From contig NZ_FNYY01000003.1 of assembly GCF_900109145.1 (NCBI RefSeq), positions 248,001 through 312,000 on the forward strand: a DNA stretch of 64,000 nucleotides. Reading direction: 5' to 3'. Origin of the DNA: Marinovum algicola (GTDB lineage Bacteria; Pseudomonadota; Alphaproteobacteria; Rhodobacterales; Rhodobacteraceae). The translations under genes and the position numbers were made by a program. Below, piece by piece: positions 1 to 64,000 of this stretch (positions within the stretch are counted from its first letter, which is position 1; each line of letters begins with the position of its first letter). The notes beneath the pieces were generated by a model. That model did not search any database and was not told the origin of the DNA. It saw only the letters and a program-made list of their open reading frames with translations.

Positions 1-651
1 CCCGATCTGCGGGTGGCGCTGCTGACCGCGGCCGGCGAAAAGTTCTTTTGCCCCGGATGGGATCTCAAGGCCGCCGCCGAAGGCGACGCGGTGGACGGCG
101 ACTATGGGGTCGGCGGCTTTGGCGGCTTGCAGGAGCTGCGCGGGTTGAACAAGCCGGTGATTGCCGCGGTCAACGGCATCTGCTGTGGTGGCGGTCTGGA
201 ACTGGCGCTGTCGGCCGATATCATCCTCGCCGCCGATCACGCCAGCTTTGCCCTGCCCGAGATCCGTTCGGGCACCGTCGCCGATGCCGCCTCGGTCAAG
301 CTGCCCAAGCGCATTCCCTATCACATTGCGATGGAAATGCTGCTGACCGGCCGCTGGCTCGACACCGCAGAGGCGGCGCGCTGGGGGCTGATCAACCACG
401 TCTATCCGGCCGGCGAACTGATGGCAGAAGCCCGCAAGCTGGCCGATCTGCTGGCCGCCGGGCCGCCACTGGTCCAGGCGGCGATCAAGGAAGTGGTGCG
501 CGAGGCCGAGGGCATGAAATTCCAGGATGCGATGAACCGCATCACCAAGAGCCAGTTCGCCACGGTCGAGCGGCTCTATCGCTCCGAGGACCAGAAGGAA
601 GGCGCCCGCGCCTTTGCCGAAAAACGCGATCCCGTTTGGAAGGGGAAATAG
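1..651 (+). CDS. caiD: CaiD-like enoyl-CoA hydratase/isomerase (5' partial)
   Basis: Crotonase-fold enzyme whose reading frame is open from base 1, so the N-terminus lies outside the window. The visible 216 residues hold the crotonase core: a GWDLKAA stretch, the NGICCGGGLELALSAD oxyanion-hole region and a downstream ALPEIRSG segment. The C-terminal AEKRDPVWKG ending is characteristic of carnitinyl-CoA dehydratases (CaiD). The inferred role is interconversion of crotonobetainyl-CoA and carnitinyl-CoA, which fits the two downstream carnitine genes. The stop codon is immediately followed by the next ATG, so the genes are co-transcribed. A generic enoyl-CoA hydratase is the alternative. Confidence 0.85.
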   Translation, partial: PDLRVALLTAAGEKFFCPGWDLKAAAEGDAVDGDYGVGGFGGLQELRGLNKPVIAAVNGICCGGGLELALSADIILAADHASFALPEIRSGTVADAASVKLPKRIPYHIAMEMLLTGRWLDTAEAARWGLINHVYPAGELMAEARKLADLLAAGPPLVQAAIKEVVREAEGMKFQDAMNRITKSQFATVERLYRSEDQKEGARAFAEKRDPVWKGK

Positions 652-1575
652 ATGCCATTGAACATGAACCGCAACGTCTTCATCACCTGCGCGGTGACCG
701 GATCGGGCGGCACGCAGGACAGAAGCCCGCATGTGCCGCGCAGCCCGGCCGAGATCGCCGAGAGCGCCATTGACGCCGCCAAGGCCGGCGCGGCGGTGGT
801 GCATTGCCATGTCCGCGACCCCGAGACCGGCGCGCCCTCGCGCCGTCTGGAGCTCTACCGCGAAGTGACCGAACGCATCCGCGCCGCCGAAGTCGACGTG
901 GTGCTGAACCTGACGGCGGGCATGGGCGGCGACATGGTCTTTGGCCCGCCCGAGGCGCCGCTGCCGCTGAACGAGACCGGCACCGACATGATCGGCGCGG
1001 GTGAACGCATGGCGCATGTCCGCGCCTGCCTGCCCGAGATCTGCACGCTCGATTGCGGTACGATGAACTTTGCCGAGGCCGACTACGTGATGACCAACAC
1101 GCCCGGCATGCTGCGCGCCATGGGCGGGATGATGACTGACCTGGGGGTGAAGCCCGAGATCGAGGCTTTCGACACCGGCCATCTCTGGTTTGCCAAGGAG
1201 CTGGTGCGAGAGGGCACCCTGGCACCGCAGGCGCTGGTGCAGCTCTGCATGGGGGTGCCCTGGGGCGCGCCCAATGATCTCAACACCCTGATGGCGATGG
1301 TCAACAACATCCCCGAGGATTGGACCTGGTCGGCGTTTTCGCTGGGCCGCGATCAGATGCCCTATGCCGCCGCCGCGGTACTGGCCGGCGGCAATGTGCG
1401 CGTCGGGCTGGAGGACAACCTCTTTCTCGACAAGGGCGTGCTGGCCACCAGCGCGCAGCTGGTCGACCGCGCGGTGACGATTGTCGAGAACATGGGGGCA
1501 AAGGTGATCGGCCCGGCAGAGGTCCGCGACAGGCTGGGGCTGGTGAAACGCGCGCCGCAAGGAGGTGCCGCATGA
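652..1575 (+). CDS. BKACE-family beta-keto acid cleavage enzyme (DUF849), probable dehydrocarnitine cleavage
   Basis: A 307-residue TIM-barrel enzyme of the beta-keto acid cleavage family. The metal-binding HxH pair is visible as VVHCHVRDP (His51, His53). Family members condense a beta-keto acid with acetyl-CoA and release acetoacetate plus a new CoA ester. Next to carnitine dehydrogenase the expected substrate is 3-dehydrocarnitine, giving betainyl-CoA and acetoacetate; that specificity is inferred from context. It starts directly after the stop of the CaiD-like gene and overlaps the next gene by ATGA, indicating translational coupling. An in-frame ATG four codons later is an alternative start. 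Confidence 0.9.
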   Translation: MPLNMNRNVFITCAVTGSGGTQDRSPHVPRSPAEIAESAIDAAKAGAAVVHCHVRDPETGAPSRRLELYREVTERIRAAEVDVVLNLTAGMGGDMVFGPPEAPLPLNETGTDMIGAGERMAHVRACLPEICTLDCGTMNFAEADYVMTNTPGMLRAMGGMMTDLGVKPEIEAFDTGHLWFAKELVREGTLAPQALVQLCMGVPWGAPNDLNTLMAMVNNIPEDWTWSAFSLGRDQMPYAAAAVLAGGNVRVGLEDNLFLDKGVLATSAQLVDRAVTIVENMGAKVIGPAEVRDRLGLVKRAPQGGAA

Positions 1576-2996
1576 CCCGCAAGGCAGCGATCATCGGCGG
1601 CGGCGTCATCGGCGGCGGCTGGGCCGCGCGCTTTCTGCTCAATGGCTGGGACGTGGCGGTCTTCGACCCCGACCCCGAGGCGCGGCGCAAGATCGACGAG
1701 GTGCTGGCCAACGCCCGCCGGGCCCTGCCCGCGCTTTATGACAAGGCGCTGCCACCCGAGGGAAATCTGAGCTATCACTCGGATTTGCACGCGGCCGTGG
1801 CCGGCGCGCTCTGGGTGCAGGAGAGCGTGCCCGAACGGCTCGACCTCAAGCACCGGGTGCATGACGCAATCACCCGGGCCGCCGATGCCGAGGCGGTGAT
1901 CGGCTCGTCGACCTCGGGCTTCCGCCCCTCGCAGCTGACCGCCGAGGGCGCGCGGGTGATCGTCGCCCATCCGTTCAACCCGGTCTACCTGCTGCCCCTG
2001 GTCGAACTGGTGGGCGAGGCCGGGCATTGCGCGCGGGCGGCAGAGATGCTGCACGAGATCGGAATGTCTCCCCTGACGCTGCGCAAGGAGATCGACGCCC
2101 ATATAGCCGACCGGCTGCTCGAGGCGGTCTGGCGCGAGAGCCTCTGGCTGGTCAAGGACGGCATCGCCACCACCGAAGAGATCGACGAGGCGATCCGCAT
2201 GGGCTTCGGGTTGCGCTGGGCGCAGATGGGGCTGTTCGAGACCTATCGCATCGCCGGCGGCGAGGCCGGGATGAAGCATTTCCTGGCCCAGTTCGGCCCG
2301 GCGCTGCAATGGCCCTGGACCAAGCTGATGGATGTGCCCGAGTTCACGCCCGAGCTGGTCGACCTGATCGCCGGGCAATCAGAGGCGCAATCCGGGCATC
2401 TCTCGATCCGCGATCTCGAGCGGCTGCGCGACGACAACCTTGTCGGCATGATGCGGGCTCTGCGCAAGTCCGGCAGCGGCGCCGGCGGCACGATCACCGC
2501 GCATGAGGCGGCCTTGCCCGATGCCGCGTCCGCCGACCTGCCGGTGACGGTGGACCGGGTGATCCCGCAGAGCTGGACCGACTACAACGGCCACATGAAC
2601 GAGGCGCATTATGTCGAGGTCTCCTGTCAGGCCACCGACCGTTTCATGGAGATGATCGGCGCCGATGCCGCCTATGTGGCGGCGGGCGGCAGCTATTTCA
2701 CGGTCGAGAACCACGTCCGCTACCTGGCCGAAATGCGCGCCGGCGGGCGGGTGACGGTGACGACCCAGGTGCTCGCGGGTGCCGGCAAAAAGATGCATCT
2801 GTTCCACCGTCTGCTGATGGCGGACGGCACATTGGCCGCCACGGTCGAAACGCTGCTCCTGCATGTCGACATGGCCACCCGCCGCAGCGCGCCGCCGTCG
2901 ACGGAGGTCGCCGGAGCGCTCGGCCGCTTTGCCGAGGCCCATGCCGGCCTGCCGAAGCCGAAGGGGGTCGGGCTTGCGGTGGGTCACCGGGGCTGA
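1572..2996 (+). CDS. Bifunctional carnitine 3-dehydrogenase / betainyl-CoA thioesterase
   Basis: A 474-residue fusion. The N-terminal part (about 1-310) is a 3-hydroxyacyl-CoA dehydrogenase-type NAD enzyme with a Rossmann IGGGVIGGGWAARF motif near residue 8 and the HPFNP signature. The C-terminal part (about 325-470) is a hotdog thioesterase with a DYNGHMNEAHY motif. This fusion is known from carnitine catabolism in rhizobia: the dehydrogenase oxidises L-carnitine to 3-dehydrocarnitine and the thioesterase hydrolyses betainyl-CoA to glycine betaine. With the preceding BKACE this gives a full carnitine-to-betaine route. The start is the ATG overlapping the upstream stop, preceded by AAGGAGG; the frame stays open further upstream but only across the BKACE gene. 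Confidence 0.93.
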   Translation: MTRKAAIIGGGVIGGGWAARFLLNGWDVAVFDPDPEARRKIDEVLANARRALPALYDKALPPEGNLSYHSDLHAAVAGALWVQESVPERLDLKHRVHDAITRAADAEAVIGSSTSGFRPSQLTAEGARVIVAHPFNPVYLLPLVELVGEAGHCARAAEMLHEIGMSPLTLRKEIDAHIADRLLEAVWRESLWLVKDGIATTEEIDEAIRMGFGLRWAQMGLFETYRIAGGEAGMKHFLAQFGPALQWPWTKLMDVPEFTPELVDLIAGQSEAQSGHLSIRDLERLRDDNLVGMMRALRKSGSGAGGTITAHEAALPDAASADLPVTVDRVIPQSWTDYNGHMNEAHYVEVSCQATDRFMEMIGADAAYVAAGGSYFTVENHVRYLAEMRAGGRVTVTTQVLAGAGKKMHLFHRLLMADGTLAATVETLLLHVDMATRRSAPPSTEVAGALGRFAEAHAGLPKPKGVGLAVGHRG

Positions 2997-3056
2997 GCCA
3001 CGCGCGGCCCCGAGGCCGGGCGTTTGTGCGGGCCGGGCGTTCGTGCGGGCCAGGAG

Positions 3057-3078
3057 GTCCCGGATCGGGGTCCGGGAC
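3057..3078. repeat. REP-like palindrome, copy 1
   Basis: Arms GTCCCGGA (3057-3064) and TCCGGGAC (3071-3078) flank TCGGGG. It lies in the 275-base gap between the carnitine genes and the TRAP receptor gene. The same core recurs in other gaps of this window. Confidence 0.7.
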
Positions 3079-3271
3079 GCGACAGGCTATTGCCCGCCGA
3101 TTCTCTCGCGCGTCCCGGCCGCCGCGCCGGGGCCTCACCCTGCCCCGCGCCCCCGCCTGCGCCGCAAAACCCGCACAGATCGCCCCGCCCCGACTTCCCG
3201 CTTGTTCCTCTTGAATAATCTCTGCCGAAAGATACGGTGGCAGGCATAAATCAAACGGGAGGAACAATAAC

Positions 3272-4231
3272 ATGAAACTTGCCAGATACTTTGCCATTGC
3301 CACACTGGTCGCCGCCACCCCGGCGCTGTCGCAGATGCAGCTCTCGATCGCCACCGGCGGCACCGGCGGCGTCTATTACCCGATGGGCGGCGGCTTGGCC
3401 GAGGTGATCAACAATCACGTCGACGGCTACAGCGCGACCGCCGAGGTCACCGGCGCCTCGGTCGAGAACATGGGGCTGATCGCGACCGGCGACGCCGATT
3501 TCGCCATCGGCCTCGCCGACACCGTGCAGCAGGCCTATACCGGCACTGGCCGTTTCGAGGGCCAGCAGCTGCCGATGATCCGCGCCGTGGGCTCGCTTTA
3601 TGCCAATATGGTGCAGATCGTGACCCTGGCCGACAGCGGCATTGAGGGGCTCGACGATCTCAAGGGCAAGCGCGTCTCGGTCGGTGCACCGGGCTCGGGC
3701 ACCGAGGTCAATGCCCGCACCCTGCTCGAGGCCAATGGCATCAGCTTCGATGATTTCGACGCCCAGCGGCTGAACTTCAACGAGACCGCCGATGCGCTCA
3801 ACAACGGCGATATCGACGCCGGCTTCTGGAGCGTCGGCGCGCCGACCTCGTCGATCCTCAACCTCGCCACCACCAACTCGATCCGCATGATCGGCCTCAA
3901 TGACGAACAGCTCGCGGCGGCCGATGCAGCCGACGAGACCTTTGCCCCGCTGAAGCTCGCGGGCGGCGTCTATCAGGGCGTCGATGATGAAGTGTCCACC
4001 GTGGGCGTGCCCAACGTGCTGGTGGTGTCGTCCGAGATGGACGCGGACACCGTCTATCAGATTACCAAGGCGATGTACGAGAACATTGCCGACATGCAGG
4101 CGGTGCACCCGGCGGCGAACGAGACCACGATCGAATTCTCGATGAACGCCACCCCGGTGCCGCTGCACCCCGGTGCGCTGCGCTATTTCGAGGAAGCCGG
4201 CGCCACCGTTCCCGACCATCTGCGCCCGTGA
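3272..4231 (+). CDS. TAXI-family TRAP transporter solute-binding protein
   Basis: A 319-residue periplasmic binding protein. It has a signal peptide (about 1-20, ending ALSQ), then an ATGGTGGVYYPMGGGLA stretch typical of the TAXI family of TRAP receptors. It delivers substrate to the fused permease encoded two genes downstream. A GGGAGG ribosome site sits a few bases ahead of the ATG. The substrate is not evident from the sequence. Position behind a carnitine cluster makes a carboxylate or betaine-like compound possible, but about 275 bases separate the two groups, so they may be separate transcription units. Confidence 0.93.
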   Translation: MKLARYFAIATLVAATPALSQMQLSIATGGTGGVYYPMGGGLAEVINNHVDGYSATAEVTGASVENMGLIATGDADFAIGLADTVQQAYTGTGRFEGQQLPMIRAVGSLYANMVQIVTLADSGIEGLDDLKGKRVSVGAPGSGTEVNARTLLEANGISFDDFDAQRLNFNETADALNNGDIDAGFWSVGAPTSSILNLATTNSIRMIGLNDEQLAAADAADETFAPLKLAGGVYQGVDDEVSTVGVPNVLVVSSEMDADTVYQITKAMYENIADMQAVHPAANETTIEFSMNATPVPLHPGALRYFEEAGATVPDHLRP

Positions 4232-4695
4232 TCGGCGCTTTCGGAAGAGGGCTTGCGGCCCTCTTCCTCACCGTTTCGACCGTCCAGGCCGGCGTTCTGA
4301 CCGCCACCCTGCCCGACGGCACCGAGATCGGCCGCATTGCCGTCGCCGAGGGCGGTGGATGGTGCGTGCTGTGGAACCATTCGGTGCAGGGCTTTCCGGT
4401 GCAGGATTGCTACCAGAACCGCCAGGGTCGCATGGTGCTCACGCGCTCGCACCAGCCCGATTTCGCCGCCGGTCTCGGCCATCTGCCCGGCCGGGGGCGG
4501 CAGGTCTCCGACGGCGCCGGCGGCTATTGGATCGAAGACATCGACGAGCCGGTCCCGGGGGATGCCTATGTGCTCCGCCCCGGCCGCGCTGCCGTCAATC
4601 ACAGGATCGTTGCAGGTAACGCCGAAATCCCGCTTTCGGCCCGCGCCGCGCGCCAGCGGGTCCGGATCGCTCTGCAACCGGGAGACCCCGAATGA
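4228..4695 (+). CDS. DUF1850 domain protein of a TAXI-TRAP operon
   Basis: A 155-residue exported protein with a signal peptide (about 1-21) and a GWCVLWNHSVQG segment matching DUF1850 proteins, which often lie between TAXI receptors and their permeases. GTG start overlaps the receptor stop as GTGA, and its own stop overlaps the permease start as ATGA, so the three are translationally coupled. Two cysteines (in GWCVLW and VQDCYQ) could form a periplasmic disulfide. The molecular role is unknown; an accessory role in TAXI-TRAP transport is inferred only from this constant association. Confidence 0.82.
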   Translation: MIGAFGRGLAALFLTVSTVQAGVLTATLPDGTEIGRIAVAEGGGWCVLWNHSVQGFPVQDCYQNRQGRMVLTRSHQPDFAAGLGHLPGRGRQVSDGAGGYWIEDIDEPVPGDAYVLRPGRAAVNHRIVAGNAEIPLSARAARQRVRIALQPGDPE

Positions 4696-6671
4696 CCGAC
4701 ACCTATGAAGTCAAGGCGCCCGGCGCCGACCGCCAGCCGCGCTCGGTGCTGATGGCGATCGCCATCGTCGCCATCACCCTGTCGCTGTTCCAGCTCTATG
4801 CCGCCGGCATCCAGCCGCTGGGGCTGTTCTTTCAGCGGCCGATCCACCTGGGCTTCATTCTGGTACTCTGTTTCCTGATGTATCCGGTCACCGGCAACCG
4901 GCCGCGCGGGCTGGTCGGCTGGGCCATCGACGGGCCGCTGATCGCCTGTGGCGTGCTGGTCGGCTATTGGGTGCCGGCCAATATCGACGCCATCGCCAAT
5001 GCCATCATCCCGCGGCAGCAGGATGTCGTCGTCGGCGTCATCACCACCCTCGTGGTGCTCGAGGCGGCGCGGCGCGCCATCGGCCTCGGCATGACAATCA
5101 TCGGCGCCATGTTCATTCTCTACGCCTTTGCCGGGTCGCGCGGCGAACTGCCCTGGCTGGCCGACTGGATGCCCGGCATCCTCAACCACCGGGGCTATAC
5201 GCTGGACCGGCTGGCCAGCCAGATGACCCTGGGCGCCGAGGGCATCTTCGGCCTGCCGCTGGGCGTGGCCGCCACCTTCATCTTTGTCTTCGTGCTGTTC
5301 GGCGCCTTTCTCGAAGTCACCGGCGCCGGCAAGTTCTTCATCGACCTGGCCTATGCCGCCACCGGCCGCCAGCGCGGCGGCCCGGCCAAGGCGGCGGTGA
5401 TCGCCTCGGCCGGCATGGGGTCGATTTCGGGCTCGGCGATCGCCAATGTGGTGACGACCGGCGCCTTTACCATCCCGCTGATGAAACGCCTCGGCTACCG
5501 CCCGGCTCAGGCCGGCGGCATCGAGGCCGCGGCCTCGACCGGCGGCCAGATCATGCCGCCGCTGATGGGGGCCGGCGCCTTCCTGATGAGCGAATTCACC
5601 CGCGTGCCGTATATCGAGATCGTGCTGGTCTCGATCTTTCCGGCCGTCCTCTATTTCGGCGCGGTCTATCTGCTGGTGCATATCGCCGCCGTCAAACAGG
5701 GCATGAAGGGCCTTCCCTCGGCCGATCTGCCCCGGGTGCGCGAGGTGCTGGCCGAGGGTTGGCATTTCCTCTTGCCGCTGGTGGCGCTGGTCTGGCTGCT
5801 GGTGGTCGGCTATTCGCCGATGCGCGTCGGCTTTTACGCCATCCTCGCGGTGATCGGCGCCGCGGTGCTGCGCGGGCTGATGCAATATTTCGCCGCCGGC
5901 CCGACGCTGGCCGGACTGGTGGCGCTGGCCAGGGCAGGCTTTGCCAAGACGCTCGAGGCGCTGGAGCTGGGCGCGCGTAATGCCGTTGCCGTCTCGATGG
6001 CCTGCGCCGTGGCCGGGATCGTCGTCGGCGTCGTCGGCCTGACCGGGCTGGGGCTGAAGTTCTCGGCGATGATGCTGGCCTTTTCCAATGGCAACCTGCT
6101 GCTGGCGCTGCTTTTGGTGGTGATCGCCTCGCTGATCCTCGGCATGGGGCTGCCGGTGACCGCGGCCTATATCGTGCTGATCATCCTCGTCGGCCCGGCG
6201 CTGACCGAGGAATTCGGCATCCCGCTGCTGATCTCGCATCTGGTGGTCTTCTGGTGGAGCCAGGACAGCAACGTCACGCCACCGGTGGCGCTCGCCGGCT
6301 TTGCCGGCGCGGCGATTGCCAATGCCTCGCCGATGGAGACCTCGGTGCAGGCGTGGAAATACGCCAAGGGGCTCTACCTGATCCCGCTTTTCATGGTCTA
6401 CAACCCGTCGATCATCGAAGGCGGGCCGGTGCCGCTGGTGCTCTGGAACGGCTTTATCGCGATCCTGGCGCTGACCGCCTTTGCCGCCGCGCTCGAGGCC
6501 TATCTCTTCGGCCCGATGCCGCATTGGGCACGGCTGCTGGTGGTGCCGGGAATGATCGCAGTGTTCTGGCCCAGCCTCCAGATCGAGATCGCGGGCGCCC
6601 TGCTGCTCTGCGCGCTGCTGGCGATGAACTGGTTCGGCGCGCGCGGCCACAGGCAACCGGCACCGGGATGA
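4692..6671 (+). CDS. TRAP transporter fused permease (DctQM type)
   Basis: A 659-residue inner-membrane protein combining the small (DctQ-like) and large (DctM-like) permease subunits, as is normal for TAXI systems. Many hydrophobic segments are visible. The DctM part carries GSISGSAIANVVTTGAFTIP and MGLPVTAAYIVL motifs. It takes up substrate from the TAXI receptor, driven by an ion gradient. The start overlaps the DUF1850 stop. Confidence 0.95.
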   Translation: MTDTYEVKAPGADRQPRSVLMAIAIVAITLSLFQLYAAGIQPLGLFFQRPIHLGFILVLCFLMYPVTGNRPRGLVGWAIDGPLIACGVLVGYWVPANIDAIANAIIPRQQDVVVGVITTLVVLEAARRAIGLGMTIIGAMFILYAFAGSRGELPWLADWMPGILNHRGYTLDRLASQMTLGAEGIFGLPLGVAATFIFVFVLFGAFLEVTGAGKFFIDLAYAATGRQRGGPAKAAVIASAGMGSISGSAIANVVTTGAFTIPLMKRLGYRPAQAGGIEAAASTGGQIMPPLMGAGAFLMSEFTRVPYIEIVLVSIFPAVLYFGAVYLLVHIAAVKQGMKGLPSADLPRVREVLAEGWHFLLPLVALVWLLVVGYSPMRVGFYAILAVIGAAVLRGLMQYFAAGPTLAGLVALARAGFAKTLEALELGARNAVAVSMACAVAGIVVGVVGLTGLGLKFSAMMLAFSNGNLLLALLLVVIASLILGMGLPVTAAYIVLIILVGPALTEEFGIPLLISHLVVFWWSQDSNVTPPVALAGFAGAAIANASPMETSVQAWKYAKGLYLIPLFMVYNPSIIEGGPVPLVLWNGFIAILALTAFAAALEAYLFGPMPHWARLLVVPGMIAVFWPSLQIEIAGALLLCALLAMNWFGARGHRQPAPG

Positions 6672-6760
6672 GACGGCACATGAAATCCGGCTGATTGATT
6701 GCGGTTGCGGGCGTCCCGGCCGATAAAGGCGCCGATACCCAGTTGCCGGAGTGTGCCGCC

Positions 6761-7891
6761 ATGACCCTGCGCTTCATCCATGCGTCCGACCTGCATATCG
6801 GGCGCAAGTTCGCCAATATCCCACAGCCCGAAGACGGCAACATTCGCGGCCGGTTGATGGAGGCCCGCCATGGCGCGATCGCCCGGCTAACCGAGGTGGC
6901 GCAGTCCCGCGATGCCGGCCATGTTCTGCTGGCCGGCGACACCTTTGACACGGCCACGCCCTCGCCTGCGGTGATCCGGCAGGCGCTGGCGGCGATGGGC
7001 GAAGCCGGCGGCGTGACCTGGTGGCTCCTGCCCGGCAACCACGACAACCTGCGCGATGCCGAGCCGCTCTGGGAGGCGATCCGCCGCGACGCACCCGCCA
7101 ATGTCGTGGCGCTCACCGAGGCGGACCCGCAACCACTGGGCGACGTGGCCACGCTGCTGCCGGCACCGGTGGCCTTTCGCGCCGGGGCCAGCGATCCGAC
7201 CGAGCCGCTGGTGCGCATGGAAAGCGAGGCCGGCCGGATGCGCGTGGGGCTGGCCCATGGCGGCGTCACCGATTTCACCGGCTCGGGCGAGGCCATCGCC
7301 CCCGACCGCGACCGCAGCGCGCGGCTCGACTACCTGGCACTGGGCGACTGGCACGGGCGGCTGCCGGTCTCGGACCGGGTGCACTATTGCGGCAGCCCCG
7401 AGCAGGACCGTTTCAAGCATGGCCGGCGCGGCGTCTGCCTTGCGGTCACGCTTGAGGGCCCCGGCGCCCCGCCGCAGGTCGAAGAAGTCGAGACCGGCGC
7501 CTTTCTCTGGACCGAGCGCCCGCTGGCGCTGCACCCGCGGCAGGACGCGGCGCAGGCGCTGGCGACGATCCTGCCCGAAACCGGGCGGCGCGACGTGCTG
7601 TTGCGGGTGCGGGCCAATGGCTGGGCCGGGCTGTCGGATCAGGCCGATCTGCGCCACGCGGCGGATCGGGTCGCCCCCGATTTCGCGCATTTCGAGCTGC
7701 TGACCGACGAACTCGGCACGCAATACGATGCCGGCGACCTCGACGAGATCGACCGCGCCGGCGCCTTGCGGCTGGCCGCCGAGAGCTTGCAGGAGGCGGC
7801 GCAATCCGAAACCCTGTCGCACCAGGATCGGCAGGTGGCCGGGGATGCGCTTGCCCGGCTCTACGCCTATGTTCGGGAGGACGCGCAATGA
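6761..7891 (+). CDS. SbcD/YhaO-like DNA repair metallophosphoesterase
   Basis: A 376-residue Mre11-type nuclease. Metal-ligand motifs appear in order: ASDLHIG (Asp10, His12), LLAGDTFD, LPGNHDN and LGDWHG. A GSPEQDRF segment follows and the remainder is a C-terminal capping region. It pairs with the SMC-like ATPase gene that it overlaps by four bases. The nuclease cuts DNA ends or hairpins when driven by the ATPase; that function is known for the family and not shown here. The frame is open 22 codons further upstream, but the ATG at 6761 begins the typical MTLRFIHASDLH sequence. Confidence 0.92.
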   Translation: MTLRFIHASDLHIGRKFANIPQPEDGNIRGRLMEARHGAIARLTEVAQSRDAGHVLLAGDTFDTATPSPAVIRQALAAMGEAGGVTWWLLPGNHDNLRDAEPLWEAIRRDAPANVVALTEADPQPLGDVATLLPAPVAFRAGASDPTEPLVRMESEAGRMRVGLAHGGVTDFTGSGEAIAPDRDRSARLDYLALGDWHGRLPVSDRVHYCGSPEQDRFKHGRRGVCLAVTLEGPGAPPQVEEVETGAFLWTERPLALHPRQDAAQALATILPETGRRDVLLRVRANGWAGLSDQADLRHAADRVAPDFAHFELLTDELGTQYDAGDLDEIDRAGALRLAAESLQEAAQSETLSHQDRQVAGDALARLYAYVREDAQ

Positions 7892-10506
7892 AGCTCCGCG
7901 CCATCACCGTCAACAATGTCCGCCGTTTCACCGATCCGGTGGCGATCGATGCCATCGACGACGGGCTCAACCTGCTCTGTGCACCGAATGAACACGGTAA
8001 ATCCACGCTGTTCGACGCGATACAGGCGCTGTTTTTCAAACCGCATGGCTCGCGTGACAAGGAGGTCACCGCGCTGCGGCCCCATGCCGGCGGATCGCCC
8101 GAGGTCAGCGTCACGGTCGAGACCGAGGCGGGGCGCTTCACCCTGTTCAAACGCTGGCTTGGCAAGGCCGCCGCGACGGTGCACCGCGACGGCACGCTGA
8201 TCGCCCAGGCCGATGAGGCCGAGGCCTGGATCGCCGAACTTCTGGGCGGTGACGGGGGTGGGCCTTCGGGGTTGATCTGGGTGCGGCAGGGCATGACCGA
8301 GCTGACGGGCGGCACCACCAAGGAGCAGAAGCTGGCGCTCGAGGCACGGCGCGATCTGATGACCTCGGTCGGCGAAGAGGTCGAGCAAATGACCGGCGGG
8401 CGGCGCATGGACATGGCGCTGGCCAGATGCCGCGCCGAACTCGACGATCTTGCCACCGGCAAGAACCGCAATCCGCGCAAGGGCGGCCCATGGCGCGCCG
8501 CGCTCGACCGGGTGGAAACGCTGACCGAGCGGCGCGACAGTCTCGCTGCCACGGCGGAGGCGCTGCACGCGGCCCTGGCCGAGCGCAAGCGGGCCCGGCG
8601 CGATCTGCATGCCTGGGAGGCGCCCGAGGCGGTGGAAGAACGCCGCGCCCGGCTCGAGGCGGCCGAGGCGGCGCATACCGCCGCCAAACGCCATGCCGAG
8701 GATGTCGCCGCCGAGGCGCAGAAGCTCCAGACCGCCCGGCTCACCGCAGAGACCGCCCGCACCCGCCTGAATACCCTGCGCGAAACGCTGGCCGAACATG
8801 ACGAGGCGGCCAGGCTCCTTGCGGCGGCCGAGCAGGAAGCGGCGCAGGCCCGTGCCACGGCCGAGACCGCCCGCGCGGCCCGAGATGCCGCCGAAGGTGA
8901 TCTTGCCACCGCGCAAGAGGATTTGACCGAAGCGGAAACACAGCGTGCCGCCGCCCTGCGCGCCCAGGCGGCGCGCGATGGTGCCGACCGCAGGCGCGCC
9001 CTCACCGCGCGCATCGCCGAGGCCGAAAAGACCCGCAGCGCCATGGAAGACGCCGCCGCCGCCGCGCGTCAGGGCCCCGACGACACGGCGCTGCGCCGGC
9101 TCGAAACCCTCGCCACCGCGCATGCCACGACCAAGGCCGCGCGCGAAGCCACGGCCACTCAGGTCATTGCCCGCTACGCCCCGGGACAGGACGGCGCCAT
9201 ATCGCTGGGCGACCGCGCCCTGCCCGAGGGCACGGCCACCGCCCTGCCCCGCGCCACGCAACTGACCATCGCCGGCATCGGCACGCTCGAGGTGCGCCCG
9301 GGCGAAGGCCAGCACGACGATACCTCGGTCGAGGCGGCGGCGCAGGCGCTGCGCAATGCGCTCGAGTCACTGGATGTCGAGACCCTCGAGGCCGCCCGCG
9401 CCGCGGGCGAAACCCGCGTCGCCGCCGAACACCGGGCCGGCGAGGCCCGCGCGGTCCTGGCCAGTCTCGCGCCCGATGGCATCGATCAATTGCGCGCGGC
9501 GCTGGCCGCCATTCCGCAGCCCGAAGACCGGGCCGAGGCGCCCGATCCCGAGGCGGCGGAACAGGCGTTGAGCGCCGCGAGACAGGCCTTTGACGCCGCC
9601 CGCATCGCACATCAGACCGCCGCCGACCACTTCGCCGATGCCCGCAACGACGCGACCCGCAGCGATACCGCGCTGACCTCTCTGCAAGACCGGCTGGCCC
9701 GCGCCGAGACAGCCCGCGCCCGGCTGGGCGACAGCGCAGAAGAGACGCTGGCCGCAGAACTGCATCAGGCGGAAACGGCGCTGCGCGCGGCCGAGACCCG
9801 CCATGCCGACAAGGCCCGCGGCGCCCCCGATCCGGCCAGCACCGAAGCGGCGCTGAACCGCGCCACATCGGTCGAACGGAACGCAAGGGAAGAGATCACC
9901 CGGCTGAAGCCGCTGCTGGCCCGGCTCGACGAACGCATCGGCCGCTCCTCCGGCGAGGCGGTCGAGGAACGGCTGGAGGAAACCCGGCAGGAACTTGAAA
10001 TCGCCGAGGCCGCGCTGGCGCGGATCGCGCATGAAAAGGATGTGCTGATCCGGCTCGAGGCGGCGCTCGAAGCCGCCCGCACCGAAGCGCGGGAGCGCTA
10101 TTTCAGCCCCATCGCCCGCGAGCTGAAGCCGCTGCTGCACCTGCTCTGGCCTGAAGCCGAGCTGACCTGGGGCGACAGCTCGCTGCTGCCCGACGCGCTG
10201 GTGCGCGATGGCCGGGAAGAGCCGATCACCATCCTTTCGGGCGGTACCCAGGAACAGGTGGCGCTGCTGGTCCGGCTGGCCTTTGCCCGGCTGCTGGCGG
10301 CAACCGGGCGGACGGCGCCGGTGATCCTCGACGATGCGCTGGTCTTTACCGATGACGACCGGATCGAGCGCATGTTCGACGCGCTGCACCGCCAGGCCGG
10401 CGATCTTCAGATCATCGTGCTGAGCTGTCGCCAGCGGGCGTTTCGCGGGCTCGGCGGCAACAGTCTGCATCTCACGCCGGTCCCCGCTGCCAAGGCCGCC
10501 GAGTAA
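7888..10506 (+). CDS. SbcC/YhaN-like SMC-type AAA ATPase
   Basis: An 872-residue ATPase with split nucleotide-binding halves joined by a long coiled coil (about 180-740, very rich in Ala, Glu and Arg). The Walker A region reads APNEHGKST (32-40), with Ala where the usual first Gly stands. The ABC signature LSGGTQEQ is near residue 780 and Walker B, VILDDALVF, near 810. No CxxC zinc hook occurs in the coiled coil, unlike Rad50 or classical SbcC, so this is closer to the YhaN type. It is translationally coupled to the nuclease gene (ATGA overlap). Confidence 0.9.
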   Translation: MKLRAITVNNVRRFTDPVAIDAIDDGLNLLCAPNEHGKSTLFDAIQALFFKPHGSRDKEVTALRPHAGGSPEVSVTVETEAGRFTLFKRWLGKAAATVHRDGTLIAQADEAEAWIAELLGGDGGGPSGLIWVRQGMTELTGGTTKEQKLALEARRDLMTSVGEEVEQMTGGRRMDMALARCRAELDDLATGKNRNPRKGGPWRAALDRVETLTERRDSLAATAEALHAALAERKRARRDLHAWEAPEAVEERRARLEAAEAAHTAAKRHAEDVAAEAQKLQTARLTAETARTRLNTLRETLAEHDEAARLLAAAEQEAAQARATAETARAARDAAEGDLATAQEDLTEAETQRAAALRAQAARDGADRRRALTARIAEAEKTRSAMEDAAAAARQGPDDTALRRLETLATAHATTKAAREATATQVIARYAPGQDGAISLGDRALPEGTATALPRATQLTIAGIGTLEVRPGEGQHDDTSVEAAAQALRNALESLDVETLEAARAAGETRVAAEHRAGEARAVLASLAPDGIDQLRAALAAIPQPEDRAEAPDPEAAEQALSAARQAFDAARIAHQTAADHFADARNDATRSDTALTSLQDRLARAETARARLGDSAEETLAAELHQAETALRAAETRHADKARGAPDPASTEAALNRATSVERNAREEITRLKPLLARLDERIGRSSGEAVEERLEETRQELEIAEAALARIAHEKDVLIRLEAALEAARTEARERYFSPIARELKPLLHLLWPEAELTWGDSSLLPDALVRDGREEPITILSGGTQEQVALLVRLAFARLLAATGRTAPVILDDALVFTDDDRIERMFDALHRQAGDLQIIVLSCRQRAFRGLGGNSLHLTPVPAAKAAE

Positions 10507-10551
10507 GGCTCAGCGAAAAATTGCCGCCCGCCGGCGGCCACGCGACGTCAA

Positions 10552-10578
10552 CCAGAGCATGAAAGTTCTCAGCTCTGG
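10552..10578. promoter_or_regulatory. Inverted repeat in the oppA leader
   Basis: Arms CCAGAGC (10552-10558) and GCTCTGG (10572-10578) are separated by 13 bases in the 167-base gap ahead of oppA. It could be an operator or an mRNA hairpin. A perfect AGGGAGA ribosome site lies just ahead of the oppA ATG. Nothing else is recognisable in this gap. Confidence 0.35.
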
Positions 10579-10673
10579 ACTATCGACACGATCTTGGTGA
10601 TGTTTGGCGTCTGTCTCACGGGCCCGCGACAAAAGAGGCCCGGACGCAATCGCGAGAAAGGGAGATCTCGACA

Positions 10674-12302
10674 ATGACACGCCATCTTTTGCTGACAACG
10701 GCCGCCGCAGTCCTGCTGGCCGCCAGCGGCACCACGCTTGCCGCACAGGATACGCACCCCGAAACCGGCGAACCCCTGGCTGAAACCCAGGTGTTCAAAT
10801 ATCGTCTGCTCGACCAGTTCCCGACCATCGATCCGCAACTGATCGAGGAAACCGCCGGCGGTCATGTGGCGCGTCAGATCTTCGAAGGGCTGCTGACCCA
10901 GAATGCCGACGGCACCCTGCGCCCCGGCGTCGCCACCGAATGGTCGAGCGAGGACAACCAGACCTGGACCTTCACGCTGCGCGACAATGCCAAGTGGTCG
11001 AACGGCGATCCGGTCACCGCCCATGACTTCGTCTATGCCTGGCGCCGGGCCGCCGATCCGGCCACCGCCTCGGAATATGCCTGGTATGTCGAGCTGACCC
11101 AGATGCAGGGCGCCAAGGAGATCATCGCCGGAGAGGCCGCCACCGACACGCTGGGCGTGCGCGCCGTGGATGACCATACGCTCGAGGTCACGCTGACCCA
11201 GCCGCTGCCCTATTTCCCGCAGATGGCGGTGCATTACACCCTGATGCCGGCGCATCAGCCCACCATCGAGGCGCATGGCGCCGATTGGACCGACCCCGAG
11301 AACATCGTGGTCAATGGCGCCTATACCCTGGCCGAAATCAGGGTCAACGAATTCTTCCGGCTCGAGCGGAACCCGGAATACTGGGGCGCCGAGGATGTCA
11401 TCATCGACGAGGTCTATGGCTATGTCATCAATGACGCCAATCAGGCGCTGAGCCGCTTTCAGGCCGGCGAATTCGACATGATGGACGACCTGCCCGCCGG
11501 CTCCTATCCCGATCTCGAAGAGGAAAGCCCCGAGACCGCCCATGCGGTGCCGCGGCTCTGTTCCTACTACTACACTTTCAACCAGTCCGAGAGCGGGCAC
11601 GAGGCGCTCAAGGATCCCAAGGTCCGCAAGGCGCTGAGCTATGCGGTGCGCCGCAATGTGATCACCGACCAGATCCTACAGGCCGGTCAGAAGCCCGCCT
11701 ACAGCTTTACCCATTGGGCGACCGCCGATTTCGAACTGCCGACCATCGATTATTCGCAGATGTCGCAGGACGCGCGGATGGAAAAGGCCATGGAGCTGAT
11801 GCAGGAGGCGGGCTATGGCCCCGACAACCCGCTTGATCTCGACCTGATCTACAACACTTCGGAAAACCACAAGCAGATCGCCATCGCGGTCAGCCAGATG
11901 TGGAAACCGCTGGGCGTCAACATCACCCTGTCGAACTATGAATGGCAGTCCTACCTCGACATTCGCGGCAATCAGCAATTCGACATCGCCCGCTCGGCCT
12001 GGTGCGCGGATTACAACGAAGCCTCGACCTTCCTGGACCTGCTGACCTCGAACAATGCCAACAACGACGGCAAATACATCTCGGAAGAGTTCGACCAGCT
12101 GATGGACGAGGCCGCCAAGGCCGATGATCCGCAGCCGCTTTACACCCAGGCGGAAGAGGTGCTCGCCCGCGACATGGCGATCATCCCGATCTACCACTAC
12201 ACCCAGAACTTCGTGCTGAACCCGGAGGTCAGGAACTGGCCGATGGAGAACGCCGAGAACAACTGGTACGTGCGCGATCTCTACCGCGCCGCGGCCGAGT
12301 AA
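10674..12302 (+). CDS. oppA: Oligopeptide ABC transporter substrate-binding protein (OppA/MppA-like)
   Basis: A 542-residue family 5 extracellular solute-binding protein. It has a signal peptide (about 1-23, ending TLAAQ), then the RQIFEGLLTQNADGTLRPGVA and VTAHDFVYAWRRAADP segments typical of the OppA/MppA subgroup. It binds peptides in the periplasm for the OppBCDF transporter encoded next. It is the first gene of a five-gene operon; a 54-base gap separates it from oppB. Specificity within the peptide range cannot be read from the sequence. Confidence 0.95.
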   Translation: MTRHLLLTTAAAVLLAASGTTLAAQDTHPETGEPLAETQVFKYRLLDQFPTIDPQLIEETAGGHVARQIFEGLLTQNADGTLRPGVATEWSSEDNQTWTFTLRDNAKWSNGDPVTAHDFVYAWRRAADPATASEYAWYVELTQMQGAKEIIAGEAATDTLGVRAVDDHTLEVTLTQPLPYFPQMAVHYTLMPAHQPTIEAHGADWTDPENIVVNGAYTLAEIRVNEFFRLERNPEYWGAEDVIIDEVYGYVINDANQALSRFQAGEFDMMDDLPAGSYPDLEEESPETAHAVPRLCSYYYTFNQSESGHEALKDPKVRKALSYAVRRNVITDQILQAGQKPAYSFTHWATADFELPTIDYSQMSQDARMEKAMELMQEAGYGPDNPLDLDLIYNTSENHKQIAIAVSQMWKPLGVNITLSNYEWQSYLDIRGNQQFDIARSAWCADYNEASTFLDLLTSNNANNDGKYISEEFDQLMDEAAKADDPQPLYTQAEEVLARDMAIIPIYHYTQNFVLNPEVRNWPMENAENNWYVRDLYRAAAE

Positions 12303-12356
12303 CAGGTGCGCGCCGGGGCGGGCTGAGCTTGCCTGCCCTGGCGCCACACACTCCGC

Positions 12357-13280
12357 ATGACAGCCTTCATCCTTCGCCGCCTTCTGTTCGCGATCCCGGT
12401 CCTTTTGATCCTGATCGTGCTCACCTTTGTCCTGATGTACACCGCGCCGGGCAGCCCCTTTGCCTCGGATCGCGGGGTGCCGCCGGCCGTGCTGGCCAAT
12501 CTCGAGCGGGAATACGGCCTCGACCGGCCGTTCCTCGCCCAGATCGGCACCTATATCTGGAACATCGTCACCCAGTTCGATTTCGGCCCCTCGTTCCAAT
12601 ACCGCGATCAGGACGTGAACGACCTGATCGAACAGGGATTTCCGGTCACCCTGACCTATGGTTTCTGGAGCTTCCTTGTCGCCGTTGTCGTCGGCGGCAC
12701 GCTGGGCGTTGTCGCGGCGATCCGGCAGAACACCTGGCTCGATTACTTCGCCGTCGGCATTTCCATCGGCGCGCAGGTGCTGCCCAACTTCGTGATGGCG
12801 CCGATCCTGGTGCTCGTCTTCACCCTCTGGCTGGGCTGGCTGCCCGGCGGCGGCTGGCAGGGCGGGCAGATCGAATACCTAATCATGCCGGTGATCGCGC
12901 TCTCGACCTCCTTCATGGCCTCGATCGCGCGGATTGCGCGGGCCTCGATGCTCGAGGTGATGACCTCGAACTTCATCCGCACCGCCCGCGCCAAGGGCCT
13001 GCCGGGGCGCACCATCGTGCTGCGCCATGCGCTGAAGCCGGCGCTCCTGCCGGTGATCTCCTATCTCGGGCCGGCCTTCGTGGGGATGATCACCGGGTCG
13101 GTGGTGATCGATCTCTATTTCTCCACCGGCGGCATCGGCCAGTTCTTTGTCGCCTCGGCGCTGAACCGCGATTACGGCGTGATGATGGGGATCACGGTGC
13201 TGCTGGGCGCGCTGACGATCCTGTTCAACCTCTTGGTCGATATCCTCTACGCGTGGATCGACCCCAAGATCCGGTACTGA
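12357..13280 (+). CDS. oppB: Oligopeptide ABC transporter permease OppB
   Basis: A 307-residue inner-membrane permease with about six membrane segments and a long first periplasmic loop. The EAA-type cytoplasmic loop for contact with the ATPases is visible as ARIARASMLEVMTSNFIRTA followed by AKGLP. It begins with the typical OppB start, MTAFILRRLLFAIPVLL. It precedes oppC by four bases, so both are translated from one message. Confidence 0.95.
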   Translation: MTAFILRRLLFAIPVLLILIVLTFVLMYTAPGSPFASDRGVPPAVLANLEREYGLDRPFLAQIGTYIWNIVTQFDFGPSFQYRDQDVNDLIEQGFPVTLTYGFWSFLVAVVVGGTLGVVAAIRQNTWLDYFAVGISIGAQVLPNFVMAPILVLVFTLWLGWLPGGGWQGGQIEYLIMPVIALSTSFMASIARIARASMLEVMTSNFIRTARAKGLPGRTIVLRHALKPALLPVISYLGPAFVGMITGSVVIDLYFSTGGIGQFFVASALNRDYGVMMGITVLLGALTILFNLLVDILYAWIDPKIRY

Positions 13281-13284
13281 CGCA

Positions 13285-14238
13285 ATGGTTGTCTCCCATT
13301 CCCAATCGGCGGCTCTGACCGCCGCGGCCCCCATGGGGCCGCCCCGCTCGCTCTGGGCCGATGCCCGGGCGCGCTTCTTCCGCAACCGCGCCGCCGTTGG
13401 CGGGCTGGTGGTTCTGGGCCTTGTGGCCGGTTTTGCGATCTTCGGCCCCTTCGTGGCGCAGCATTCCATCGAGGAAATCAACTGGTCGATCCTCGGCAAG
13501 GTCGATGACGCCGGCGGCCCCTGTTTCCTGTCAGGCCCCGACAACGAGATCCCGCCCTGTTCCGAGACCGGCCATTGGTTCGGCACCGATGCCCAGGCCC
13601 GCGATCTCTTTGCCCGCACCGTGCAGGGCACACAGATCAGCCTGATGGTCGGCGTGGTCGGTGCGTTGATCGCGGTGCTGGTCGGCACGATCTATGGCGC
13701 GGTCTCCGGCTATTTCGGCGGCAGGCTCGACAACATGATGATGCGCGTGGTCGATGTGCTGATGTCGGTGCCCTACATGTTCGTTCTGATCCTTCTGCTG
13801 GTGGTCTTCGGCCGGTCGATCCTGATGCTTTTCATCGGCATCGGCCTGATCTCCTGGCTCGACATGGCGCGGATCGCGCGCGGCCAGACGCTGAGTCTTC
13901 GTAGTCGCGACTTCATCGAAGCCGCCATTGCCACCGGCGTGCACCCCTTCCGCATCATCCTGCGCCATATCGTGCCCAACCTTTTAGGCGTGGTGATCGT
14001 CTATGCGACGCTGCTGGTGCCCTCGATGATCATCTACGAAAGCTTCATCTCCTTCCTCGGGCTCGGCGTACAGGAGCCGCTGACCTCCTGGGGGGCGCTG
14101 ATCAACGAAGGCGCAGACCAGATGCGCCAGGGACTTTGGATGCTACTGATTCCACTCGCTTTCTTTGTCGTCTCGCTGTTCGGCTTCTTCTTTGTCGGCG
14201 ACGGGCTGCGCGACGCGCTTGACCCGAAGGACCGCTGA
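13285..14238 (+). CDS. oppC: Oligopeptide ABC transporter permease OppC
   Basis: A 317-residue permease, partner of OppB. An N-terminal cytoplasmic stretch and first membrane segment are followed by a periplasmic loop with two cysteines (PCFLSG, PPCSETG), then HWFGTDAQARDLFARTV, the usual OppC motif. The EAA loop contains MARIARGQTLSLRSRDFIEA. The next gene starts one base after this stop (TGAGATG arrangement), consistent with an operon. Confidence 0.95.
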   Translation: MVVSHSQSAALTAAAPMGPPRSLWADARARFFRNRAAVGGLVVLGLVAGFAIFGPFVAQHSIEEINWSILGKVDDAGGPCFLSGPDNEIPPCSETGHWFGTDAQARDLFARTVQGTQISLMVGVVGALIAVLVGTIYGAVSGYFGGRLDNMMMRVVDVLMSVPYMFVLILLLVVFGRSILMLFIGIGLISWLDMARIARGQTLSLRSRDFIEAAIATGVHPFRIILRHIVPNLLGVVIVYATLLVPSMIIYESFISFLGLGVQEPLTSWGALINEGADQMRQGLWMLLIPLAFFVVSLFGFFFVGDGLRDALDPKDR

Positions 14239-14239
14239 G

Positions 14240-15217
14240 ATGACAGAGCACCTTCTCTCCGTCCGCGACCTCTCGGTCAGCTTCGACACGCCCGATGGCA
14301 CGGTGAGCGCGGTCAACGGCATCTCGCTCGATCTGGCGAAACGCGACACGCTGGCGATTGTCGGCGAAAGCGGCTCGGGCAAGACGCAGCTGGCCTTTGC
14401 CATGTTGGGGCTGCTCGCGCGCAATGGCCGTTCGGAAGGCTCGGTCAGGATCGAGGGCCAGGAGATTCTCAACCTGCCCGAGGCCAAGCTGAACAAGGTC
14501 CGCGCCGAACGGGTGGCAATGATCTTTCAGGATCCGATGACCTCGCTGAACCCCTATCTCAAGATCGGCACCCAGATGGCCGAGGTGCTGCAACTGCACC
14601 TCGGAAAGTCGAAGCGCGCGGCAATGGAAGATGCCGCGAGGATGCTCGACGCGGTGCGCATTCCCGATGCCAAACGCCGGCTGGGCATGTACCCGCACGA
14701 GTTTTCCGGCGGCATGCGGCAGCGGATCATGATCGCCATGGCGCTGCTCTGCCGTCCGGCGCTGCTGATCGCCGACGAGCCGACCACCGCGCTCGACGTC
14801 ACCGTGCAAGCGCAGATCATGGAGCTTCTGACCGAGGTGCGCGAGGAATTCGGCACCGCGATCATACTGATCACCCATGACCTCGGCATTGTCGCCGGCT
14901 CTTGCGAGCGGACCATGGTGATGTACGGCGGCCGGGTGATGGAAACCGGCCCCACGGACAAGCTCTTCGAAGCGCCCTCGCATCCCTATACGCTTGGCCT
15001 TCTGGCGGCCGTGCCCCGGCTGGATATTCCGCAGGAGGACCTGCTGACCATTCCCGGCGATCCGCCGGACCTGCTGGGCCTTTCGGGCGGCTGCCCCTTC
15101 ACCCCGCGCTGCCCGCTGGCGCATGAGCCCTGCCCGCAGCGGATGCCCGATTTGGTGTCTTTCGACACCGACCGCAAGCGCGCCTGCCACGCCGCAAGGG
15201 AGGATGTTCACCGATGA
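14240..15217 (+). CDS. oppD: Oligopeptide ABC transporter ATP-binding protein OppD
   Basis: A 325-residue ATPase with Walker A GESGSGKTQ near residue 37, signature FSGGMRQRIMIAMAL, and Walker B LLIADEPTTALD. The C-terminal Cys-rich region (GGCPFTPRCP, HEPC) is the iron-sulfur-type motif seen in OppD/DppD proteins. It energises peptide import together with OppF. Its stop overlaps the oppF start by four bases. The frame is open further upstream within oppC, but the ATG at 14240 starts the conserved sequence. Confidence 0.95.
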   Translation: MTEHLLSVRDLSVSFDTPDGTVSAVNGISLDLAKRDTLAIVGESGSGKTQLAFAMLGLLARNGRSEGSVRIEGQEILNLPEAKLNKVRAERVAMIFQDPMTSLNPYLKIGTQMAEVLQLHLGKSKRAAMEDAARMLDAVRIPDAKRRLGMYPHEFSGGMRQRIMIAMALLCRPALLIADEPTTALDVTVQAQIMELLTEVREEFGTAIILITHDLGIVAGSCERTMVMYGGRVMETGPTDKLFEAPSHPYTLGLLAAVPRLDIPQEDLLTIPGDPPDLLGLSGGCPFTPRCPLAHEPCPQRMPDLVSFDTDRKRACHAAREDVHR

Positions 15218-16230
15218 CCGACGTGTTGCTGGAAACCCGCGATCTCGACGTCACCTTCGACATTGCCAAACGCGGCGCCATGCCCTGGACCCGGCCAGAC
15301 GCGCTTCAGGCGGTGTCAAAGGCCAATCTGACGGTGCACCGAGGCGAGACCCTGGGCCTTGTCGGCGAAAGCGGATCGGGCAAGTCGACGCTGGCGCGCG
15401 CCATCGTCGGCACGGTCAGGCCCACCGGCGGCCGGGTGTTGTGGAAAGGCCGCGACATCACCGCCCTGAAGCCGGCCGAACGCCGCGCCCATGGCCGCCA
15501 TGTGCAGATGGTATTTCAGGATCCGCTGGCGGCGCTCGATCCCCGGATGAACGTCGGCCAGATCATCGCCGAACCGCTGAAAACCCATCGCGGCGACCTC
15601 GACGCCAAGGAACAGCGCCGCCGCGTCGGCGAGATGATGGAGCGCGTGGGCCTCCTGCCCAACCTGCAAAACCGCTATCCGCATGAATTCTCCGGCGGCC
15701 AATGTCAGCGCATCGGCATCGCCCGCGCGCTGATCACCGAGCCGGAGTTGGTGATCTGCGACGAGCCGGTCTCGGCGCTTGACGTCTCGGTCCAGGCGCA
15801 GGTGGTCAACCTGTTGAAAGGGCTGCAAAAGGACATGGGGCTGAGCCTGATGTTCATCGCCCATGACCTCTCGGTGGTGCGCCATATCTCGAGCCGCATC
15901 GACGTACTCTACCTTGGCCGCATCGTCGAGACCGGCACCGCGGCAGAGGTCACCGGCGCGCCGAAACACCCCTATACCCGCGCGCTGATCTCCTCGGTGC
16001 CGATCCCCGATCCACGGCTGGAACGGACGCGCCACCGGCCGGTGCTCAAGGGCGAGCTGCCCTCGCCGATGGACCCACCGTCGGGCTGCGTGTTTCGCAC
16101 CCGCTGCCCGATCGCCCGCGAAAGCTGTGCCGAGGCCCGGCCGCCGCTTCTCGAGGCCGCGCCGGGCCATTGTGTCGCCTGCCCGTTTTACGAGGATGCC
16201 GGGGCCATGGGCGGCGCGGTTTCAGCCTGA
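15214..16230 (+). CDS. oppF: Oligopeptide ABC transporter ATP-binding protein OppF
   Basis: A 338-residue ATPase, second of the OppDF pair. Walker A is GESGSGKSTLAR, the signature FSGGQCQRIGIARAL, and Walker B VICDEPVSALD. The C-terminal extension carries SGCVFRTRCP and a further cysteine motif as in OppD. It is the last gene of the opp operon and ends four bases before a convergent aminotransferase gene. Confidence 0.95.
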   Translation: MTDVLLETRDLDVTFDIAKRGAMPWTRPDALQAVSKANLTVHRGETLGLVGESGSGKSTLARAIVGTVRPTGGRVLWKGRDITALKPAERRAHGRHVQMVFQDPLAALDPRMNVGQIIAEPLKTHRGDLDAKEQRRRVGEMMERVGLLPNLQNRYPHEFSGGQCQRIGIARALITEPELVICDEPVSALDVSVQAQVVNLLKGLQKDMGLSLMFIAHDLSVVRHISSRIDVLYLGRIVETGTAAEVTGAPKHPYTRALISSVPIPDPRLERTRHRPVLKGELPSPMDPPSGCVFRTRCPIARESCAEARPPLLEAAPGHCVACPFYEDAGAMGGAVSA

Positions 16231-16234
16231 GCAG

Positions 16235-17404
16235 TCAGAGAATGGCGCCGATGCGGTCGATGGCCTTGCGGATGTTCGCCTCGGAATTGGCGTAGGAAAA
16301 GCGCAGATAGTCTTCGCCCATGGCGCCAAAGGAGGTGCCGGCGACGGTCGCGACCCCGGCCTCGTCGAGAAAGCGGTTCTGCGCTTCCATCGCGCTCATT
16401 CCGGTGCCTTCGATATTCGGGAAGGCATAAAATGCTCCACCCGGATCGGAACAGCGCACGCCGGGCAGATCGTTCAGCGCCGCGACGATCACCGCGCGGC
16501 GGCTGTCGAATTCGGCCACCATGTCGCGCACCGCGTCCTGCGGCCCGGTCAGAGCGGCGAGACCGGCATATTGCGCCGCGGCGTTGACGCAGGAATGGTC
16601 GTTGATGCAGAGCCGGGTGACATGATCGACCGCCGCGTCGGGCCAGACCGCGAAGCCCAGCCGCCAGCCGGTCATCGCATAGGTCTTGGACCAGCCGTCG
16701 AGCAGGATCAGCCGGTCGCGGATCTCGGGATATTGCAGCAGGCTGACATGCTCCTGCCCGTGATAGAGCATCTGGGAATAGATCTCGTCCGACAAAAGCG
16801 CCACCTGCGGATGCTCCATCAACCCGGCGACCAGCTTGTCGATCTCTTCGCGCGGGGTGACGCCGCCGGTGGGATTGGCGGGCGAATTGATGATGATCAG
16901 CCGGGTCCTGTCGGTGATCTGGCCCAGCACCTCTTCGGCGGAAAAGGCAAAGCCGTTCTCTTCGCGCAGGCGGATCGGCACCGGGGTCGCACCGGAATAC
17001 TTGATGACGGACTCATAGATCGGAAACCCGGGGTTGGGGTACATGATTTCCGTGCCCGGCTGGCCGAACATCAGCACGGCAAAGAACATCGTCGGCTTGC
17101 CGCCCGGCACAACCACCACGTTGTCGGGGTTGACCTCGGCACCGTGCCGGTGATGCAGATCGGCCGCCACCGCCTCGCGCAGAACCGGCAACCCGTTGGC
17201 GGGGGTATAGCCGTGATGGCCGTCGCGCAGCGCCTTGATCCCGGCCTCGACGATATGTTCGGGTGTCTGGAAATCCGGCTGGCCGATGCCCAGGTTGATG
17301 ATCTCGCGGCCCTCTGCCGCCAGTTTCGAGGCGCGCGCCAGCACCATGAAGGCGCTTTCGGTTCCCAGCCGCGAGAGGCTGTCGGCAAAGATCAAGTCGG
17401 ACAT
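16235..17404 (-). CDS. PLP-dependent class I/II aminotransferase
   Basis: A 389-residue fold-type I aminotransferase. The PLP-binding lysine is in DGWSKTYAMTGWRLGF. SPANPTGG and LLSDEIYS are the other cofactor-binding motifs, and RFSYANSEANI near the end is the usual substrate-carboxylate Arg region. The overall sequence resembles the aspartate/aromatic aminotransferase-like group (AspC/PatA type). The substrate cannot be fixed; a link to the opp genes is not implied because transcription is convergent. The 239-base gap to the next gene must hold divergent promoters. Confidence 0.9.
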   Translation of the reverse strand: MSDLIFADSLSRLGTESAFMVLARASKLAAEGREIINLGIGQPDFQTPEHIVEAGIKALRDGHHGYTPANGLPVLREAVAADLHHRHGAEVNPDNVVVVPGGKPTMFFAVLMFGQPGTEIMYPNPGFPIYESVIKYSGATPVPIRLREENGFAFSAEEVLGQITDRTRLIIINSPANPTGGVTPREEIDKLVAGLMEHPQVALLSDEIYSQMLYHGQEHVSLLQYPEIRDRLILLDGWSKTYAMTGWRLGFAVWPDAAVDHVTRLCINDHSCVNAAAQYAGLAALTGPQDAVRDMVAEFDSRRAVIVAALNDLPGVRCSDPGGAFYAFPNIEGTGMSAMEAQNRFLDEAGVATVAGTSFGAMGEDYLRFSYANSEANIRKAIDRIGAIL

Positions 17405-17643
17405 CGGGGAGCTTTCGTACTGGTGTCGGGGAGCGGTTTCGCGCGGATGCTACACCGCGGCGCCGGGAATGGAAAACCGGGTTTCGTGCGGCGGTCGTGC
17501 GGCCGTGGCTGCCCGATTTTCCGCCCCGTGCGGCCGCTGCCCGGCCGATTTCAGCCCAGCCGGGTTTGCCGCCTTGCCGCCGGCGTCAAAATAACGGTCA
17601 TACTTGCCGGATAGACTGACGCCGAGACATCCGGGATTCGCCC

Positions 17644-18801
17644 ATGCCCAATCCGCTTGCCAATGTCACCGTGCTCGACTTGACCCATGTGCTGGCCGGG
17701 CCCTTCGCCACCATGACGCTGGCCGATCTGGGCGCGCGGGTGATCAAGGTTGAACGGCCCCGCAGCGGCGATGACACCCGCGCCTTTCCCCCCTTCAAGG
17801 ATGGCAAGAGCGCCTATTTCTCGGCTCTCAACCACTCCAAGAAAAGCATCGCGCTCGATCTCAAGGCCGAGGACGACCGCGCGGTCTTTCACCGGCTGCT
17901 GGCGCGCGCCGACGTGATTGTCGAGAATTTCCGCCCCGGGGTGATGGAGCGGCTGGGATACGGCTGGCGCGATCTGCACGCCGCCTATCCCCGGTTGATC
18001 TACGGCGCGGTCTCGGGCTTTGGCCACACCGGGCCGGATGCCCGGCGTCCGGCCTATGACATGGTGGCCCAGGCGCGTGGCGGGGTGATGTCGATCACCG
18101 GCGAAGCCGGCGGCGACCCGGTGCGCGTCGGCGCCTCGATCGGCGACATCGTGGCCGGCATGTATCTGACCCAGGGCGTGCTGGCGGCGCTGTTCGACCG
18201 CGAGACCACCGGCAAGGGCCGCAAGATCGATGTCGCCATGCTCGACAGCCAGCTCGCCATTCTCGAACATGCCATTGCCATCACCACCGCCACCGGCACA
18301 CCGCCGGGGCGGACCGGCGCACGCCACCCGTCGATCACCCCGTTCGAGACCTTTCATGCTTCTGACGGGCTGTTTGTGATCGCCGCCGGCAACGACCAGC
18401 TCTTCGAGCGGCTCTGCGTCTGCCTCGCCCTGCCGATCGCCGAGGATCCGCGTTTTGCCACTAACCCGGCGCGCTGTAAAAACGCCCGCCTTCTCAAACG
18501 TTTGATCGAGGCGGTGACGCTCGACAATACCGCCGCCTTCTGGATCGCCAAGCTCGGCGCCGCCGGCATTCCGACCGCCCCGATCCAGGATGTGGCCCAG
18601 GTGCTCAAGGATCCGCAGATCGAGGCGCGCAGGATGGTTGTCGACGTGCTCGACCGCAACGGTCGCCACGCCTTTACCGCCGCCGGCAACCCGATCAAGC
18701 TCTCCGGCATGGAGGACCGCACCACAAGACGCCCGGCCCCCGATCTCGACGGCAATCGCGGCGAAATCCTGCATTGGCTGGAGGACGACACCGGCGGCTG
18801 A
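17644..18801 (+). CDS. Class III CoA-transferase (CaiB/BaiF family)
   Basis: A 385-residue family III CoA-transferase. The N-terminal VTVLDLTHVLAGPFATM segment and the ENFRPGVMERLGYG motif are diagnostic. The catalytic aspartate is expected in GASIGDIVAGMY (family knowledge). It moves CoA between an acyl-CoA donor and a carboxylate, which is not identifiable here. Although CaiB relatives act on carnitine, this gene is about 15 kb from the carnitine cluster and its sequence is of the generic formyl-/succinyl-CoA transferase-like type. Confidence 0.92.
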   Translation: MPNPLANVTVLDLTHVLAGPFATMTLADLGARVIKVERPRSGDDTRAFPPFKDGKSAYFSALNHSKKSIALDLKAEDDRAVFHRLLARADVIVENFRPGVMERLGYGWRDLHAAYPRLIYGAVSGFGHTGPDARRPAYDMVAQARGGVMSITGEAGGDPVRVGASIGDIVAGMYLTQGVLAALFDRETTGKGRKIDVAMLDSQLAILEHAIAITTATGTPPGRTGARHPSITPFETFHASDGLFVIAAGNDQLFERLCVCLALPIAEDPRFATNPARCKNARLLKRLIEAVTLDNTAAFWIAKLGAAGIPTAPIQDVAQVLKDPQIEARRMVVDVLDRNGRHAFTAAGNPIKLSGMEDRTTRRPAPDLDGNRGEILHWLEDDTGG

Positions 18802-18889
18802 CGTATCCGCGGCGGCGCTTGCCGCTTGTGGGCCTTTTACTCAGCCCTGTCGTGCCTATAGTCGCGCCAAACGCGCGAAAGAGAATCCC

Positions 18890-20941
18890 ATGTCCTCCCA
18901 AGATCCCCTTGTCGTCTTTACCCCCTCCGGCAAACGCGGCCGCTTTGCCGCCGGCACACCGATCCTGACCGCCGCCCGGCAGCTGGGCGTCGATCTGGAT
19001 TCGGTCTGCGGCGGGCGCGGCATCTGCTCCAAGTGCCAGATCACCCCGGGGGTGGGCGAATTTTCCAAACATGGCGTGACCGTGGCGCCCGATGCGCTGT
19101 CGGCGTGGAACGCCGTCGAAGAGCGCTATGACCAGAAGCGCGGGCTGAAACCGGGGCGACGGCTGGGCTGTCAGGCGACGGTGCAGAGCGACGTGGTGAT
19201 CGACGTGCCGCCCGAAAGCCAGGTGCACAAGCAGGTGGTGCGCAAAGCGGCAAGCGCCCGCGCCATCCTCATGGATCCGGCCACCCGGCTGTTCTTCGTG
19301 GAGGTCGAAGAGCCCGACATGCATGAACCCACCGGCGATTTCGAGCGGCTGGAACGCGCGCTCGAAAAGCAATGGGATATCAAGGGCCTGCGCGCCGACC
19401 TCAGCCTGATAGGCAAACTTCAGAAGGTTCTGCGCAAGGGCGACTGGCGGGTGACCGTGGCGCTGCATCACGATCATCGGGCCGCGCGATCCACCGTCAT
19501 CGACATCTGGCCGGGGCTGCATGAGGCCGGGCTTTACGGGCTGGCGATCGACCTTGGCTCCACCACCGTGGCGGCGCATCTGACCGATCTCGAGACCGGC
19601 GAGGTCAAGGCATCCTCGGGCATCATGAACCCGCAAATTCGCTTTGGCGAAGACCTGATGAGCCGGGTGTCCTACGCGATGATGAATCCCGGCGGCGAGG
19701 TCGAGATGACCGCCGCCGTGCGCGAGGCGCTGAACACGCTGGCCGAGGAAATCGCCAAAGAGGCCGAGATCGACGCCAGCCTGATTGTCGAGACGGTCTT
19801 TGTCTGCAACCCGGTGATGCACCACCTGCTGCTGGGCATCGACCCGGTCGAGCTGGGACAAGCGCCCTTTGCGCTGGCGACGTCTGAGGCATTGCGGATT
19901 GACGCCAAGGAACTCGACCTGACCGCCATCAACCCGCGCGCCAAGACCTATGTGCTGCCCTGCATCGCCGGCCATGTCGGCGCCGATGCGGCTGCCGTGG
20001 CGCTGTCGGAGGAGCCGGGCAAATCCGAGGATCTGGCGCTGATGGTCGACGTTGGCACCAATGCCGAGATCCTGCTGGGCGACAAGAGCCGGGTTCTGGC
20101 CTGTTCCTCGCCCACCGGGCCGGCCTTTGAGGGCGCACAAATCTCTTCCGGCCAACGTGCCGCCCCCGGCGCGATCGAGGCGATCCGCATCGACCCCGAG
20201 ACCAAGGAACCGCGGTTCCGCGTCATCGGCTGCGATCTCTGGTCCGACGAGGAAGGGTTCGCCGAAGCCACGGCGGCCACTGGCATCACCGGCATCTGCG
20301 GCTCAGGCATCATCGAGGCGGTGGCCGAGATGCGGCTGGCGGGCCTTGTCGATCCCTCGGGGCTGATTGGCGGCGCCGAAAAGACCGGCACCCCGCGTTC
20401 GGTCCCCGAGGGCCGCACCCATGCCTATCTGATCCATGACGCCAGCGCCGAGGGCGGGCCACGCATCACCGTGACCCAAGGCGACATCCGCGCGATTCAG
20501 CTTGCGAAGTCAGCGCTTTATGCCGGGGCGCGGCTGTTGATGGACACCCGCGGCGTGGACAAGGTGGATCGGGTGGTGCTGGCCGGGGCCTTTGGCGCGC
20601 ATATTTCGCCGCTGCATGCCATGGTGCTGGGGATGATCCCCGACGTGCCGCTCGACAAGGTGACCAGCGCCGGCAACGCCGCCGGCACCGGCGCCCGGAT
20701 CGCGCTCTGCAATATCGCCGCGCGCAAGGAGATCGAGCGGGTGGTGCGCCAGATCACCAAGGTCGAGACCGCCATCGAGCCGAAATTCCAGGAGCATTTC
20801 GTCAACGCCAATGCCATCCCGCATGCCACCGATCCGTTCCCTGAACTGCTCAAGCACGTCACCCTGCCTGACGTGAGCTTCAACACCGGCGGCGACGATG
20901 GGGAAAGCGGTGGCCGCCGGCGGCGCCGGCGGCGCGGCTGA
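18890..20941 (+). CDS. Ferredoxin-ASKHA (DUF4445) corrinoid activation protein, RACo-like
   Basis: A 683-residue protein. It begins with a [2Fe-2S] ferredoxin domain with cluster cysteines at C40, C46 and C49 (CGGRGICSKC) and a further one in GRRLGCQ near residue 93. A linker follows, then the ASKHA ATPase domain (ALAIDLGSTTVAAHLT-like start near residue 220, MVDVGTNAEILLG, GSGIIEAVAEM). Such proteins reduce inactive Co(II) corrinoid in methyltransferases at the expense of ATP. No corrinoid protein or MttB-type methyltransferase is adjacent, so the partner lies elsewhere. The C-terminus ends in an unusual run of seven arginines. The ATG at 18890 follows AAAGAGAAT. Confidence 0.88.
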   Translation: MSSQDPLVVFTPSGKRGRFAAGTPILTAARQLGVDLDSVCGGRGICSKCQITPGVGEFSKHGVTVAPDALSAWNAVEERYDQKRGLKPGRRLGCQATVQSDVVIDVPPESQVHKQVVRKAASARAILMDPATRLFFVEVEEPDMHEPTGDFERLERALEKQWDIKGLRADLSLIGKLQKVLRKGDWRVTVALHHDHRAARSTVIDIWPGLHEAGLYGLAIDLGSTTVAAHLTDLETGEVKASSGIMNPQIRFGEDLMSRVSYAMMNPGGEVEMTAAVREALNTLAEEIAKEAEIDASLIVETVFVCNPVMHHLLLGIDPVELGQAPFALATSEALRIDAKELDLTAINPRAKTYVLPCIAGHVGADAAAVALSEEPGKSEDLALMVDVGTNAEILLGDKSRVLACSSPTGPAFEGAQISSGQRAAPGAIEAIRIDPETKEPRFRVIGCDLWSDEEGFAEATAATGITGICGSGIIEAVAEMRLAGLVDPSGLIGGAEKTGTPRSVPEGRTHAYLIHDASAEGGPRITVTQGDIRAIQLAKSALYAGARLLMDTRGVDKVDRVVLAGAFGAHISPLHAMVLGMIPDVPLDKVTSAGNAAGTGARIALCNIAARKEIERVVRQITKVETAIEPKFQEHFVNANAIPHATDPFPELLKHVTLPDVSFNTGGDDGESGGRRRRRRRG

Positions 20942-20972
20942 TCCCGGGGGCCGGCGCAACAGGAGAATGCAG

Positions 20973-21812
20973 ATGTCCGACAACGACGCCCAGGCCGATT
21001 ATTGGAGCAGCGACGCGGGCCGCAAGTGGATCACCCATGAGGCGGCAATGGACGCCTCGATGACAGCGGTGCTCGACCGCGTTCTCGCCCTGGCCGCGCT
21101 GGCGCCGGGCCAGCGGGTGCTCGATATCGGCTGTGGCGCCGGGGCGACAACCGGAGCGGCGGCGGCCCGTGTCGGGCCGACCGGTCATGTTACCGGGGCG
21201 GATATCTCCGCGCCGCTGCTGGCACGGGCACGCGAACGTTTCGCCGGCGCGGACAGGATCGATTTTCTGCGGGCCGATGCGCAGACGCATGACTTTGGCG
21301 GCGCGCGGTTCGACCGGGTGATTTCCCGGTTCGGCGTGATGTTCTTTGCCGATCCCGAGACCGCCTTTGCCAATATCCGCCGCGCCATGCTGCCCGGTGC
21401 GCGTCTGGCCTTTGCCTGCTGGGGCGATCCGGCGCATATCCCCTGGTTCGCGATCCCCGCCGGGATCGCCGCCGCCCGCCTCGGCCCGGCCCCCGAGGCC
21501 GAGCCGACCGCCCCCGGCCCCACGGCCTTTCGCGATGCGGCGCGGGTGCGGGATATCCTCTCCGCCGCGGGGTTTTCCGACGTGGGGTCTGTCACCGAAA
21601 ATATCCCGATCCGCCCGCCCGGTACGCTGCGCGACGTGGCCGAACTGGCCGGCAATCTTGGGCCTGCATCGTTTCTGTTGCGCCACCACGAAGGTGACGC
21701 CGAGGATCGCCGGTTCATCGTCGACGGCATCGCGGCGGCGCTGCCCCCCTATGAGACCGAAACCGGCATTACCCTGCCCTGTGAGGTTCACCTGATCACT
21801 GCCACCGCCTGA
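20973..21812 (+). CDS. Class I SAM-dependent methyltransferase
   Basis: A 279-residue methyltransferase with SAM motif I RVLDIGCGAGATT (near residue 49), an acidic motif II region in HVTGADISAPLL, and FDRVISRFGVMFFADP as motif III. The family resembles ubiquinone/menaquinone-type small-molecule methyltransferases; the substrate is unknown. The start was set at the second of two close ATGs because AGGAG (20961-20965) is well spaced for it and too close to the first. It follows the RACo-like gene by 31 bases and may be co-transcribed. Confidence 0.87.
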   Translation: MSDNDAQADYWSSDAGRKWITHEAAMDASMTAVLDRVLALAALAPGQRVLDIGCGAGATTGAAAARVGPTGHVTGADISAPLLARARERFAGADRIDFLRADAQTHDFGGARFDRVISRFGVMFFADPETAFANIRRAMLPGARLAFACWGDPAHIPWFAIPAGIAAARLGPAPEAEPTAPGPTAFRDAARVRDILSAAGFSDVGSVTENIPIRPPGTLRDVAELAGNLGPASFLLRHHEGDAEDRRFIVDGIAAALPPYETETGITLPCEVHLITATA

Positions 21813-21907
21813 GCTGCCCCGACACACGGGCGGGTGAGAAATCGTGACAGGGTCCGACCGGCCGAAAGCGCTAGATTATCTGTGCAATCAAAAGGGAGGA
21901 CACTGAG

Positions 21908-22441
21908 ATGACCAAACATATTTTCGCTCTGGCGCTCGCAGCGGCCGCGGCCACCGCCAACGCGCAGGATGCGCCGTTCGGCACCGAGGCCGACGCGGCC
22001 TATGCCGCCGATCTCTGGAGCGTGATGGAAGAGCTGCGGATGGTCGGCGACGGCATGATCCACGCGATCCCCTATGAGGGCATCGAACCGCATGGCCTGA
22101 TGCTCGAGACGTTTTTCACCGAAGGCACCGTCGATGGCCATACCGGCACGCTGATCGTCAAGCGCAACTACGGCCCGGCGGGCGTCTCGGCCGACGAGGT
22201 GCAGGCCGCGCCCGAAGAGCATCTCGGATCGATCACCGTCATGTTCCGCCGCGAGCAAGGGTATGACGCGGACAATCAGGATTGGTTCTGGGTGAAATAC
22301 CTGCCCGACGGCACGCTTGATCAGAACCCGGCCGGGATGCAATTGGCGGGACGGGTGGCCAAGGGCGCCGATGCAGGCTGCATCGCCTGTCACTCCGGCT
22401 CGGACAACTATCTCTTTACCAATGCGGCGATTACCCCGTAA
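21908..22441 (+). CDS. Cytochrome P460-family c-type heme protein
   Basis: A 177-residue exported protein with a signal peptide (about 1-20, ending ANAQD). A single heme c site, GCIACHSG, sits near the C-terminus (about residue 159), as in cytochrome P460 and cytochrome c'-beta proteins, where a lysine upstream may cross-link to the heme. WFWVKYLPDG is the corresponding region here. Family members oxidise hydroxylamine or bind NO; this protein could serve NO handling, but no linked nitrogen genes are present. A GGGAGG ribosome site precedes the ATG. Confidence 0.8.
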   Translation: MTKHIFALALAAAAATANAQDAPFGTEADAAYAADLWSVMEELRMVGDGMIHAIPYEGIEPHGLMLETFFTEGTVDGHTGTLIVKRNYGPAGVSADEVQAAPEEHLGSITVMFRREQGYDADNQDWFWVKYLPDGTLDQNPAGMQLAGRVAKGADAGCIACHSGSDNYLFTNAAITP

Positions 22442-22590
22442 CTCCGCGCCAGCGCGGTCTCGCGGCGTCACGCTGCGGGACACGCGGCATCACGTAACCG
22501 TGATCCAGGTAAACTAATTCGTTGGTGATCCCGTACTTCCTTGCATCCCGCGCCGATGACGGTGCGGCGACTTCAAAGGGAGACACCTTC

Positions 22591-23703
22591 ATGACACGTA
22601 TTCTTTCCGCGACCGCGCTCGCCGCCAGCATGGCGACTGCCGGCTTCGCCGCAAGCCATTCCGAAACCGAAAATCCGATGGTTGGCGGCGCCGCGATGTT
22701 TGCCGACAAGACGATTGTCGAAAACGCCGTCAATTCCGCCGATCACACCACGCTTGTCGCCGCCGTCAAGGCCGCCGGGCTGGTCGAAACGCTGTCCGGC
22801 GAAGGCCCATTCACCGTCTTTGCGCCCACCAACGACGCCTTTGCCGCCCTGCCCGACGGCACCGTCGAGGCGCTGCTGCAACCTGGCATGAAGGACGAAT
22901 TGACCGAGGTGCTGACCTGCCACGTGGTGGCCGCCGATGCGATGTCGATGGCGATCAAGGGCATGATCGACGACGATGGTGGCACCCATCCGGTGTCGAC
23001 GGTGGGCGGCTGCACCCTGCAAGCCACCTATATGGGTGACAAGATCATGATCGAGGACGAACAGGGCCGGACCGCGACCGTCACCATCGCCGACGTCAAG
23101 CAATCGAACGGCGTGATCCATGTCATCGATACCGTACTTCTGCCCGCCGAGGACGCGGCGATGGAAAGTGACGCCGCTATGGAAACCGATGCGGCGATGG
23201 AAATGGCGGACGCCGATGTTCCGATGGTGGGCGGCGCCAAGATGTTCCCCAACAGAACCATCGTCGAAAACGCGGTGAACTCGGCCGATCACACCACCCT
23301 GGTCGCCGCCGTGAAGGCCGCCGGTCTGGTCGAAACCCTGTCGGGCCCCGGCCCCTTCACCGTCTTTGCCCCCACCAATGACGCCTTTGCCGCCCTGCCC
23401 GACGGCACCGTCGAGACCCTGCTGAAACCCGAGAACAAGGACCAGCTGACCAAGATCCTGACCGCGCATGTGGTGGCCGGCAGCTGGACCGCCGAAGACA
23501 TCATCCGCGAGGCACGCAAGAGCCGCGACAACTTCTATCACTTTGCAGCGGTCTCGGGCGATGCGCTCTCGGCCAAGGTGACGGCCGGCAATCGGGTGTT
23601 CATCTTTGACGAAAACGGCAATGCCTACGAGGTGACCCAGGCCGATGTCATGCAATCGAACGGTGTCATCCATGTGGTCGAAGGCGTGCTCCTGCCGCGC
23701 TGA
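22591..23703 (+). CDS. Secreted protein with two fasciclin (FAS1) domains
   Basis: A 370-residue exported protein: signal peptide (about 1-21), FAS1 domain 1 (about 30-180), a Met/Ala/Asp-rich linker of EDAAMESDAAMETDAAME type, and FAS1 domain 2 (about 210-368). The two domains are nearly identical over their first 70 residues (ENAVNSADHTTLVAAVKAAG and GPFTVFAPTNDAFAALPDGT in both), which indicates a recent internal duplication. FAS1 proteins mediate adhesion or act as extracytoplasmic sensors. The chosen ATG starts the signal peptide and is preceded by AAAGGGAGA. A strong terminator follows. Confidence 0.92.
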   Translation: MTRILSATALAASMATAGFAASHSETENPMVGGAAMFADKTIVENAVNSADHTTLVAAVKAAGLVETLSGEGPFTVFAPTNDAFAALPDGTVEALLQPGMKDELTEVLTCHVVAADAMSMAIKGMIDDDGGTHPVSTVGGCTLQATYMGDKIMIEDEQGRTATVTIADVKQSNGVIHVIDTVLLPAEDAAMESDAAMETDAAMEMADADVPMVGGAKMFPNRTIVENAVNSADHTTLVAAVKAAGLVETLSGPGPFTVFAPTNDAFAALPDGTVETLLKPENKDQLTKILTAHVVAGSWTAEDIIREARKSRDNFYHFAAVSGDALSAKVTAGNRVFIFDENGNAYEVTQADVMQSNGVIHVVEGVLLPR

Positions 23704-23735
23704 TCTCCGATCTTGCCACCCACAGAGCACAAAGG

Positions 23736-23764
23736 GCCGCCCCGCAACGCCGGGGCGGCTTTTT
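23736..23764 (+). terminator. Rho-independent terminator after the fasciclin gene
   Basis: A perfect 9-bp stem GCCGCCCCG / CGGGGCGGC with a 6-base loop, followed by five T residues, 33 bases after the stop codon. Confidence 0.9.
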
Positions 23765-23802
23765 CGTGCCGGCTGCCGGATGCGGATCCTGCGCCATGGC
23801 TC

Positions 23803-23831
23803 TTGCAGAGCGTCGCGCTCTGCGCTATTTC
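23803..23831 (+). promoter_or_regulatory. Putative promoter of tRNA-Gly with internal palindrome
   Basis: -35 TTGCAG (23803-23808) and -10 TATTTC (23826-23831) with a 17-base spacer, ending 13 bases before the mature tRNA. The spacer contains a perfect palindrome GCAGAGCG / CGCTCTGC (23805-23812 and 23816-23823) overlapping the -35 box. Confidence 0.5.
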
Positions 23832-23844
23832 GACGATCCAGAGC

Positions 23845-23918
23845 GCGGGTATGGTGAAAAGGTATCACGCGAGCTTCCCAAGCTTAAGTTACGGGTTCAA
23901 TTCCCGTTACCCGCTCCA
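23845..23918 (+). tRNA. tRNA-Gly (anticodon CCC)
   Basis: A 74-base cloverleaf. Acceptor arms GCGGGTA / TACCCGC pair perfectly, the D stem is GTGA/TCAC and the anticodon loop TTCCCAA gives anticodon CCC (codon GGG). T stem ACGGG / CCCGT encloses TTCAATT. The discriminator base is T and CCA is encoded (23916-23918). The anticodon stem has one C-A mismatch at its outer end. Its 3' end overlaps the convergent deacetylase gene. Confidence 0.95.
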
Positions 23919-25045
23919 TTTTCCCCACTCCAGGCCCAGTGTCGGGCCCGCTTTGCCGCCGCCTCTGCCAGCTCGCCGACCTCGGGTCTGACCGGCCCCG
24001 GGCGCGCCGCATCCTGCAACGTGGTGGTGAGATAGGCGGGCACCGGGCCGCGCTGTCGCACCCAGGTCAGGTCGCGCAGGATCGCAGAGGCCGCGCCGCC
24101 CAGCCTGTCGGGCAGTTCCTGCCCGCTCAGCACGCCCCAGACCCCGGTCCAGAGCCGCCCGACACTCCAGGGGTTGTAGCCACCGCCACCAAGCACCAGA
24201 AGCCGCGGCGCTGCGCCGTGCAGCCGCGCCACGAGGTCGAAATGCGCCCGGTTCGACAGTTCCAGTCGCGCCAGCGGATCTTCGGCCACCGCATCCGCGC
24301 CGCATTGCAAAACGATCGCCTGCGGATCGAGCCGGTCGATGGCGGGCAGGATCACCCGGTCGCGCAGCACGGCGAATTCGCTGTCATTCAGCCCGCGCGG
24401 CACCGGAAGGTTGAGCGCCGCACCGCCGGCCCGGTCCGCAAAGGCGCCAGTAAACGGCCAGCGCTGCGCCTCATGCACCGAGATCATGCGGATGTCGCCG
24501 GCGCCGGCCAGCGCCGCCTCGACCCCGTCGCAATGATGCGCATCGATGTCGAGATAGAGAATGCGCCGCAGCCCCTGCGCCCGGAACGCCAGCAAGGCCA
24601 GCACCGGATCGTTGAGATAGCAGAAGCCCGCCGCCCGGTCGGCCATGCCGTGATGGGTGCCGCCCCCGGGATTGAACACCACGCCGCCGTCGCGCAGCAA
24701 TGCCGCGGCCAGCAGCGACCCGCCGGCGGCCGTGGCCGGCCGGCGGTACATCTCGGCATAGACCGGGTTCGACAGGGTGCCGAGCCCGTGCAGCGCGCGC
24801 ATCTCATCGCTCACCGCCTGCGCCGCCTCGGCCGCCAGCAGCGCCGCGATATACCCCGGCGTGTGAAAGGCCTGAAGCGCCGCCGGCTTGGCCCGGGGCG
24901 AAACCCGGTAGCGATCCGGCGGCAACCAGCCCAGCGCGCGCGACAGGTCGATCACCGTCGGCACCCGCGGTATGCTCAGCGGATGACGCCGGCCGTAGGT
25001 CGAGCCGCGATAGATGCCCGAACCGATGAAAACTGCCTCTGTCAT
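23897..25045 (-). CDS. Histone deacetylase superfamily protein (AcuC/acetylpolyamine deacetylase-like)
   Basis: A 382-residue zinc hydrolase of the arginase-deacetylase fold. Motifs in order: NPGGGTHHGMADRAAGFCYL (active-site histidines), YLDIDAHHCDGVEAAL (zinc ligands Asp and His), LQCGADAVAEDPL (third ligand), and GGGGYNP (catalytic Tyr). Bacterial members deacetylate small molecules or proteins; the substrate is unknown. The frame runs upstream, but the ATG at 25045 begins the conserved fold. The last six codons and the stop lie antisense to the 3' 22 bases of tRNA-Gly, giving a low-complexity GAGNGN tail. Confidence 0.9.
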   Translation of the reverse strand: MTEAVFIGSGIYRGSTYGRRHPLSIPRVPTVIDLSRALGWLPPDRYRVSPRAKPAALQAFHTPGYIAALLAAEAAQAVSDEMRALHGLGTLSNPVYAEMYRRPATAAGGSLLAAALLRDGGVVFNPGGGTHHGMADRAAGFCYLNDPVLALLAFRAQGLRRILYLDIDAHHCDGVEAALAGAGDIRMISVHEAQRWPFTGAFADRAGGAALNLPVPRGLNDSEFAVLRDRVILPAIDRLDPQAIVLQCGADAVAEDPLARLELSNRAHFDLVARLHGAAPRLLVLGGGGYNPWSVGRLWTGVWGVLSGQELPDRLGGAASAILRDLTWVRQRGPVPAYLTTTLQDAARPGPVRPEVGELAEAAAKRARHWAWSGENGAGNGN

Positions 25046-25144
25046 GCCGCCAGTCTGACCGGTTTTCACGCCGAGCGCGAGCCCATCGCAAGTTCGGCCG
25101 GCCCGGCCTTCACCTCCCTGACGTCGCGGTATAGAACGCCGGCA

Positions 25145-26245
25145 ATGACTTTTCGCACTGTCTGTCTTACCTGTCTCCTGCTTCTGGCCTGCGGTCTGTT
25201 CGGCGCGCTGGCCGCGGCCCTCGGGCTGCCGATGCCCTGGATGATCGGCGCGCTGATCGGCTCGGCGCTGGCGGTGGCGGTGTTTCAGAACGGGCCGCTG
25301 GCCAGTTACGACTTCCCGATGCGGCTGCGCACCGGGTTCATCACCCTGATCGGCGTGATGATCGGCACCCAGGCCACGCCCGACCTGCTGTCCCAGCTGC
25401 AATATCTGCCGCTGACCCTGGCCGCGCTCATCGTCTTTATCGCCTGCGCCCATGCCGGCAATGTCGTGATCTTCCGTCGTCTCGGCGGCTACGACCGCAC
25501 GACCGCCTTCTTCAGCGGCACCCCCGGCGGGCTGATGGAGAGCATTCTGCTGGGCGAAAGCGCCGGGGCCGATCTGCGCCTGCTGACGATCCAGCAGTTC
25601 CTGCGGATCATTGTCGTGGTCTCGCTGGTGCCCGCCGGTCTTTCGCTCTGGCTCGGCCACCCGGTGGGCAGCGCCGCGGGCGCGCTTCCCGGCGAGACGG
25701 CGCAGATCACCGCGGGCGAGCTGCTTCTGGTGCTGATCGCCGCCGCTGTCGGTCTGGCGCTGGCGCGCCTGCTGCGCCTGCCTGCGGGCCAGATCACCGG
25801 CCCTTTGTTTCTCACCGCCGGGCTGTCGATGGCGGGTTATATCGATCTGCATGTGCCGTTCTGGATGATCGCCACCGCGCAGGTCGTCGTCGGCGCCAGC
25901 CTCGGGCTGCGGTTCAAGGGGGTCACGGCGCGGATGCTGCGTCGCTCGGTCTGGCTGGCGCTGCTCTCGGTGGGCTTCATGCTGATCCTCGGCGCCGGGC
26001 TGGCCACCGGCCTGCATATTGCCACCGGTCTGCCCTTCCTGGTGCTGCTGATCAGCTTTGCCCCGGGCGGCGTGACCGAAATGTCGATCATCGCCCTCAG
26101 CCTCGCCGCCAGCCCGGCGCTGGTCAGCCTGCACCACGTGCTGCGCATCCTGCTGACGGTGGTGGAGCTGACCCTGCTGACCCGCGTGCAAACGACCAGA
26201 CAGACCGCAAAAGTCCCGTCCGAGAACGACCCGCCCCGGCGGTGA
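25145..26245 (+). CDS. AbrB-family membrane protein (AbrB duplication domain)
   Basis: A 366-residue integral membrane protein with about ten hydrophobic segments. Internal repeats around LGLPMPWMIGALIGSALAV and LRLPAGQITGPLFLTAGLS are the paired glycine-proline motifs of the AbrB duplication family. These proteins are often misnamed ammonia monooxygenases; they are probably transporters or regulators of export, with no fixed substrate. FFSGTPGGLMESILLGE and SFAPGGVTEMSIIAL are the two conserved substrate-loop-like segments. It is transcribed divergently from the deacetylase gene across a 99-base gap. Confidence 0.87.
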   Translation: MTFRTVCLTCLLLLACGLFGALAAALGLPMPWMIGALIGSALAVAVFQNGPLASYDFPMRLRTGFITLIGVMIGTQATPDLLSQLQYLPLTLAALIVFIACAHAGNVVIFRRLGGYDRTTAFFSGTPGGLMESILLGESAGADLRLLTIQQFLRIIVVVSLVPAGLSLWLGHPVGSAAGALPGETAQITAGELLLVLIAAAVGLALARLLRLPAGQITGPLFLTAGLSMAGYIDLHVPFWMIATAQVVVGASLGLRFKGVTARMLRRSVWLALLSVGFMLILGAGLATGLHIATGLPFLVLLISFAPGGVTEMSIIALSLAASPALVSLHHVLRILLTVVELTLLTRVQTTRQTAKVPSENDPPRR

Positions 26246-26253
26246 TCCAGCGG

Positions 26254-26296
26254 GCGTCCCGGCCACCGGGCGGACCCGGCGCAAAGACCGGGACGC
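26254..26296. repeat. REP-like inverted repeat, copy 2
   Basis: Arms GCGTCCCGG (26254-26262) and CCGGGACGC (26288-26296) enclose 25 bases in the convergent gap between the AbrB-type gene and the ABC-F gene. It shares the GTCCCGG core with the other intergenic copies and could also act as a bidirectional terminator. Confidence 0.55.
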
Positions 26297-26342
26297 GCGC
26301 CAGACGGTCAGGCCCGCCCCGGGGCCACGCGCCCAACCCGCC

Positions 26343-28151
26343 TCAGCCGGCCTTTTCTTCCAGCGTCAGCCATTCCTCCTCGGCCGCCTCAAGCTTGTCC
26401 TGGCGTTCGACCAGCGCCTCGGTGGCCTTCTTGAACTTCACCGGTTCGCGGGTGAACAGCGCCGGGTCGGCCAGGAGCCCCTCGAGCTTGCCGATTTCCG
26501 CCTCCAGCCGTTCGATCACCGCCGGCAATTCCTCGAGCCGGTGCTTCTCGGTAAAGCTGAGCCCGCCGGCGGGTGCCTTCATCTGCCGCTTCACCTTCGG
26601 CTTCGACGGCTTTGGCGTCTCGGCCTTTTCCACCACCGCCTCCGGCTGGCGCTGCGACTGGTAATCGCTCCAGCCGCCGGCATAGGCGGTCACCTTGCCA
26701 TTGCCCTCCATGGCGATGGTCGTGGCCGCCACCCGATCAAGGAAATCCCGGTCGTGGCTGACCAGCAGCACCGTGCCGTCGTAATCGCCCAGCAGGTCCT
26801 GGAGCAGGTCCAGCGTCTCGACGTCGAGATCGTTGGTCGGCTCGTCGAGCACCAGCAGGTTGCTTTCCCGCGCCATGATCTTGGCCAGCAGCAGCCGCGC
26901 CCGTTCGCCACCGGAAAGCGAGGAAATCGGCGCCCGCGCCTGGCGCTCGTCGAACAGGAATTCCTTGAGATAGCCCACCACATGCTTGGGCTGGCCACGC
27001 ACCATGATCTGATCGGCCTTGCCGGAAACCCGCATCTCGGGATCGCCGGTCAGATTGTCCCAGAGCGTCGCCTCCAGATCGAGCCGCGCCCGCGCCTGAT
27101 CGAAGACCACCGGCATCAGGTTGGTGCCCAGGGTGACACGCCCGGCATCCGGCGCGATCTCGCCCAGCAGGATCTTCAGCAGCGTCGTCTTGCCCACGCC
27201 ATTGGGACCGACAAAGGCCACCCGGTCACCGCGCTGGATCCGCAACGAGAAATCGCGGCAGATCGGCTTGTCGCCAAAGGTCTTGGAGATCGCCTCGGCC
27301 TCGATCACCTTGCGGCCCGATTTCGGCCCCGCCTCCAGCGCCATCGCCGCCGTGCCGGCGCGTTTGATCATCGAGGCGCGTTCCGCCCGCAGATCGCCGA
27401 GCGCGCGCACCCGGCCCATGTTGCGCTTGCGCCGCGCGCTGATGCCCTCGACCGCCCAGCGGGCCTCGCTCTTGATCTTGCGGTCGAGCTTGTGGCGCGC
27501 CTGATCCTCTTCTTCCCAGGTCTTGTCGCGCCAAGCCTCGAAATCGGCAAACCCCTTTTCCTGCCGGCGGGTCATGCCCCGGTCGATCCAGAGCGTCGCC
27601 CGGGTCAGCGCATTGAGAAACGCCCGGTCGTGCGAGATCAGCACAAAGGCGGCGCGCGGCGCCTTCAACTCGCGCTCCAGCCAGCCGATCGCCTGGATAT
27701 CCAGATGGTTGGTCGGCTCGTCGAGCAGCATCAGGTCGGGCGCCTCGGCCATCAGCTTGGCCAGCGCCGCGCGCCGCCGCTCGCCGCCCGAGGCGGTCGC
27801 CACCGGCCGCGCCGGATCGAACTTCAGCCCCTCGCCGGCGCGCTCCACCTTGTAAAGCTCGCCCGGCTCCAGCCCGCTGGCCGCGAAATCGCCCAAGGTG
27901 GCAAAGCCCGAGAGGTCGGGCTCCTGCTCCATGTAGCCCACCGAAACGCCCGGCGGCACCACGCGGCTGCCGCGGTCGGGCTCGACCAGCCCGGCCATCA
28001 CCTTCATCAGCGTCGACTTGCCCGAGCCGTTGCGCCCGACCAGCGCCACCCGGTCGCGCTCCTGCACCACCAGGTCGAGAGAATCGAACACCGGATCGCC
28101 GCCGAAGGTCAGGGAAATGCCGGAAAGTTGCAAAAGGGGTATCTGTGCCAT
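26343..28151 (-). CDS. ABC-F family ATPase (Uup-like)
   Basis: A 602-residue soluble protein with two ABC domains and no membrane segments. Domain 1: Walker A GRNGSGKST near residue 39, signature ASGGERRR, Walker B LLLDEPTNHLD. Domain 2: GPNGVGKTT, LSGGERAR and LVLDEPTNDLD. The linker is charged and helical, and the last 80 residues form a Lys/Glu-rich coiled coil as in Uup. ABC-F proteins act on the ribosome or, for Uup, also in genome stability; the exact role here is not determined. It is a single-gene unit. Confidence 0.93.
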   Translation of the reverse strand: MAQIPLLQLSGISLTFGGDPVFDSLDLVVQERDRVALVGRNGSGKSTLMKVMAGLVEPDRGSRVVPPGVSVGYMEQEPDLSGFATLGDFAASGLEPGELYKVERAGEGLKFDPARPVATASGGERRRAALAKLMAEAPDLMLLDEPTNHLDIQAIGWLERELKAPRAAFVLISHDRAFLNALTRATLWIDRGMTRRQEKGFADFEAWRDKTWEEEDQARHKLDRKIKSEARWAVEGISARRKRNMGRVRALGDLRAERASMIKRAGTAAMALEAGPKSGRKVIEAEAISKTFGDKPICRDFSLRIQRGDRVAFVGPNGVGKTTLLKILLGEIAPDAGRVTLGTNLMPVVFDQARARLDLEATLWDNLTGDPEMRVSGKADQIMVRGQPKHVVGYLKEFLFDERQARAPISSLSGGERARLLLAKIMARESNLLVLDEPTNDLDVETLDLLQDLLGDYDGTVLLVSHDRDFLDRVAATTIAMEGNGKVTAYAGGWSDYQSQRQPEAVVEKAETPKPSKPKVKRQMKAPAGGLSFTEKHRLEELPAVIERLEAEIGKLEGLLADPALFTREPVKFKKATEALVERQDKLEAAEEEWLTLEEKAG

Positions 28152-28325
28152 GGCTCGCAGCTAGAGGCGCCACGCCCGATGGTCAAGGCCCGACACCGCT
28201 GCTTCCTCTTGCCGAAAATACCTTCTGCGCCGGCCAGATCGCGCGGTCGGCGCCGGCCTCCCGACACCGCCGCAAGCCGGGGCCGCGGGCCCGCACCCGA
28301 TCCCGGCCGCCACCCGAACCGGCAG

Positions 28326-29057
28326 CTATCCCGCCACCGCCCGGAGCAGCTTCTTGCGGGCCGGCGGAATCGCCCCGATTTCCACCCCGGTAAAGACATG
28401 CAGCGTGTTCATCTGCCGGTCCACCACCGCATGATCCGACACCCAGCCGCCCATCATCAGATAGGTGCGCAGCAGGGGCGGCATCCGCCGCATGGCGAGC
28501 TTCATGTCGGGTTTGCGGCGCAGCCGGGCGGCAAAGCGAAAGACATTCGGCGCCTTGACCTTGGGCAGCCAGCGTTTCGGCCCGAGGTGGCGCTCCTTGA
28601 GCATGGCGAAGGCGTCGTAGTATTCGCCGGCCTCGGTGCCCCGGAACGAGGCGCAGCCAAACAGCAGCTCGACCGCATTGTCATCGACATAGGCGGTCAT
28701 CGCCCCCCAGGCGACGCGCAGCACATCGGCGTCGGCCACCTCGGGATGCACGCAGAACCGGCCCATTTCGACCATCCGTCCCTGATAGGCGGAAAGCGCC
28801 GAAAGCTCGTAATATTGCGCCGAATAGCTGCGCGCGATCTCCGAGCCGCCGGTCAGCGGCAGGATGCGGAAACAGCAGACCAGCCTGTTGTCGCGCCGGT
28901 CCTCGACAAGCAGATGGGTGCAGTCGGCATCGAATTCATCGGCGTCGCGGCCCGGGCGGCCGTGAAAGGCCAGATGGCGCAGCGCCTGGGCGGCCGCGAC
29001 ATCCTCGGCGGTCTCGGCGATCCGCGACATATACCGGCCCTTGATCAGTGCTTTCAT
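28326..29057 (-). CDS. olsB: L-ornithine N-alpha-acyltransferase OlsB (GNAT family)
   Basis: A 243-residue acyltransferase of the OlsB type, which transfers a 3-hydroxyacyl group from ACP to ornithine and makes lyso-ornithine lipid. Recognisable segments are RHLAFHG near the start, RILPLTGGSEIARSYSAQYY, GRFCVHPEV and the C-terminal LLRTYLMMGGWVSDHAVVD. The acylating partner OlsA is not next to it. The start is set at the ATG at 29057 with GGCGGA nine bases ahead; a TTG nine codons upstream is the only longer option. Alternatively it could be a hemolysin-like GNAT, which is the same family name. Confidence 0.85.
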   Translation of the reverse strand: MKALIKGRYMSRIAETAEDVAAAQALRHLAFHGRPGRDADEFDADCTHLLVEDRRDNRLVCCFRILPLTGGSEIARSYSAQYYELSALSAYQGRMVEMGRFCVHPEVADADVLRVAWGAMTAYVDDNAVELLFGCASFRGTEAGEYYDAFAMLKERHLGPKRWLPKVKAPNVFRFAARLRRKPDMKLAMRRMPPLLRTYLMMGGWVSDHAVVDRQMNTLHVFTGVEIGAIPPARKKLLRAVAG

Positions 29058-29173
29058 CAGAATGTTCCGCCTGGCAATGACCAACAGCTGGTCGGCCTCC
29101 TGCTGTCAGACAAGTATGACGGATTGATGACCACACGTCACGCCGCACCCGCGCTGTGGCGCCGCGGCCCGGC

Positions 29174-29635
29174 TCAGCCGCCGTCGCCGATGCCACCGAG
29201 GTTGATGCCGCCGATGTTGCCAAAGAGCTGGCGGATGAAGCCGATGTCGCCATCGCCGGTCACCGTCACCCGGCGTGTCAGCGCGACCACGCGACCATCC
29301 TCGAGCCCGTAGCGGGTGATATTGCGCACCACGCCATCGGCATCGAATTCCACCGCCACGATCTCGCGTTCGACGATTTCCGGCGGAAAGGCGCCGTAGT
29401 GGCGCACCCGGCTGCCGACGTAATAATAATTGCCCTGATCCAGAACGCCGCTGGTTCCGGGCACGCCGATGGTCTCGGCCACGGTGTCGCGGGTGTCGAC
29501 GCCGACGATCACATCGGACAGTTCGCTGTCGCTGGGCAGGTAGCCGTGATTGCGGTATTGTGCCACGCAGGCCGACAGGACGGCGGCGCAGGCCAAGGCA
29601 ACCACCATGCGCATGGCTTTGGTTCTGCCTGTCAT
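29174..29635 (-). CDS. bamE: Outer membrane assembly lipoprotein BamE (SmpA/OmlA)
   Basis: A 153-residue lipoprotein. The signal peptide ends in the lipobox LSAC (Cys about 23), followed by a BamE domain with HGYLPSDSELSDVIVGVDTRDTV-like sequence: the helix-turn-sheet that binds BamD and phosphatidylglycerol. It supports insertion of beta-barrel proteins in the outer membrane. The start is the ATG giving a normal signal peptide; a TTG-type extension of seven codons upstream is less likely. It is divergent from the yceD gene. Confidence 0.88.
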   Translation of the reverse strand: MTGRTKAMRMVVALACAAVLSACVAQYRNHGYLPSDSELSDVIVGVDTRDTVAETIGVPGTSGVLDQGNYYYVGSRVRHYGAFPPEIVEREIVAVEFDADGVVRNITRYGLEDGRVVALTRRVTVTGDGDIGFIRQLFGNIGGINLGGIGDGG

Positions 29636-29645
29636 TTCTGCCCTC

Positions 29646-29673
29646 TTGCTTTGCACCTGCCGTACTTTATATC
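29646..29673 (+). promoter_or_regulatory. Putative promoter for yceD
   Basis: -35 TTGCTT (29646-29651), 16-base spacer, -10 TATATC (29668-29673), 50 bases ahead of the yceD ATG in the divergent gap with bamE. Confidence 0.4.
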
Positions 29674-29723
29674 CCGCTTACAGAAGGTTGGCCCGTGGTT
29701 CAAGAAAGGATGCGCTCAGGTTC

Positions 29724-30293
29724 ATGTCACAAGAGATCGATTACAGCCGCCATGCGCTGGTGGTCACCGCCCTGCCGCAGAACCGGCCGCATCGGTTCGC
29801 CCTCGCCCCGACCGAGCCCGAACGCCGGGCGCTGGCGGCCGATTTCGACCTGAGCGCGCTGCGCAAGCTGCGCTTCGAGGGCGAGATCCGCAGCGCCGGA
29901 AAACGCGACTTCGTGCTGACCGGACGGCTTGGCGCGACGGTGGTGCAGCCCTGCGTGCAGACGCTCGAGCCGGTGACCACGCGGATCGAGGCCGATGTCG
30001 AACGCCGTTATGTCTCGGACTGGCAGGAGACCGTGCAAGAAGGCGCCGAGACCGAGATGCCCGAGGATGACACCGCCGAGCCGCTGGCCAGCCATATCGA
30101 CCCTCATGCGGTGATGCTCGAGGCGTTGGCGCTGCATATCCCCGACTATCCGCGCGCCGAGACTGCGCCGCCTCTGGGCGAAATGGTGGTGACCGAGCCG
30201 GGCAAGACACCGCTGCGCGACAAGGACACCAAACCCTTTGCCGCCCTGGCGGCCCTCAAGGGCAAGCTGGAAAACGGCGAGGGCGAGGTCTGA
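29724..30293 (+). CDS. yceD: DUF177 (YceD) family protein
   Basis: A 189-residue protein of the YceD/DUF177 family. GRLGATVVQPCVQTLEPVTT is the conserved core. In bacteria it usually stands directly upstream of rpmF, as here. YceD has been linked to 23S rRNA accumulation in plants and bacteria; the precise biochemical role is open. The ATG at 29724 was chosen over upstream in-frame codons because it begins the conserved region. The 244-base gap to rpmF carries a REP-like element and a separate hairpin, so rpmF may have its own promoter. Confidence 0.88.
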   Translation: MSQEIDYSRHALVVTALPQNRPHRFALAPTEPERRALAADFDLSALRKLRFEGEIRSAGKRDFVLTGRLGATVVQPCVQTLEPVTTRIEADVERRYVSDWQETVQEGAETEMPEDDTAEPLASHIDPHAVMLEALALHIPDYPRAETAPPLGEMVVTEPGKTPLRDKDTKPFAALAALKGKLENGEGEV

Positions 30294-30310
30294 GCCATGC
30301 CCGCCCGCGC

Positions 30311-30373
30311 GCCCCGGACCCCGATCCGGGGCCTCCTGGCCGCCACAGCCACCGGGCCCGGGACGCGGGTTGC
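30311..30373. repeat. REP-like composite element, copy 3
   Basis: GCCCCGGACCCCGATCCGGG begins a palindrome (arms CCCCGGA 30312-30318 and TCCGGGG 30325-30331). A second degenerate half, ACCGGGCCCGGGACGCGGG, ends near 30369. It lies between yceD and rpmF. Confidence 0.6.
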
Positions 30374-30397
30374 CTGCGACAAAGGAATCGCTTGCAA

Positions 30398-30428
30398 GGG
30401 GGCCGAAAAGTCGTATTTTCGCGCCCTC
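30398..30428 (+). promoter_or_regulatory. Hairpin upstream of rpmF
   Basis: A stem formed by GGGGGCCGAAAA and TTTTCGCGCCCTC (one bulged C) around the loop GTCGTA. It lacks a U-run, so it is unlikely to be a simple terminator. A perfect palindrome CGCACATGTGCG follows at 30453-30464, next to a TATATA. Together they may form an rpmF promoter or leader control site. Confidence 0.35.
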
Positions 30429-30537
30429 TGAGAGATTTGGGGTTGTATATACCGCACATGTGCGCGTATCTGCCCGGAACCATCCGAAACCGCGGGCGCG
30501 GCTGACGTGCCCCCCGAGAAAGACTTGAGATTGAGCC

Positions 30538-30744
30538 ATGGCTGTTCAGCAGAATAAAGTGTCCAAATCGCGCCGGAACAACCGCCGTGCGCATGATTCC
30601 CTGGTCGCTGCCAACCCCAACGAATGCGACAACTGCGGTGAGCTGAAGCGCCCGCACCATGTCTGCCCGTCCTGCGGCCATTACGCGGAACGTGAAGTCG
30701 TTGCCGTGGCAGACGAAATCGAGCTGGACGAAGACGCAGCCTAA
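30538..30744 (+). CDS. rpmF: 50S ribosomal protein L32
   Basis: A 68-residue basic protein. The start [20 protein letters not shown] is typical of L32, and a zinc ribbon is present as [20 protein letters not shown] (four cysteines). It is a structural protein of the large ribosomal subunit. plsX follows 27 bases downstream, the usual rpmF-plsX-fabH order. Confidence 0.98.
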
Positions 30745-30771
30745 GGCTTCCTCTGGCAAGGCCTCTCCCTC

Positions 30772-31905
30772 ATGACCGCACCCACGAGACAGACTGCGGC
30801 AGAGGCCGGGCCGGGTGACAGGCGTGTTGTCTTGTCGATCGACGCGATGGGCGGGGACCGAGGTCCCGGCCCCGTTGTCGCGGGATGTGACCGCTCGGCA
30901 CGCAAAAACCCCGATCTGGGCTTTATCCTGCACGGTCCCGAGGACGAACTGCGCGCGCTTGTCGCCAAGCGCAAGACGCTGCGCGGCCGCTGCGAGATTC
31001 GCAATGCCGAGGGCGTTGTCGCGATGACCGACAAGCCCAGCCAGGTGATGCGCCGTGGCAAGGGCACCTCGATGTGGTCGGCGCTGGAATCGGTGCGCGA
31101 CGGCGAGGCGGCCGTGGCGGTCTCCTGTGGCAATACCGGCGCGCTGATGGCGCTCTCCATGGTGCGTCTGCGCAAGCTGCCGGGGGTGAACCGCCCGGCC
31201 ATCGGTGTGCTCTGGCCCTCGCGCAACAAACAGGGGTTCAACGTCATGCTCGACGTCGGGGCGGATGTCCGCGCCGATGCGCATGATCTGTTCCAATACG
31301 CGCTGATGGGCGCTTCTTATGCGCGCAACGGCCTGCATGTCGATCCGCCGCGCATCGGGTTGCTCAACGTCGGCACCGAGGAACACAAGGGGCGGCAGGA
31401 GCTGCGTGAGGCGCATGACCTGATCCGCAACCACGCCCAGAACGGTCGCTATGAATTCGTGGGCTTCGTCGAAGGCGGTGACATCCCCGGCAACCGCGCC
31501 GACGTGATCGTGACCGACGGCTTCACCGGCAATGTCGCGCTCAAGACTGGCGAAGGCACCGCCAGCCTGATCGGCGACTTTCTCAAGGAAGCCTTCAAAT
31601 ACACCCCGCTGTCGCGGCTGGCGGCGCTTCTCGCCCTGCCCTCGCTGCGCCGGTTGCAAAAACGCATCGATCCGCGCCGGGTCAATGGCGGGGTTTTTCT
31701 CGGATTGAACGGAACTGTGGTAAAATCCCACGGATCGGCCGATGCCATGGCGGTGAGCGCCGCGGTCAAGCTGGCGTTCAAGCTGGCCAATGCCGGGTTC
31801 AACCAAAAAGTGGCTGCCCATATCGCGGCAGCCGCGCAGGTCGCCGAACAAGCCAGGGAAGACAACGCCCAGGGTGACGGAGCGACCACAGGAGAGCATA
31901 TATGA
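30772..31905 (+). CDS. plsX: Phosphate acyltransferase PlsX
   Basis: A 377-residue enzyme that converts acyl-ACP and phosphate to acyl-phosphate, the donor for glycerol-3-phosphate acylation by PlsY. Diagnostic stretches: [16 protein letters not shown] near residue 20, [14 protein letters not shown], and [16 protein letters not shown]. The N-terminus is about 18 residues longer than in E. coli, and the first ATG is the only well-placed one. Its stop overlaps the fabH start (ATGA). Confidence 0.97.
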
Positions 31906-32873
31906 CGCGACGCGCGGTTGTTATCGGTGCAGGTCATTACCTGCCCGAACGGGTGGTCGAAAACGCCGAATTCGAAAAGACGCTGGATACCTCCGATGAA
32001 TGGATCCGCTCGCGATCCGGCATCGAACGTCGCCACTTCGCCGCCGAGGGCGAAACCACCTCCGATCTTGCCACCAAGGCAGCCCAGCGCGCGCTGGACC
32101 AGGCCGGGCTCGCGGCCAATGACATCGACGCCATCGTCCTGGCTACCTCCACCGCCGATCTGACCTTTCCCTCCGCCGCCAGCATGGTGCAGGCCAAGCT
32201 GGGCATGGACCACGGCTTTGCCTTCGATCTTCAAGCAGTCTGTGCCGGCTTTGCCTATGCGCTGACCAACGCCAATGCGCTGATCCTCTCGGGCCAGGCC
32301 AGCCGGGTGCTGGTGATCGGTGCCGAGACCTTCAGCCGGATCATGGACTGGAACGACCGCTCGACCTGCGTGCTGTTCGGCGATGGCGCCGGCGCGCTGG
32401 TGCTTGAGGCGCAGGAGGGGAACGGCACCCCGGAGGATCGCGGCATCCTGGCCACCGATCTCAATTCCGACGGCCGCCACAAGGACATTCTCTATGTCGA
32501 TGGCGGCATCTCGACCCAGACCACCGGCTTTCTGCGCATGCAGGGCAAGGAGGTCTTTCGCCATGCCGTCGAAAAGCTGGCCGCCACCGCCGTCAAGGCG
32601 ATGGACAGCGCCGGCGTGTCCTCGGAGGATGTCGATTGGGTGGTGCCGCATCAGGCCAACATCCGCATCATCCAGGGGACCGCGCGCAAGATGGGCCTGC
32701 CGATGGACAAGGTGGTTGTCACCGTTCAGGACCACGGCAACACTTCGGCGGCATCGATTCCTCTTGCCCTCTCCGTCGGCGTCGAGCGCGGGCAGATCAA
32801 AAAGGGCGATCTCATCGTGACCGAGGCAATCGGCGGCGGCCTGGCCTGGGGAGCGGTGGTTCTGCGCTGGTAA
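31902..32873 (+). CDS. fabH: 3-oxoacyl-ACP synthase III (KAS III)
   Basis: A 323-residue thiolase-fold enzyme that condenses acetyl-CoA with malonyl-ACP to start fatty acid synthesis. The catalytic Cys is in [12 protein letters not shown], the His in VPHQANIRI and the Asn in [11 protein letters not shown], all in the expected order. A GGAGAG ribosome site precedes the ATG. It lies in the plsX-fabH-ihfA group. Confidence 0.97.
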
Positions 32874-32920
32874 TCGCCGGTTTTTGCACGGGTTTTTCGC
32901 CTTTGCCCCGGTCGTTCATA

Positions 32921-32950
32921 TTGACTCGGATTTGCTCCCCCGCCTAAGCT
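32921..32950 (+). promoter_or_regulatory. Putative ihfA promoter
   Basis: -35 TTGACT (32921-32926), 18-base spacer, -10 TAAGCT (32945-32950), about 25 bases before the ihfA ATG, in the 101-base gap after fabH. Confidence 0.55.
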
Positions 32951-32974
32951 GTGGAAAATCTGGGGAGATTTCTG

Positions 32975-33277
32975 ATGAGCGACAAGACACTGACACGTAT
33001 GGACCTCAGCGAAGCGGTGTTTCGCGAAGTCGGGCTTTCGCGCAACGAAAGCGCCGAACTCGTCGAACGTGTGCTCAGCCTGATGTCCGATGCGCTGGTC
33101 GCCGGTGAGCAGGTCAAGATCTCGTCCTTCGGCACCTTTTCCGTGCGTGACAAGGCCGCGCGCGTCGGCCGCAACCCCAAGACCGGGCAGGAAGTGCCGA
33201 TCGAGCCGCGCCGCGTCCTGACGTTCCGGCCATCGCACCTGATGAAAGACCGGGTCGCCGCGGGCAACCGGCGCTAA
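32975..33277 (+). CDS. ihfA: Integration host factor subunit alpha
   Basis: A 100-residue HU/IHF-family protein. It starts [20 protein letters not shown], contains [20 protein letters not shown], and carries the DNA-intercalating arm [10 protein letters not shown]. With IHF-beta it bends DNA at specific sites. The ATG at 32975 follows GGGGAGAT at good spacing; eight upstream in-frame codons are unlikely to be translated. Confidence 0.96.
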
Positions 33278-33289
33278 AGGGCGCGGGCG

Positions 33290-34393
33290 ATGCCGAGCAA
33301 ATCCCCCGACGCCTTTCGCACCATTTCCGAGGTCGCCGATTGGCTGAACACCCCGGCGCATGTGCTGCGCTTCTGGGAAAGCAAGTTCAGCCAGGTCAAG
33401 CCGGTCAAACGCGCCGGCGGACGGCGCTATTACCGCCCCGCCGACATGACGCTGCTCGGCGGCATCAAGAAGCTGCTGCATGACGACGGCATGACCATCA
33501 AGGGCGTGCAGAAGATCCTGCGTGAACAGGGGATCAAACACGTTTCGGCCATGTCGCCGCCACTCGAGGAAGATCTCGAGGCGATGATCGAGGCGACTCC
33601 ACAGGCCACGCCGGCACCCATGGCACCGGAAACCGGTCAGGTGCTGGATTTCACCAGTCGCAGCGGCCCGGGCGACGCCCCGCCGGACACGCCCGCCCCG
33701 AGCGAGCCCGAATCCGCCGTGCCCCTGTCCGCGCCGAACGAGACACTTCGCGAGGCGACGCCCGAGATCACCGATCTCTTTGCGCCCGAAGGCACCGGCA
33801 GCGACAATGCCTTTGCCTCGCCGGAGAAAGCCACACCCGCCCCGAGCGCGCCGGACAGCCCGGCCGAAACGGCCGACACCGAGGGTCTGCCGGACTTCTT
33901 GCAAAAACCGATGTCGGAACGTCTGGCCGAGACGCCCGGCGGCCCGTCGGCGACACCGCTGCCCGAAGAGGCGCTCGACAATCCGCCGCCGGCTGATCCG
34001 GCCGAGACCACGAAGGCCGCCGAAGATGCGCCGCAGGCCCCCTCGGAGCCGGAGCCAGACCCGCTGTCTCATGCCCTGCCCGACCCGGCGCCGGAAGCCA
34101 CGGCACCGGTCCCGTCACAGGCGTCGCCCGAAGACGACGCCGCGCTGTTGGCCGCCGTCCTGCGCGACTCCGAGGCCGAGGAGGAGGACGACGACGATGA
34201 TGCACCGCGCGTCCGCGACATCGATGTCCCGCCCGATCCGAGCGACCACGAGGTTGCCGCCGCCCCGGGCCTGCTGACCCTGCTCACCGCACCGAAAACC
34301 CGCGACCTGGGGCTGAGTGCCGAGCAGATCGAGACGCTGATCGTGCGGGTCCGCGACCATGCGCGCGCAATGAGTCACGCCGCCAGAAACTGA
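33290..34393 (+). CDS. MerR-family transcriptional regulator with long acidic Pro-rich tail
   Basis: A 367-residue protein. Residues about 10-80 form a MerR winged helix ([20 protein letters not shown], then [20 protein letters not shown]). The remaining 280 residues are disordered-looking, rich in Pro, Ala, Glu and Asp, with an Asp/Glu run near residue 305. In Rhodobacteraceae and relatives this gene regularly follows ihfA. No effector-binding domain is visible. Its targets are unknown. A 12-base gap to ihfA suggests co-transcription. Confidence 0.88.
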
Positions 34394-34418
34394 CTTTGAA
34401 AATGTTGGCAATTACCTC

Positions 34419-34446
34419 TTGCCCCGCCGCCGAAAACAGGTATGTA
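34419..34446 (+). promoter_or_regulatory. Putative promoter of tRNA-Pro
   Basis: -35 TTGCCC (34419-34424), 16-base spacer, -10 TATGTA (34441-34446), ending 11 bases before the mature tRNA. Confidence 0.5.
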
Positions 34447-34457
34447 GGCACTCCAGT

Positions 34458-34534
34458 CGGGCTATGGCGCAGCCTGGTAGCGCGTCCGTCTGGGGGACGG
34501 AAGGTCGCAGGTTCGAGTCCTGCTAGCCCGACCA
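34458..34534 (+). tRNA. tRNA-Pro (anticodon GGG)
   Basis: A 77-base cloverleaf. Acceptor arms CGGGCTA / TAGCCCG pair, the D stem is GCGC/GCGC and the anticodon stem TCCGT / ACGGA encloses CTGGGGG, giving anticodon GGG. T stem GCAGG / CCTGC encloses TTCGAGT. Discriminator A and encoded CCA are present. Confidence 0.96.
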
Positions 34535-34598
34535 TTATACTCCTCCCCCAAAAGACACCCTGCGGTGTGTCGGGTCCTTGTTCGAAAGGAAACCGCAC

Positions 34599-35669
34599 AT
34601 GACAGGTGTACTCGCAAGCCAGCACATCAGCGATCTAATCGCCCAGGGTGCCCTTACCGGCAATCCCGAGATCATCGAGGCGCAGATTCAGCCCGCCAGT
34701 CTCGATCTGCGGCTGGGTCACAAGGCCTATCGCGTGCGCGCCTCGTTCCTCGCCGGACAGAATCGCAAGGTCTCGGATCGGCTGGAAGAATTTGGCATGC
34801 ACGAGATCGACCTCAGCGCCGGCGCGGTGCTGGAAAAGGGCGCGGTTTATGTGGTGCCGCTGATGGAATCGCTCGCCCTGCCCGCAGGTATCCAGGCGGT
34901 GGCCAATGCCAAGAGCTCGACCGGCCGGCTCGACCTGCTGACCCGGCTGATCACAGATCAGGGCACCGAGTTCGACCGCATCCCCGATGGCTATAATGGC
35001 CCGCTTTATGCCGAGATCTGCCCGCGGTCATTCTCCGTGCTTGTCCGCCCCGGCATGCGGCTCAACCAGATCCGTTTTCGCAAGGGTCAGGCGGTGCTGG
35101 ACGACGCCACCCTGCGCGCTGTCCACGCCGAGACACCGCTTGTCGACAGCGAGGCGGTGATCGACGGCGGCCTCGGCTTTTCCGTCGATCTGGAGCCGGC
35201 AGAGGGCACGCTGGTGGGCTATCGCGCCAAGCCCCATACCGGGGTGATCGATCTAGACCGGATCGGCCATTACGATCCGCTGGAGTTCTGGGAAGAGCTG
35301 CACAGCACCAGCGGTCACCTGATCCTCGACCCCGGCGCCTTCTATATTCTGGTCAGCCGCGAGGCCGTGCATATCCCGCCCGCCTACGCCGCCGAGATGG
35401 CGCCCTATATCGCCATGGTAGGCGAGTTCCGGGTGCATTACGCCGGCTTCTTCGATCCCGGATTCGGCCATGATGCCGCCGGCGGTCAAGGCGCGCGCGG
35501 CGTGCTCGAGGTCCGCTGTCACGAGGCGCCCTTCGTGCTGGAACATGGCCAGATCGTCGGCCGGCTGGTCTATGAGCGGATGCAGGCACAGCCCGACGTG
35601 CTGTATGGCGCCGGCTTGCAGTCGAATTACCAGGGCCAGGGGTTGAAGTTGTCAAAGCACTTCAAGTAA
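34599..35669 (+). CDS. dcd: dCTP deaminase, double-domain alphaproteobacterial form
   Basis: A 356-residue protein, almost twice the length of E. coli Dcd, with two dUTPase-like halves. The first half carries QIQPASLDLRLG and ANAKSSTGRLDLLTRLITD with the catalytic Glu in LYAEICPRSF. The second half repeats the fold (GHYDPLEFWEEL, GEFRVHYAGFFDPGFG, VGRLVYERM). It deaminates dCTP to dUTP for thymidylate synthesis. The start at 34599 was chosen over an upstream in-frame ATG because it matches the family N-terminus. Confidence 0.93.
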   Translation: MTGVLASQHISDLIAQGALTGNPEIIEAQIQPASLDLRLGHKAYRVRASFLAGQNRKVSDRLEEFGMHEIDLSAGAVLEKGAVYVVPLMESLALPAGIQAVANAKSSTGRLDLLTRLITDQGTEFDRIPDGYNGPLYAEICPRSFSVLVRPGMRLNQIRFRKGQAVLDDATLRAVHAETPLVDSEAVIDGGLGFSVDLEPAEGTLVGYRAKPHTGVIDLDRIGHYDPLEFWEELHSTSGHLILDPGAFYILVSREAVHIPPAYAAEMAPYIAMVGEFRVHYAGFFDPGFGHDAAGGQGARGVLEVRCHEAPFVLEHGQIVGRLVYERMQAQPDVLYGAGLQSNYQGQGLKLSKHFK

Positions 35670-35751
35670 GGCGTTTTTTAATTGCAAAACAATCTTTTAC
35701 GTGGCGATCCTAATGCAAAGCCATAAGCCGGAAGGGAAGGTTCACCCATCA

Positions 35752-35823
35752 CATGAAGTTGAGGCATTACCTTAACTTCATGCAATACCTTAAGTTAATG
35801 AATCGCGTTAAATTCATGCAACA
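35752..35823. repeat. AT-rich hairpin and repeated TTCATGCAA units
   Basis: A 12-bp stem CATGAAGTTGAG / CTTAACTTCATG (35752-35763 and 35771-35782, one G-U type mismatch) with a 7-base loop. Related units follow: TTAAGTTAATGAAT and GTTAAATTCATGCAAC. The stretch is much richer in A+T than its surroundings and lies just beyond the 3' end of the leftward gene at 35837. It may be that gene's terminator or a degenerate repeat array. Confidence 0.5.
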
Positions 35824-35836
35824 CATGAAGAGACGC

Positions 35837-36031
35837 TTACAACCGACCAGCCCGCCGCGCCATGCGGATTGCGCGCTTGGCCTGTTGCGCCTGAGCCTTG
35901 GTTTGCTTTGGGCTGTTTCCCCGCGCGCCGCTGCGTTTGGTGACCCGGTCGATGCCGGCATCGACGCCACGGCTCATCGCCTTTTTCAGAAACATCCGCA
36001 CGACCATGTTGATCAGTTGATTGGCGTTCAT
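35837..36031 (-). CDS. Small basic conserved hypothetical protein (64 aa)
   Basis: A 64-residue protein starting MNANQLINMVVRMFLKKAMS, amphipathic at the N-terminus and strongly basic at the C-terminus (RAIRMARRAGRL). GGGAG sits eight bases ahead of the ATG. The frame is open further upstream into scpB, but the ribosome site and composition support this start. I believe similar short proteins occur in other Rhodobacteraceae. The function is unknown; RNA or membrane-surface binding would fit the charge pattern. Confidence 0.7.
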   Translation of the reverse strand: MNANQLINMVVRMFLKKAMSRGVDAGIDRVTKRSGARGNSPKQTKAQAQQAKRAIRMARRAGRL

Positions 36032-36101
36032 CGCCCGCTCTCCCGTATGATGTGCCCATGGAATAACAGCAAATCGTGCCAGAATATGGGCGTTCCCGCG
36101 G

Positions 36102-36764
36102 TCAGTCTTCGAAAAGCTCGCTTTGTCCCGCTTCCGCCTCGGGTTCGTCCTCGCCTTCGCCGAATTGCGGCGTGCCGGGCAGCGGCCGGCTCTCCAGCAG
36201 GCCCGCCTGGCGCAGTTCCTTGAGCCCCGGCAGGTCGCGCGCGCTTTCCAGCCCGAAATGATCGAGGAATTCCGGCGTGACAACGAAGGTCACCGGCCGC
36301 CCCGGCGTCATCTTGCGGCGGCCAAAGCGGATCCACTCCATTTCCAAAAGCTGATCCACCGTACCGCGCGACACGCTCACACCACGAATTTCCTCGATCT
36401 CGGCGCGGGTGACCGGCTGGTGATACGCAATGATCGCCAGCGTCTCGATGGCGGCGCGTGACAGCTTGCGGGTCTCGACCGTTTCCTTCTGCATCAGAAA
36501 GGCCAGATCGGCGGCGGTGCGCATCGCCCAGGCCTCGCCGACCTTGATGACCTGCACGCCGCGCCCCTCGTACCGCCGGCGCAGATGCACCAGCGCCTCG
36601 GCGGCATCGCAGCCATGCGGCATTCGGGCCTCGAGATCCCTGACCGTCACCGGCTCGGCGCTCGCAAAGAGCACGGCTTCGACCATCCGCTCCTGTTCCG
36701 CCATGGGCGGGGCTGCGAAGAGGCTTTTCTCTTCGGTGTCAGTCGATTGCACGTCGTCGCTCAT
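36102..36764 (-). CDS. scpB: Segregation and condensation protein B
   Basis: A 220-residue winged-helix protein of the SMC-ScpAB condensin. LEARMPHGCDAAEALVHLRR and LSRAAIETLAIIAYHQPVTR are the family motifs, followed by IEEIRGVSVSRGTVDQLLE. The C-terminus is acidic. Its ATG abuts the scpA stop codon, so the two are coupled. Confidence 0.95.
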   Translation of the reverse strand: MSDDVQSTDTEEKSLFAAPPMAEQERMVEAVLFASAEPVTVRDLEARMPHGCDAAEALVHLRRRYEGRGVQVIKVGEAWAMRTAADLAFLMQKETVETRKLSRAAIETLAIIAYHQPVTRAEIEEIRGVSVSRGTVDQLLEMEWIRFGRRKMTPGRPVTFVVTPEFLDHFGLESARDLPGLKELRQAGLLESRPLPGTPQFGEGEDEPEAEAGQSELFED

Positions 36765-37562
36765 CTATTTATCCGTGATCCGGCGAAGCTCGATCGCCTC
36801 GAATGTGCCTTGCTGGCGCAATTCCGCCTTGCCCTCCTTGACCAGTTGCAACGAGGCCGCAAAGGTCGCCGCGGTGGCCGAACGGAGCCGCACCGGGTCT
36901 GCCGCCCAACCTTCTGGAAGATATAGGGAAATATCGGTCCAGGTGCCGGCGAACCCGATCATGCCCCGCATCCGCTCCAGCGCCTCTTCCATGGTAAAGA
37001 CCGAGTCGCGGTCCATCACGAAGGGACGGAATTCGTCGCGCGTGCGGATGCGGGCATAGCCCTGCATCAAGTCCAGCAAGGTCGCCGTGTAAGTCACTGA
37101 CTTCACGCGCTCAACCGTCTCCGGCACCCCGCGCGCGAAAACATCGCGCCCAAGCCGGTTGCGGGCCATGAGCTGGGCGGCGGCGGTGCGCATCGCCTGC
37201 AAACGTTCGAGCTGGAACGCCAGATGCGCCGCCAGGTCCTCGCCCGACGGACCTTCTTCCTCGGGATCGGGCGGCAACAGCAGCCGCGATTTGAGAAAGG
37301 CCAGCCAGGCCGCCATGACCAGGTAATCCGCCGCCAGCTCGATCCTGAGCGCCTTGGCCTTTTCGACAAAGGCCAGGTATTGCCGCGCCAGTTCCAGCAC
37401 CGAGATCTTGCGCAGATCGACCTTTTGCGTGCGCGACAGCATCAGAAGCAGGTCGAGCGGACCTTCGAAACCGTCGACATCGACGATCAGCGCCTCGGCC
37501 GCCAGCCGGTCAGCAACGCTTTGCGGCTCTTGCGGTGTCTCGTCGAATTCGATTTCGTCCAT
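36765..37562 (-). CDS. scpA: Segregation and condensation protein A
   Basis: A 265-residue kleisin subunit of the bacterial condensin. VDVDGFEGPLDLLLMLSRTQ is the N-terminal family signature, and LAADYLVMAAWLAFLKSRLL follows. The C-terminal winged helix binds SMC. It lies three bases downstream of nagZ in the leftward operon SPOR-nagZ-scpA-scpB. Confidence 0.95.
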   Translation of the reverse strand: MDEIEFDETPQEPQSVADRLAAEALIVDVDGFEGPLDLLLMLSRTQKVDLRKISVLELARQYLAFVEKAKALRIELAADYLVMAAWLAFLKSRLLLPPDPEEEGPSGEDLAAHLAFQLERLQAMRTAAAQLMARNRLGRDVFARGVPETVERVKSVTYTATLLDLMQGYARIRTRDEFRPFVMDRDSVFTMEEALERMRGMIGFAGTWTDISLYLPEGWAADPVRLRSATAATFAASLQLVKEGKAELRQQGTFEAIELRRITDK

Positions 37563-37565
37563 AGC

Positions 37566-38564
37566 CTAGCGCCTTGCCAGAAGCGCCTCAAACTGCGCAT
37601 CCAGAGCCTCGGTGTCAACCTCTCCTGCCGGCTGGCGCAGCGCCAGCGCGGCGCGTCCACGCAGCATCGCGCCCTCACTCATCGGCCCGGCGTTGTCGGC
37701 AACGTCGCGCATCTCGTCGAGATAGCCGTTGCAATGCAGCACCAGGTCACAGCCGGCGGCGATCGCCGCTTTGGCGCGGTCGCCCGGCGTGCCGCTCAGC
37801 GCCTGCATCGAGATGTCGTCGGTCATCAGCAAACCGGCAAAGCCGATCTCTTCACGGATCAGGTTGATCATCGCACCGGATTGCGTGGCCGGGAAATGTG
37901 GATCGACCGCCTCGAAGATCATATGCGCGGTCATGCCCATCGGCACATCGCTCAGCGCGGCAAAGGGCACCCAATCGACCGCCCGCAGCTCATGCACAGA
38001 GGCCCGCGTATGCGGCAGCTCGAGATGGCTGTCGACACGGCCCCGGCCATGGCCCGGGATGTGTTTCATCACCGGCAGCACGCCACCATCGAGCAGCCCG
38101 CGCACCACCGCGCGGCCGACGTCGGTCACCTGGTCGGGGGTTTCGCCGTAGCAGCGGTTGCGCAGGAACTCATGCGTGCCTTCGCCCGCCACATCCAGCG
38201 TCGGGATGCAATTGACGTCGATGCCAAAGCCGCGCAGCTCTTCGGCCATGATCCGGGCGCGCAGGTACATGCCCTCGGGCGCTCTCGCGCCGAGCCGCGC
38301 CACATCGGTCAGCGGCGGACGCCAGCGCCGTGCCAGAGGCGGCAGGATGCGCTGCACCCGGCCGCCTTCCTGATCGATCAGGATCGCGGCGTCGCGGCCC
38401 ACGGTTGCGCGCAGATCTTCGCACAGCGCGCGGAGCTGCGCCGCATCGCCAATGTTGCGGGCGAACAGGATAAAGCCCCAGGGGTCCACATCGCGAAAGA
38501 ATTGCCGTTCAACGCCGGTCAGCTTCTCCCCGCGCGGGGCGAAAATCGCGGCGGTGGCGGTCAT
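37566..38564 (-). CDS. nagZ: Beta-N-acetylhexosaminidase NagZ
   Basis: A 332-residue family 3 glycosidase of peptidoglycan recycling; it removes N-acetylglucosamine from anhydromuropeptides in the cytoplasm. ILIDQEGGRVQR holds substrate-binding residues, and MKHIPGHGRGRVDSHLELP is the KH(F/I)PGHG signature with the catalytic Asp/His loop. LLMTDDISMQAL carries the nucleophile Asp. The ATG overlaps the stop of the SPOR gene (ATGA); a seven-codon upstream extension is unlikely. Confidence 0.95.
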   Translation of the reverse strand: MTATAAIFAPRGEKLTGVERQFFRDVDPWGFILFARNIGDAAQLRALCEDLRATVGRDAAILIDQEGGRVQRILPPLARRWRPPLTDVARLGARAPEGMYLRARIMAEELRGFGIDVNCIPTLDVAGEGTHEFLRNRCYGETPDQVTDVGRAVVRGLLDGGVLPVMKHIPGHGRGRVDSHLELPHTRASVHELRAVDWVPFAALSDVPMGMTAHMIFEAVDPHFPATQSGAMINLIREEIGFAGLLMTDDISMQALSGTPGDRAKAAIAAGCDLVLHCNGYLDEMRDVADNAGPMSEGAMLRGRAALALRQPAGEVDTEALDAQFEALLARR

Positions 38565-39619
38565 TTCACCACGACCGGAATGCAATCGGCCCGTTCCGCC
38601 ACCAGCGCGGCACAGAACCGGCGGGCCTCGGCCAGATCGCCAAAGCCATGGGCGCGCAGACGATAGAAGGTGCGGCCGCCGCTCTTGGCTTTCTGGATCA
38701 CCCGCGCCTTGCCGTCAAAGAAGCTGTCGAACCGGCCCGAAATCCGGCCCCATTCCTGCTCGGCGACCTCGGCGCTCTCATAGGCGCCCAGTTGCACAAG
38801 GCGGGTGCCGGTGGCCAGATCCGCGGCGGCCAGCGTCGCCACCTCGGCCACGGCGGGGGTGGCGGCCACCGGGGTGACGGCGGACACCTGGCTGGCGCGG
38901 ACAAGCTCGGCGGGGCGGTTGCGCGGGCGCGGGCTGCGACGTACGCCGGGCCCGGTGACCACCGGCGCCTGTTCTTCCGCCACCGGTTTCAGCGCGGTCT
39001 TGACCGGCTGTCCCGCGGCAGGCGCGTCATCGCCCAGCGGCATGGCATCCGCGACCACCTGATCGACCAGCGCCTGGATCGTGGCATCGCCGTCCGGTTT
39101 GGGGGCGGTGCCCCCCTCGACCCGGTTGGTCATGATCGCCAGGGACGCGGGCACCGGCGCGGCCTCATCGGTGTCGGGCAAAGTGGCCAGTTCGGTCTGC
39201 GCTGCGGCCTCCTGGCTGCGCAGGCGCGGCGCTTCGCGCGGGACGTCTTCTTCTTCCAGCCCCACCGGTTGCGGCGCCAGCGCCACCCGGTCGACCGGGC
39301 CCGAGGCGGTGCCACGGCCGGCCACCTCATTGACGGCCAGGCCCTGGTGATCGGCGGCTTCGCCGCCGGGGTTTTCCGGCGCCACGCGCCAGGGCCCTGA
39401 GGTTGCCTTGACCACCGGCACGCCGGACACATCTCGCACCAGTAGCTGGTAGCCCCAGATGCCCACGCCCAGCAATAGCGCCAGCGACACCGCCGCCCCC
39501 GCCACATTGGCATAGGTGCCCATGCCGGCGCCCTTGCGACCGGGTTCAGGGGTATGTGTCTGGAATCCGCCTTGCCCACCGTATCCCACCGGGGATCCGG
39601 ACATCTGGTAATCTGCCAT
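38561..39619 (-). CDS. SPOR-domain cell-envelope protein
   Basis: A 352-residue protein: a short cytoplasmic N-terminus, one membrane segment (about 40-62, AGAAVSLALLLGVGIWGYQL), a long Pro/Ala/Glu-rich periplasmic linker, and a C-terminal SPOR domain (about 270-350, starting LVQLGAYESAEVAEQEWGRI). SPOR domains bind denuded septal peptidoglycan, so it probably acts at the division site. It is coupled to nagZ, which also handles peptidoglycan. Confidence 0.9.
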   Translation of the reverse strand: MADYQMSGSPVGYGGQGGFQTHTPEPGRKGAGMGTYANVAGAAVSLALLLGVGIWGYQLLVRDVSGVPVVKATSGPWRVAPENPGGEAADHQGLAVNEVAGRGTASGPVDRVALAPQPVGLEEEDVPREAPRLRSQEAAAQTELATLPDTDEAAPVPASLAIMTNRVEGGTAPKPDGDATIQALVDQVVADAMPLGDDAPAAGQPVKTALKPVAEEQAPVVTGPGVRRSPRPRNRPAELVRASQVSAVTPVAATPAVAEVATLAAADLATGTRLVQLGAYESAEVAEQEWGRISGRFDSFFDGKARVIQKAKSGGRTFYRLRAHGFGDLAEARRFCAALVAERADCIPVVVK

Positions 39620-39696
39620 TTTCGCCTCTCCGCTCCCCGCGATACGCGCCGCGGGGTTATGCTACTGACTGCTCTATTGACCGGCGACCAGATGTC

Positions 39697-41442
39697 TTAG
39701 CGCATCTCCTCCACCGGGGTCACGCCAAGGATACCAAGACCGGCGGAAATAACAACCGACACGGCCCGCGCCAATGCGATTTTCGCCAGCGATGTGTCCC
39801 GGTCACCCTCTTGCAGGAAACGCAGCTCGGGCAGATCGTTGCCCCGGTTCCAGAGCGTGTGGAATTCGCCAGCAAGTTCATAGAGATAGAAAGCAACGCG
39901 ATGCGGCTCATGGGTGCGCGCCGCGATCTCGACAAGGCGCGGCCATTCGGCCAGTTTCTTGGCCACCGCCAGTTCCGCCGCATGGTCCAGCTTGGCCAGA
40001 TCGGCCCGGCTCGGCGCGCCGGCCTCGGGCGCCATGCCTGCGTCGCGGGCCTTGCGCAGCACCGAATGCACCCGGGCATTGGCATATTGCACGTAGAACA
40101 CCGGGTTTTCGCGGCTCTGTTCCAGCACCTTGTCGAAATCGAAATCCAGCGGCGCATCGTTCTTGCGCGTGAGCATGACAAAGCGGGTCACGTCGGGCCC
40201 GACCTGATCGACGACATCGCGCAGGGTGACGAAAGTGCCGGCGCGTTTCGACATCTTGAAAGGCGCGCCGTTCTTGTAGAGCTTGACCAGCTGCGTCAGC
40301 TTGATGTCGAGCGGCGTCTTGCCGTCCGACAGCGCCGAAACGGCCGCCTTCATGCGCTTGACATAGCCGCCGTGATCGGCGCCGAAGACATCGATAAGGC
40401 CGTCGAAGCCTCTGGATATCTTGTCATAGTGATAGGCGATGTCCGGCGCGAAATAGGTCCAGCTGCCGTCGGATTTCTTGATCGGCCGGTCCACGTCATC
40501 GCCATGGGCGGTGGATTTGAACAGGGTCTGCTCCCGCGGTTCCCAATCCTCGGGCTTTTTGCCCTTGGGCGGCTCGAGCGTGCCGCGATAGATCAGCCCC
40601 TTGGCGTCGAGGTCCTGGATCGCGGCTTCGATCCGGCCGGTGCCATAAAGCGATTTCTCGGAATAGAAATGATCCATCTGCACGCCCAGCAGGCCCAGAT
40701 CGGCGCGGATCAGTTCCATCATCGCCTCGGTGGCATAGTCGCGCACCTCGGCCAGCCAGACCTCTTCGCCCTGGTCGACATAGGCGTCGCCGACCTTGTC
40801 CTTGAGCGCCTCGCCCACCGGGATCAGGTAATCGCCGGGATAGGTGCCGTCTTCGAAGGCGACTTCCTGACCATGTGCCTCGAGATACCGGAGATAGACC
40901 GAGCGGGCCAGCACATCGACCTGTGCGCCGCCGTCATTGATGTAATATTCGCGGGTCACCGTATGGCCGGAATAATCCAGCAGGCTGGCCAGCGCGTCGC
41001 CAAAGACCGCGCCCCGGGTGTGGCCCACGTGCAGCGGGCCGGTGGGGTTGGCCGAGACATATTCGACGTTGATCTTCTGGCCCTGCCCCATGTCGGAGCG
41101 GCCGAAATCCCTGCCCTGCGTCAGGACCGTGCCGACCACGCCCTGCCAGACGGCGGGCGACAGCCGCATGTTGAGAAAGCCGGGGCCGGCAACATCGGCC
41201 TCGGTGATCCGATCGTCGGCGCGCAGCTTATCGGCCAGCGCCTCGGCGATGTCGCGGGGCTTTTTCTGCGCCGGTTTGGCCAGCACCATCGCGGCATTGG
41301 TGGCCATGTCGCCGTGCAGCGGATCGCGCGGCGGTTCCACCGCCACATTGGCGAAATCGAGGCCCTCGGGCAGCAAGCCCTCGGCGGTCATCTGGTCGAG
41401 CGCGGCAATCACCGTCCCGCGCAGGTCGGAAAAGAGGTTCAT
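39697..41442 (-). CDS. argS: Arginyl-tRNA synthetase
   Basis: A 581-residue class I synthetase. The HIGH motif is in [12 protein letters not shown], the KMSK loop in [14 protein letters not shown], and the C-terminal DALR domain ends PVEEMR. The start at 41442 gives the normal MNLFSDLRG beginning; five further codons are open upstream. It heads the leftward run argS-SPOR-nagZ-scpA-scpB, with 77 bases between argS and the SPOR gene. Confidence 0.97.
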
Positions 41443-41544
41443 CGTCTGGTCCTTCAAGCTTGCCCGGGGTTTATCATGCCGCGCGCGGGCGTCAATCGAA
41501 GCCTAGGGCCGAGGCCCGGCCCGCCGGCGGCACGCGCCGGCCTG

Positions 41545-42702
41545 TCAGCCGTCGCCCGTCGACCCGCCGCAGAGCTGTCGGTTCGATTGCAGGGCGAAGC
41601 GATCGGTCATGCCCGCGATGTAATCCGACACGCTGCGCGCGCGTCTGACCATGTCATCGGGCGCCTGTCGCAACTCGGCGTGCCAGGCTTCGGGCAGCAA
41701 ATCGGGGCTTTTCATGTAGATCGCAAAGAGGTTTTCCACCGCCTGCCCGACCTCGCGGCGCACCTCCATCACACCCGGCGCCCGGTACATGCGCTGGAAC
41801 AGGAAGCTGCGGATCGCCTGAATGTCCTGCCAGAGCGGCGTCGAAAACCGGACCACCGGGCCGGAATGCTCGCGGATGTCCTGAGCCGAGGTGGCGCCGG
41901 TCTCCTGCAAAAGCGCCGCAGACGTGTCGATCACATCTGCAACCATCACACCAAAGACGCGCCGCAAGCCTTCGTGGCGCCTGCGTTTTTCCTCCAATCC
42001 GGGATATCTCGCATCAACCTCGGCGAAACAGGCGCCGACAATCGGCAGATCGCAGATATCCGCCTCGGTAAAGAGCCCGGCGCGCAGCCCGTCGTGCAGA
42101 TCGTGGTTGTTGTAAGCGACGTCATCGGCAATGGCCGCAACCTGTGCCTCGGCGCTGGCGTGGGTGTGCAATTCAAGGTCGTGCCGGGCATCATATGCGG
42201 CCAGGGCCCAGGGCAGATCGCCCACCACGGGACCGTTATGTTTGGCAATGCCTTCAAGGGTTTCCCAAGTGAGGTTCAACCCGTCGAACTCGGCGTAGTG
42301 CTGCTCGAGCCTGGTGACGATGCGCAACGCCTGGGCGTTGTGGTCAAAGCCGCCGTATGGCGTCATCAAGGCGTCGAGCACATCCTCGCCGGTGTGACCG
42401 AACGGCGTATGCCCGAGGTCATGCGCCAGGGCCACCGCCTCGGTCAGTTCCTGGTTGAGCCCCAGCGCGCCCGAGATCGTCCGCGCCACCTGGGCCACCT
42501 CGATCGAATGGGTCAGCCGGGTACGGTAATAATCGCCTTCGTGCTCGACAAAAACCTGGGTCTTGTGTTTGAGCCTGCGAAAGGCGCTGGAATGGATGAT
42601 CCGGTCGCGATCGCGTTGAAAACACGAGCGAAAATGGCTCTCTTCTTCCGGTTTGAGACGTCCGCGCGAAGTTTCGGGTCGGGACGCATAAGGCGCGATC
42701 AT
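41545..42702 (-). CDS. dgt: Deoxyguanosinetriphosphate triphosphohydrolase-like protein
   Basis: A 385-residue HD-domain enzyme. Metal ligands are in RLTHSIEV and ALAHDLGHTPFGHTGEDVL, and the later Asp in IADDVAYNNHDLHDG. The PEEESHFRSCFQRDRDRIIH N-terminus is typical. It hydrolyses dNTPs to deoxynucleosides and triphosphate. It is transcribed divergently from erpA. Confidence 0.93.
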   Translation of the reverse strand: MIAPYASRPETSRGRLKPEEESHFRSCFQRDRDRIIHSSAFRRLKHKTQVFVEHEGDYYRTRLTHSIEVAQVARTISGALGLNQELTEAVALAHDLGHTPFGHTGEDVLDALMTPYGGFDHNAQALRIVTRLEQHYAEFDGLNLTWETLEGIAKHNGPVVGDLPWALAAYDARHDLELHTHASAEAQVAAIADDVAYNNHDLHDGLRAGLFTEADICDLPIVGACFAEVDARYPGLEEKRRRHEGLRRVFGVMVADVIDTSAALLQETGATSAQDIREHSGPVVRFSTPLWQDIQAIRSFLFQRMYRAPGVMEVRREVGQAVENLFAIYMKSPDLLPEAWHAELRQAPDDMVRRARSVSDYIAGMTDRFALQSNRQLCGGSTGDG

Positions 42703-42712
42703 CGCAGCCTCC

Positions 42713-42741
42713 TTGTTGACGGCCTGCGCCGCTTCTATATT
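42713..42741 (+). promoter_or_regulatory. Putative erpA promoter
   Basis: -35 TTGTTG (42713-42718), 17-base spacer, -10 TATATT (42736-42741), 64 bases ahead of the erpA ATG. Confidence 0.5.
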
Positions 42742-42804
42742 GCACCATGGAAGACGATAAAACCGCCCGGCAGGGCGTTTGTGCAGGAAAACCGGAGATT
42801 TGTC

Positions 42805-43128
42805 ATGCAGTTGCCGCCGAAAGTGACCGAGCGCGCCTTTGAACGCCTGGCCGAGATCGGCGCCAGTGCCGAGGGCAAGGCCCTTCGCGTGGCCGTGGAG
42901 GGCGGCGGATGCTCGGGCTTTCAGTACGATATCCGGCTCGACAACCCGTCCGACGATGACCTCGTGCTTGAAAGCAAAGGCGAAAAGGTTGTGGTAGACG
43001 CGGTGTCGCTGCCGTTTCTGACCGAGGCGGTCATCGATTTCAGCGAAGAGCTGATCGGCGCGCGTTTCGTGATCGAGAACCCCAATGCCACCAGCGCCTG
43101 CGGCTGCGGCACGTCATTTTCGATCTGA
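42805..43128 (+). CDS. erpA: A-type iron-sulfur carrier ErpA/IscA
   Basis: A 107-residue HesB-like protein with the three cluster-binding cysteines in GGGCSGFQYD and SACGCGTSFS. It passes [4Fe-4S] clusters to target proteins. It is not part of an isc or suf operon here. GGAGAT precedes the ATG. The gene ends seven bases before the convergent EamA gene. Confidence 0.93.
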   Translation: MQLPPKVTERAFERLAEIGASAEGKALRVAVEGGGCSGFQYDIRLDNPSDDDLVLESKGEKVVVDAVSLPFLTEAVIDFSEELIGARFVIENPNATSACGCGTSFSI

Positions 43129-43135
43129 GGTTGGA

Positions 43136-44071
43136 TCAGCCCCGTGCCAAGACGGGCTTGCGAAAGCTGACCGGCATCGCATGGTCCGGCGCGGTTTCCG
43201 CCTGGGATTGATCGAATACCAGGTAAGCGCCTGAAACCATGACGATAATCGCGCCGATCAGCGTGCTGGCCTGGGGCACTTCGTTGAACACGACCAGCCC
43301 GATCAGCACCATCCAGACGAATTGCAGATTCATCAGCGGTGTGACCGCATAGGCGGTGAGATGGCGCAGCGCGATCACCAGAAGCAGCCGCGCCGAAAAC
43401 AGCACCACCGCGCAGAGCACCGCCATCATCAGATCGAACAGCGGCATCGGCTGCCAGCCCAGAGGCGCCAGAAGCAGCATCGACAGGAAGACCGCGAGCT
43501 GCGGATAGAAAACCTGGGCCAGCGGCGTGTTCTCGCGCCGCCCGATGTAGCGCGACAGCACGATCGAACCGGTGCCCGAGACCGCGCCGATGAAGGCCGC
43601 GATGTGGCCTGTGGTTATCGTCGACAGGCGAATCTCGACCATGCACAGCACCCCGAGAAAGCCGCATCCCAGCGCGACCCAGGCAGCCGGGCGCACCCGT
43701 TCCCCAAGAATCGGCCCCGACATCAGCGCCGAAAGCAGCGGCACCAGCGCGACAAAGAGAAAGACCTGCGCCAGCGCCAAAGTTGCCAGCGCATAAAAGA
43801 ACATCACCGTCGCCACCACCGTCAGCGCGGCGCGCATCGCCATCACGCCGGGGAAATTGGTGCGCAGGGTCACCTTTTCGCCGCGTACCCGGCTGCTGCC
43901 GAGCGACATCAGCGCGATCAGCAGCGCAATGATGCTCAGAAGCTGCGGCGCGCCATAGGATTGCGCCAGGTATTTCGTGATCGCATCGGAAAAGGTGATC
44001 AGCAGCGTATAGATCAGCACCAGCCCGGTGCCGAAAGTCGTGATACTGATCCCTGCCGGCCCCACCCGCAT
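43136..44071 (-). CDS. EamA/DMT-family transporter
   Basis: A 311-residue inner-membrane protein with ten predicted hydrophobic helices in two EamA repeats (QVFLFVALVPLLSALMSGPI in the first, TPLMNLQFVWMVLIGLVVF in the second). DMT proteins move metabolites, often outward. Its ATG overlaps the stop of the upstream 365-residue gene by one base (TGATG), so it is translationally coupled. Together with the short peptide gene further upstream it makes a three-gene operon. Confidence 0.9.
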   Translation of the reverse strand: MRVGPAGISITTFGTGLVLIYTLLITFSDAITKYLAQSYGAPQLLSIIALLIALMSLGSSRVRGEKVTLRTNFPGVMAMRAALTVVATVMFFYALATLALAQVFLFVALVPLLSALMSGPILGERVRPAAWVALGCGFLGVLCMVEIRLSTITTGHIAAFIGAVSGTGSIVLSRYIGRRENTPLAQVFYPQLAVFLSMLLLAPLGWQPMPLFDLMMAVLCAVVLFSARLLLVIALRHLTAYAVTPLMNLQFVWMVLIGLVVFNEVPQASTLIGAIIVMVSGAYLVFDQSQAETAPDHAMPVSFRKPVLARG

Positions 44072-45168
44072 CAGGCGCTAACCTTTTGTGCGCGGGCGAA
44101 TTCTTCGAAAAACGCCTCGAAATGCCCGGTCGAGGCCTCGGCCTGGGCCAGTCGCGCGCGGGCGGTGTCGGTCAGGTTGGCGCCGATCTGGCTGCGCATC
44201 GCGGCCCAGGCGTCAGAGCGGTCGTCCATGCGGAACAGCTGAACCGAGATTTCGCGCAGCGCCGCCGATCCGGCGCGCGGCCGGTGAATGGCCAAGGCCC
44301 CCGACTGGCCCCTGCGGCGCAACGGCACTTCGCCAAAGGGCGTTTTTCCCTGAACGCCGGCAAGCCAGGACGAGGTCAGATATTCGTGATAGACATCGGC
44401 CACGGGCCGCTGCCCCGGCTGGCCTGCATCCAATTCTGAAATCTCAAATTCGCTCATCTTGCAATTGATCCACTCTTCCCAAATCCCCGAGGGGTTGAAA
44501 CCTGCATAGCGCATTGCCACGCAAATCTCAGCAAGAAGATCCAGGTTTCCGTCAAGAAAAGCCAAAAGCCCTGCATTCTCCAGCGACCGCAGCTCATTCG
44601 GCCCCAGATCCGGGTCTTTCCGCCCATACTCCGAGAGGTAGAATACGATGTGCGTCAGCTCGAAGGCAGCCTTTTTGTTGGGCAATGCAAAGCGTTCCGG
44701 ACGCGCAATGAAGTCACGCAGACGCGCTTCAGCGGCACCCTGGTCGCCAAGTGGATCCATTCCGCGCCGTTGCATCAGCCGAAAAGCCTCGGCACGTTGG
44801 ATGTCAGAGGTCTCTCCGCCGACCAGATCCTGCCGCAGCGCCCAGGCGCACATCGATTCGGCATGATCACCCGGCATCCCGAGCGCCTCGAGATCGAGGG
44901 TCAGCGAGAGGATGAAGCGATAATATTGGGGAAAGAACGCCAGCTTTTCGCGGGCGTTGTCATAGAAGGCGCCATAAGGCTCCAGCAGCGTCGCCGGAAC
45001 CTCCTGGCCGGTGCATTCGAGGATGTTCAGCAGCTCGGCGTTTTCCTTGAGCCAGAACACATCCTCGGGGCCGCGCCGATGCGCGGCGAATGAGCGGATG
45101 AGCGCGCCGGAACGCGCCGCTCGCCGCTCCCTGGGGCCGGGCACATTCAAATAGACAACGTTCGACAT
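44071..45168 (-). CDS. Unknown protein, middle gene of the short-peptide operon
   Basis: A 365-residue soluble, helix-rich protein that I cannot place in a characterised family. The most motif-like region is AAFELTHIVFYLSEYGRKDP (about 189-208). Other conserved-looking stretches are EVCV-type cysteine sites (LAEICVAMRYAG, ESMCAWALRQ, EWINCKMSEF). There is no signal peptide or membrane segment. A strong GGAGGA ribosome site stands eight bases before the ATG. It lies 63 bases downstream of the 57-residue peptide gene and overlaps the transporter start. A partner or modifying role for the peptide is inferred from order only. Confidence 0.75.
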   Translation of the reverse strand: MSNVVYLNVPGPRERRAARSGALIRSFAAHRRGPEDVFWLKENAELLNILECTGQEVPATLLEPYGAFYDNAREKLAFFPQYYRFILSLTLDLEALGMPGDHAESMCAWALRQDLVGGETSDIQRAEAFRLMQRRGMDPLGDQGAAEARLRDFIARPERFALPNKKAAFELTHIVFYLSEYGRKDPDLGPNELRSLENAGLLAFLDGNLDLLAEICVAMRYAGFNPSGIWEEWINCKMSEFEISELDAGQPGQRPVADVYHEYLTSSWLAGVQGKTPFGEVPLRRRGQSGALAIHRPRAGSAALREISVQLFRMDDRSDAWAAMRSQIGANLTDTARARLAQAEASTGHFEAFFEEFARAQKVSA

Positions 45169-45231
45169 GATTGGGTCCTCCGATGAATATCAAATGCGCC
45201 CGGTCCGAGCGTGTTCAGTCCTGCGCGCCGC

Positions 45232-45405
45232 TCAGGACACGCACATCATCGCCTGGACCTGGTCACCGTCGAACATGTCGGTGCCGGTTTCGATCGAGAC
45301 GCACATCATCGTGTCGACGTGATCGCCGGCCGAGATCTCGGTGGTCTCGATGACCAGTTCTTCGGTTTTGGTTTCGTTAAGGGTTTCTTGAACAAGTGCG
45401 AGCAT
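45232..45405 (-). CDS. 57-residue peptide with two C-terminal GDxVxxMMCVS repeats
   Basis: A short reading frame from ATG at 45405, with GGAG seven bases ahead. The N-terminal half is acidic (begins MLALVQETLNETKTEELVIE). The C-terminal half holds two copies of an 11-residue unit, GDHVDTMMCVS (27-37) and GDQVQAMMCVS (47-57), with a 20-residue period and the second copy flush with the C-terminus. The only two cysteines are in these repeats. It is the first gene of the operon with the 365-residue protein and the EamA transporter. The layout resembles a multi-core precursor peptide, but no known modifying enzyme is visible; a small metal-binding protein is the alternative. Confidence 0.72.
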   Translation of the reverse strand: MLALVQETLNETKTEELVIETTEISAGDHVDTMMCVSIETGTDMFDGDQVQAMMCVS

Positions 45406-45489
45406 CGTGTGTCTCCGTGTTGAATGTTTTCGACACGGCCAGATTTCTCCACCCTTCCGAGCATTTCAAAACATTTTTCAACTATACCT

Positions 45490-45512
45490 TGTGGATAAGT
45501 CTTTTATCCACA
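45490..45512. promoter_or_regulatory. Two inverted perfect DnaA boxes in an AT-rich intergenic region
   Basis: TGTGGATAA (45490-45498) and TTATCCACA (45504-45512) are exact, inverted consensus DnaA boxes five bases apart. Outer arms TATACC (45483-45488 region) and GGTATA (45521-45526) extend the symmetry. The 325-base gap between the peptide gene and xthA is AT-rich beyond about 45460. Apart from these boxes and the ribosome sites of the flanking genes I see no other feature in it. It could control either divergent gene. Confidence 0.6.
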
Positions 45513-45730
45513 CAAGATATGGTATACAGGCATTTGCCAATATTACATAAAACCTAAATCGCACAAATTTATAGCACGGCCGGAAAATCCCAGAAAATCG
45601 CGGGTTGCGGCAGTAAATTCCATCGAATCAACTATAGCTTATGCGCATTTCGTCGCTGGACCCGGCGCAATTTTGCGCTTGTCCCCTGACCCTATCGAAA
45701 GGATATTGGCCTCCGATCAAGGAGGCCGCG

Positions 45731-46513
45731 ATGAAGATTGCCACTTTCAACATTAATGGCATCAAGGCGCGAATCAATGCGCTGACCGATTGGCTTGGCG
45801 ATGCCGCGCCGGATGTCGCCGTACTTCAGGAGATCAAGTCGGTCGACGAAGGCTTTCCCCGAGAACATTTCGAGGACATGGGGTACAATGTTGAAACCCA
45901 TGGTCAAAAAGGCTTCAACGGGGTCGCCCTGCTTTCGCGCCTGCCGCTCGAGGATGTGACCCGTGGCCTGCCCGGCGATGACAGTGACGAACAGGCGCGC
46001 TGGATCGAAGCCACTGTAATGGGATCGCAGCACGCAATCCGGATCTGCGGGCTTTACTTACCTAACGGCAACCCGGTCCCCGGCCCCAAGTACGATTATA
46101 AACTTGCCTGGATGGAACGGCTGAAAATCCGCGCCGAAACCTTAATGGCAGAAGAGCTCCCCACACTTATAACGGGAGATTTTAATATAATTCCTCAATC
46201 AGAAGATGCAGAAACGCCCGCGCAATGGAAAGACGACGCGCTTTTCCTTCCGGCGAGCCGCGCCGCTTTCCGTCGGATCGAGAATCTGGGCTATACCGAG
46301 GCCTTTCGCGCGCGGGTTCAGGGGCCCGGGCATTACACCTTCTGGGATTACCAGGCCGGCGCCTGGCAGCGCAACAACGGCATCCGGATCGATCACTTCC
46401 TGCTGTCGCCGGAATGCGCGGATCTAATGCAGGATTGCCAGATCGACGCCGCCGTGCGCGGCGGCGAAAAGCCTTCGGATCACGTGCCGGTCTGGGTCGA
46501 TCTCGCCGCTTGA
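45731..46513 (+). CDS. xthA: Exodeoxyribonuclease III
   Basis: A 260-residue AP endonuclease/3' exonuclease of base excision repair. Motifs in order: MKIATFNINGIKARI, LQEIKS, GLYLPNGNPV, GDFNIIP, and SDHVPVWVDL (catalytic His). AAGGAGG five bases before the ATG fixes the start; the open frame upstream is not needed. Transcribed away from the DnaA-box region. Confidence 0.96.
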   Translation: MKIATFNINGIKARINALTDWLGDAAPDVAVLQEIKSVDEGFPREHFEDMGYNVETHGQKGFNGVALLSRLPLEDVTRGLPGDDSDEQARWIEATVMGSQHAIRICGLYLPNGNPVPGPKYDYKLAWMERLKIRAETLMAEELPTLITGDFNIIPQSEDAETPAQWKDDALFLPASRAAFRRIENLGYTEAFRARVQGPGHYTFWDYQAGAWQRNNGIRIDHFLLSPECADLMQDCQIDAAVRGGEKPSDHVPVWVDLAA

Positions 46514-46520
46514 GACCGGC

Positions 46521-46565
46521 GGATGCGCGGTGGGTTGAGAACCCACTCTATAAAGCCGCGCATCC
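46521..46565. terminator. Nested hairpin in the convergent xthA/hupE gap
   Basis: Outer arms GGATGCGCGG and CCGCGCATCC (46521-46530, 46556-46565) are perfect. They enclose an inner hairpin GTGGGTT-GAG-AACCCAC (46530-46546). It starts eight bases after the xthA stop and lies between two convergent genes, where a bidirectional terminator would be expected. There is no T-run, so a repeated palindromic element is equally possible. Confidence 0.5.
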
Positions 46566-46604
46566 CCTCATCGTGCCGTATCGTTCACCCGACAACGCCG
46601 CAGT

Positions 46605-47708
46605 TCAGATCACCCGTTCGACAAACCAATAGGCGCCGACCAGCGCGATCACCGCCGAGGCCGGCACCGCGATGGCGGGCCGATACCAGCTCTTGCGGCC
46701 AAACCAGAGCCCGACCGCAAGAAAGGCCATGGCAATCACGGTAAGCTGGCCCAGCTCGACCCCGACGTTGAACCCCAGAAGCGCCGGGATAAATTGCCCC
46801 TGCGGAAGACCGAATTCGCTCAGCACCGAGGCAAAACCCAGCCCGTGCAGCAGCCCGAAGCCAAAGACCACAAGCGGCCGCCATGCGTGCATCCGGGGCG
46901 AAAAGATGTTCTCGACCGCGACATAGACTATCGAGGCGGCAATGATCGGCTCGACGATACTGCCGGGAATGGTGACGATGCCAAGCGCGCCAAGCGCCAG
47001 CGTCACCGTATGGGCGGCGGTGAACGCGGTGACCTGCCACAACAGCGGGCCAAGCCGCGTGCTGAGAAAGAACAGCCCCAACACAAACAGGATGTGATCC
47101 AGCCCCTTGGGCAGGATATGGTCAAAGCCGACCGGGATATATTCGGCAAAGACCGCAAACCCGGATTTCGGCGTCTGTCCGGTCGGCAGGATGCTGTCGC
47201 TCATGTCGCCGCCCTCGATTATGCCGGTATAGCCCGTCTCGAGCCCCAACTGCCGCAACACCAGGGTGCCGTAGCCGTCGGGCCAGTGCAGCACCAGCGG
47301 CGCGGTGCTGTTCGACAGATCCGCGCGCAGCGACAACGTGCTTTCGCGCGCAAACGTCGGATTGCCGATTTCGCCCGGTGCAAAGCCGGTCACCGCCAGC
47401 GGCACCGCCGTCCCGCCGCTTTCCAGCCGGATCGCCTCGGCCATGGTGTCGGCCGTCGGTGCCATGCGCTCGGCCAGGTCTTCGGGCGGCAGCGCGCGCA
47501 GGGCGTCGTAGACATCGGAGCGGTCGGTGGTGTTGGTGTCTTCGAGCCCGTCAAGATCGATCCCGGCGATGAACGCCTCGGCATTCAGCCGCAGCTCGAT
47601 CTGCGCCGCACCCTCGGTCACCGTGAGATCGCCAATCGTCGGCATCACCTCATGCGCCCCGGCCGCGCCCGCCCAAAGGCCCAATACACTCAACAAAATC
47701 CGCTTCAT
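46605..47708 (-). CDS. HupE/UreJ-family membrane protein
   Basis: A 367-residue protein with a signal peptide (about 1-18, ending AGAH), an extracytoplasmic N-terminal domain (to about 190), and a C-terminal membrane part with about six helices. GFDHILPKGLDHILFVLGLF and TAAHTVTLALGALG are the HupE/UreJ signatures with histidines suited to nickel or cobalt. No hydrogenase or urease genes are nearby, so the transported ion is not settled. ATG at 47708 is preferred over the adjacent GTG. Confidence 0.85.
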   Translation of the reverse strand: MKRILLSVLGLWAGAAGAHEVMPTIGDLTVTEGAAQIELRLNAEAFIAGIDLDGLEDTNTTDRSDVYDALRALPPEDLAERMAPTADTMAEAIRLESGGTAVPLAVTGFAPGEIGNPTFARESTLSLRADLSNSTAPLVLHWPDGYGTLVLRQLGLETGYTGIIEGGDMSDSILPTGQTPKSGFAVFAEYIPVGFDHILPKGLDHILFVLGLFFLSTRLGPLLWQVTAFTAAHTVTLALGALGIVTIPGSIVEPIIAASIVYVAVENIFSPRMHAWRPLVVFGFGLLHGLGFASVLSEFGLPQGQFIPALLGFNVGVELGQLTVIAMAFLAVGLWFGRKSWYRPAIAVPASAVIALVGAYWFVERVI

Positions 47709-47815
47709 CACAATCTCACCCTGTTTGCCTGGCGGCAGAATGCCGCGATCCGTCCCAGCTGCAACCCCAAGCTACGGCTTGCGGCGAAAAAAGTTTCGCG
47801 CCATGAAGGGCTTCG

Positions 47816-48703
47816 ATGGGGAATGTTCTTTGCATAGGGTCCGTGCTCTGGGACGTGATCGGCCGGTCGGCCTCGGTGATGCGCCAGGGCTCCGACGTGC
47901 CCGGCCGGATCACCCAGATCCCCGGCGGCGTGGCGCTCAATATCGCCATGACCCTGGTGCGTTTCGGCATGAAACCGGCGCTTCTGAGCGCGGTGGGCCG
48001 CGATGTGCTGGGCGATGTGCTGATCGCCGAATGCGAGGGCATGGGCCTGGATTGCACCTGGCTCTATCGCTCCGAGGATCTGCCGACCGATCGCTATATG
48101 GCGATCGAAGGCGCCAATGGTCTGATTGCCGCCATCGCCGATGCGCATTCGCTGGAAGCCGCCGATGACAAGATCCTGCGGCCGCTGAAAGACGGCCGGC
48201 TGGGCAGCGCCGAGGCGCCCTATGCCGGACTGATCGCGCTTGACGGCAACCTGACCGAAACCTTGCTGTCGAAGATTTCCCGCGATCCGGCCTTTGCCGC
48301 CGCCGATCTGCGTGTCGCCCCCGCCTCGCCCGGCAAGGCCGAGCGGTTGCAGCCCTTTGTCACCCGCCCCGGCGCGGTGCTCTACGTGAACCGCGAAGAG
48401 GCCGGCATCCTGTGCCAGAGCGATTTTGCCGACGCCCCCGGCGCCGCCGCGGCGCTGGTTGCCCGTGGGGCGAAACGCGCGGTGGTGACCGATGGCGGCA
48501 ACGCCTGTGCCGATGCCTCGGCCGAGGGTCTGGTGTCGGAACGCCCGCCCGAGGTGTTGGTGACACGGGTCACCGGCGCGGGCGATACCTTCATGGCGGC
48601 GCATATGGCCGCCGAAGCCGCCGGCCAGGACCGCGAGGCCGCACTCAGCCGCGCCCTGACCGCCGCCGCACGATATGTCTCCGGAGAAACACCCCATGAT
48701 TGA
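47816..48703 (+). CDS. psuK: PfkB-family kinase, probable pseudouridine kinase
   Basis: A 295-residue ribokinase-fold enzyme. PGGVALNIAMTLVRFG is the N-terminal PfkB region and TRVTGAGDTFMAAHMA holds the anion hole and catalytic Asp. It overlaps psuG by eight bases, which identifies it as the kinase that makes pseudouridine 5'-phosphate. Start ATG follows AAGGG at a short but workable distance. Confidence 0.9.
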   Translation: MGNVLCIGSVLWDVIGRSASVMRQGSDVPGRITQIPGGVALNIAMTLVRFGMKPALLSAVGRDVLGDVLIAECEGMGLDCTWLYRSEDLPTDRYMAIEGANGLIAAIADAHSLEAADDKILRPLKDGRLGSAEAPYAGLIALDGNLTETLLSKISRDPAFAAADLRVAPASPGKAERLQPFVTRPGAVLYVNREEAGILCQSDFADAPGAAAALVARGAKRAVVTDGGNACADASAEGLVSERPPEVLVTRVTGAGDTFMAAHMAAEAAGQDREAALSRALTAAARYVSGETPHD

Positions 48704-49610
48704 GATCCGCTATTCCGCCGAAGTGAACAAGGCCCGCGCCGAGAACATCCCGCTGGTCGCGCTGGAAAGCACGATCATCACCCATGGCATGCCCTGGCCC
48801 AAGAACCTCGAGATGGCGCGCGGGGTCGAACAGGTGATCCGCGACAATGGCGCCATCCCGGCGACGATCGCGGTGATCGAGGGTCAGCTCTGCATCGGGC
48901 TCGACGATGCCCAGCTCGAAGGGCTGGCGCAGACCAAGGGCGCGGCCAAACTGTCGCGCGCCGACATGGCGGCCTGCATGGCCACCGGCGGCACCGGCGC
49001 CACCACCGTGGCGGCGACGATGATCGGCGCGGCGCAGGCCGGGATCGGCGTCTTTGCCACCGGTGGCATTGGCGGGGTGCATCGCGGCGCCGAACAGAGC
49101 TTTGACATCTCGGCCGACCTGCAAGAGCTGTCGCGCACCGCCGTCACCGTGGTGGCGGCCGGCGCCAAGGCGATCCTCGACCTGTCGAAGACGCTGGAGG
49201 TGCTGGAAACCCTGGGCGTGCCGGTGATCGCCTATGGCCAACAGGCCTTTCCGGCCTTCTGGTCGGCGACCTCGGCTTACCGTGCGCCGCTGAGAATGGA
49301 CGATCCCGAAACCATCGCCCGCGCCCACCTGGCGCGCGGCGCGCTGGGCCTCTCGGGTGGCCAGTTGGTGGCCAATCCGATTCCGGCCGAGGCCGAAATC
49401 CCGCGCAGCGAGATCGACCCGGTGATCGCCCGCGCCCTGGCCGACGCCCAGACCCACAACATCGGCGGCAAGGATGTGACGCCCTACCTGCTGCAACGGA
49501 TCTACGAGCTGACCGAAGGCCGGTCGCTCACCGCAAATATCGCGCTGGTCCGCAACAATGCCCGCCTCGGGGCCGAGATCGCCTGCGCTTTGGGCAAAAT
49601 CGTTACCTGA
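48696..49610 (+). CDS. psuG: Pseudouridine-5'-phosphate glycosidase
   Basis: A 304-residue C-glycosidase that splits pseudouridine phosphate into uracil and ribose 5-phosphate. Motifs: ALESTIITHGMPWPKNLEMA, ATGGTGATTVAATM, FATGGIGGVHRGAE, and GAKAILDLSKTLEVLET carrying the catalytic lysine. With psuK it forms a two-gene pseudouridine salvage unit. The seven codons upstream of this ATG lie inside psuK. Confidence 0.95.
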   Translation: MIEIRYSAEVNKARAENIPLVALESTIITHGMPWPKNLEMARGVEQVIRDNGAIPATIAVIEGQLCIGLDDAQLEGLAQTKGAAKLSRADMAACMATGGTGATTVAATMIGAAQAGIGVFATGGIGGVHRGAEQSFDISADLQELSRTAVTVVAAGAKAILDLSKTLEVLETLGVPVIAYGQQAFPAFWSATSAYRAPLRMDDPETIARAHLARGALGLSGGQLVANPIPAEAEIPRSEIDPVIARALADAQTHNIGGKDVTPYLLQRIYELTEGRSLTANIALVRNNARLGAEIACALGKIVT

Positions 49611-49698
49611 ACAGGTTATTCACGTCCCAAGCCATTGAGGTTGGCATGCAAAATGCATAGCTTGGCCGACGGGGATGACCACGGGATCACGGACCTGA

Positions 49699-50442
49699 AT
49701 GACCACGCCATTTGATGAAGATCCACTGCCGCGGCCGCGGTCGGGGTGGATGGCAAGCCGGATGGCCAGTCTGCGCGCCTCTTTCCTGACCGGGATCGTG
49801 GTGATTGCGCCCGTCGGCCTGACGGTCTGGCTGATCTGGACGGTAATCGGCTGGGTCGATGGCTTTGTATGGCCGTTCGTGCCGCAGGCCTATCAGCCCG
49901 AAGCCCTGCTCAACCGCTTTCTCGGCATCCGCGATGCCTCTGATCCCGATTGGATCAGCGTCAACGTGCGCGGCGTCGGCGTCATCGTCTTTCTGCTCTT
50001 TACCCTGTTGGTCGGCTGGATCGCCAAGGGGCTGATCGGACGCTCGCTGGTGCGCTATGCCGAGAGCCTGGTCGAGCGGGTGCCGGTGGTGCGTTCGATC
50101 TATTCCGGGGTCAAGCAGATCGCCGAGACGGTGTTCAACCAGGAGGACCGGTCGTTCGAGAAAGCCTGCCTGATCCAGTATCCGCGCAAGGGGATCTGGG
50201 CGATCGGCTTCATCTCGACCACCGCCAAGGGCGAGATTTCGCGCCGCGCCGAAACCGGCGGGCGGCTGATGTCGATCTTTGTGCCGACCACGCCGAACCC
50301 GACCTCGGGGTTTCTGCTGTTCTTTCCCGAGGAAGACGTGATCGAACTCGACATGACCGTCGAACAGGCGGCCAAACTGGTGATCTCGGCCGGGCTGGTC
50401 TATCCCAACGGCGACGACCCGACCAAGCCGCCGCGAAAATGA
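49699..50442 (+). CDS. DUF502 membrane protein
   Basis: A 247-residue protein with two hydrophobic segments (about 28-55, FLTGIVVIAPVGLTVWLIWT, and about 92-112, GVIVFLLFTLLVGWIAKGL). The soluble remainder carries RVPVVRSIYSGVKQIAETVF and VPTTPNPTSGFLLFFPEEDV, the DUF502 core. The family is widespread in proteobacteria and plants (COV proteins, implicated in trafficking) but unassigned in bacteria. It is a single-gene unit. Confidence 0.9.
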   Translation: MTTPFDEDPLPRPRSGWMASRMASLRASFLTGIVVIAPVGLTVWLIWTVIGWVDGFVWPFVPQAYQPEALLNRFLGIRDASDPDWISVNVRGVGVIVFLLFTLLVGWIAKGLIGRSLVRYAESLVERVPVVRSIYSGVKQIAETVFNQEDRSFEKACLIQYPRKGIWAIGFISTTAKGEISRRAETGGRLMSIFVPTTPNPTSGFLLFFPEEDVIELDMTVEQAAKLVISAGLVYPNGDDPTKPPRK

Positions 50443-51021
50443 TCCGGCGCCGGGTCGGCGCGCAGCAAGTCCATAAAAAAGGCACACGTCCCGGACGCGA
50501 TCGGGGCCCCCGGGCTGCACCCCATGCCCCCGAGCAGCTCCGGGGCGGCGGACATTGCGCCGCAGATGCGCGGTGATCTCCGGCGGGATATTGGCGATAT
50601 GGTTGACCGCGGCGGCGGGTTCGAAAAACGCGAGCTCCGGCTTGGCGACGTCGCATCCCATCTTGGCATGAGGTCGGGTCATGGGGCCTGATCCTGTGAT
50701 GCAAAGTACGCGTGAACAGCCTCGCGCAACGGAGCAGCTTGCGGGCGTCGGGACGGGATCACGGATAGCGTCCGTATGTGCCGGGCAATTGTCGCGCTCT
50801 CGACAGTGGTATCCCGGGTGGGCGTCGCGGTTGGGGCCGAGCCGGAGACGCCAGCCGGAAAAGCCGGCGCGTACCTGGAACTTTGTCACGCAGGTTTTGC
50901 AATGATCCGGCACAGTTGCCGACAGGTCTTTCGCCACATGATGCCCTGTACCGCCCGGCGCGGGAGGGCTATGACGAAGACCGTGATTGGCCCGGTTCCG
51001 GGCGGCAAAGACAGGCAAGGC
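50443..51021. other. 579-base region without a supported gene
   Basis: GC-rich throughout, containing a degenerate REP-like core (GTCCCGGACGCGATCGGGGC, 50488-50507). Open frames exist on both strands but none has a convincing start or family match. The chrA start could lie inside it, at 50971. It may hold remnants of a lost gene. Confidence 0.5.
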
Positions 51022-52278
51022 ATGACCCCGACACCTTCCGAGATGCTCAGCGCCTTCGGGCGGATCGGGCTTTTGTCTTTTGGCGGCCCGGCGGCGCAGA
51101 TCGCGGTGATGCACCGCGAGCTGGTCGACGACCGCAAGTGGATGACCGAGGCCCAGTTCCTGCGCGCGCTCAGTTTCTGCATGATGTTGCCCGGCCCCGA
51201 GGCGATGCAGCTTGCCACCTATGCCGGTTGGCGGTTGCGCGGCACCTTCGGCGGCGTGCTGGCCGGGCTGCTCTTTGTCCTGCCGGGGGCCGTGGTCATC
51301 ACCGCGCTGGCCGCGATCTACATCAGCTATGGCGAAGTGCCGCTGGTGCAGACGCTGTTTCTGGGCGTCAAGGCAACGGTGATCGTCATCGTCGCCCAGG
51401 CGCTGGCGCGGCTATCGGGCAAGGCGCTGAAAGGCGCGGGCGACGTGGCGCTGGCGGTGGCGGCATTCGTGGCGCTCTTTGCCCTGCACCTGCCGTTTCC
51501 GCTGATCATCGCGCTGGCGGCGCTGATCGGCGCGCTGCGCGCGCCTGTGGTGCCGGACGAGGCCCTGCCGCCGCGCCGGGGCCGCGCACCCTGGCTGGCG
51601 GTTCCGGTCTGGGGCGGGCTCTGGCTGCTGCCGCTGGTGGTCCTCTGGACGCTCAACATGCCCTTCCTGCTCGATCTGGCGCTGTTCTTCGGCAAGCTGG
51701 CGCTGGTCACCTTCGGTGGCGCCTATGCGGTGCTGGCTTATATGACCCAGGAGGTGGTGCAGGCCCAGGGCTGGATCACCACCGCCGAGATGATCGACGC
51801 GCTGGGCCTGGCCGAGACCACCCCCGGCCCGCTGATCCTGGTGACACAATTCGTCGGCCACCTGGCCGGCTTCAACGAGACCGGCTGGGCCGGGTTTGCC
51901 CTGGCCGGGGCGCTGACCCTCTGGATGACCTTCACCCCCTGTTTCCTGTGGATCTTCGCCGGCGCGCCCTATCTCGAACAGATCACCGCCCGGCCGCGGA
52001 TCGGCGCCGCGCTCTCGGCGGTGACGGCGGCGGTGGTCGGTGTGATCGCCAATCTCTCGGTCTGGTTCGCCATCGGCGTGCTGTTTGCCCAGAGCGTCAC
52101 ATGGGCGGTCGGGCCGGTCCGCCTCACCCTGCCCGCCCCGGCCAGCCTCGATCCGACGGCGCTGCTGCTCACCGCATTTGCCGGCGGTCTGATCTTTGTT
52201 CTGCGCCTCGCGGTGCCGCTGACGCTGCTCTGCACGGCCCTGGCGGCGGTGGTGCTGATGTGGATCACCGGAATGTGA
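51022..52278 (+). CDS. chrA: Chromate transporter family protein ChrA
   Basis: A 418-residue membrane protein with two homologous CHR halves (GLLSFGGPAAQIAVM in the first; KLALVTFGGAYAVLAYM in the second) and about ten to twelve helices. The family exports chromate or related oxyanions; in marine bacteria it may serve other anions. The start is uncertain: 51022 has weak AGG sites, while an ATG at 50971 follows GGGAGG at only three bases and would add 17 residues. No ChrB regulator is adjacent. Confidence 0.88.
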   Translation: MTPTPSEMLSAFGRIGLLSFGGPAAQIAVMHRELVDDRKWMTEAQFLRALSFCMMLPGPEAMQLATYAGWRLRGTFGGVLAGLLFVLPGAVVITALAAIYISYGEVPLVQTLFLGVKATVIVIVAQALARLSGKALKGAGDVALAVAAFVALFALHLPFPLIIALAALIGALRAPVVPDEALPPRRGRAPWLAVPVWGGLWLLPLVVLWTLNMPFLLDLALFFGKLALVTFGGAYAVLAYMTQEVVQAQGWITTAEMIDALGLAETTPGPLILVTQFVGHLAGFNETGWAGFALAGALTLWMTFTPCFLWIFAGAPYLEQITARPRIGAALSAVTAAVVGVIANLSVWFAIGVLFAQSVTWAVGPVRLTLPAPASLDPTALLLTAFAGGLIFVLRLAVPLTLLCTALAAVVLMWITGM

Positions 52279-52352
52279 CAAACGGCGGCCTGAGCCCCTT
52301 TTGTTTCGGCTCGAATCCCGTATGATCCAAGGACGAATTCCGGGGACCCTCA

Positions 52353-52826
52353 ATGAAGACCAGTATCGACTACGGCAATCTCATGCACCGCGCCATGCGC
52401 GGGCTCATCCGCGAAGTGCTTGAGGATGTGGCAGAACACGGGTTGCCCGGCGATCACCACTTCTTCATCACCTTCGACACCACCCACCCGGATGTCGAGC
52501 TCGCGCAGTGGCTGACCGACCGCTACCCCACCGACATGACAGTGGTGATGCAGCATTGGTATGAAAACCTCGATGTCGGCGAAGACGGCTTCTCGGTGAC
52601 GCTGAATTTCGGCGATGCGCCGGAGCCGCTCTACATCCCCTACGATGCGATCAAGACCTTCGTCGATCCCTCGGTGGAATTCGGCCTGCGGTTCGAGACC
52701 CAGGAAGAGGACGAGCAATCTCTCGCCGCGCTGCCGGACGAGGATGACACCCCCGACACCGAAGCCGACGGCGCCGAGGACAAGCACGACGCCGAGGTGG
52801 TGAGCCTCGACAGCTTCCGCAAGTGA
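52353..52826 (+). CDS. sspB: SspB-family ClpXP adaptor (alphaproteobacterial type)
   Basis: A 157-residue protein. The N-terminal 120 residues are the SspB fold (HHFFITFDTTHPDVELAQWL, MTVVMQHWYENLDV, YIPYDAIKTFVDPSVEFGL). An acidic linker follows, ending in VVSLDSFRK, the ClpX-binding tail. It delivers ssrA-tagged and other substrates to ClpXP. It is followed by a REP-like pair and fumC. Confidence 0.93.
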   Translation: MKTSIDYGNLMHRAMRGLIREVLEDVAEHGLPGDHHFFITFDTTHPDVELAQWLTDRYPTDMTVVMQHWYENLDVGEDGFSVTLNFGDAPEPLYIPYDAIKTFVDPSVEFGLRFETQEEDEQSLAALPDEDDTPDTEADGAEDKHDAEVVSLDSFRK

Positions 52827-52830
52827 TCCC

Positions 52831-52894
52831 GCCCCGGACCTGATCCGGGGTCTCCCCCACAGCTGGCCAAGAGGTCCCGGATCAGGTCCGGGGC
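52831..52894. repeat. REP-like inverted pair, copy 4 (best preserved)
   Basis: Two 24-base units (52831-52854 and 52871-52894) are inverted copies differing at two positions. Each is itself palindromic around a CCGGACCTGATCCGG core. They are separated by 16 bases. The unit pair resembles the two-REP arrangement of BIME elements. Confidence 0.8.
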
Positions 52895-53020
52895 GCGGCG
52901 CTCCCATCGCGGGGTCCGGCCCGCATGTTAACGCCGAAGGTCGCGGTATTCCGTCGTATACATCATTGATCTTGGCCGCGGTTCTTGTATTGAAGGGGCA
53001 AACCGTCAAGGAGTGTCCCG

Positions 53021-54412
53021 ATGACCGAAACCCGCACTGAAACCGACAGCTTCGGCCCGCTGGAAGTCCCTTCGGACAAGTATTGGGGCGCCCAGACCCA
53101 GCGTTCGATCCAGAACTTCCCGATCGGCTGGGAAAAGCAGCCGGTGGCCATCGTTCGCGCGCTCGGCGTGATCAAGAAGGCCTGTGCCATGGCCAACAAG
53201 GATCTGGGCAAGCTCGACGCGCCGATCGCCGATGCGATCATCCAGGCCGCCGGCGAGGTCTATGAGGGCAAGTTCGACGACAATTTCCCGCTGGTGGTCT
53301 GGCAGACCGGTTCGGGCACCCAGTCAAACATGAATTCCAACGAGGTGATCGGCAACCGCGCCATCGAGATCCTCGGCGGCCAGCTCGGTTCCAAGGATCC
53401 GGTTCACCCCAACGATCACTGCAACATGGGGCAAAGCTCCAACGACACCTTCCCCACCGCCATGCATATCGCCACCGCGATGACCGCGCATGACGTGCTG
53501 CTGCCCGGACTGGAGAAGCTCCATGCCGCGATGCAGAAGAAAGTCGAGGAATTCGACGGCATCATCAAGATCGGCCGCACCCACACCCAGGATGCGACAC
53601 CGCTGACGCTCTCCCAGGAATTCGGCGGCTATACCCATCAGATCGCCATGGGCATCCAGCGGGTCAAGGATGGCCTCGGCCGGATCTACGAGCTGGCGCA
53701 GGGCGGCACCGCCGTCGGCACTGGCCTCAACACGCCGGAAGGCTGGGGCGAGAAGGTCGCCGCCAACATGGCCGAGATCACCGGCCTGCCCTTTGTCACC
53801 GCGCCCAACAAGTTCGAAGCGCTGGCCGCGCATGACGCCATGGTCGAGATCTCCGGCCAGCTCAAGGTGGTTGCCGCCTCGCTGTTCAAGATCGCCAATG
53901 ACATCCGCCTGCTGGGCTCCGGCCCGCGCTGCGGTTTGGGCGAGCTGATCCTGCCGGAAAACGAGCCCGGCTCCTCGATCATGCCGGGCAAGGTCAATCC
54001 GACGCAATGCGAGGCGCTGACCCAGGTCTGCGCCCATGTCATGGGCAATGACGCGGCCGTCGGGTTTGCCGGTTCGCAGGGGCATTTCGAGCTCAATGTC
54101 TACAAGCCGATGATGGCCTATAACGTGCTTCAATCGATGCAACTTCTGGGCGACGCCGCCTCGGCCTTCACCGACAATCTTGTGGTCGGCCTCCAGGCCG
54201 ATCGCGACCGGATCGAAAAGCTGATGCGCGAGAGCCTGATGCTGGTGACCGCGCTGGCGCCGGAAATCGGCTATGACAATGCCACCACCGTCGCCAAGAC
54301 CGCGCACAAGAACAAGACCACGTTGAAGGAAGAGGCCATAAAACTGGGCTTCGTCGACGAAGAGACCTTTGAACGGGTGGTCCGCCCGGAAGACATGGTC
54401 GGCCCCAGGTAA
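53021..54412 (+). CDS. fumC: Class II fumarate hydratase
   Basis: A 463-residue enzyme of the TCA cycle, interconverting fumarate and malate. [39 protein letters not shown] and the signature [19 protein letters not shown] are all present. A GTATACAT site occurs 63 bases ahead of the ATG. The gene ends at a strong terminator. Confidence 0.97.
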
Positions 54413-54433
54413 GCCGGCCCTTCGAGCCCAGGA

Positions 54434-54464
54434 AACGCCCGGCACGCGCTTGCCGGGCGTTTTT
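54434..54464 (+). terminator. Rho-independent terminator of fumC
   Basis: A 9-bp stem CGCCCGGCA / TGCCGGGCG (54436-54444 and 54451-54459) with a 6-base loop, followed by five T residues, 23 bases after the stop. Confidence 0.92.
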
Positions 54465-54516
54465 CTTGACCTATGTCCATGCCTAGTTAAGGTTGTTTCG
54501 GCAGAACAGGCGAAGA

Positions 54517-54729
54517 ATGGCCAAGATCATCAATCTCAAGACCGCGCGCAAGCAGATAGCGCGCAAGAAAAAAGCCGCACAAGCTTCTGAAAACGCCGCG
54601 AAGTTTGGCCGGACATCCGGGCAGAAAGAGGCCGAGACCGCGGCTGCGGAGCGCCAGCGCCGCAGGTTGGATCAGGCCGAGATTGAATCGCCCCCTTCCG
54701 GTGCCAATGATGACACGAATTCGCCTTAA
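54517..54729 (+). CDS. DUF4169 family small protein
   Basis: A 70-residue, highly charged, helix-forming protein starting MAKIINLKTARKQIARKKKA, matching DUF4169. It is typically found between fumC and a ribbon-helix-helix gene in Rhodobacteraceae, as here. The ATG begins the conserved sequence; AGGCGAAG stands just ahead. The function is unknown; nucleic acid binding would suit the charge. Confidence 0.85.
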   Translation: MAKIINLKTARKQIARKKKAAQASENAAKFGRTSGQKEAETAAAERQRRRLDQAEIESPPSGANDDTNSP

Positions 54730-54901
54730 AGTTTTGTAGAACTCGAAAAAATTGCGTAGTCTGCGGGCCGCACCAGGTAAGGTTTCTGCCAGAACCTTCT
54801 GATAAGCCATGTTTTACAATCTCTGCCTGTACCGGTGGCGAAGCGTTCTGGCCAAAAGAGTCCGGTCCTGGGTGTGGCTTGCTGTTGTGGGGAAGCTTGT
54901 C

Positions 54902-55123
54902 ATGAACGGACGGCCCAAAAAACGATCACTGACGCTGCGGGGCCACCGCACGTCGGTCTCGCTCGAAGATGACTTCTGGCGTGCCTTTCGCGATATCGCC
55001 GATGAAAAAGGCCGGGCGATCAACGCCCTGGCCGCCGAGATCGACGAAGAGCGCGGCACCGATTGCGGGCTGGCCTCGGCCATCCGCCTGTTTGTGCTGC
55101 GCCACTATCGCAACGCCGCCTAA
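54902..55123 (+). CDS. Ribbon-helix-helix domain protein
   Basis: A 73-residue protein of the RHH_4 type: RTSVSLEDDFWRAFRDIADE followed by a short helix and SAIRLFVLRHYRN. It is probably a small DNA-binding regulator. The frame is open 31 codons upstream, but the ATG at 54902 matches the family N-terminus (MNGRPKKRSLTLRGHRTSVS). Its last bases overlap the stop of a convergent methyltransferase gene. Confidence 0.88.
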   Translation: MNGRPKKRSLTLRGHRTSVSLEDDFWRAFRDIADEKGRAINALAAEIDEERGTDCGLASAIRLFVLRHYRNAA

Positions 55124-55683
55124 AAGCCCTCTTTCTGCGCCAGCGCCCAGGCGCAGATCGGAAAGTGCTCGTCATTGCTCAGGTCGTCATGGTCACGGTC
55201 CAGGACCGGCGGCCATCTGCCCACCAGGTTGCGCAGCCCCGCCGCCCGGTTGCCCCATTGGTCGGCGACCACGTTGTCCTCGGAAAACCCGGCCTCGATC
55301 AACAGGTTGGCCAGGCCCCGCGCCGACCAGCGCGAGCAATCCACCGGCGCCGCGTGATACGGCACGAAAAACGGCACGGCGAGCCAGAAATAGCCGCCCG
55401 GTCGCAGCATTTCGCGTACATGGCGAATGGCGGCATATGGCCGGTCGAGATGTTCCCAGACCTGATTGGCCAGCACGATATCGCAGGTGATCGCCGCCCC
55501 GTCCTCCTGCAACGGCCCCTGACAGATGTCATGCGCGGGATAAAAAAGCGACCGGTAAGTCCTGAAGCCCAGCGGCTTGCCCCAGGTGCCCGAAATCTCG
55601 ACCGCATCGAGCCCCGCCGGCTCGAGCGTGCGGATCAGAATCCGGCTCTTCTTCTGCATGTAGACGCGGTTCAAGCTCGCCAC
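55120..55683 (-). CDS. SAM-dependent methyltransferase-like protein
   Basis: A 187-residue protein of the class I methyltransferase fold. The glycine-rich motif I is not clear, but CDIVLANQVWEHLDRPYAAI and REMLRPGGYFWLAVPFF are normal motif III-IV regions. The start is a GTG with GAGGGA ahead; an ATG eight codons in is possible. The substrate is unknown. It overlaps the RHH gene tail-to-tail by four bases. Confidence 0.8.
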   Translation of the reverse strand: MASLNRVYMQKKSRILIRTLEPAGLDAVEISGTWGKPLGFRTYRSLFYPAHDICQGPLQEDGAAITCDIVLANQVWEHLDRPYAAIRHVREMLRPGGYFWLAVPFFVPYHAAPVDCSRWSARGLANLLIEAGFSEDNVVADQWGNRAAGLRNLVGRWPPVLDRDHDDLSNDEHFPICAWALAQKEGF

Positions 55684-55790
55684 GAATGTCCCTCTGCTCC
55701 TGTCGTCCCGGCCCGGCCTGGCGGGCCTCGGGCGCCTCTCCGCCCGCCACTCGGCCGGATCAGGGCAGGGAAATACGGCATTTCTGTGGC

Positions 55791-55813
55791 GTCCCGGCCC
55801 TCCGCCCGGGGTC
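55791..55813. repeat. REP-like core, degenerate copy 5
   Basis: GTCCCGGCCCTCCGCCCGGG is followed by GTC. It is an imperfect palindrome in the gap between the methyltransferase and patatin genes, with a related GTCCCGGCCCGGCCTGGCGG at about 55706. Confidence 0.4.
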
Positions 55814-55830
55814 AGGCTGGCCAGCGGTGC

Positions 55831-56871
55831 TCAGGCAAACATCTGGCGCAGCGCCAAGGTCTGTCTTTGCCCCAGATCCGTGCCATGGGCGTCCAGGAAT
55901 CCTTCGGCCGCCGCGGCCCCGGCGTCATGCAGCTGGCCGATCACCGTCGCGAGCGGCACCAGCTTGGTGGCAACGCTGAGATCGTTCATCAGCGCGTCAT
56001 CGGCGATCATGTGAATGCGGGCGTTTTTCATGCTGCCGTCTTCGATCTTGCCCTGGCCGATCAGCCGCTGGACAAAATCGATGGCGCGCAGCTCGCGCAG
56101 AAGCGAGGAATTGAAGCTGATCTCGTTGATCCGGTTCTGGATATCCTGGGCGCTGCGCGGCACTGCGCGGCGTTCGATCGGATTGATGTTGATGATCACG
56201 ATGTCATCGGGCAACGCGGGGTCGAACAGCGGAAACAGCGCCGGGTTGCCGGTATAGCCGCCGTCCCAATAGGCCTCGGTGGTGCCGTCGGGCTGGGCGA
56301 TCTCGACCGCCTGAAACAGCGTCGGCAGGCAGGCCGAGGCCAGGATCACGTCGGTGTTGATCTCGTCACCGGTAAAGACCTGCACCTTTCCGTCGCGCAC
56401 CCGGGTGGCGCAGATGTGAAGATCCGGGCCCTGCCCCTCGTCACAGACCCGGCCATAGTCGAAATGACCGACCACCTTGGCCAGCGGATTCTGGTAGAAC
56501 GGCCCATAGGCATAAGGCGAGACCACCCGGCTCAGGGTGTCGACAAAGGCAAAGGCGGGCGAGGCCTCGATCGCACGCGCGACAAAATAGGGATCGGGAA
56601 CAAAGTTCTCCATCCAGGCCGGGATGCGCATGTCGCCCAGCCCGCTGACCTCGTTCCAGAGCGCGCGCAGGCTCTCGCGGGCGCCCGCGCGGCCATTGGC
56701 AACCCAGCCGGATTTCAGCGCGGCGCCATTGAGCGCCCCCGCCGAGGTGCCCGAGATGCCGGCAATCTCGATCCACTCCTCTTCGAGCAGCCGGTCGAGC
56801 ACCCCCCAGGTAAAGGCGCCATGCGCGCCGCCGCCCTGCAAGGCCAGATTGATCCGCACGGTCTCGGGCAA
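55831..56871 (-). CDS. Patatin-like phospholipase
   Basis: A 346-residue lipid acyl hydrolase. The oxyanion hole is GGGAHGAFTWGVLD near residue 13, the nucleophile Ser lies in GISGTSAGALNG (GxSxG), and the catalytic Asp in DGGYTG. No signal peptide is seen. The first in-frame start is a TTG directly after a stop codon; a GTG four codons in is the only nearby alternative. The gene follows bdhA at 104 bases and may be linked to polyhydroxybutyrate or lipid turnover. Confidence 0.88.
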   Translation of the reverse strand: MPETVRINLALQGGGAHGAFTWGVLDRLLEEEWIEIAGISGTSAGALNGAALKSGWVANGRAGARESLRALWNEVSGLGDMRIPAWMENFVPDPYFVARAIEASPAFAFVDTLSRVVSPYAYGPFYQNPLAKVVGHFDYGRVCDEGQGPDLHICATRVRDGKVQVFTGDEINTDVILASACLPTLFQAVEIAQPDGTTEAYWDGGYTGNPALFPLFDPALPDDIVIININPIERRAVPRSAQDIQNRINEISFNSSLLRELRAIDFVQRLIGQGKIEDGSMKNARIHMIADDALMNDLSVATKLVPLATVIGQLHDAGAAAAEGFLDAHGTDLGQRQTLALRQMFA

Positions 56872-56975
56872 TCACCTATCCACTTCTTCTGTTTGGAAAC
56901 CCCCTTGGGGGGCAGGCCGGAGGGCCCGGCAGGCCCGCCTTTCTGAACCTACGGGCAAGGCCCGCAGCCGCGCCC

Positions 56976-57749
56976 TCAGAGCGCGGTCCAGCCGCCGTCG
57001 ACGCTGATCGTGGTGCCGGTGATCTGTGCCGCCGCGTCGGAACAAAGGAACACCGCGGTGCCGCCGATCTGTTCGGTGGTGGCAAATTCCTTCGAAGGCT
57101 GGCGCTCGAGGATGACCTTCTGCTTGGCCTCTTCCTCGGTCATGGCGTATTTCTTCGCGGTGTCGGGGATCTGGCTTTCGACCAGCGGCGTCAGCACATA
57201 GCCTGGGCAGATCGCATTGGCGGTGATCTCCTCACGTGCGCATTCCAGCGCCACGGTCTTGGTCATGCCGACAACGCCGTGCTTGGCCGTCACATAGGCC
57301 GATTTGTACGGCGAGGCGGTCAGCCCATGGGCGCTGGCGATATTGATCACCCGGCCCCAGCCCGCCTTGCGCATCAACGGCAGCGCCACGGCGGTGGTGT
57401 GAAAGGCCGAGGACATGTTGATCGCGATGATCGCGTCCCATTTGTCCTGGGGGAATTCATCGATCGGTGCCACATGCTGGATGCCGGCGTTGTTCACCAG
57501 GATGTCGCAGACCCCGGCCTGCTCGATCAGCGCGCGGCACTCCGCGCCCTTGGACATGTCAGCTTTGATATACCTCGCGGTCACGCCGAACTCTTCGCCA
57601 AGCGCGCGCGCCAGGGCGTGATCTTCGTCGCGGTCGGTAAAGGAGTTGAGCACCACATCGGCGCCGGCCCTGGCCAACTCGCGCGCCACGCCAAGCCCGA
57701 TGCCAGAATTCGATCCCGTGATAACAGCCGTCTTGCCCTTGAGCGTCAT
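56976..57749 (-). CDS. bdhA: 3-hydroxybutyrate dehydrogenase
   Basis: A 257-residue short-chain dehydrogenase: cofactor motif TGSNSGIGLGVA, NNAGIQHVAPIDEF, catalytic YVTAKHGVVG, and C-terminal TISVDGGWTAL. The sequence is the BdhA type, which oxidises D-3-hydroxybutyrate to acetoacetate, consistent with polyhydroxybutyrate use. The ATG at 57749 starts MTLKGKTAVITG; eleven upstream codons are open but unlikely. BKACE at the window start also yields acetoacetate, but the genes are far apart. Confidence 0.93.
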   Translation of the reverse strand: MTLKGKTAVITGSNSGIGLGVARELARAGADVVLNSFTDRDEDHALARALGEEFGVTARYIKADMSKGAECRALIEQAGVCDILVNNAGIQHVAPIDEFPQDKWDAIIAINMSSAFHTTAVALPLMRKAGWGRVINIASAHGLTASPYKSAYVTAKHGVVGMTKTVALECAREEITANAICPGYVLTPLVESQIPDTAKKYAMTEEEAKQKVILERQPSKEFATTEQIGGTAVFLCSDAAAQITGTTISVDGGWTAL

Positions 57750-57872
57750 GATCCGCGTTCCCTTGATGCCGTGATTCTGCACCGCAGCCTAGTCGCTGCA
57801 TTTGCAAAAGGCCAAGGGGTTGCGCCGGGCGCGCACATCGCTAAGAGGCAGATCTGCTTGGGTTTTGGGCAG

Positions 57873-57902
57873 AAAAAAACCCCGGCACGAAGCCGGGGTT
57901 AA
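57873..57902 (-). terminator. Strong rho-independent terminator, minus strand
   Basis: On the minus strand a 9-bp stem AACCCCGGC / GCCGGGGTT (57892-57900 with 57878-57886) with a 5-base loop is followed by seven T residues. It is downstream of no recognised gene, only of the unit at 57899-58025. Confidence 0.85.
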
Positions 57903-58003
57903 GTTATTGAGGCAGGTTTCATACAGGCAAGAAACCTATCGAGCAGTGCCCCCTTTATAAGCAATCTCGCGCCGGTATCCAAGCTAAAAGTTTGAAAAGG
58001 CAT
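57899..58003 (-). CDS. Possible 34-residue small protein
   Basis: ATG at 58003 with GGGGGA four bases ahead. The product starts MPFQTFSLDTGARLLIKGAL and ends ACMKPASIT. The stop codon merges into the terminator stem. It has no family I recognise. Coding is not certain: the unit could equally be a non-coding RNA. Confidence 0.35.
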   Translation of the reverse strand: MPFQTFSLDTGARLLIKGALLDRFLACMKPASIT

Positions 58004-58031
58004 AAATCCCCCGTTAAGGTCCGAGGCCAAT

Positions 58032-58061
58032 AATATAAGGCATGCGGGAGATTGTTGCCAA
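58032..58061 (-). promoter_or_regulatory. Putative promoter of the small transcript
   Basis: Minus strand: -35 TTGGCA (58061-58056), 18-base spacer, -10 TATATT (58037-58032). It overlaps the start of the rightward binding-protein gene, so the two would compete for polymerase. Confidence 0.5.
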
Positions 58062-59880
58062 AATGCGTCCAGTTTTTTTCCGTCACCTCGCCGCCGCGGG
58101 TGCCGCAGCGGCACTGATGTCCGTCGCCGGATTCGCCTGGGCCGCGCCTCAGCATGGCATAGCTATGTACGGAGACCCGGCCCTTCCCCCAGATTTTGAG
58201 CATCTGCCCTATGCCAATCCCGATGCGCCCACCGGCGGGCGTATCGTCACCGGCGAGACCGGCGGCTTCGACAGCCTCAATCCGCATATCGCCAAGGGCT
58301 CGGTTCCCTGGCAGTTGCGGTTTCTGGCCTACGAGAGCCTGTTGGGCCGGAGCTGGGATGAACCCTTCTCGCTCTACGGGCTTTTGGCCGAATCGATAGA
58401 GGTCGGGCCGAATCGAGGCTGGGCGGAATTCACCCTGCGCGAAGAGGCGCGGTTCTCGGATGGCAGCCCGGTCACTGTCGAAGACGTGATGTGGTCTTAC
58501 GAGACGCTCGGCACCGAGGGCCACCCGCGCTACCACGGGCTGTGGAACAAGATCGAGACCATGGAGCAGACCGGTCCGCGCAAGATCCGCTTTACCTTCG
58601 CTGAAGAGGACCGGGAACTGGCGCTGCTGGTCGGCATGCGGCCGATCCTGAAAAAGGCGCAGTGGCAGGACAAGGATTTCACCCGCTCCGGGCTCGACAA
58701 TATCCCGGTCTCGACCGCGCCTTACGTGATCGAGGATTTCGAGGCTGGCCGCTTCGTCTCGCTCAAGCGCAACCCCGAGTATTGGGGCAAGGATCTGCCC
58801 TTCCGCCGCGGCACCAACGTGATCGACGAGATCCGCATGGAGTTCTACGGCGACGGCTCGGTCGCCTTCGAGGCCTTCAAGGCCGGCGAGGTCACCACCA
58901 ACCGCGAATTCAACGGCGGCAAATGGGAGACGCAGTATGATTTCCCGGCCTTCGAACGCGGCGATGTGATCAAATCGGTGATCCCGCATCAGCGGCCCTC
59001 GGGCATCACCGGTTTCGTGATGAACACCCGCCGCGAGATCTTTCAGGACTGGCGGGTCCGCGACGCGCTGATCCATGCCTTCAACTTCGAATACATCAAC
59101 GAGACGCTCACCGGCGGCGAACAGCCGCGCATCACCTCGTATTACTCGAATTCGGTGCTGGCGATGCGGGACGGCCCGGCCGAGGGGCTGGTGGCCGAGT
59201 TTCTCGAGCCTTTCGAGGACGAGCTGCTGCCCGGCGCGCTCGAGGGATACGCCCTGCCCCAGGCCGATGGCTCGGCCCGCAACCGCAAGAACATCGCCAA
59301 GGCAATGGACTTGCTGGAACAGGCTGGCTGGACGGTGCAGGACGGCGTGATGAAGAACGCCGAAGGCCAGCCCTTCCGCTTCGAAATCCTGCTCAGCCAG
59401 GGCGCGAACGAAGAGCAATCGATGATCGACCTCTATACCCAGGCGCTCGAACGGCTGGGCATCAGCCCGACGGTCACGGTGGTCGACAGCGCGCAGTACA
59501 AGGACCGCACCAACGACTACGACTTCGACATGACCTATTACCGGGTCGGCGTTTCGCTCAGCCCGGGCAACGAGCAGCGCCTCTACTGGGGCAGCGAGGG
59601 CGTCGAGGCGCCGGGCACCAAGAACTGGATGGGGATGAATTCGCCGGCGGCCGAGGCGATGATCGACAAGCTGGTCAATTCCGAAAGCCGCGAGCAATTC
59701 CTCGCCTCGGTACGGGCGCTTGACCGGGTGCTGACCGCCGGGCGCTATGTGATCCCGATCTATCAGTTCAACATCAGCCGGATTGCACATGTAAAGGAAC
59801 TCAAGTACCCCGCGCACATCCCGATGTACGGCGACTGGATCGGCTGGCAGCCTGACGTCTGGTGGTATGAAGAGGACTGA
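58042..59880 (+). CDS. Family 5 extracellular solute-binding protein (YejA-like)
   Basis: A 612-residue periplasmic binding protein with a signal peptide ending WAAPQ. The segments GIAMYGDPALPPDFEHLPYA, GGFDSLNPHIAKG and GRSWDEPFSLYGLLAESIE are typical of YejA-type receptors for peptides and microcin-like compounds. No permease or ATPase genes follow, so it must share a transporter encoded elsewhere. A second ATG at 58063 begins the signal peptide proper and may be the real start; neither start has a good ribosome site. Confidence 0.9.
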   Translation: MREIVAKMRPVFFRHLAAAGAAAALMSVAGFAWAAPQHGIAMYGDPALPPDFEHLPYANPDAPTGGRIVTGETGGFDSLNPHIAKGSVPWQLRFLAYESLLGRSWDEPFSLYGLLAESIEVGPNRGWAEFTLREEARFSDGSPVTVEDVMWSYETLGTEGHPRYHGLWNKIETMEQTGPRKIRFTFAEEDRELALLVGMRPILKKAQWQDKDFTRSGLDNIPVSTAPYVIEDFEAGRFVSLKRNPEYWGKDLPFRRGTNVIDEIRMEFYGDGSVAFEAFKAGEVTTNREFNGGKWETQYDFPAFERGDVIKSVIPHQRPSGITGFVMNTRREIFQDWRVRDALIHAFNFEYINETLTGGEQPRITSYYSNSVLAMRDGPAEGLVAEFLEPFEDELLPGALEGYALPQADGSARNRKNIAKAMDLLEQAGWTVQDGVMKNAEGQPFRFEILLSQGANEEQSMIDLYTQALERLGISPTVTVVDSAQYKDRTNDYDFDMTYYRVGVSLSPGNEQRLYWGSEGVEAPGTKNWMGMNSPAAEAMIDKLVNSESREQFLASVRALDRVLTAGRYVIPIYQFNISRIAHVKELKYPAHIPMYGDWIGWQPDVWWYEED

Positions 59881-59883
59881 TCA

Positions 59884-60000
59884 TTGCGTTGCATTCTCCT
59901 GATTGTCGCATGCGGCACGCTTGTCGCCTGCGGCCCGGTCAAGGCGGTCATCAAGGCGCCGGTCAACGCCGCCGACGCGGTGGTCGATACCCTGCTCTGA
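59884..60000 (+). CDS. Very small lipoprotein (38 aa)
   Basis: A 38-residue product from a TTG at 59884, three bases after the binding-protein stop. A signal peptide MRCILLIVACGTLVACG ends in the lipobox LVAC, leaving a mature peptide of about 23 residues (CGPVKAVIKAPVNAADAVVD start). I recall similar tiny lipoproteins in other Rhodobacteraceae. It is probably translated by coupling from the preceding gene. The function is unknown. Confidence 0.6.
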   Translation: MRCILLIVACGTLVACGPVKAVIKAPVNAADAVVDTLL

Positions 60001-60075
60001 CCTACGGAACCATGGCGGTGGCGCCACGCGCCGCCGCCCTTGCCGGTTTATATTCGAATTTTCCGATAATGACGC

Positions 60076-60103
60076 TTGAGGCGTTGCCGCGACATGCTAA
60101 GGT
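60076..60103 (+). promoter_or_regulatory. Putative promoter for the 77-residue gene
   Basis: -35 TTGAGG (60076-60081), 16-base spacer, -10 TAAGGT (60098-60103), 38 bases before the ATG at 60142. Confidence 0.45.
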
Positions 60104-60141
60104 CCGTTCAGCGAGGGGCGATCTTGACATAGGGCGCCATT

Positions 60142-60375
60142 ATGGACTGGAACGATATAAGCACGAACTGGACCGACAGCTTCAAACGGCTGAAGTCCCG
60201 CTTTCCGCGCATCGACGAACAGAAGCTCGGCGACGAGCCGGTGCGTCGTGACGTGCTTGCCGCGCATCTGGCGCATCAGCACGACCTGACCGAGCTTGAG
60301 GCCGAAGAGGAACTGCGCGACTGGGCCTATGTTCAAAGCCTCGCCCGCCAGGCCAGCGAGCTCGAGGCCGGCTGA
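60142..60375 (+). CDS. Small conserved hypothetical protein (77 aa)
   Basis: A 77-residue charged, helical protein beginning MDWNDISTNWTDSFKRLKSR. The start is reminiscent of CsbD-like stress proteins (MNWDxIxGNW), but the rest does not follow that family, so no assignment is made. It ends LARQASELEAG. A promoter candidate stands ahead. It is single and convergent with the XRE-cupin gene. Confidence 0.7.
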   Translation: MDWNDISTNWTDSFKRLKSRFPRIDEQKLGDEPVRRDVLAAHLAHQHDLTELEAEEELRDWAYVQSLARQASELEAG

Positions 60376-60429
60376 GCCCGCGCTCTGACGGCCCGCTCCG
60401 GTCTCTGACCTTCCGCTCCGGCCAACCTG

Positions 60430-61056
60430 TCACGCCAGCGATGTCACCCAGAGGATGGTGGCGTCATCCTGGCTGACGGAGATGACGTTGTGGCCCATGG
60501 TGGCATCGTAATAGGCGCTGTCGCCGCGGCGCATCTCAATCGGCTCGTAGAACTCGGTGTACAGCTTGATCGCCCCGGTCAGCACATACAGAAACTCTTC
60601 CCCGTCATGGCGCACCCAGCCGTCGAATTCCGCCAGGTCGCGGGCCCGGATGCGGGCGCGATACGGCAGCATCTGTTTCTTGGTCAGCCCTTCGGCCAGC
60701 AGCGCATGCTCATAGGTGGTCGTGGCATGTGCCGCACCCTCGCCCGAACGGGTGACCGACATCCGGCCGTTGACCTTTTCGTTCTGCGGCTGGGTAAAGA
60801 GCTGCGGCACCGTGATGCCCAGCCCCTGCGCCAGCTTCTTGAGCGCGTCATAGGTGGGCGACATCTGGCCGTTTTCGATCTTGGACAGCGTCGACCGCGC
60901 CAGGCCCGCCTTCTTGGCGGCCTGTTCCAGCGTCCAGCCGTGGCCCTTGCGCAGCTCGCGCACACGCTCGCCCAGATCGAGCGGCTCGGTATGGATCGGC
61001 TCGCCGGTCTTGTCGCGGGCGACGCGGATCAACTGCGCATTGTCTTCTTTCGTCAT
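60430..61056 (-). CDS. XRE-family regulator with C-terminal cupin domain
   Basis: A 208-residue regulator. The HTH_3 domain (about 28-85) contains GWTLEQAAKKAGLARSTLSK, and the cupin domain (about 130-205) holds FDGWVRHDGEEFLYVLTGAI and GDSAYYDATMGHNVIS. Relatives (PuuR/SutR type) sense small molecules through the cupin. It is transcribed divergently from the acyl-CoA ligase gene, 65 bases away, and may control it. Confidence 0.92.
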   Translation of the reverse strand: MTKEDNAQLIRVARDKTGEPIHTEPLDLGERVRELRKGHGWTLEQAAKKAGLARSTLSKIENGQMSPTYDALKKLAQGLGITVPQLFTQPQNEKVNGRMSVTRSGEGAAHATTTYEHALLAEGLTKKQMLPYRARIRARDLAEFDGWVRHDGEEFLYVLTGAIKLYTEFYEPIEMRRGDSAYYDATMGHNVISVSQDDATILWVTSLA

Positions 61057-61121
61057 GCAAATGCTATAGGCAGGCTTGGCCGCGCTTGCAACTCTGCCTG
61101 CGCTTACCTAGGCCTTGCGCC

Positions 61122-62642
61122 ATGATGACGCCCGATGCATCCAGCCTGTTCGATCAGGGCCCGCCGCCGCCCTGCCCCGCGCCCTTCAACCTGGCCGGTT
61201 TCGTGCTGCGCCATGCCAGCGCCCAGCCCGACAAGATCGCGCTTGCCCTGCTCGGTCCGTCACGGGCCGAACGCTGGAGCTATGCCCGGCTCGAGGGTGC
61301 GGTGCGCGGCATCGCCACCGGGCTCTTGCAGCGCGGGCTGACCCCGGGCGACCGGGTGCTGATGCGGCTGGGCAATACCCCGGATTTCCCGCTGGCCTTC
61401 CTCGGCTGCATTGCCGCCGGGCTGATCCCGGTGCCGACCTCGGCCCAGCTCTCCGACCCCGAAACCGCGCGAATCATCGACATCCTTTCTCCGGCGCTCA
61501 TCCTGCGTGACCCGGCAGTGGCCTGCGCCGAGACCGACGTGCCGCTGCTGCCCGCCGCCGCGCTGCACGAAATGGCCGCCCTGCCGCCGGCGGAATTCGC
61601 CCTGGGGGCCCCCGACCGCCCGGCCTATGTCGTCTTTTCCTCCGGCACCTCCGGCGTGCCGCGCGCGGTGGTGCACGCGCATCGCGCGGTCTGGGCGCGG
61701 CAGATGATGGTGGCGGGCTGGTACGATCTGCGCGCCAGCGACCGGCTCTGCCACGCCGGTGCCTTCAACTGGACCTTCACCCTCGGCACCGGCCTGCTCG
61801 ACCCCTGGGCCGCCGGGGCGACCGCGCTGATCCCGGCGCCCGGCACCGATCCGGCGATGCTGCCGCTCCTGCTGAAACGCCACGACGCCACGCTCTTTGC
61901 CGCGGCCCCCGGCATCTTCCGCAAGCTGCTTTCGCGCCCGCTGCCGCCGCTGCCCAGGCTGCGGCATGCGCTCTCGGCCGGTGAAAAGCTGCCCGAGACC
62001 CTGCGCGGCGCCTGGCGGGCCGAGACCGGGACCGAGATCTACGAGGCCTACGGCATGTCGGAATGTTCGACCTTCATATCCTCCAGCCCGGCCACGCCCG
62101 CGCGCCGCGGGCTGCTGGGCAGGCCCCAGCCCGGCCGCCGCATCGCGCTTTGCGACGGGGACGGCCCGGTGCCGCTGGGAGAACCGGGCGAGATCTGCAT
62201 TGCCGACAGCGATCCCGGGCTGATGCTGGAATACCTCGGCGCCCCCGAGGCCACCGCCGCCCGGCGTCATGGCGGCTGGTTCCATACCGGCGACCTCGGG
62301 CGGATGGAGACCGACGGCCAGATCGCCTATCTCGGCCGCGCCGACGACATGATGAACGCCGGCGGTTTCCGCGTCTCGCCGCAGGAGGTGGAACAGGCGC
62401 TGCACGATGTGCCCGGCCTGACCGGCCTCGCCGTCACCGATGTCGAGATCAAGGCCGACACCCGCGTCATCGCCGCCTTCTACACCGCCGAAACCGATCT
62501 GACCGAAGCGCTGACCCGCCGCGCCGAGGCGCAGCTTGCCCGCTACAAACAGCCCCGGCTGTTCCGTCGGCTGGACCGCCTGCCCACCGGCCCCAACGGC
62601 AAGCTGTCGCGCCGCGCACTGCGCCAGTGGTTCACCACCTGA
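61122..62642 (+). CDS. AMP-dependent acyl-CoA synthetase/ligase (benzoate-CoA ligase-like)
   Basis: A 506-residue adenylate-forming enzyme: P-loop VFSSGTSGVPRAVVHAH near residue 178, YEAYGMSECSTF, HTGDLGRMETDG, and the C-terminal lysine region LPTGPNGKLSRRALR. It activates a carboxylate to its CoA ester; the layout resembles the benzoate-CoA ligase and medium-chain groups. The substrate is unknown. The start is the first of two consecutive ATGs; the open frame upstream lacks a ribosome site. Confidence 0.9.
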   Translation: MMTPDASSLFDQGPPPPCPAPFNLAGFVLRHASAQPDKIALALLGPSRAERWSYARLEGAVRGIATGLLQRGLTPGDRVLMRLGNTPDFPLAFLGCIAAGLIPVPTSAQLSDPETARIIDILSPALILRDPAVACAETDVPLLPAAALHEMAALPPAEFALGAPDRPAYVVFSSGTSGVPRAVVHAHRAVWARQMMVAGWYDLRASDRLCHAGAFNWTFTLGTGLLDPWAAGATALIPAPGTDPAMLPLLLKRHDATLFAAAPGIFRKLLSRPLPPLPRLRHALSAGEKLPETLRGAWRAETGTEIYEAYGMSECSTFISSSPATPARRGLLGRPQPGRRIALCDGDGPVPLGEPGEICIADSDPGLMLEYLGAPEATAARRHGGWFHTGDLGRMETDGQIAYLGRADDMMNAGGFRVSPQEVEQALHDVPGLTGLAVTDVEIKADTRVIAAFYTAETDLTEALTRRAEAQLARYKQPRLFRRLDRLPTGPNGKLSRRALRQWFTT

Positions 62643-62663
62643 CGGGGCCCCGGCGCGGCCCGC

Positions 62664-62683
62664 GTCCCGGCCCCCGCCGGGAC
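62664..62683. repeat. REP-like palindrome, copy 6
   Basis: GTCCCGG (62664-62670) and CCGGGAC (62677-62683) enclose CCCCCG between the ligase and DsbA-family genes. Confidence 0.5.
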
Positions 62684-62752
62684 CTCCCCCCTCGCCATTC
62701 CGGCAACATCCTGTTACATGCCCGGGAATTCCGCAACAAAGGTGCCTGTTCC

Positions 62753-63388
62753 ATGGTCAAGCTCGATATCCTCTCAGACCCGATCTGTCCGTGGTGCTAC
62801 ATCGGCAAATCCTACCTCGATCGCGCCCTGGCGGCGGCCCCCGATCACCCCTTTACCATCGAATGGCACCCCTTCCAGCTCAACCCCGAGATGCCCGCCG
62901 ACGGCATGGACCGCCGCGCCTATCTCGAAGGCAAGTTCGGCGGCAAGGAGGCCGCGATCCAGGCCTATCTGCCGGTGCATGAACATGCCGAGACCGCCGG
63001 GCTGGAACTCCATCTCGACAAGATCACCCGCACGCCCAATACGCTCGACGCGCACCGGCTGATCCACTGGGCCGGCATCGAGGGCAAGCAGACCGCCGCG
63101 GTCTCGGCCCTGTTCAAGGCCTATTTCGTCGAGGGCCGCGACATCGGCGATCATGACACCCTGGCCGATATCGCCGACGGGCTCGAGATCGACGCCTCGG
63201 TGATCCTGCGCCTGCTGCAAAGCGACAGCGACGCCCAGGACATCCGCGACCGCGACGCCGCCGCCCGCGACATGGGCGTAACCAGCGTGCCGACCTTCAT
63301 CGTCGATGGCAAACATGCGGTGCCCGGCGCGCAACCGCCCGAACTTTGGGCAAAGGTGATCGCGGAAATTCGCGAAAAGTCCGCCTGA
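62753..63388 (+). CDS. DsbA-family oxidoreductase (FrnE-like)
   Basis: A 211-residue thioredoxin-fold protein with an N-terminal CPWCYIG active site (CxxC near residue 12), an inserted helical domain, and a C-terminal SVPTFIVDGKHAVPGAQ region with the cis-proline. It has no signal peptide, so it acts in the cytoplasm, as FrnE proteins do. It may isomerise disulfides or support oxidative stress defence. The ATG lies within CCATGG after a weak ribosome site. Confidence 0.9.
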   Translation: MVKLDILSDPICPWCYIGKSYLDRALAAAPDHPFTIEWHPFQLNPEMPADGMDRRAYLEGKFGGKEAAIQAYLPVHEHAETAGLELHLDKITRTPNTLDAHRLIHWAGIEGKQTAAVSALFKAYFVEGRDIGDHDTLADIADGLEIDASVILRLLQSDSDAQDIRDRDAAARDMGVTSVPTFIVDGKHAVPGAQPPELWAKVIAEIREKSA

Positions 63389-63400
63389 GCGCCACAGTCG

Positions 63401-63416
63401 GTATACATTTGCATAC
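63401..63416. promoter_or_regulatory. Inverted-repeat operator candidate upstream of icd
   Basis: GTATACATTTGCATAC is a near-palindrome placed 11 bases before the icd -35 box. A GTATACAT core also occurs upstream of fumC (52956-52963), and GTATACA upstream of xthA (45522-45528). Confidence 0.35.
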
Positions 63417-63426
63417 AGGGCTTCTT

Positions 63427-63456
63427 TTGAGACGCGGTTTGCTCTAGCACTATATC
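63427..63456 (+). promoter_or_regulatory. Putative icd promoter
   Basis: -35 TTGAGA (63427-63432) and -10 TATATC (63451-63456), spacer 18 bases, 34 bases ahead of the icd ATG. Confidence 0.55.
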
Positions 63457-63490
63457 CAGTGTTCGAACCGACCTATCAAAAGAGGCCCCG

Positions 63491-64000
63491 ATGACCCGGA
63501 TCAAGGTAGACACCCCCATCGTCGAGCTCGATGGCGACGAGATGACCCGCATCATGTGGGATTTCATCAAGAAAAAGCTGATCGAGCCCTATCTCGATAT
63601 CGACCTGCTGTATTACGATCTCGGTATCGAGGAGCGCGACCGCACCGACGACAAGGTGACCTTCGACGCCGCCGAAAAGATCAAGGAGATCGGCGTCGGC
63701 GTCAAATGCGCCACCATCACGCCGGATGAAGCGCGGGTCGAGGAATTCGGCCTGAAACGCATGTACCCCTCGCCCAATGGCACCATCCGCAACATTCTGG
63801 GCGGCGTGGTGTTCCGGGCGCCGATCATCTGCCGCAACGTGCCGCGCCTGGTACCGGGCTGGACCCAGCCGATCGTCGTCGGCCGCCACGCCTTCGGCGA
63901 TCAGTACAAGGCCACCGATTTCCACTATCCCGGCCCCGGCAGGATTACCCTGAAATACGAAGGCGCCGATGGCACGGTGATCGAAAAAGAGGTATTTGAC
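63491..64000 (+). CDS. icd: NADP-dependent isocitrate dehydrogenase (3' partial)
   Basis: The first 170 residues of the monofunctional eukaryote-like NADP-IDH (about 404 residues complete). [48 protein letters not shown] and [18 protein letters not shown] are the isocitrate-binding signatures. It converts isocitrate to 2-oxoglutarate in the TCA cycle. The gene runs off the right edge of the window. A promoter and near-palindrome stand ahead. Confidence 0.96.

Follow-up and report, generated by a model that had tools for sequence, protein, structure and literature searches.

Repeat peptides encoded beside DUF6902 genes of marine roseobacters look like a family of modified peptide products

Organization of the locus

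The stretch of DNA analyzed here, referred to as the window, comprises 64,000 nt of a Marinovum algicola contig (NZ_FNYY01000003.1). Three consecutive genes lie on its minus strand, downstream of a pair of DnaA-box-like sites. The features are given below in window coordinates.

45490..45498, plus strand: DnaA-box-like 9-mer TGTGGATAA, lying upstream of the precursor gene and forming an inverted pair with the next site
45504..45512, plus strand: DnaA-box-like 9-mer TTATCCACA, the other arm of the inverted pair
45412..45416, minus strand: GGAGA, ribosome-binding site assigned by sequence, 6 nt before the ATG of the precursor gene
45232..45405, minus strand: gene for the 57-aa multicore precursor peptide, including the stop codon
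45295..45327, minus strand: repeat unit 1, GDHVDTMMCVS (residues 27-37), with G at position 1 and MMCVS at positions 7-11
45235..45267, minus strand: repeat unit 2, GDQVQAMMCVS (residues 47-57), ending exactly at the C-terminus
45176..45181, minus strand: GGAGGA, ribosome-binding site assigned by sequence, 7 nt before the ATG of the DUF6902 gene
44071..45168, minus strand: 365-aa DUF6902 protein, the putative enzyme that modifies the precursor and probably a peptide epimerase
43136..44071, minus strand: predicted EamA/DMT-family exporter, whose start shares one base with the DUF6902 stop

The initial annotation had described a 57-residue peptide with two 11-residue units of one Cys each, a 63-nt gap to a second gene with its own ribosome site, and a one-base overlap between the stop of that gene and an EamA start. 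All of this was borne out: the peptide gene lies at 45232-45405 on the minus strand, the 63-nt gap contains GGAGGA 7 nt before the ATG, and TGATG at 44073-44069 forms the overlap. The third gene product was identified as EamA by PF00892 (60.4 bits, cut-off 28.2). Promoter-like and terminator-like sites within the operon were no more numerous than chance predicts (1 against 1.0 expected, and 2 against 2.4, respectively). A defense origin was rejected because none of the three window proteins had a PADLOC match at E <= 0.01, and a phage origin because the peptide and the DUF6902 protein had no PHROGs match at the same limit.

Repeat units and selection on the core

The two window units have 8 of 11 residues in common, and none of 3000 shuffles of the peptide reached 8 (best shuffle, 6). 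The window precursor matched no Pfam or NCBIfam family at cut-off, and neither did the 6 of 83 precursor homologues that were scanned (best sub-threshold E, 0.006); DUF6749, a candidate Pfam match, was dropped because the precursor scans gave no match to it. The peptide is kept in the three other genomes found of the window's genus with unchanged spacing between the units, and both copies change together, from MMCVS/MMCVS in the window to MMCAS/MMCAS in one genome and MMCCS/MMCCS in two. The codon differences between precursors of the genus ranged from 4:6 to 12:9 (synonymous:nonsynonymous, six pairs). Nonsynonymous changes are thus about as frequent as synonymous ones, indicating weak constraint outside the units in this genus.

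The precursors carry 553 units in all, with a median of 7 and up to 20 copies, compared with 2 in the window. Units typically read G-x5-[F/Y/M]-tetrapeptide with a period of 20-21, and internal copies are usually trailed by AP or GP, except in the window's genus. Position 7 has exceptions: in G680 and G710, the STSSF arrays carry F or L at position 6 instead. The precursor ends exactly at unit position 11 in 66/83 cases.

Poor conservation of the repeat had been named at the outset as a result that would speak against the observation. The repeat is well conserved: the tetrapeptide is identical in all copies of 75/83 precursors (not all identical in 8/83), and core codons within precursors differ almost solely by synonymous changes. 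For codon pairs within precursors, the nonsynonymous/synonymous ratio was 0.01-0.02 at positions 1 and 8-11, 0.09 at position 13, 0.23 at position 7, and 1.4-6 at positions 2-6 and 14-18. The tetrapeptide is nearly always uniform within a genome and often different between species; 26 different majority tetrapeptides occur among the 83 precursors, 12% of precursor pairs have theirs in common, and at least 34 core changes were counted on the enzyme tree (81 rows). Strong selection therefore acts on the core of a multicore precursor.

The initial annotation had also suggested that the Met-Met-Cys unit might bind copper or another metal. A peptide that binds metal, as a copper chaperone or metallophore, would fit the MMCVS, MMCAS, and MMCCS cores of the window's genus. 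However, MMC cores are found in only 4/83 precursors, all of that genus, and the homologous position is mostly occupied by metal-poor sequences (FTSGS, FSSGS, FTSSL, FTSWS, YIAGL, and similar); the MMCVS pair represents a Cys-containing version of the cores usually seen (FTSGS/FSSGS/FTSSL). No metal-related family exceeded the cut-off for the three window proteins. Metal binding thus fails as a general function because of this narrow distribution, and we regard it as very improbable.

In 81/82 precursors with units found, the residue that predominates at position 9 is S, T, or C, and it is C in the window. This would suit a multicore RiPP in which the side chain at position 9 is modified by dehydration, heterocycle formation, phosphate, or sugar. 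The residue is, however, N in L015 (11/11 units) and A in L026, whose enzyme retains the conserved residues, which weakens an obligate Ser/Thr/Cys chemistry. The three window proteins also match no YcaO, lanthipeptide dehydratase, kinase, or glycosyltransferase family, and side-chain modification is considered quite unlikely.

The DUF6902 protein

The 365-residue protein had been assigned to no recognized family, which proved wrong: it matches PF21843 (DUF6902) over profile positions 1-351 of 351 with 456 bits against a cut-off of 27 (E 1e-136). It also matches PF21836 (DUF6895) with 73.2 bits against a cut-off of 23.8 (E 3e-20; 206/289 profile positions). On these profile scores, the window protein is a distant DUF6895 homologue whose own family is DUF6902. 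Pfam gives no function for either family, and the analysis turned up no biochemical work on a DUF6902 protein. The residues conserved in the superfamily are, in window numbering, H173, F176, D/E180, G182, D210, E214, Y260, and H261, of which H173, D/E180, E214, Y260, and H261 are common to 4/4 DUF6895 and 8/9 DUF6902 aligned sequences; the ninth DUF6902 sequence, G042, has lost the conserved polar residues.

A DUF6895 lasso-peptide epimerase is named in the title of a recent paper (Shi et al., ACS Catal. 2026, 16:1757; cited in PMC13352647). Judged by this title, that enzyme acts on a ribosomal peptide, and DUF6895 and DUF6902 have in common, besides overall homology, the residues [T/S]H..F...[DE][FY]G, D...E, and YH. 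The initial annotation, which saw no classical modifying enzyme, was half right: the partner protein is related to a family to which this title ascribes epimerase activity. DUF6902 differs in forming a separate Pfam family and in being paired with a multicore, short-core precursor in place of a lasso precursor. Lasso B protease and C cyclase genes are absent beside the precursor at the locus, and at most DUF6902 loci the interval from xthA to dgt is too short to hold lasso genes.

The DUF6902 fold is predicted to be nearly all-helical. A Foldseek search with the predicted fold gave 457 weak helical matches at E <= 10, 50 of them listed, and none at E <= 0.001 (best, 0.23), and no PDB sequence relative of the window protein was found at E <= 1. 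MslH, the epimerase of the lasso peptide MS-271, introduces a D-residue into a ribosomal peptide, as proposed here for DUF6902; it is described with two His-Asp pairs flanking the alpha carbon and a metal-dependent calcineurin-like fold (PMC10406935), in contrast to the predicted helical fold of DUF6902.

The absence of a significant enzyme family in the fold search also leaves room for a multicore RiPP in which DUF6902 cuts, cyclizes, or otherwise processes the units instead of epimerizing them. The cassette shows no protease gene, although the cores must be released in some way, and the frequent precursor end at position 11 together with the conserved P13 would suit a cutting or joining enzyme. 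On the other hand, DUF6902 and DUF6895 are the sole Pfam families matched by the window protein, with no protease family among them, and the related DUF6895 is titled an epimerase family in the paper cited above. We consider processing by DUF6902 unlikely, although it deserves some weight.

Pairing of precursor and DUF6902

A tandem-repeat peptide gene lies directly upstream in 83/84 distinct DUF6902 loci (gap 12-276 nt) and in 3/3 genomes outside that set (G685, G680, and G710). The sole homologue without a precursor among the 84 loci is that of G042, in which the conserved His residues of the superfamily are also lost. In two loci of the set, L046 and L086, the enzyme reading frame is broken. 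A precursor profile matched 21/147 relatives, all within the 28 DUF6902 carriers, and gave no match in the 119 relatives without DUF6902. Peptide homologues without the partner, an outcome that the initial annotation had named as refuting, were thus not found among these 119 relatives. It had also asked whether the peptide always travels with the 365-aa gene and a transporter; the transporter is not always there, since an EamA match follows DUF6902 in 47/61 loci and is absent in 14/61. EamA nevertheless belongs to the cassette: it occurs at 0/17 DUF6902-less loci with erpA in view.

The cassette consists of the precursor, DUF6902, and usually EamA, and sits between xthA and erpA/dgt. Searches of 72,556 plasmids gave no match for the window precursor (E limit 1) or DUF6902 (E limit 0.01). 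Of eight DUF6895-type genes examined, 7 likewise follow a small ORF, and no repeat precursor was found for the eighth, G668, which looks truncated.

DnaA-box-like sites upstream of the precursor

The arms of the pair at 45490-45512 are 5 nt apart, and among the 14 exact sites listed for the 5.4-Mb genome, no other two copies of exact TTATCCACA lie within 100 bp of each other. TTATNCACA is present in 53/77 homologous promoter regions and absent in 24/77. These promoter sites, at which DnaA would bind, suggest DnaA- or replication-linked expression of the precursor. A chromosomal origin at the boxes is not supported, as GC skew does not reverse at the site in the window; in G058, skew is negative in 18/20 blocks of 20 kb around the locus, including the adjacent blocks.

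The same sites would fit a reading in which the peptide is no RiPP at all and the repeat protein binds DUF6902, for example as a DnaA-linked pair that serves regulation or sequestration. The cassette also lacks a visible protease or immunity gene, and EamA is not always present. Nevertheless, ordinary binding repeats have no need for tetrapeptide copies that are uniform within most genomes and swapped jointly between species, and the title of Shi et al. presents DUF6895 as a peptide-modifying enzyme family. We therefore judge a binding pair to be rather improbable.

Proposed pathway

In 83/84 distinct loci, a precursor with a leader or recognition part and a core lies beside a candidate modifying enzyme. 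Multicore RiPPs such as cyanobactins, dikaritins, and microviridins likewise carry several short-core copies per precursor, each with its own recognition sequence. They differ in that no related enzyme was matched here, the core is 4-5 residues long, and there is a single candidate for the modifying enzyme. Pfam profiles matched no PqqD-like RRE domain in any of the three window proteins. No earlier description of such a system was found in the literature listings that were searched.

We interpret the locus as a minimal multicore RiPP pathway in which a solitary DUF6902 enzyme most likely performs backbone epimerization to give a D-residue, and estimate the probability of this reading at about 60%. 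Epimerization is favored because of the DUF6895 homology and because no core position has a constant reactive side chain. The small gene would produce a precursor that repeats one very short product sequence, each copy preceded by a recognition element of its own, with G at unit position 1 and, in most cases, F/Y/M at position 7. The specificity-bearing product would be the tetrapeptide at positions 8-11, perhaps together with residue 7: MCVS in the window, and TSGS, SSGS, TSSL, TSWS, and others elsewhere. The DUF6902 protein would act on the copies by epimerization at the alpha carbon, a housekeeping protease would release the short peptides, and the EamA transporter, where present, would export them. 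As a distant homologue, DUF6902 could perform a different chemistry from DUF6895, and we infer the cutting sites, the export, and any biological role.

A role of the core peptide as a species-specific signal is a guess. In its fullest form, which we consider improbable, D-residue tetra- or pentapeptide signals would arise as many identical copies from one precursor, be epimerized by the solitary DUF6902, be exported by the dedicated EamA, and be expressed in connection with DnaA and hence with chromosome replication. This would constitute a Gram-negative marine pheromone system whose word is replaced in all copies together between species.

In summary, the initial observation was confirmed and is much larger than first seen, and its interpretation was supported in part. 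The layout of leader, repeated cores, partner, and exporter as that of a modified-peptide system is strongly supported by the pairing data; the metal proposal is not. The repeat peptides of marine roseobacters look like modified peptide products of a family that has not been described before. DUF6902, a Pfam family with no assigned function, and perhaps DUF6895 more widely, is tied by these results to gene-encoded peptide substrates. The predicted substrate is a core of four to five residues that can be read directly from the genome, and the 26 core tetrapeptides, paired with homologous enzymes, make up a natural library. The results also raise the possibility, open to experiment, that DnaA is linked to a roseobacter peptide product.

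The repeat-peptide operon and its three genes

The operon lies on the minus strand of the window and consists of the following genes:

Genes of the window operon
45232–45405, (-): precursor peptide gene, 57 aa
44071–45168, (-): DUF6902 gene, 365 aa, 63 nt after the peptide gene
43136–44071, (-): EamA gene, with a one-base overlap with the 365-aa gene

This layout of repeat peptide, partner protein and EamA transporter had been proposed in the initial annotation, and its coordinates, the 63-nt gap, the one-base overlap and both ribosome-binding-site assignments were upheld. The two 11-residue units that it described, spaced 20 residues apart, have 8 residues in common, a level never reached when the peptide was shuffled 3000 times. 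The 365-aa protein had been assigned to no recognised family; this was wrong, as it matches PF21843 DUF6902 (1e-136) and PF21836 DUF6895 (3e-20). The peptide itself was below the cut-off for every Pfam and NCBIfam family and had no match in PADLOC or PHROGs.

Pairing of the precursor with DUF6902

DUF6902 loci were collected by searching 147 relatives for the family, of which 28 gave a match (27 above the cut-off), and by a scan of genome contigs, which gave 61 loci; genome G147 (L110) was added, and L028 was excluded as DUF6895-like. The 89 loci kept correspond to 84 distinct loci, with the window's own locus counted. A repeat-bearing ORF was found upstream of DUF6902 in 83 of these 84, at a gap of 12–276 nt. 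The precursors of L007, L019 and L033 are interrupted by contig ends; in L077 a stop or frameshift apparently splits the precursor, and that of L055 apparently has a frame-shifted tail.

A precursor profile, for which 24 of 29 listed tails were used, matched 21 of the 147 genomes, every one among the 28 DUF6902 carriers, and gave no match among the 119 genomes without DUF6902. The seven carriers missed were the four of the window's genus, with divergent MMC units; G044, with YIAGL cores; G042, without a precursor; and G092, of the DUF6895 type. Two actinobacteria-labelled records, L081 (Enemella evansiae TN21-6) and L089 (Nocardioides marinus DP1N28-1), contain the roseobacter locus, including xthA, EamA and dgt, and are probably mislabelled or contaminated assemblies.

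Judged from sequence, the system would be a new family of multicore RiPPs from roseobacters, a reading to which we assign a probability of about 85%. A non-RiPP reading of the repeat peptide and DUF6902 is very unlikely; against it stand three further DUF6902-type loci (G685, G680 and G710), found later and kept outside the counts, all of which carry arrays. The array of G685 has FTSWS cores. G680 (L102/L113) and G710 (L103) have STSSF cores, with F or L at unit position 6, not 7, and their arrays represent a variant form of the unit within this system. At the level of titles and abstract openings in PMC, with subscription journals mostly and bioRxiv entirely outside the coverage, no description of the repeat-precursor/DUF6902 system was found under DUF6902, DUF6749, DUF6895, multicore or tandem-repeat RiPPs, Roseobacter precursors, or EamA with RiPP.

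Repeat units and the core tetrapeptide

The usual unit reads G-x5-[F/Y/M]-tetrapeptide, with G at position 1 and the core tetrapeptide at positions 8–11. Units were located by profile; this missed both units in L026 and the second unit in each of L020 and L029, which were added manually. The total is 553 units, with a median of 7 per precursor and a spacing of mostly 20 or 21 residues. Among units of the same precursor, compared pairwise in the 75 precursors that have three or more, identity was 0.97–0.99 at positions 8–11 and 0.40–0.54 at positions 2–6. Within-precursor identity was 0.19–0.36 across most of the spacer, 0.62 at position 12 and 0.93 at position 13. Between precursors it was 0.38–0.78 at positions 8–11, with G1 (0.97) and F7 (0.90) retained. 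Codon pairs within precursors showed 3788 synonymous versus 54 nonsynonymous differences at positions 8–11 and a predominance of nonsynonymous differences at positions 2–6 and 14–18, counts that are descriptive because pairs from one array are not independent.

In 75 of the 83 precursors every copy of the tetrapeptide is the same, the exceptions being L016, L018, L033, L034, L046, L050, L071 and L086. The majority tetrapeptides are of 26 kinds; SSGS is that of 26 precursors, and the tetrapeptide is shared in 12% of precursor pairs. In the window's genus, paired copies read MMCVS, MMCAS or MMCCS. At least 34 core changes were counted on the DUF6902 tree (81 rows), which was built by a quick method with weak support on 28 of 78 inner branches and from which L046 and L086 were omitted because their enzyme frame is broken. 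Since the core is uniform within precursors, varied between them and switched repeatedly on the tree, the copies tend to change together. Positions 8–11 behave as a product word; the behaviour of F7, which is conserved though Y, C, I or M sometimes takes its place, is that of a recognition residue. The precursor ends exactly at unit position 11 in 66 of 83 cases, which suggests that this end marks the C-terminus of the product; the remaining precursors, mostly with Trp-type and some with Met-type cores, run 2–21 residues past it.

The SWS-type cores of L008 and L076 lie apart from the main SWS-type clade on the tree. This suggests convergence towards one product; the branches there are weakly supported. 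L046 and L086 combine broken DUF6902 frames (140 and 91 aa) with the odd units FTFSM and IMSGS, and they may be losing the system. L050 has an odd FMSCS unit despite a full-length DUF6902 frame.

DUF6902 as a putative epimerase

The AlphaFold2 model of the window protein, computed from an alignment of this protein with 40 of the 61 named loci, is nearly all-helical and confident (pLDDT 91.1, pTM 0.91), and a Foldseek search of the model against the PDB gave no significant match. The window protein and four proteobacterial DUF6895 proteins have in common T/S-H173, F176, D/E180, G182, D210, E214 and Y260-H261. The sole DUF6902 homologue without a precursor, in genome G042 (L114; gene at 6831–7928), does not have H173, D/E180, D210, E214 or Y260-H261, and neither a precursor ORF nor a DnaA box was found in its upstream region; the gene is apparently decaying or repurposed.

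Unit position 9 is nearly always S, T or C. Backbone chemistry fits because this position can also be N (L015) or A (L026, whose enzyme has the conserved residues intact). Position 10 is often Gly and therefore cannot be an obligate epimerisation site. We consider it fairly probable that DUF6902 is an epimerase. The RiPP epimerases known so far are given in the introduction of PMC10406935 as radical-SAM enzymes, alpha/beta hydrolases and MslH; compared with those listed there, an all-helical enzyme, as modelled, would have another fold.

The wider DUF6895 family

Eight DUF6895-type genes were considered, and in seven cases the gene is preceded by a small ORF at a distance of 2 to about 130 nt:

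DUF6895-type genes with an upstream small ORF
L107, L108, L109, L111: proteobacteria
L145: Streptomyces; L146: Gemmatirosa; L147: Pseudalkalibacillus

A leader-like motif, G-[ILA]-[ILV]-[ND], was recognised by eye in six of the seven small ORFs. Repeated cores are present in two (GPWYIYKE/GPWFVLKE in L108; DWTF[VI]S.NYVYKG in L109), and GPW[FY] was found in L107, L108 and L145. The eighth gene, in G668, where the analysis found no repeat precursor, has a short, apparently truncated frame. The association is to be read as suggestive, because small ORFs are common; these ORFs are possibly a second set of RiPP precursors.

Cassette neighbourhood and promoter

The cassette is located between xthA and erpA/dgt/argS. 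No EamA match was found in 17 DUF6902-less genomes with erpA in view beside xthA (in two further such loci, L120 and L142, erpA was outside the view). EamA is tied to DUF6902 loci: among 61 loci of 6 kb or more, 47 have a downstream match and 14 have none, so it is a cassette member and not essential. The closest EamA paralogue in the own genome has 30% identity (among 15 matches, itself counted) versus 40–72% for EamA proteins at the same site in other genomes, which suggests a dedicated transporter.

Of 77 xthA-precursor intergenic regions, 53 contain the DnaA-box motif TTATNCACA (75 sites, 2.85 per kb) and 24 do not; the remaining 605 kb of these loci has 2 sites, and the 17 DUF6902-less intergenic regions (4.7 kb) have none. 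Sites with at most one mismatch to TTATCCACA reach 4.55 per kb versus 0.14 in shuffled intergenic sequence, and single mismatches are most frequent at the box's free N (18 of 63), followed by 13, 12 and 10 at three other positions. Most boxes lie around -90 to -119 and -160 to -190; 8 of 22 neighbouring pairs are spaced 76 bp, and orientation is alike in 67 of the 75 sites. The own genome has 14 exact TTATCCACA sites versus 27 for the reversed control pattern, and their sole close pair is at 45490–45512 of the window.

A replication origin at this site was not supported, as GC skew gave no such signal. With the box motif present but no origin in the GC skew, DnaA control of the precursor gene stays a prediction and not a result, and a different factor with the same site is possible. 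That the peptides would have a species-specific signal function under DnaA control is a bold and improbable guess.
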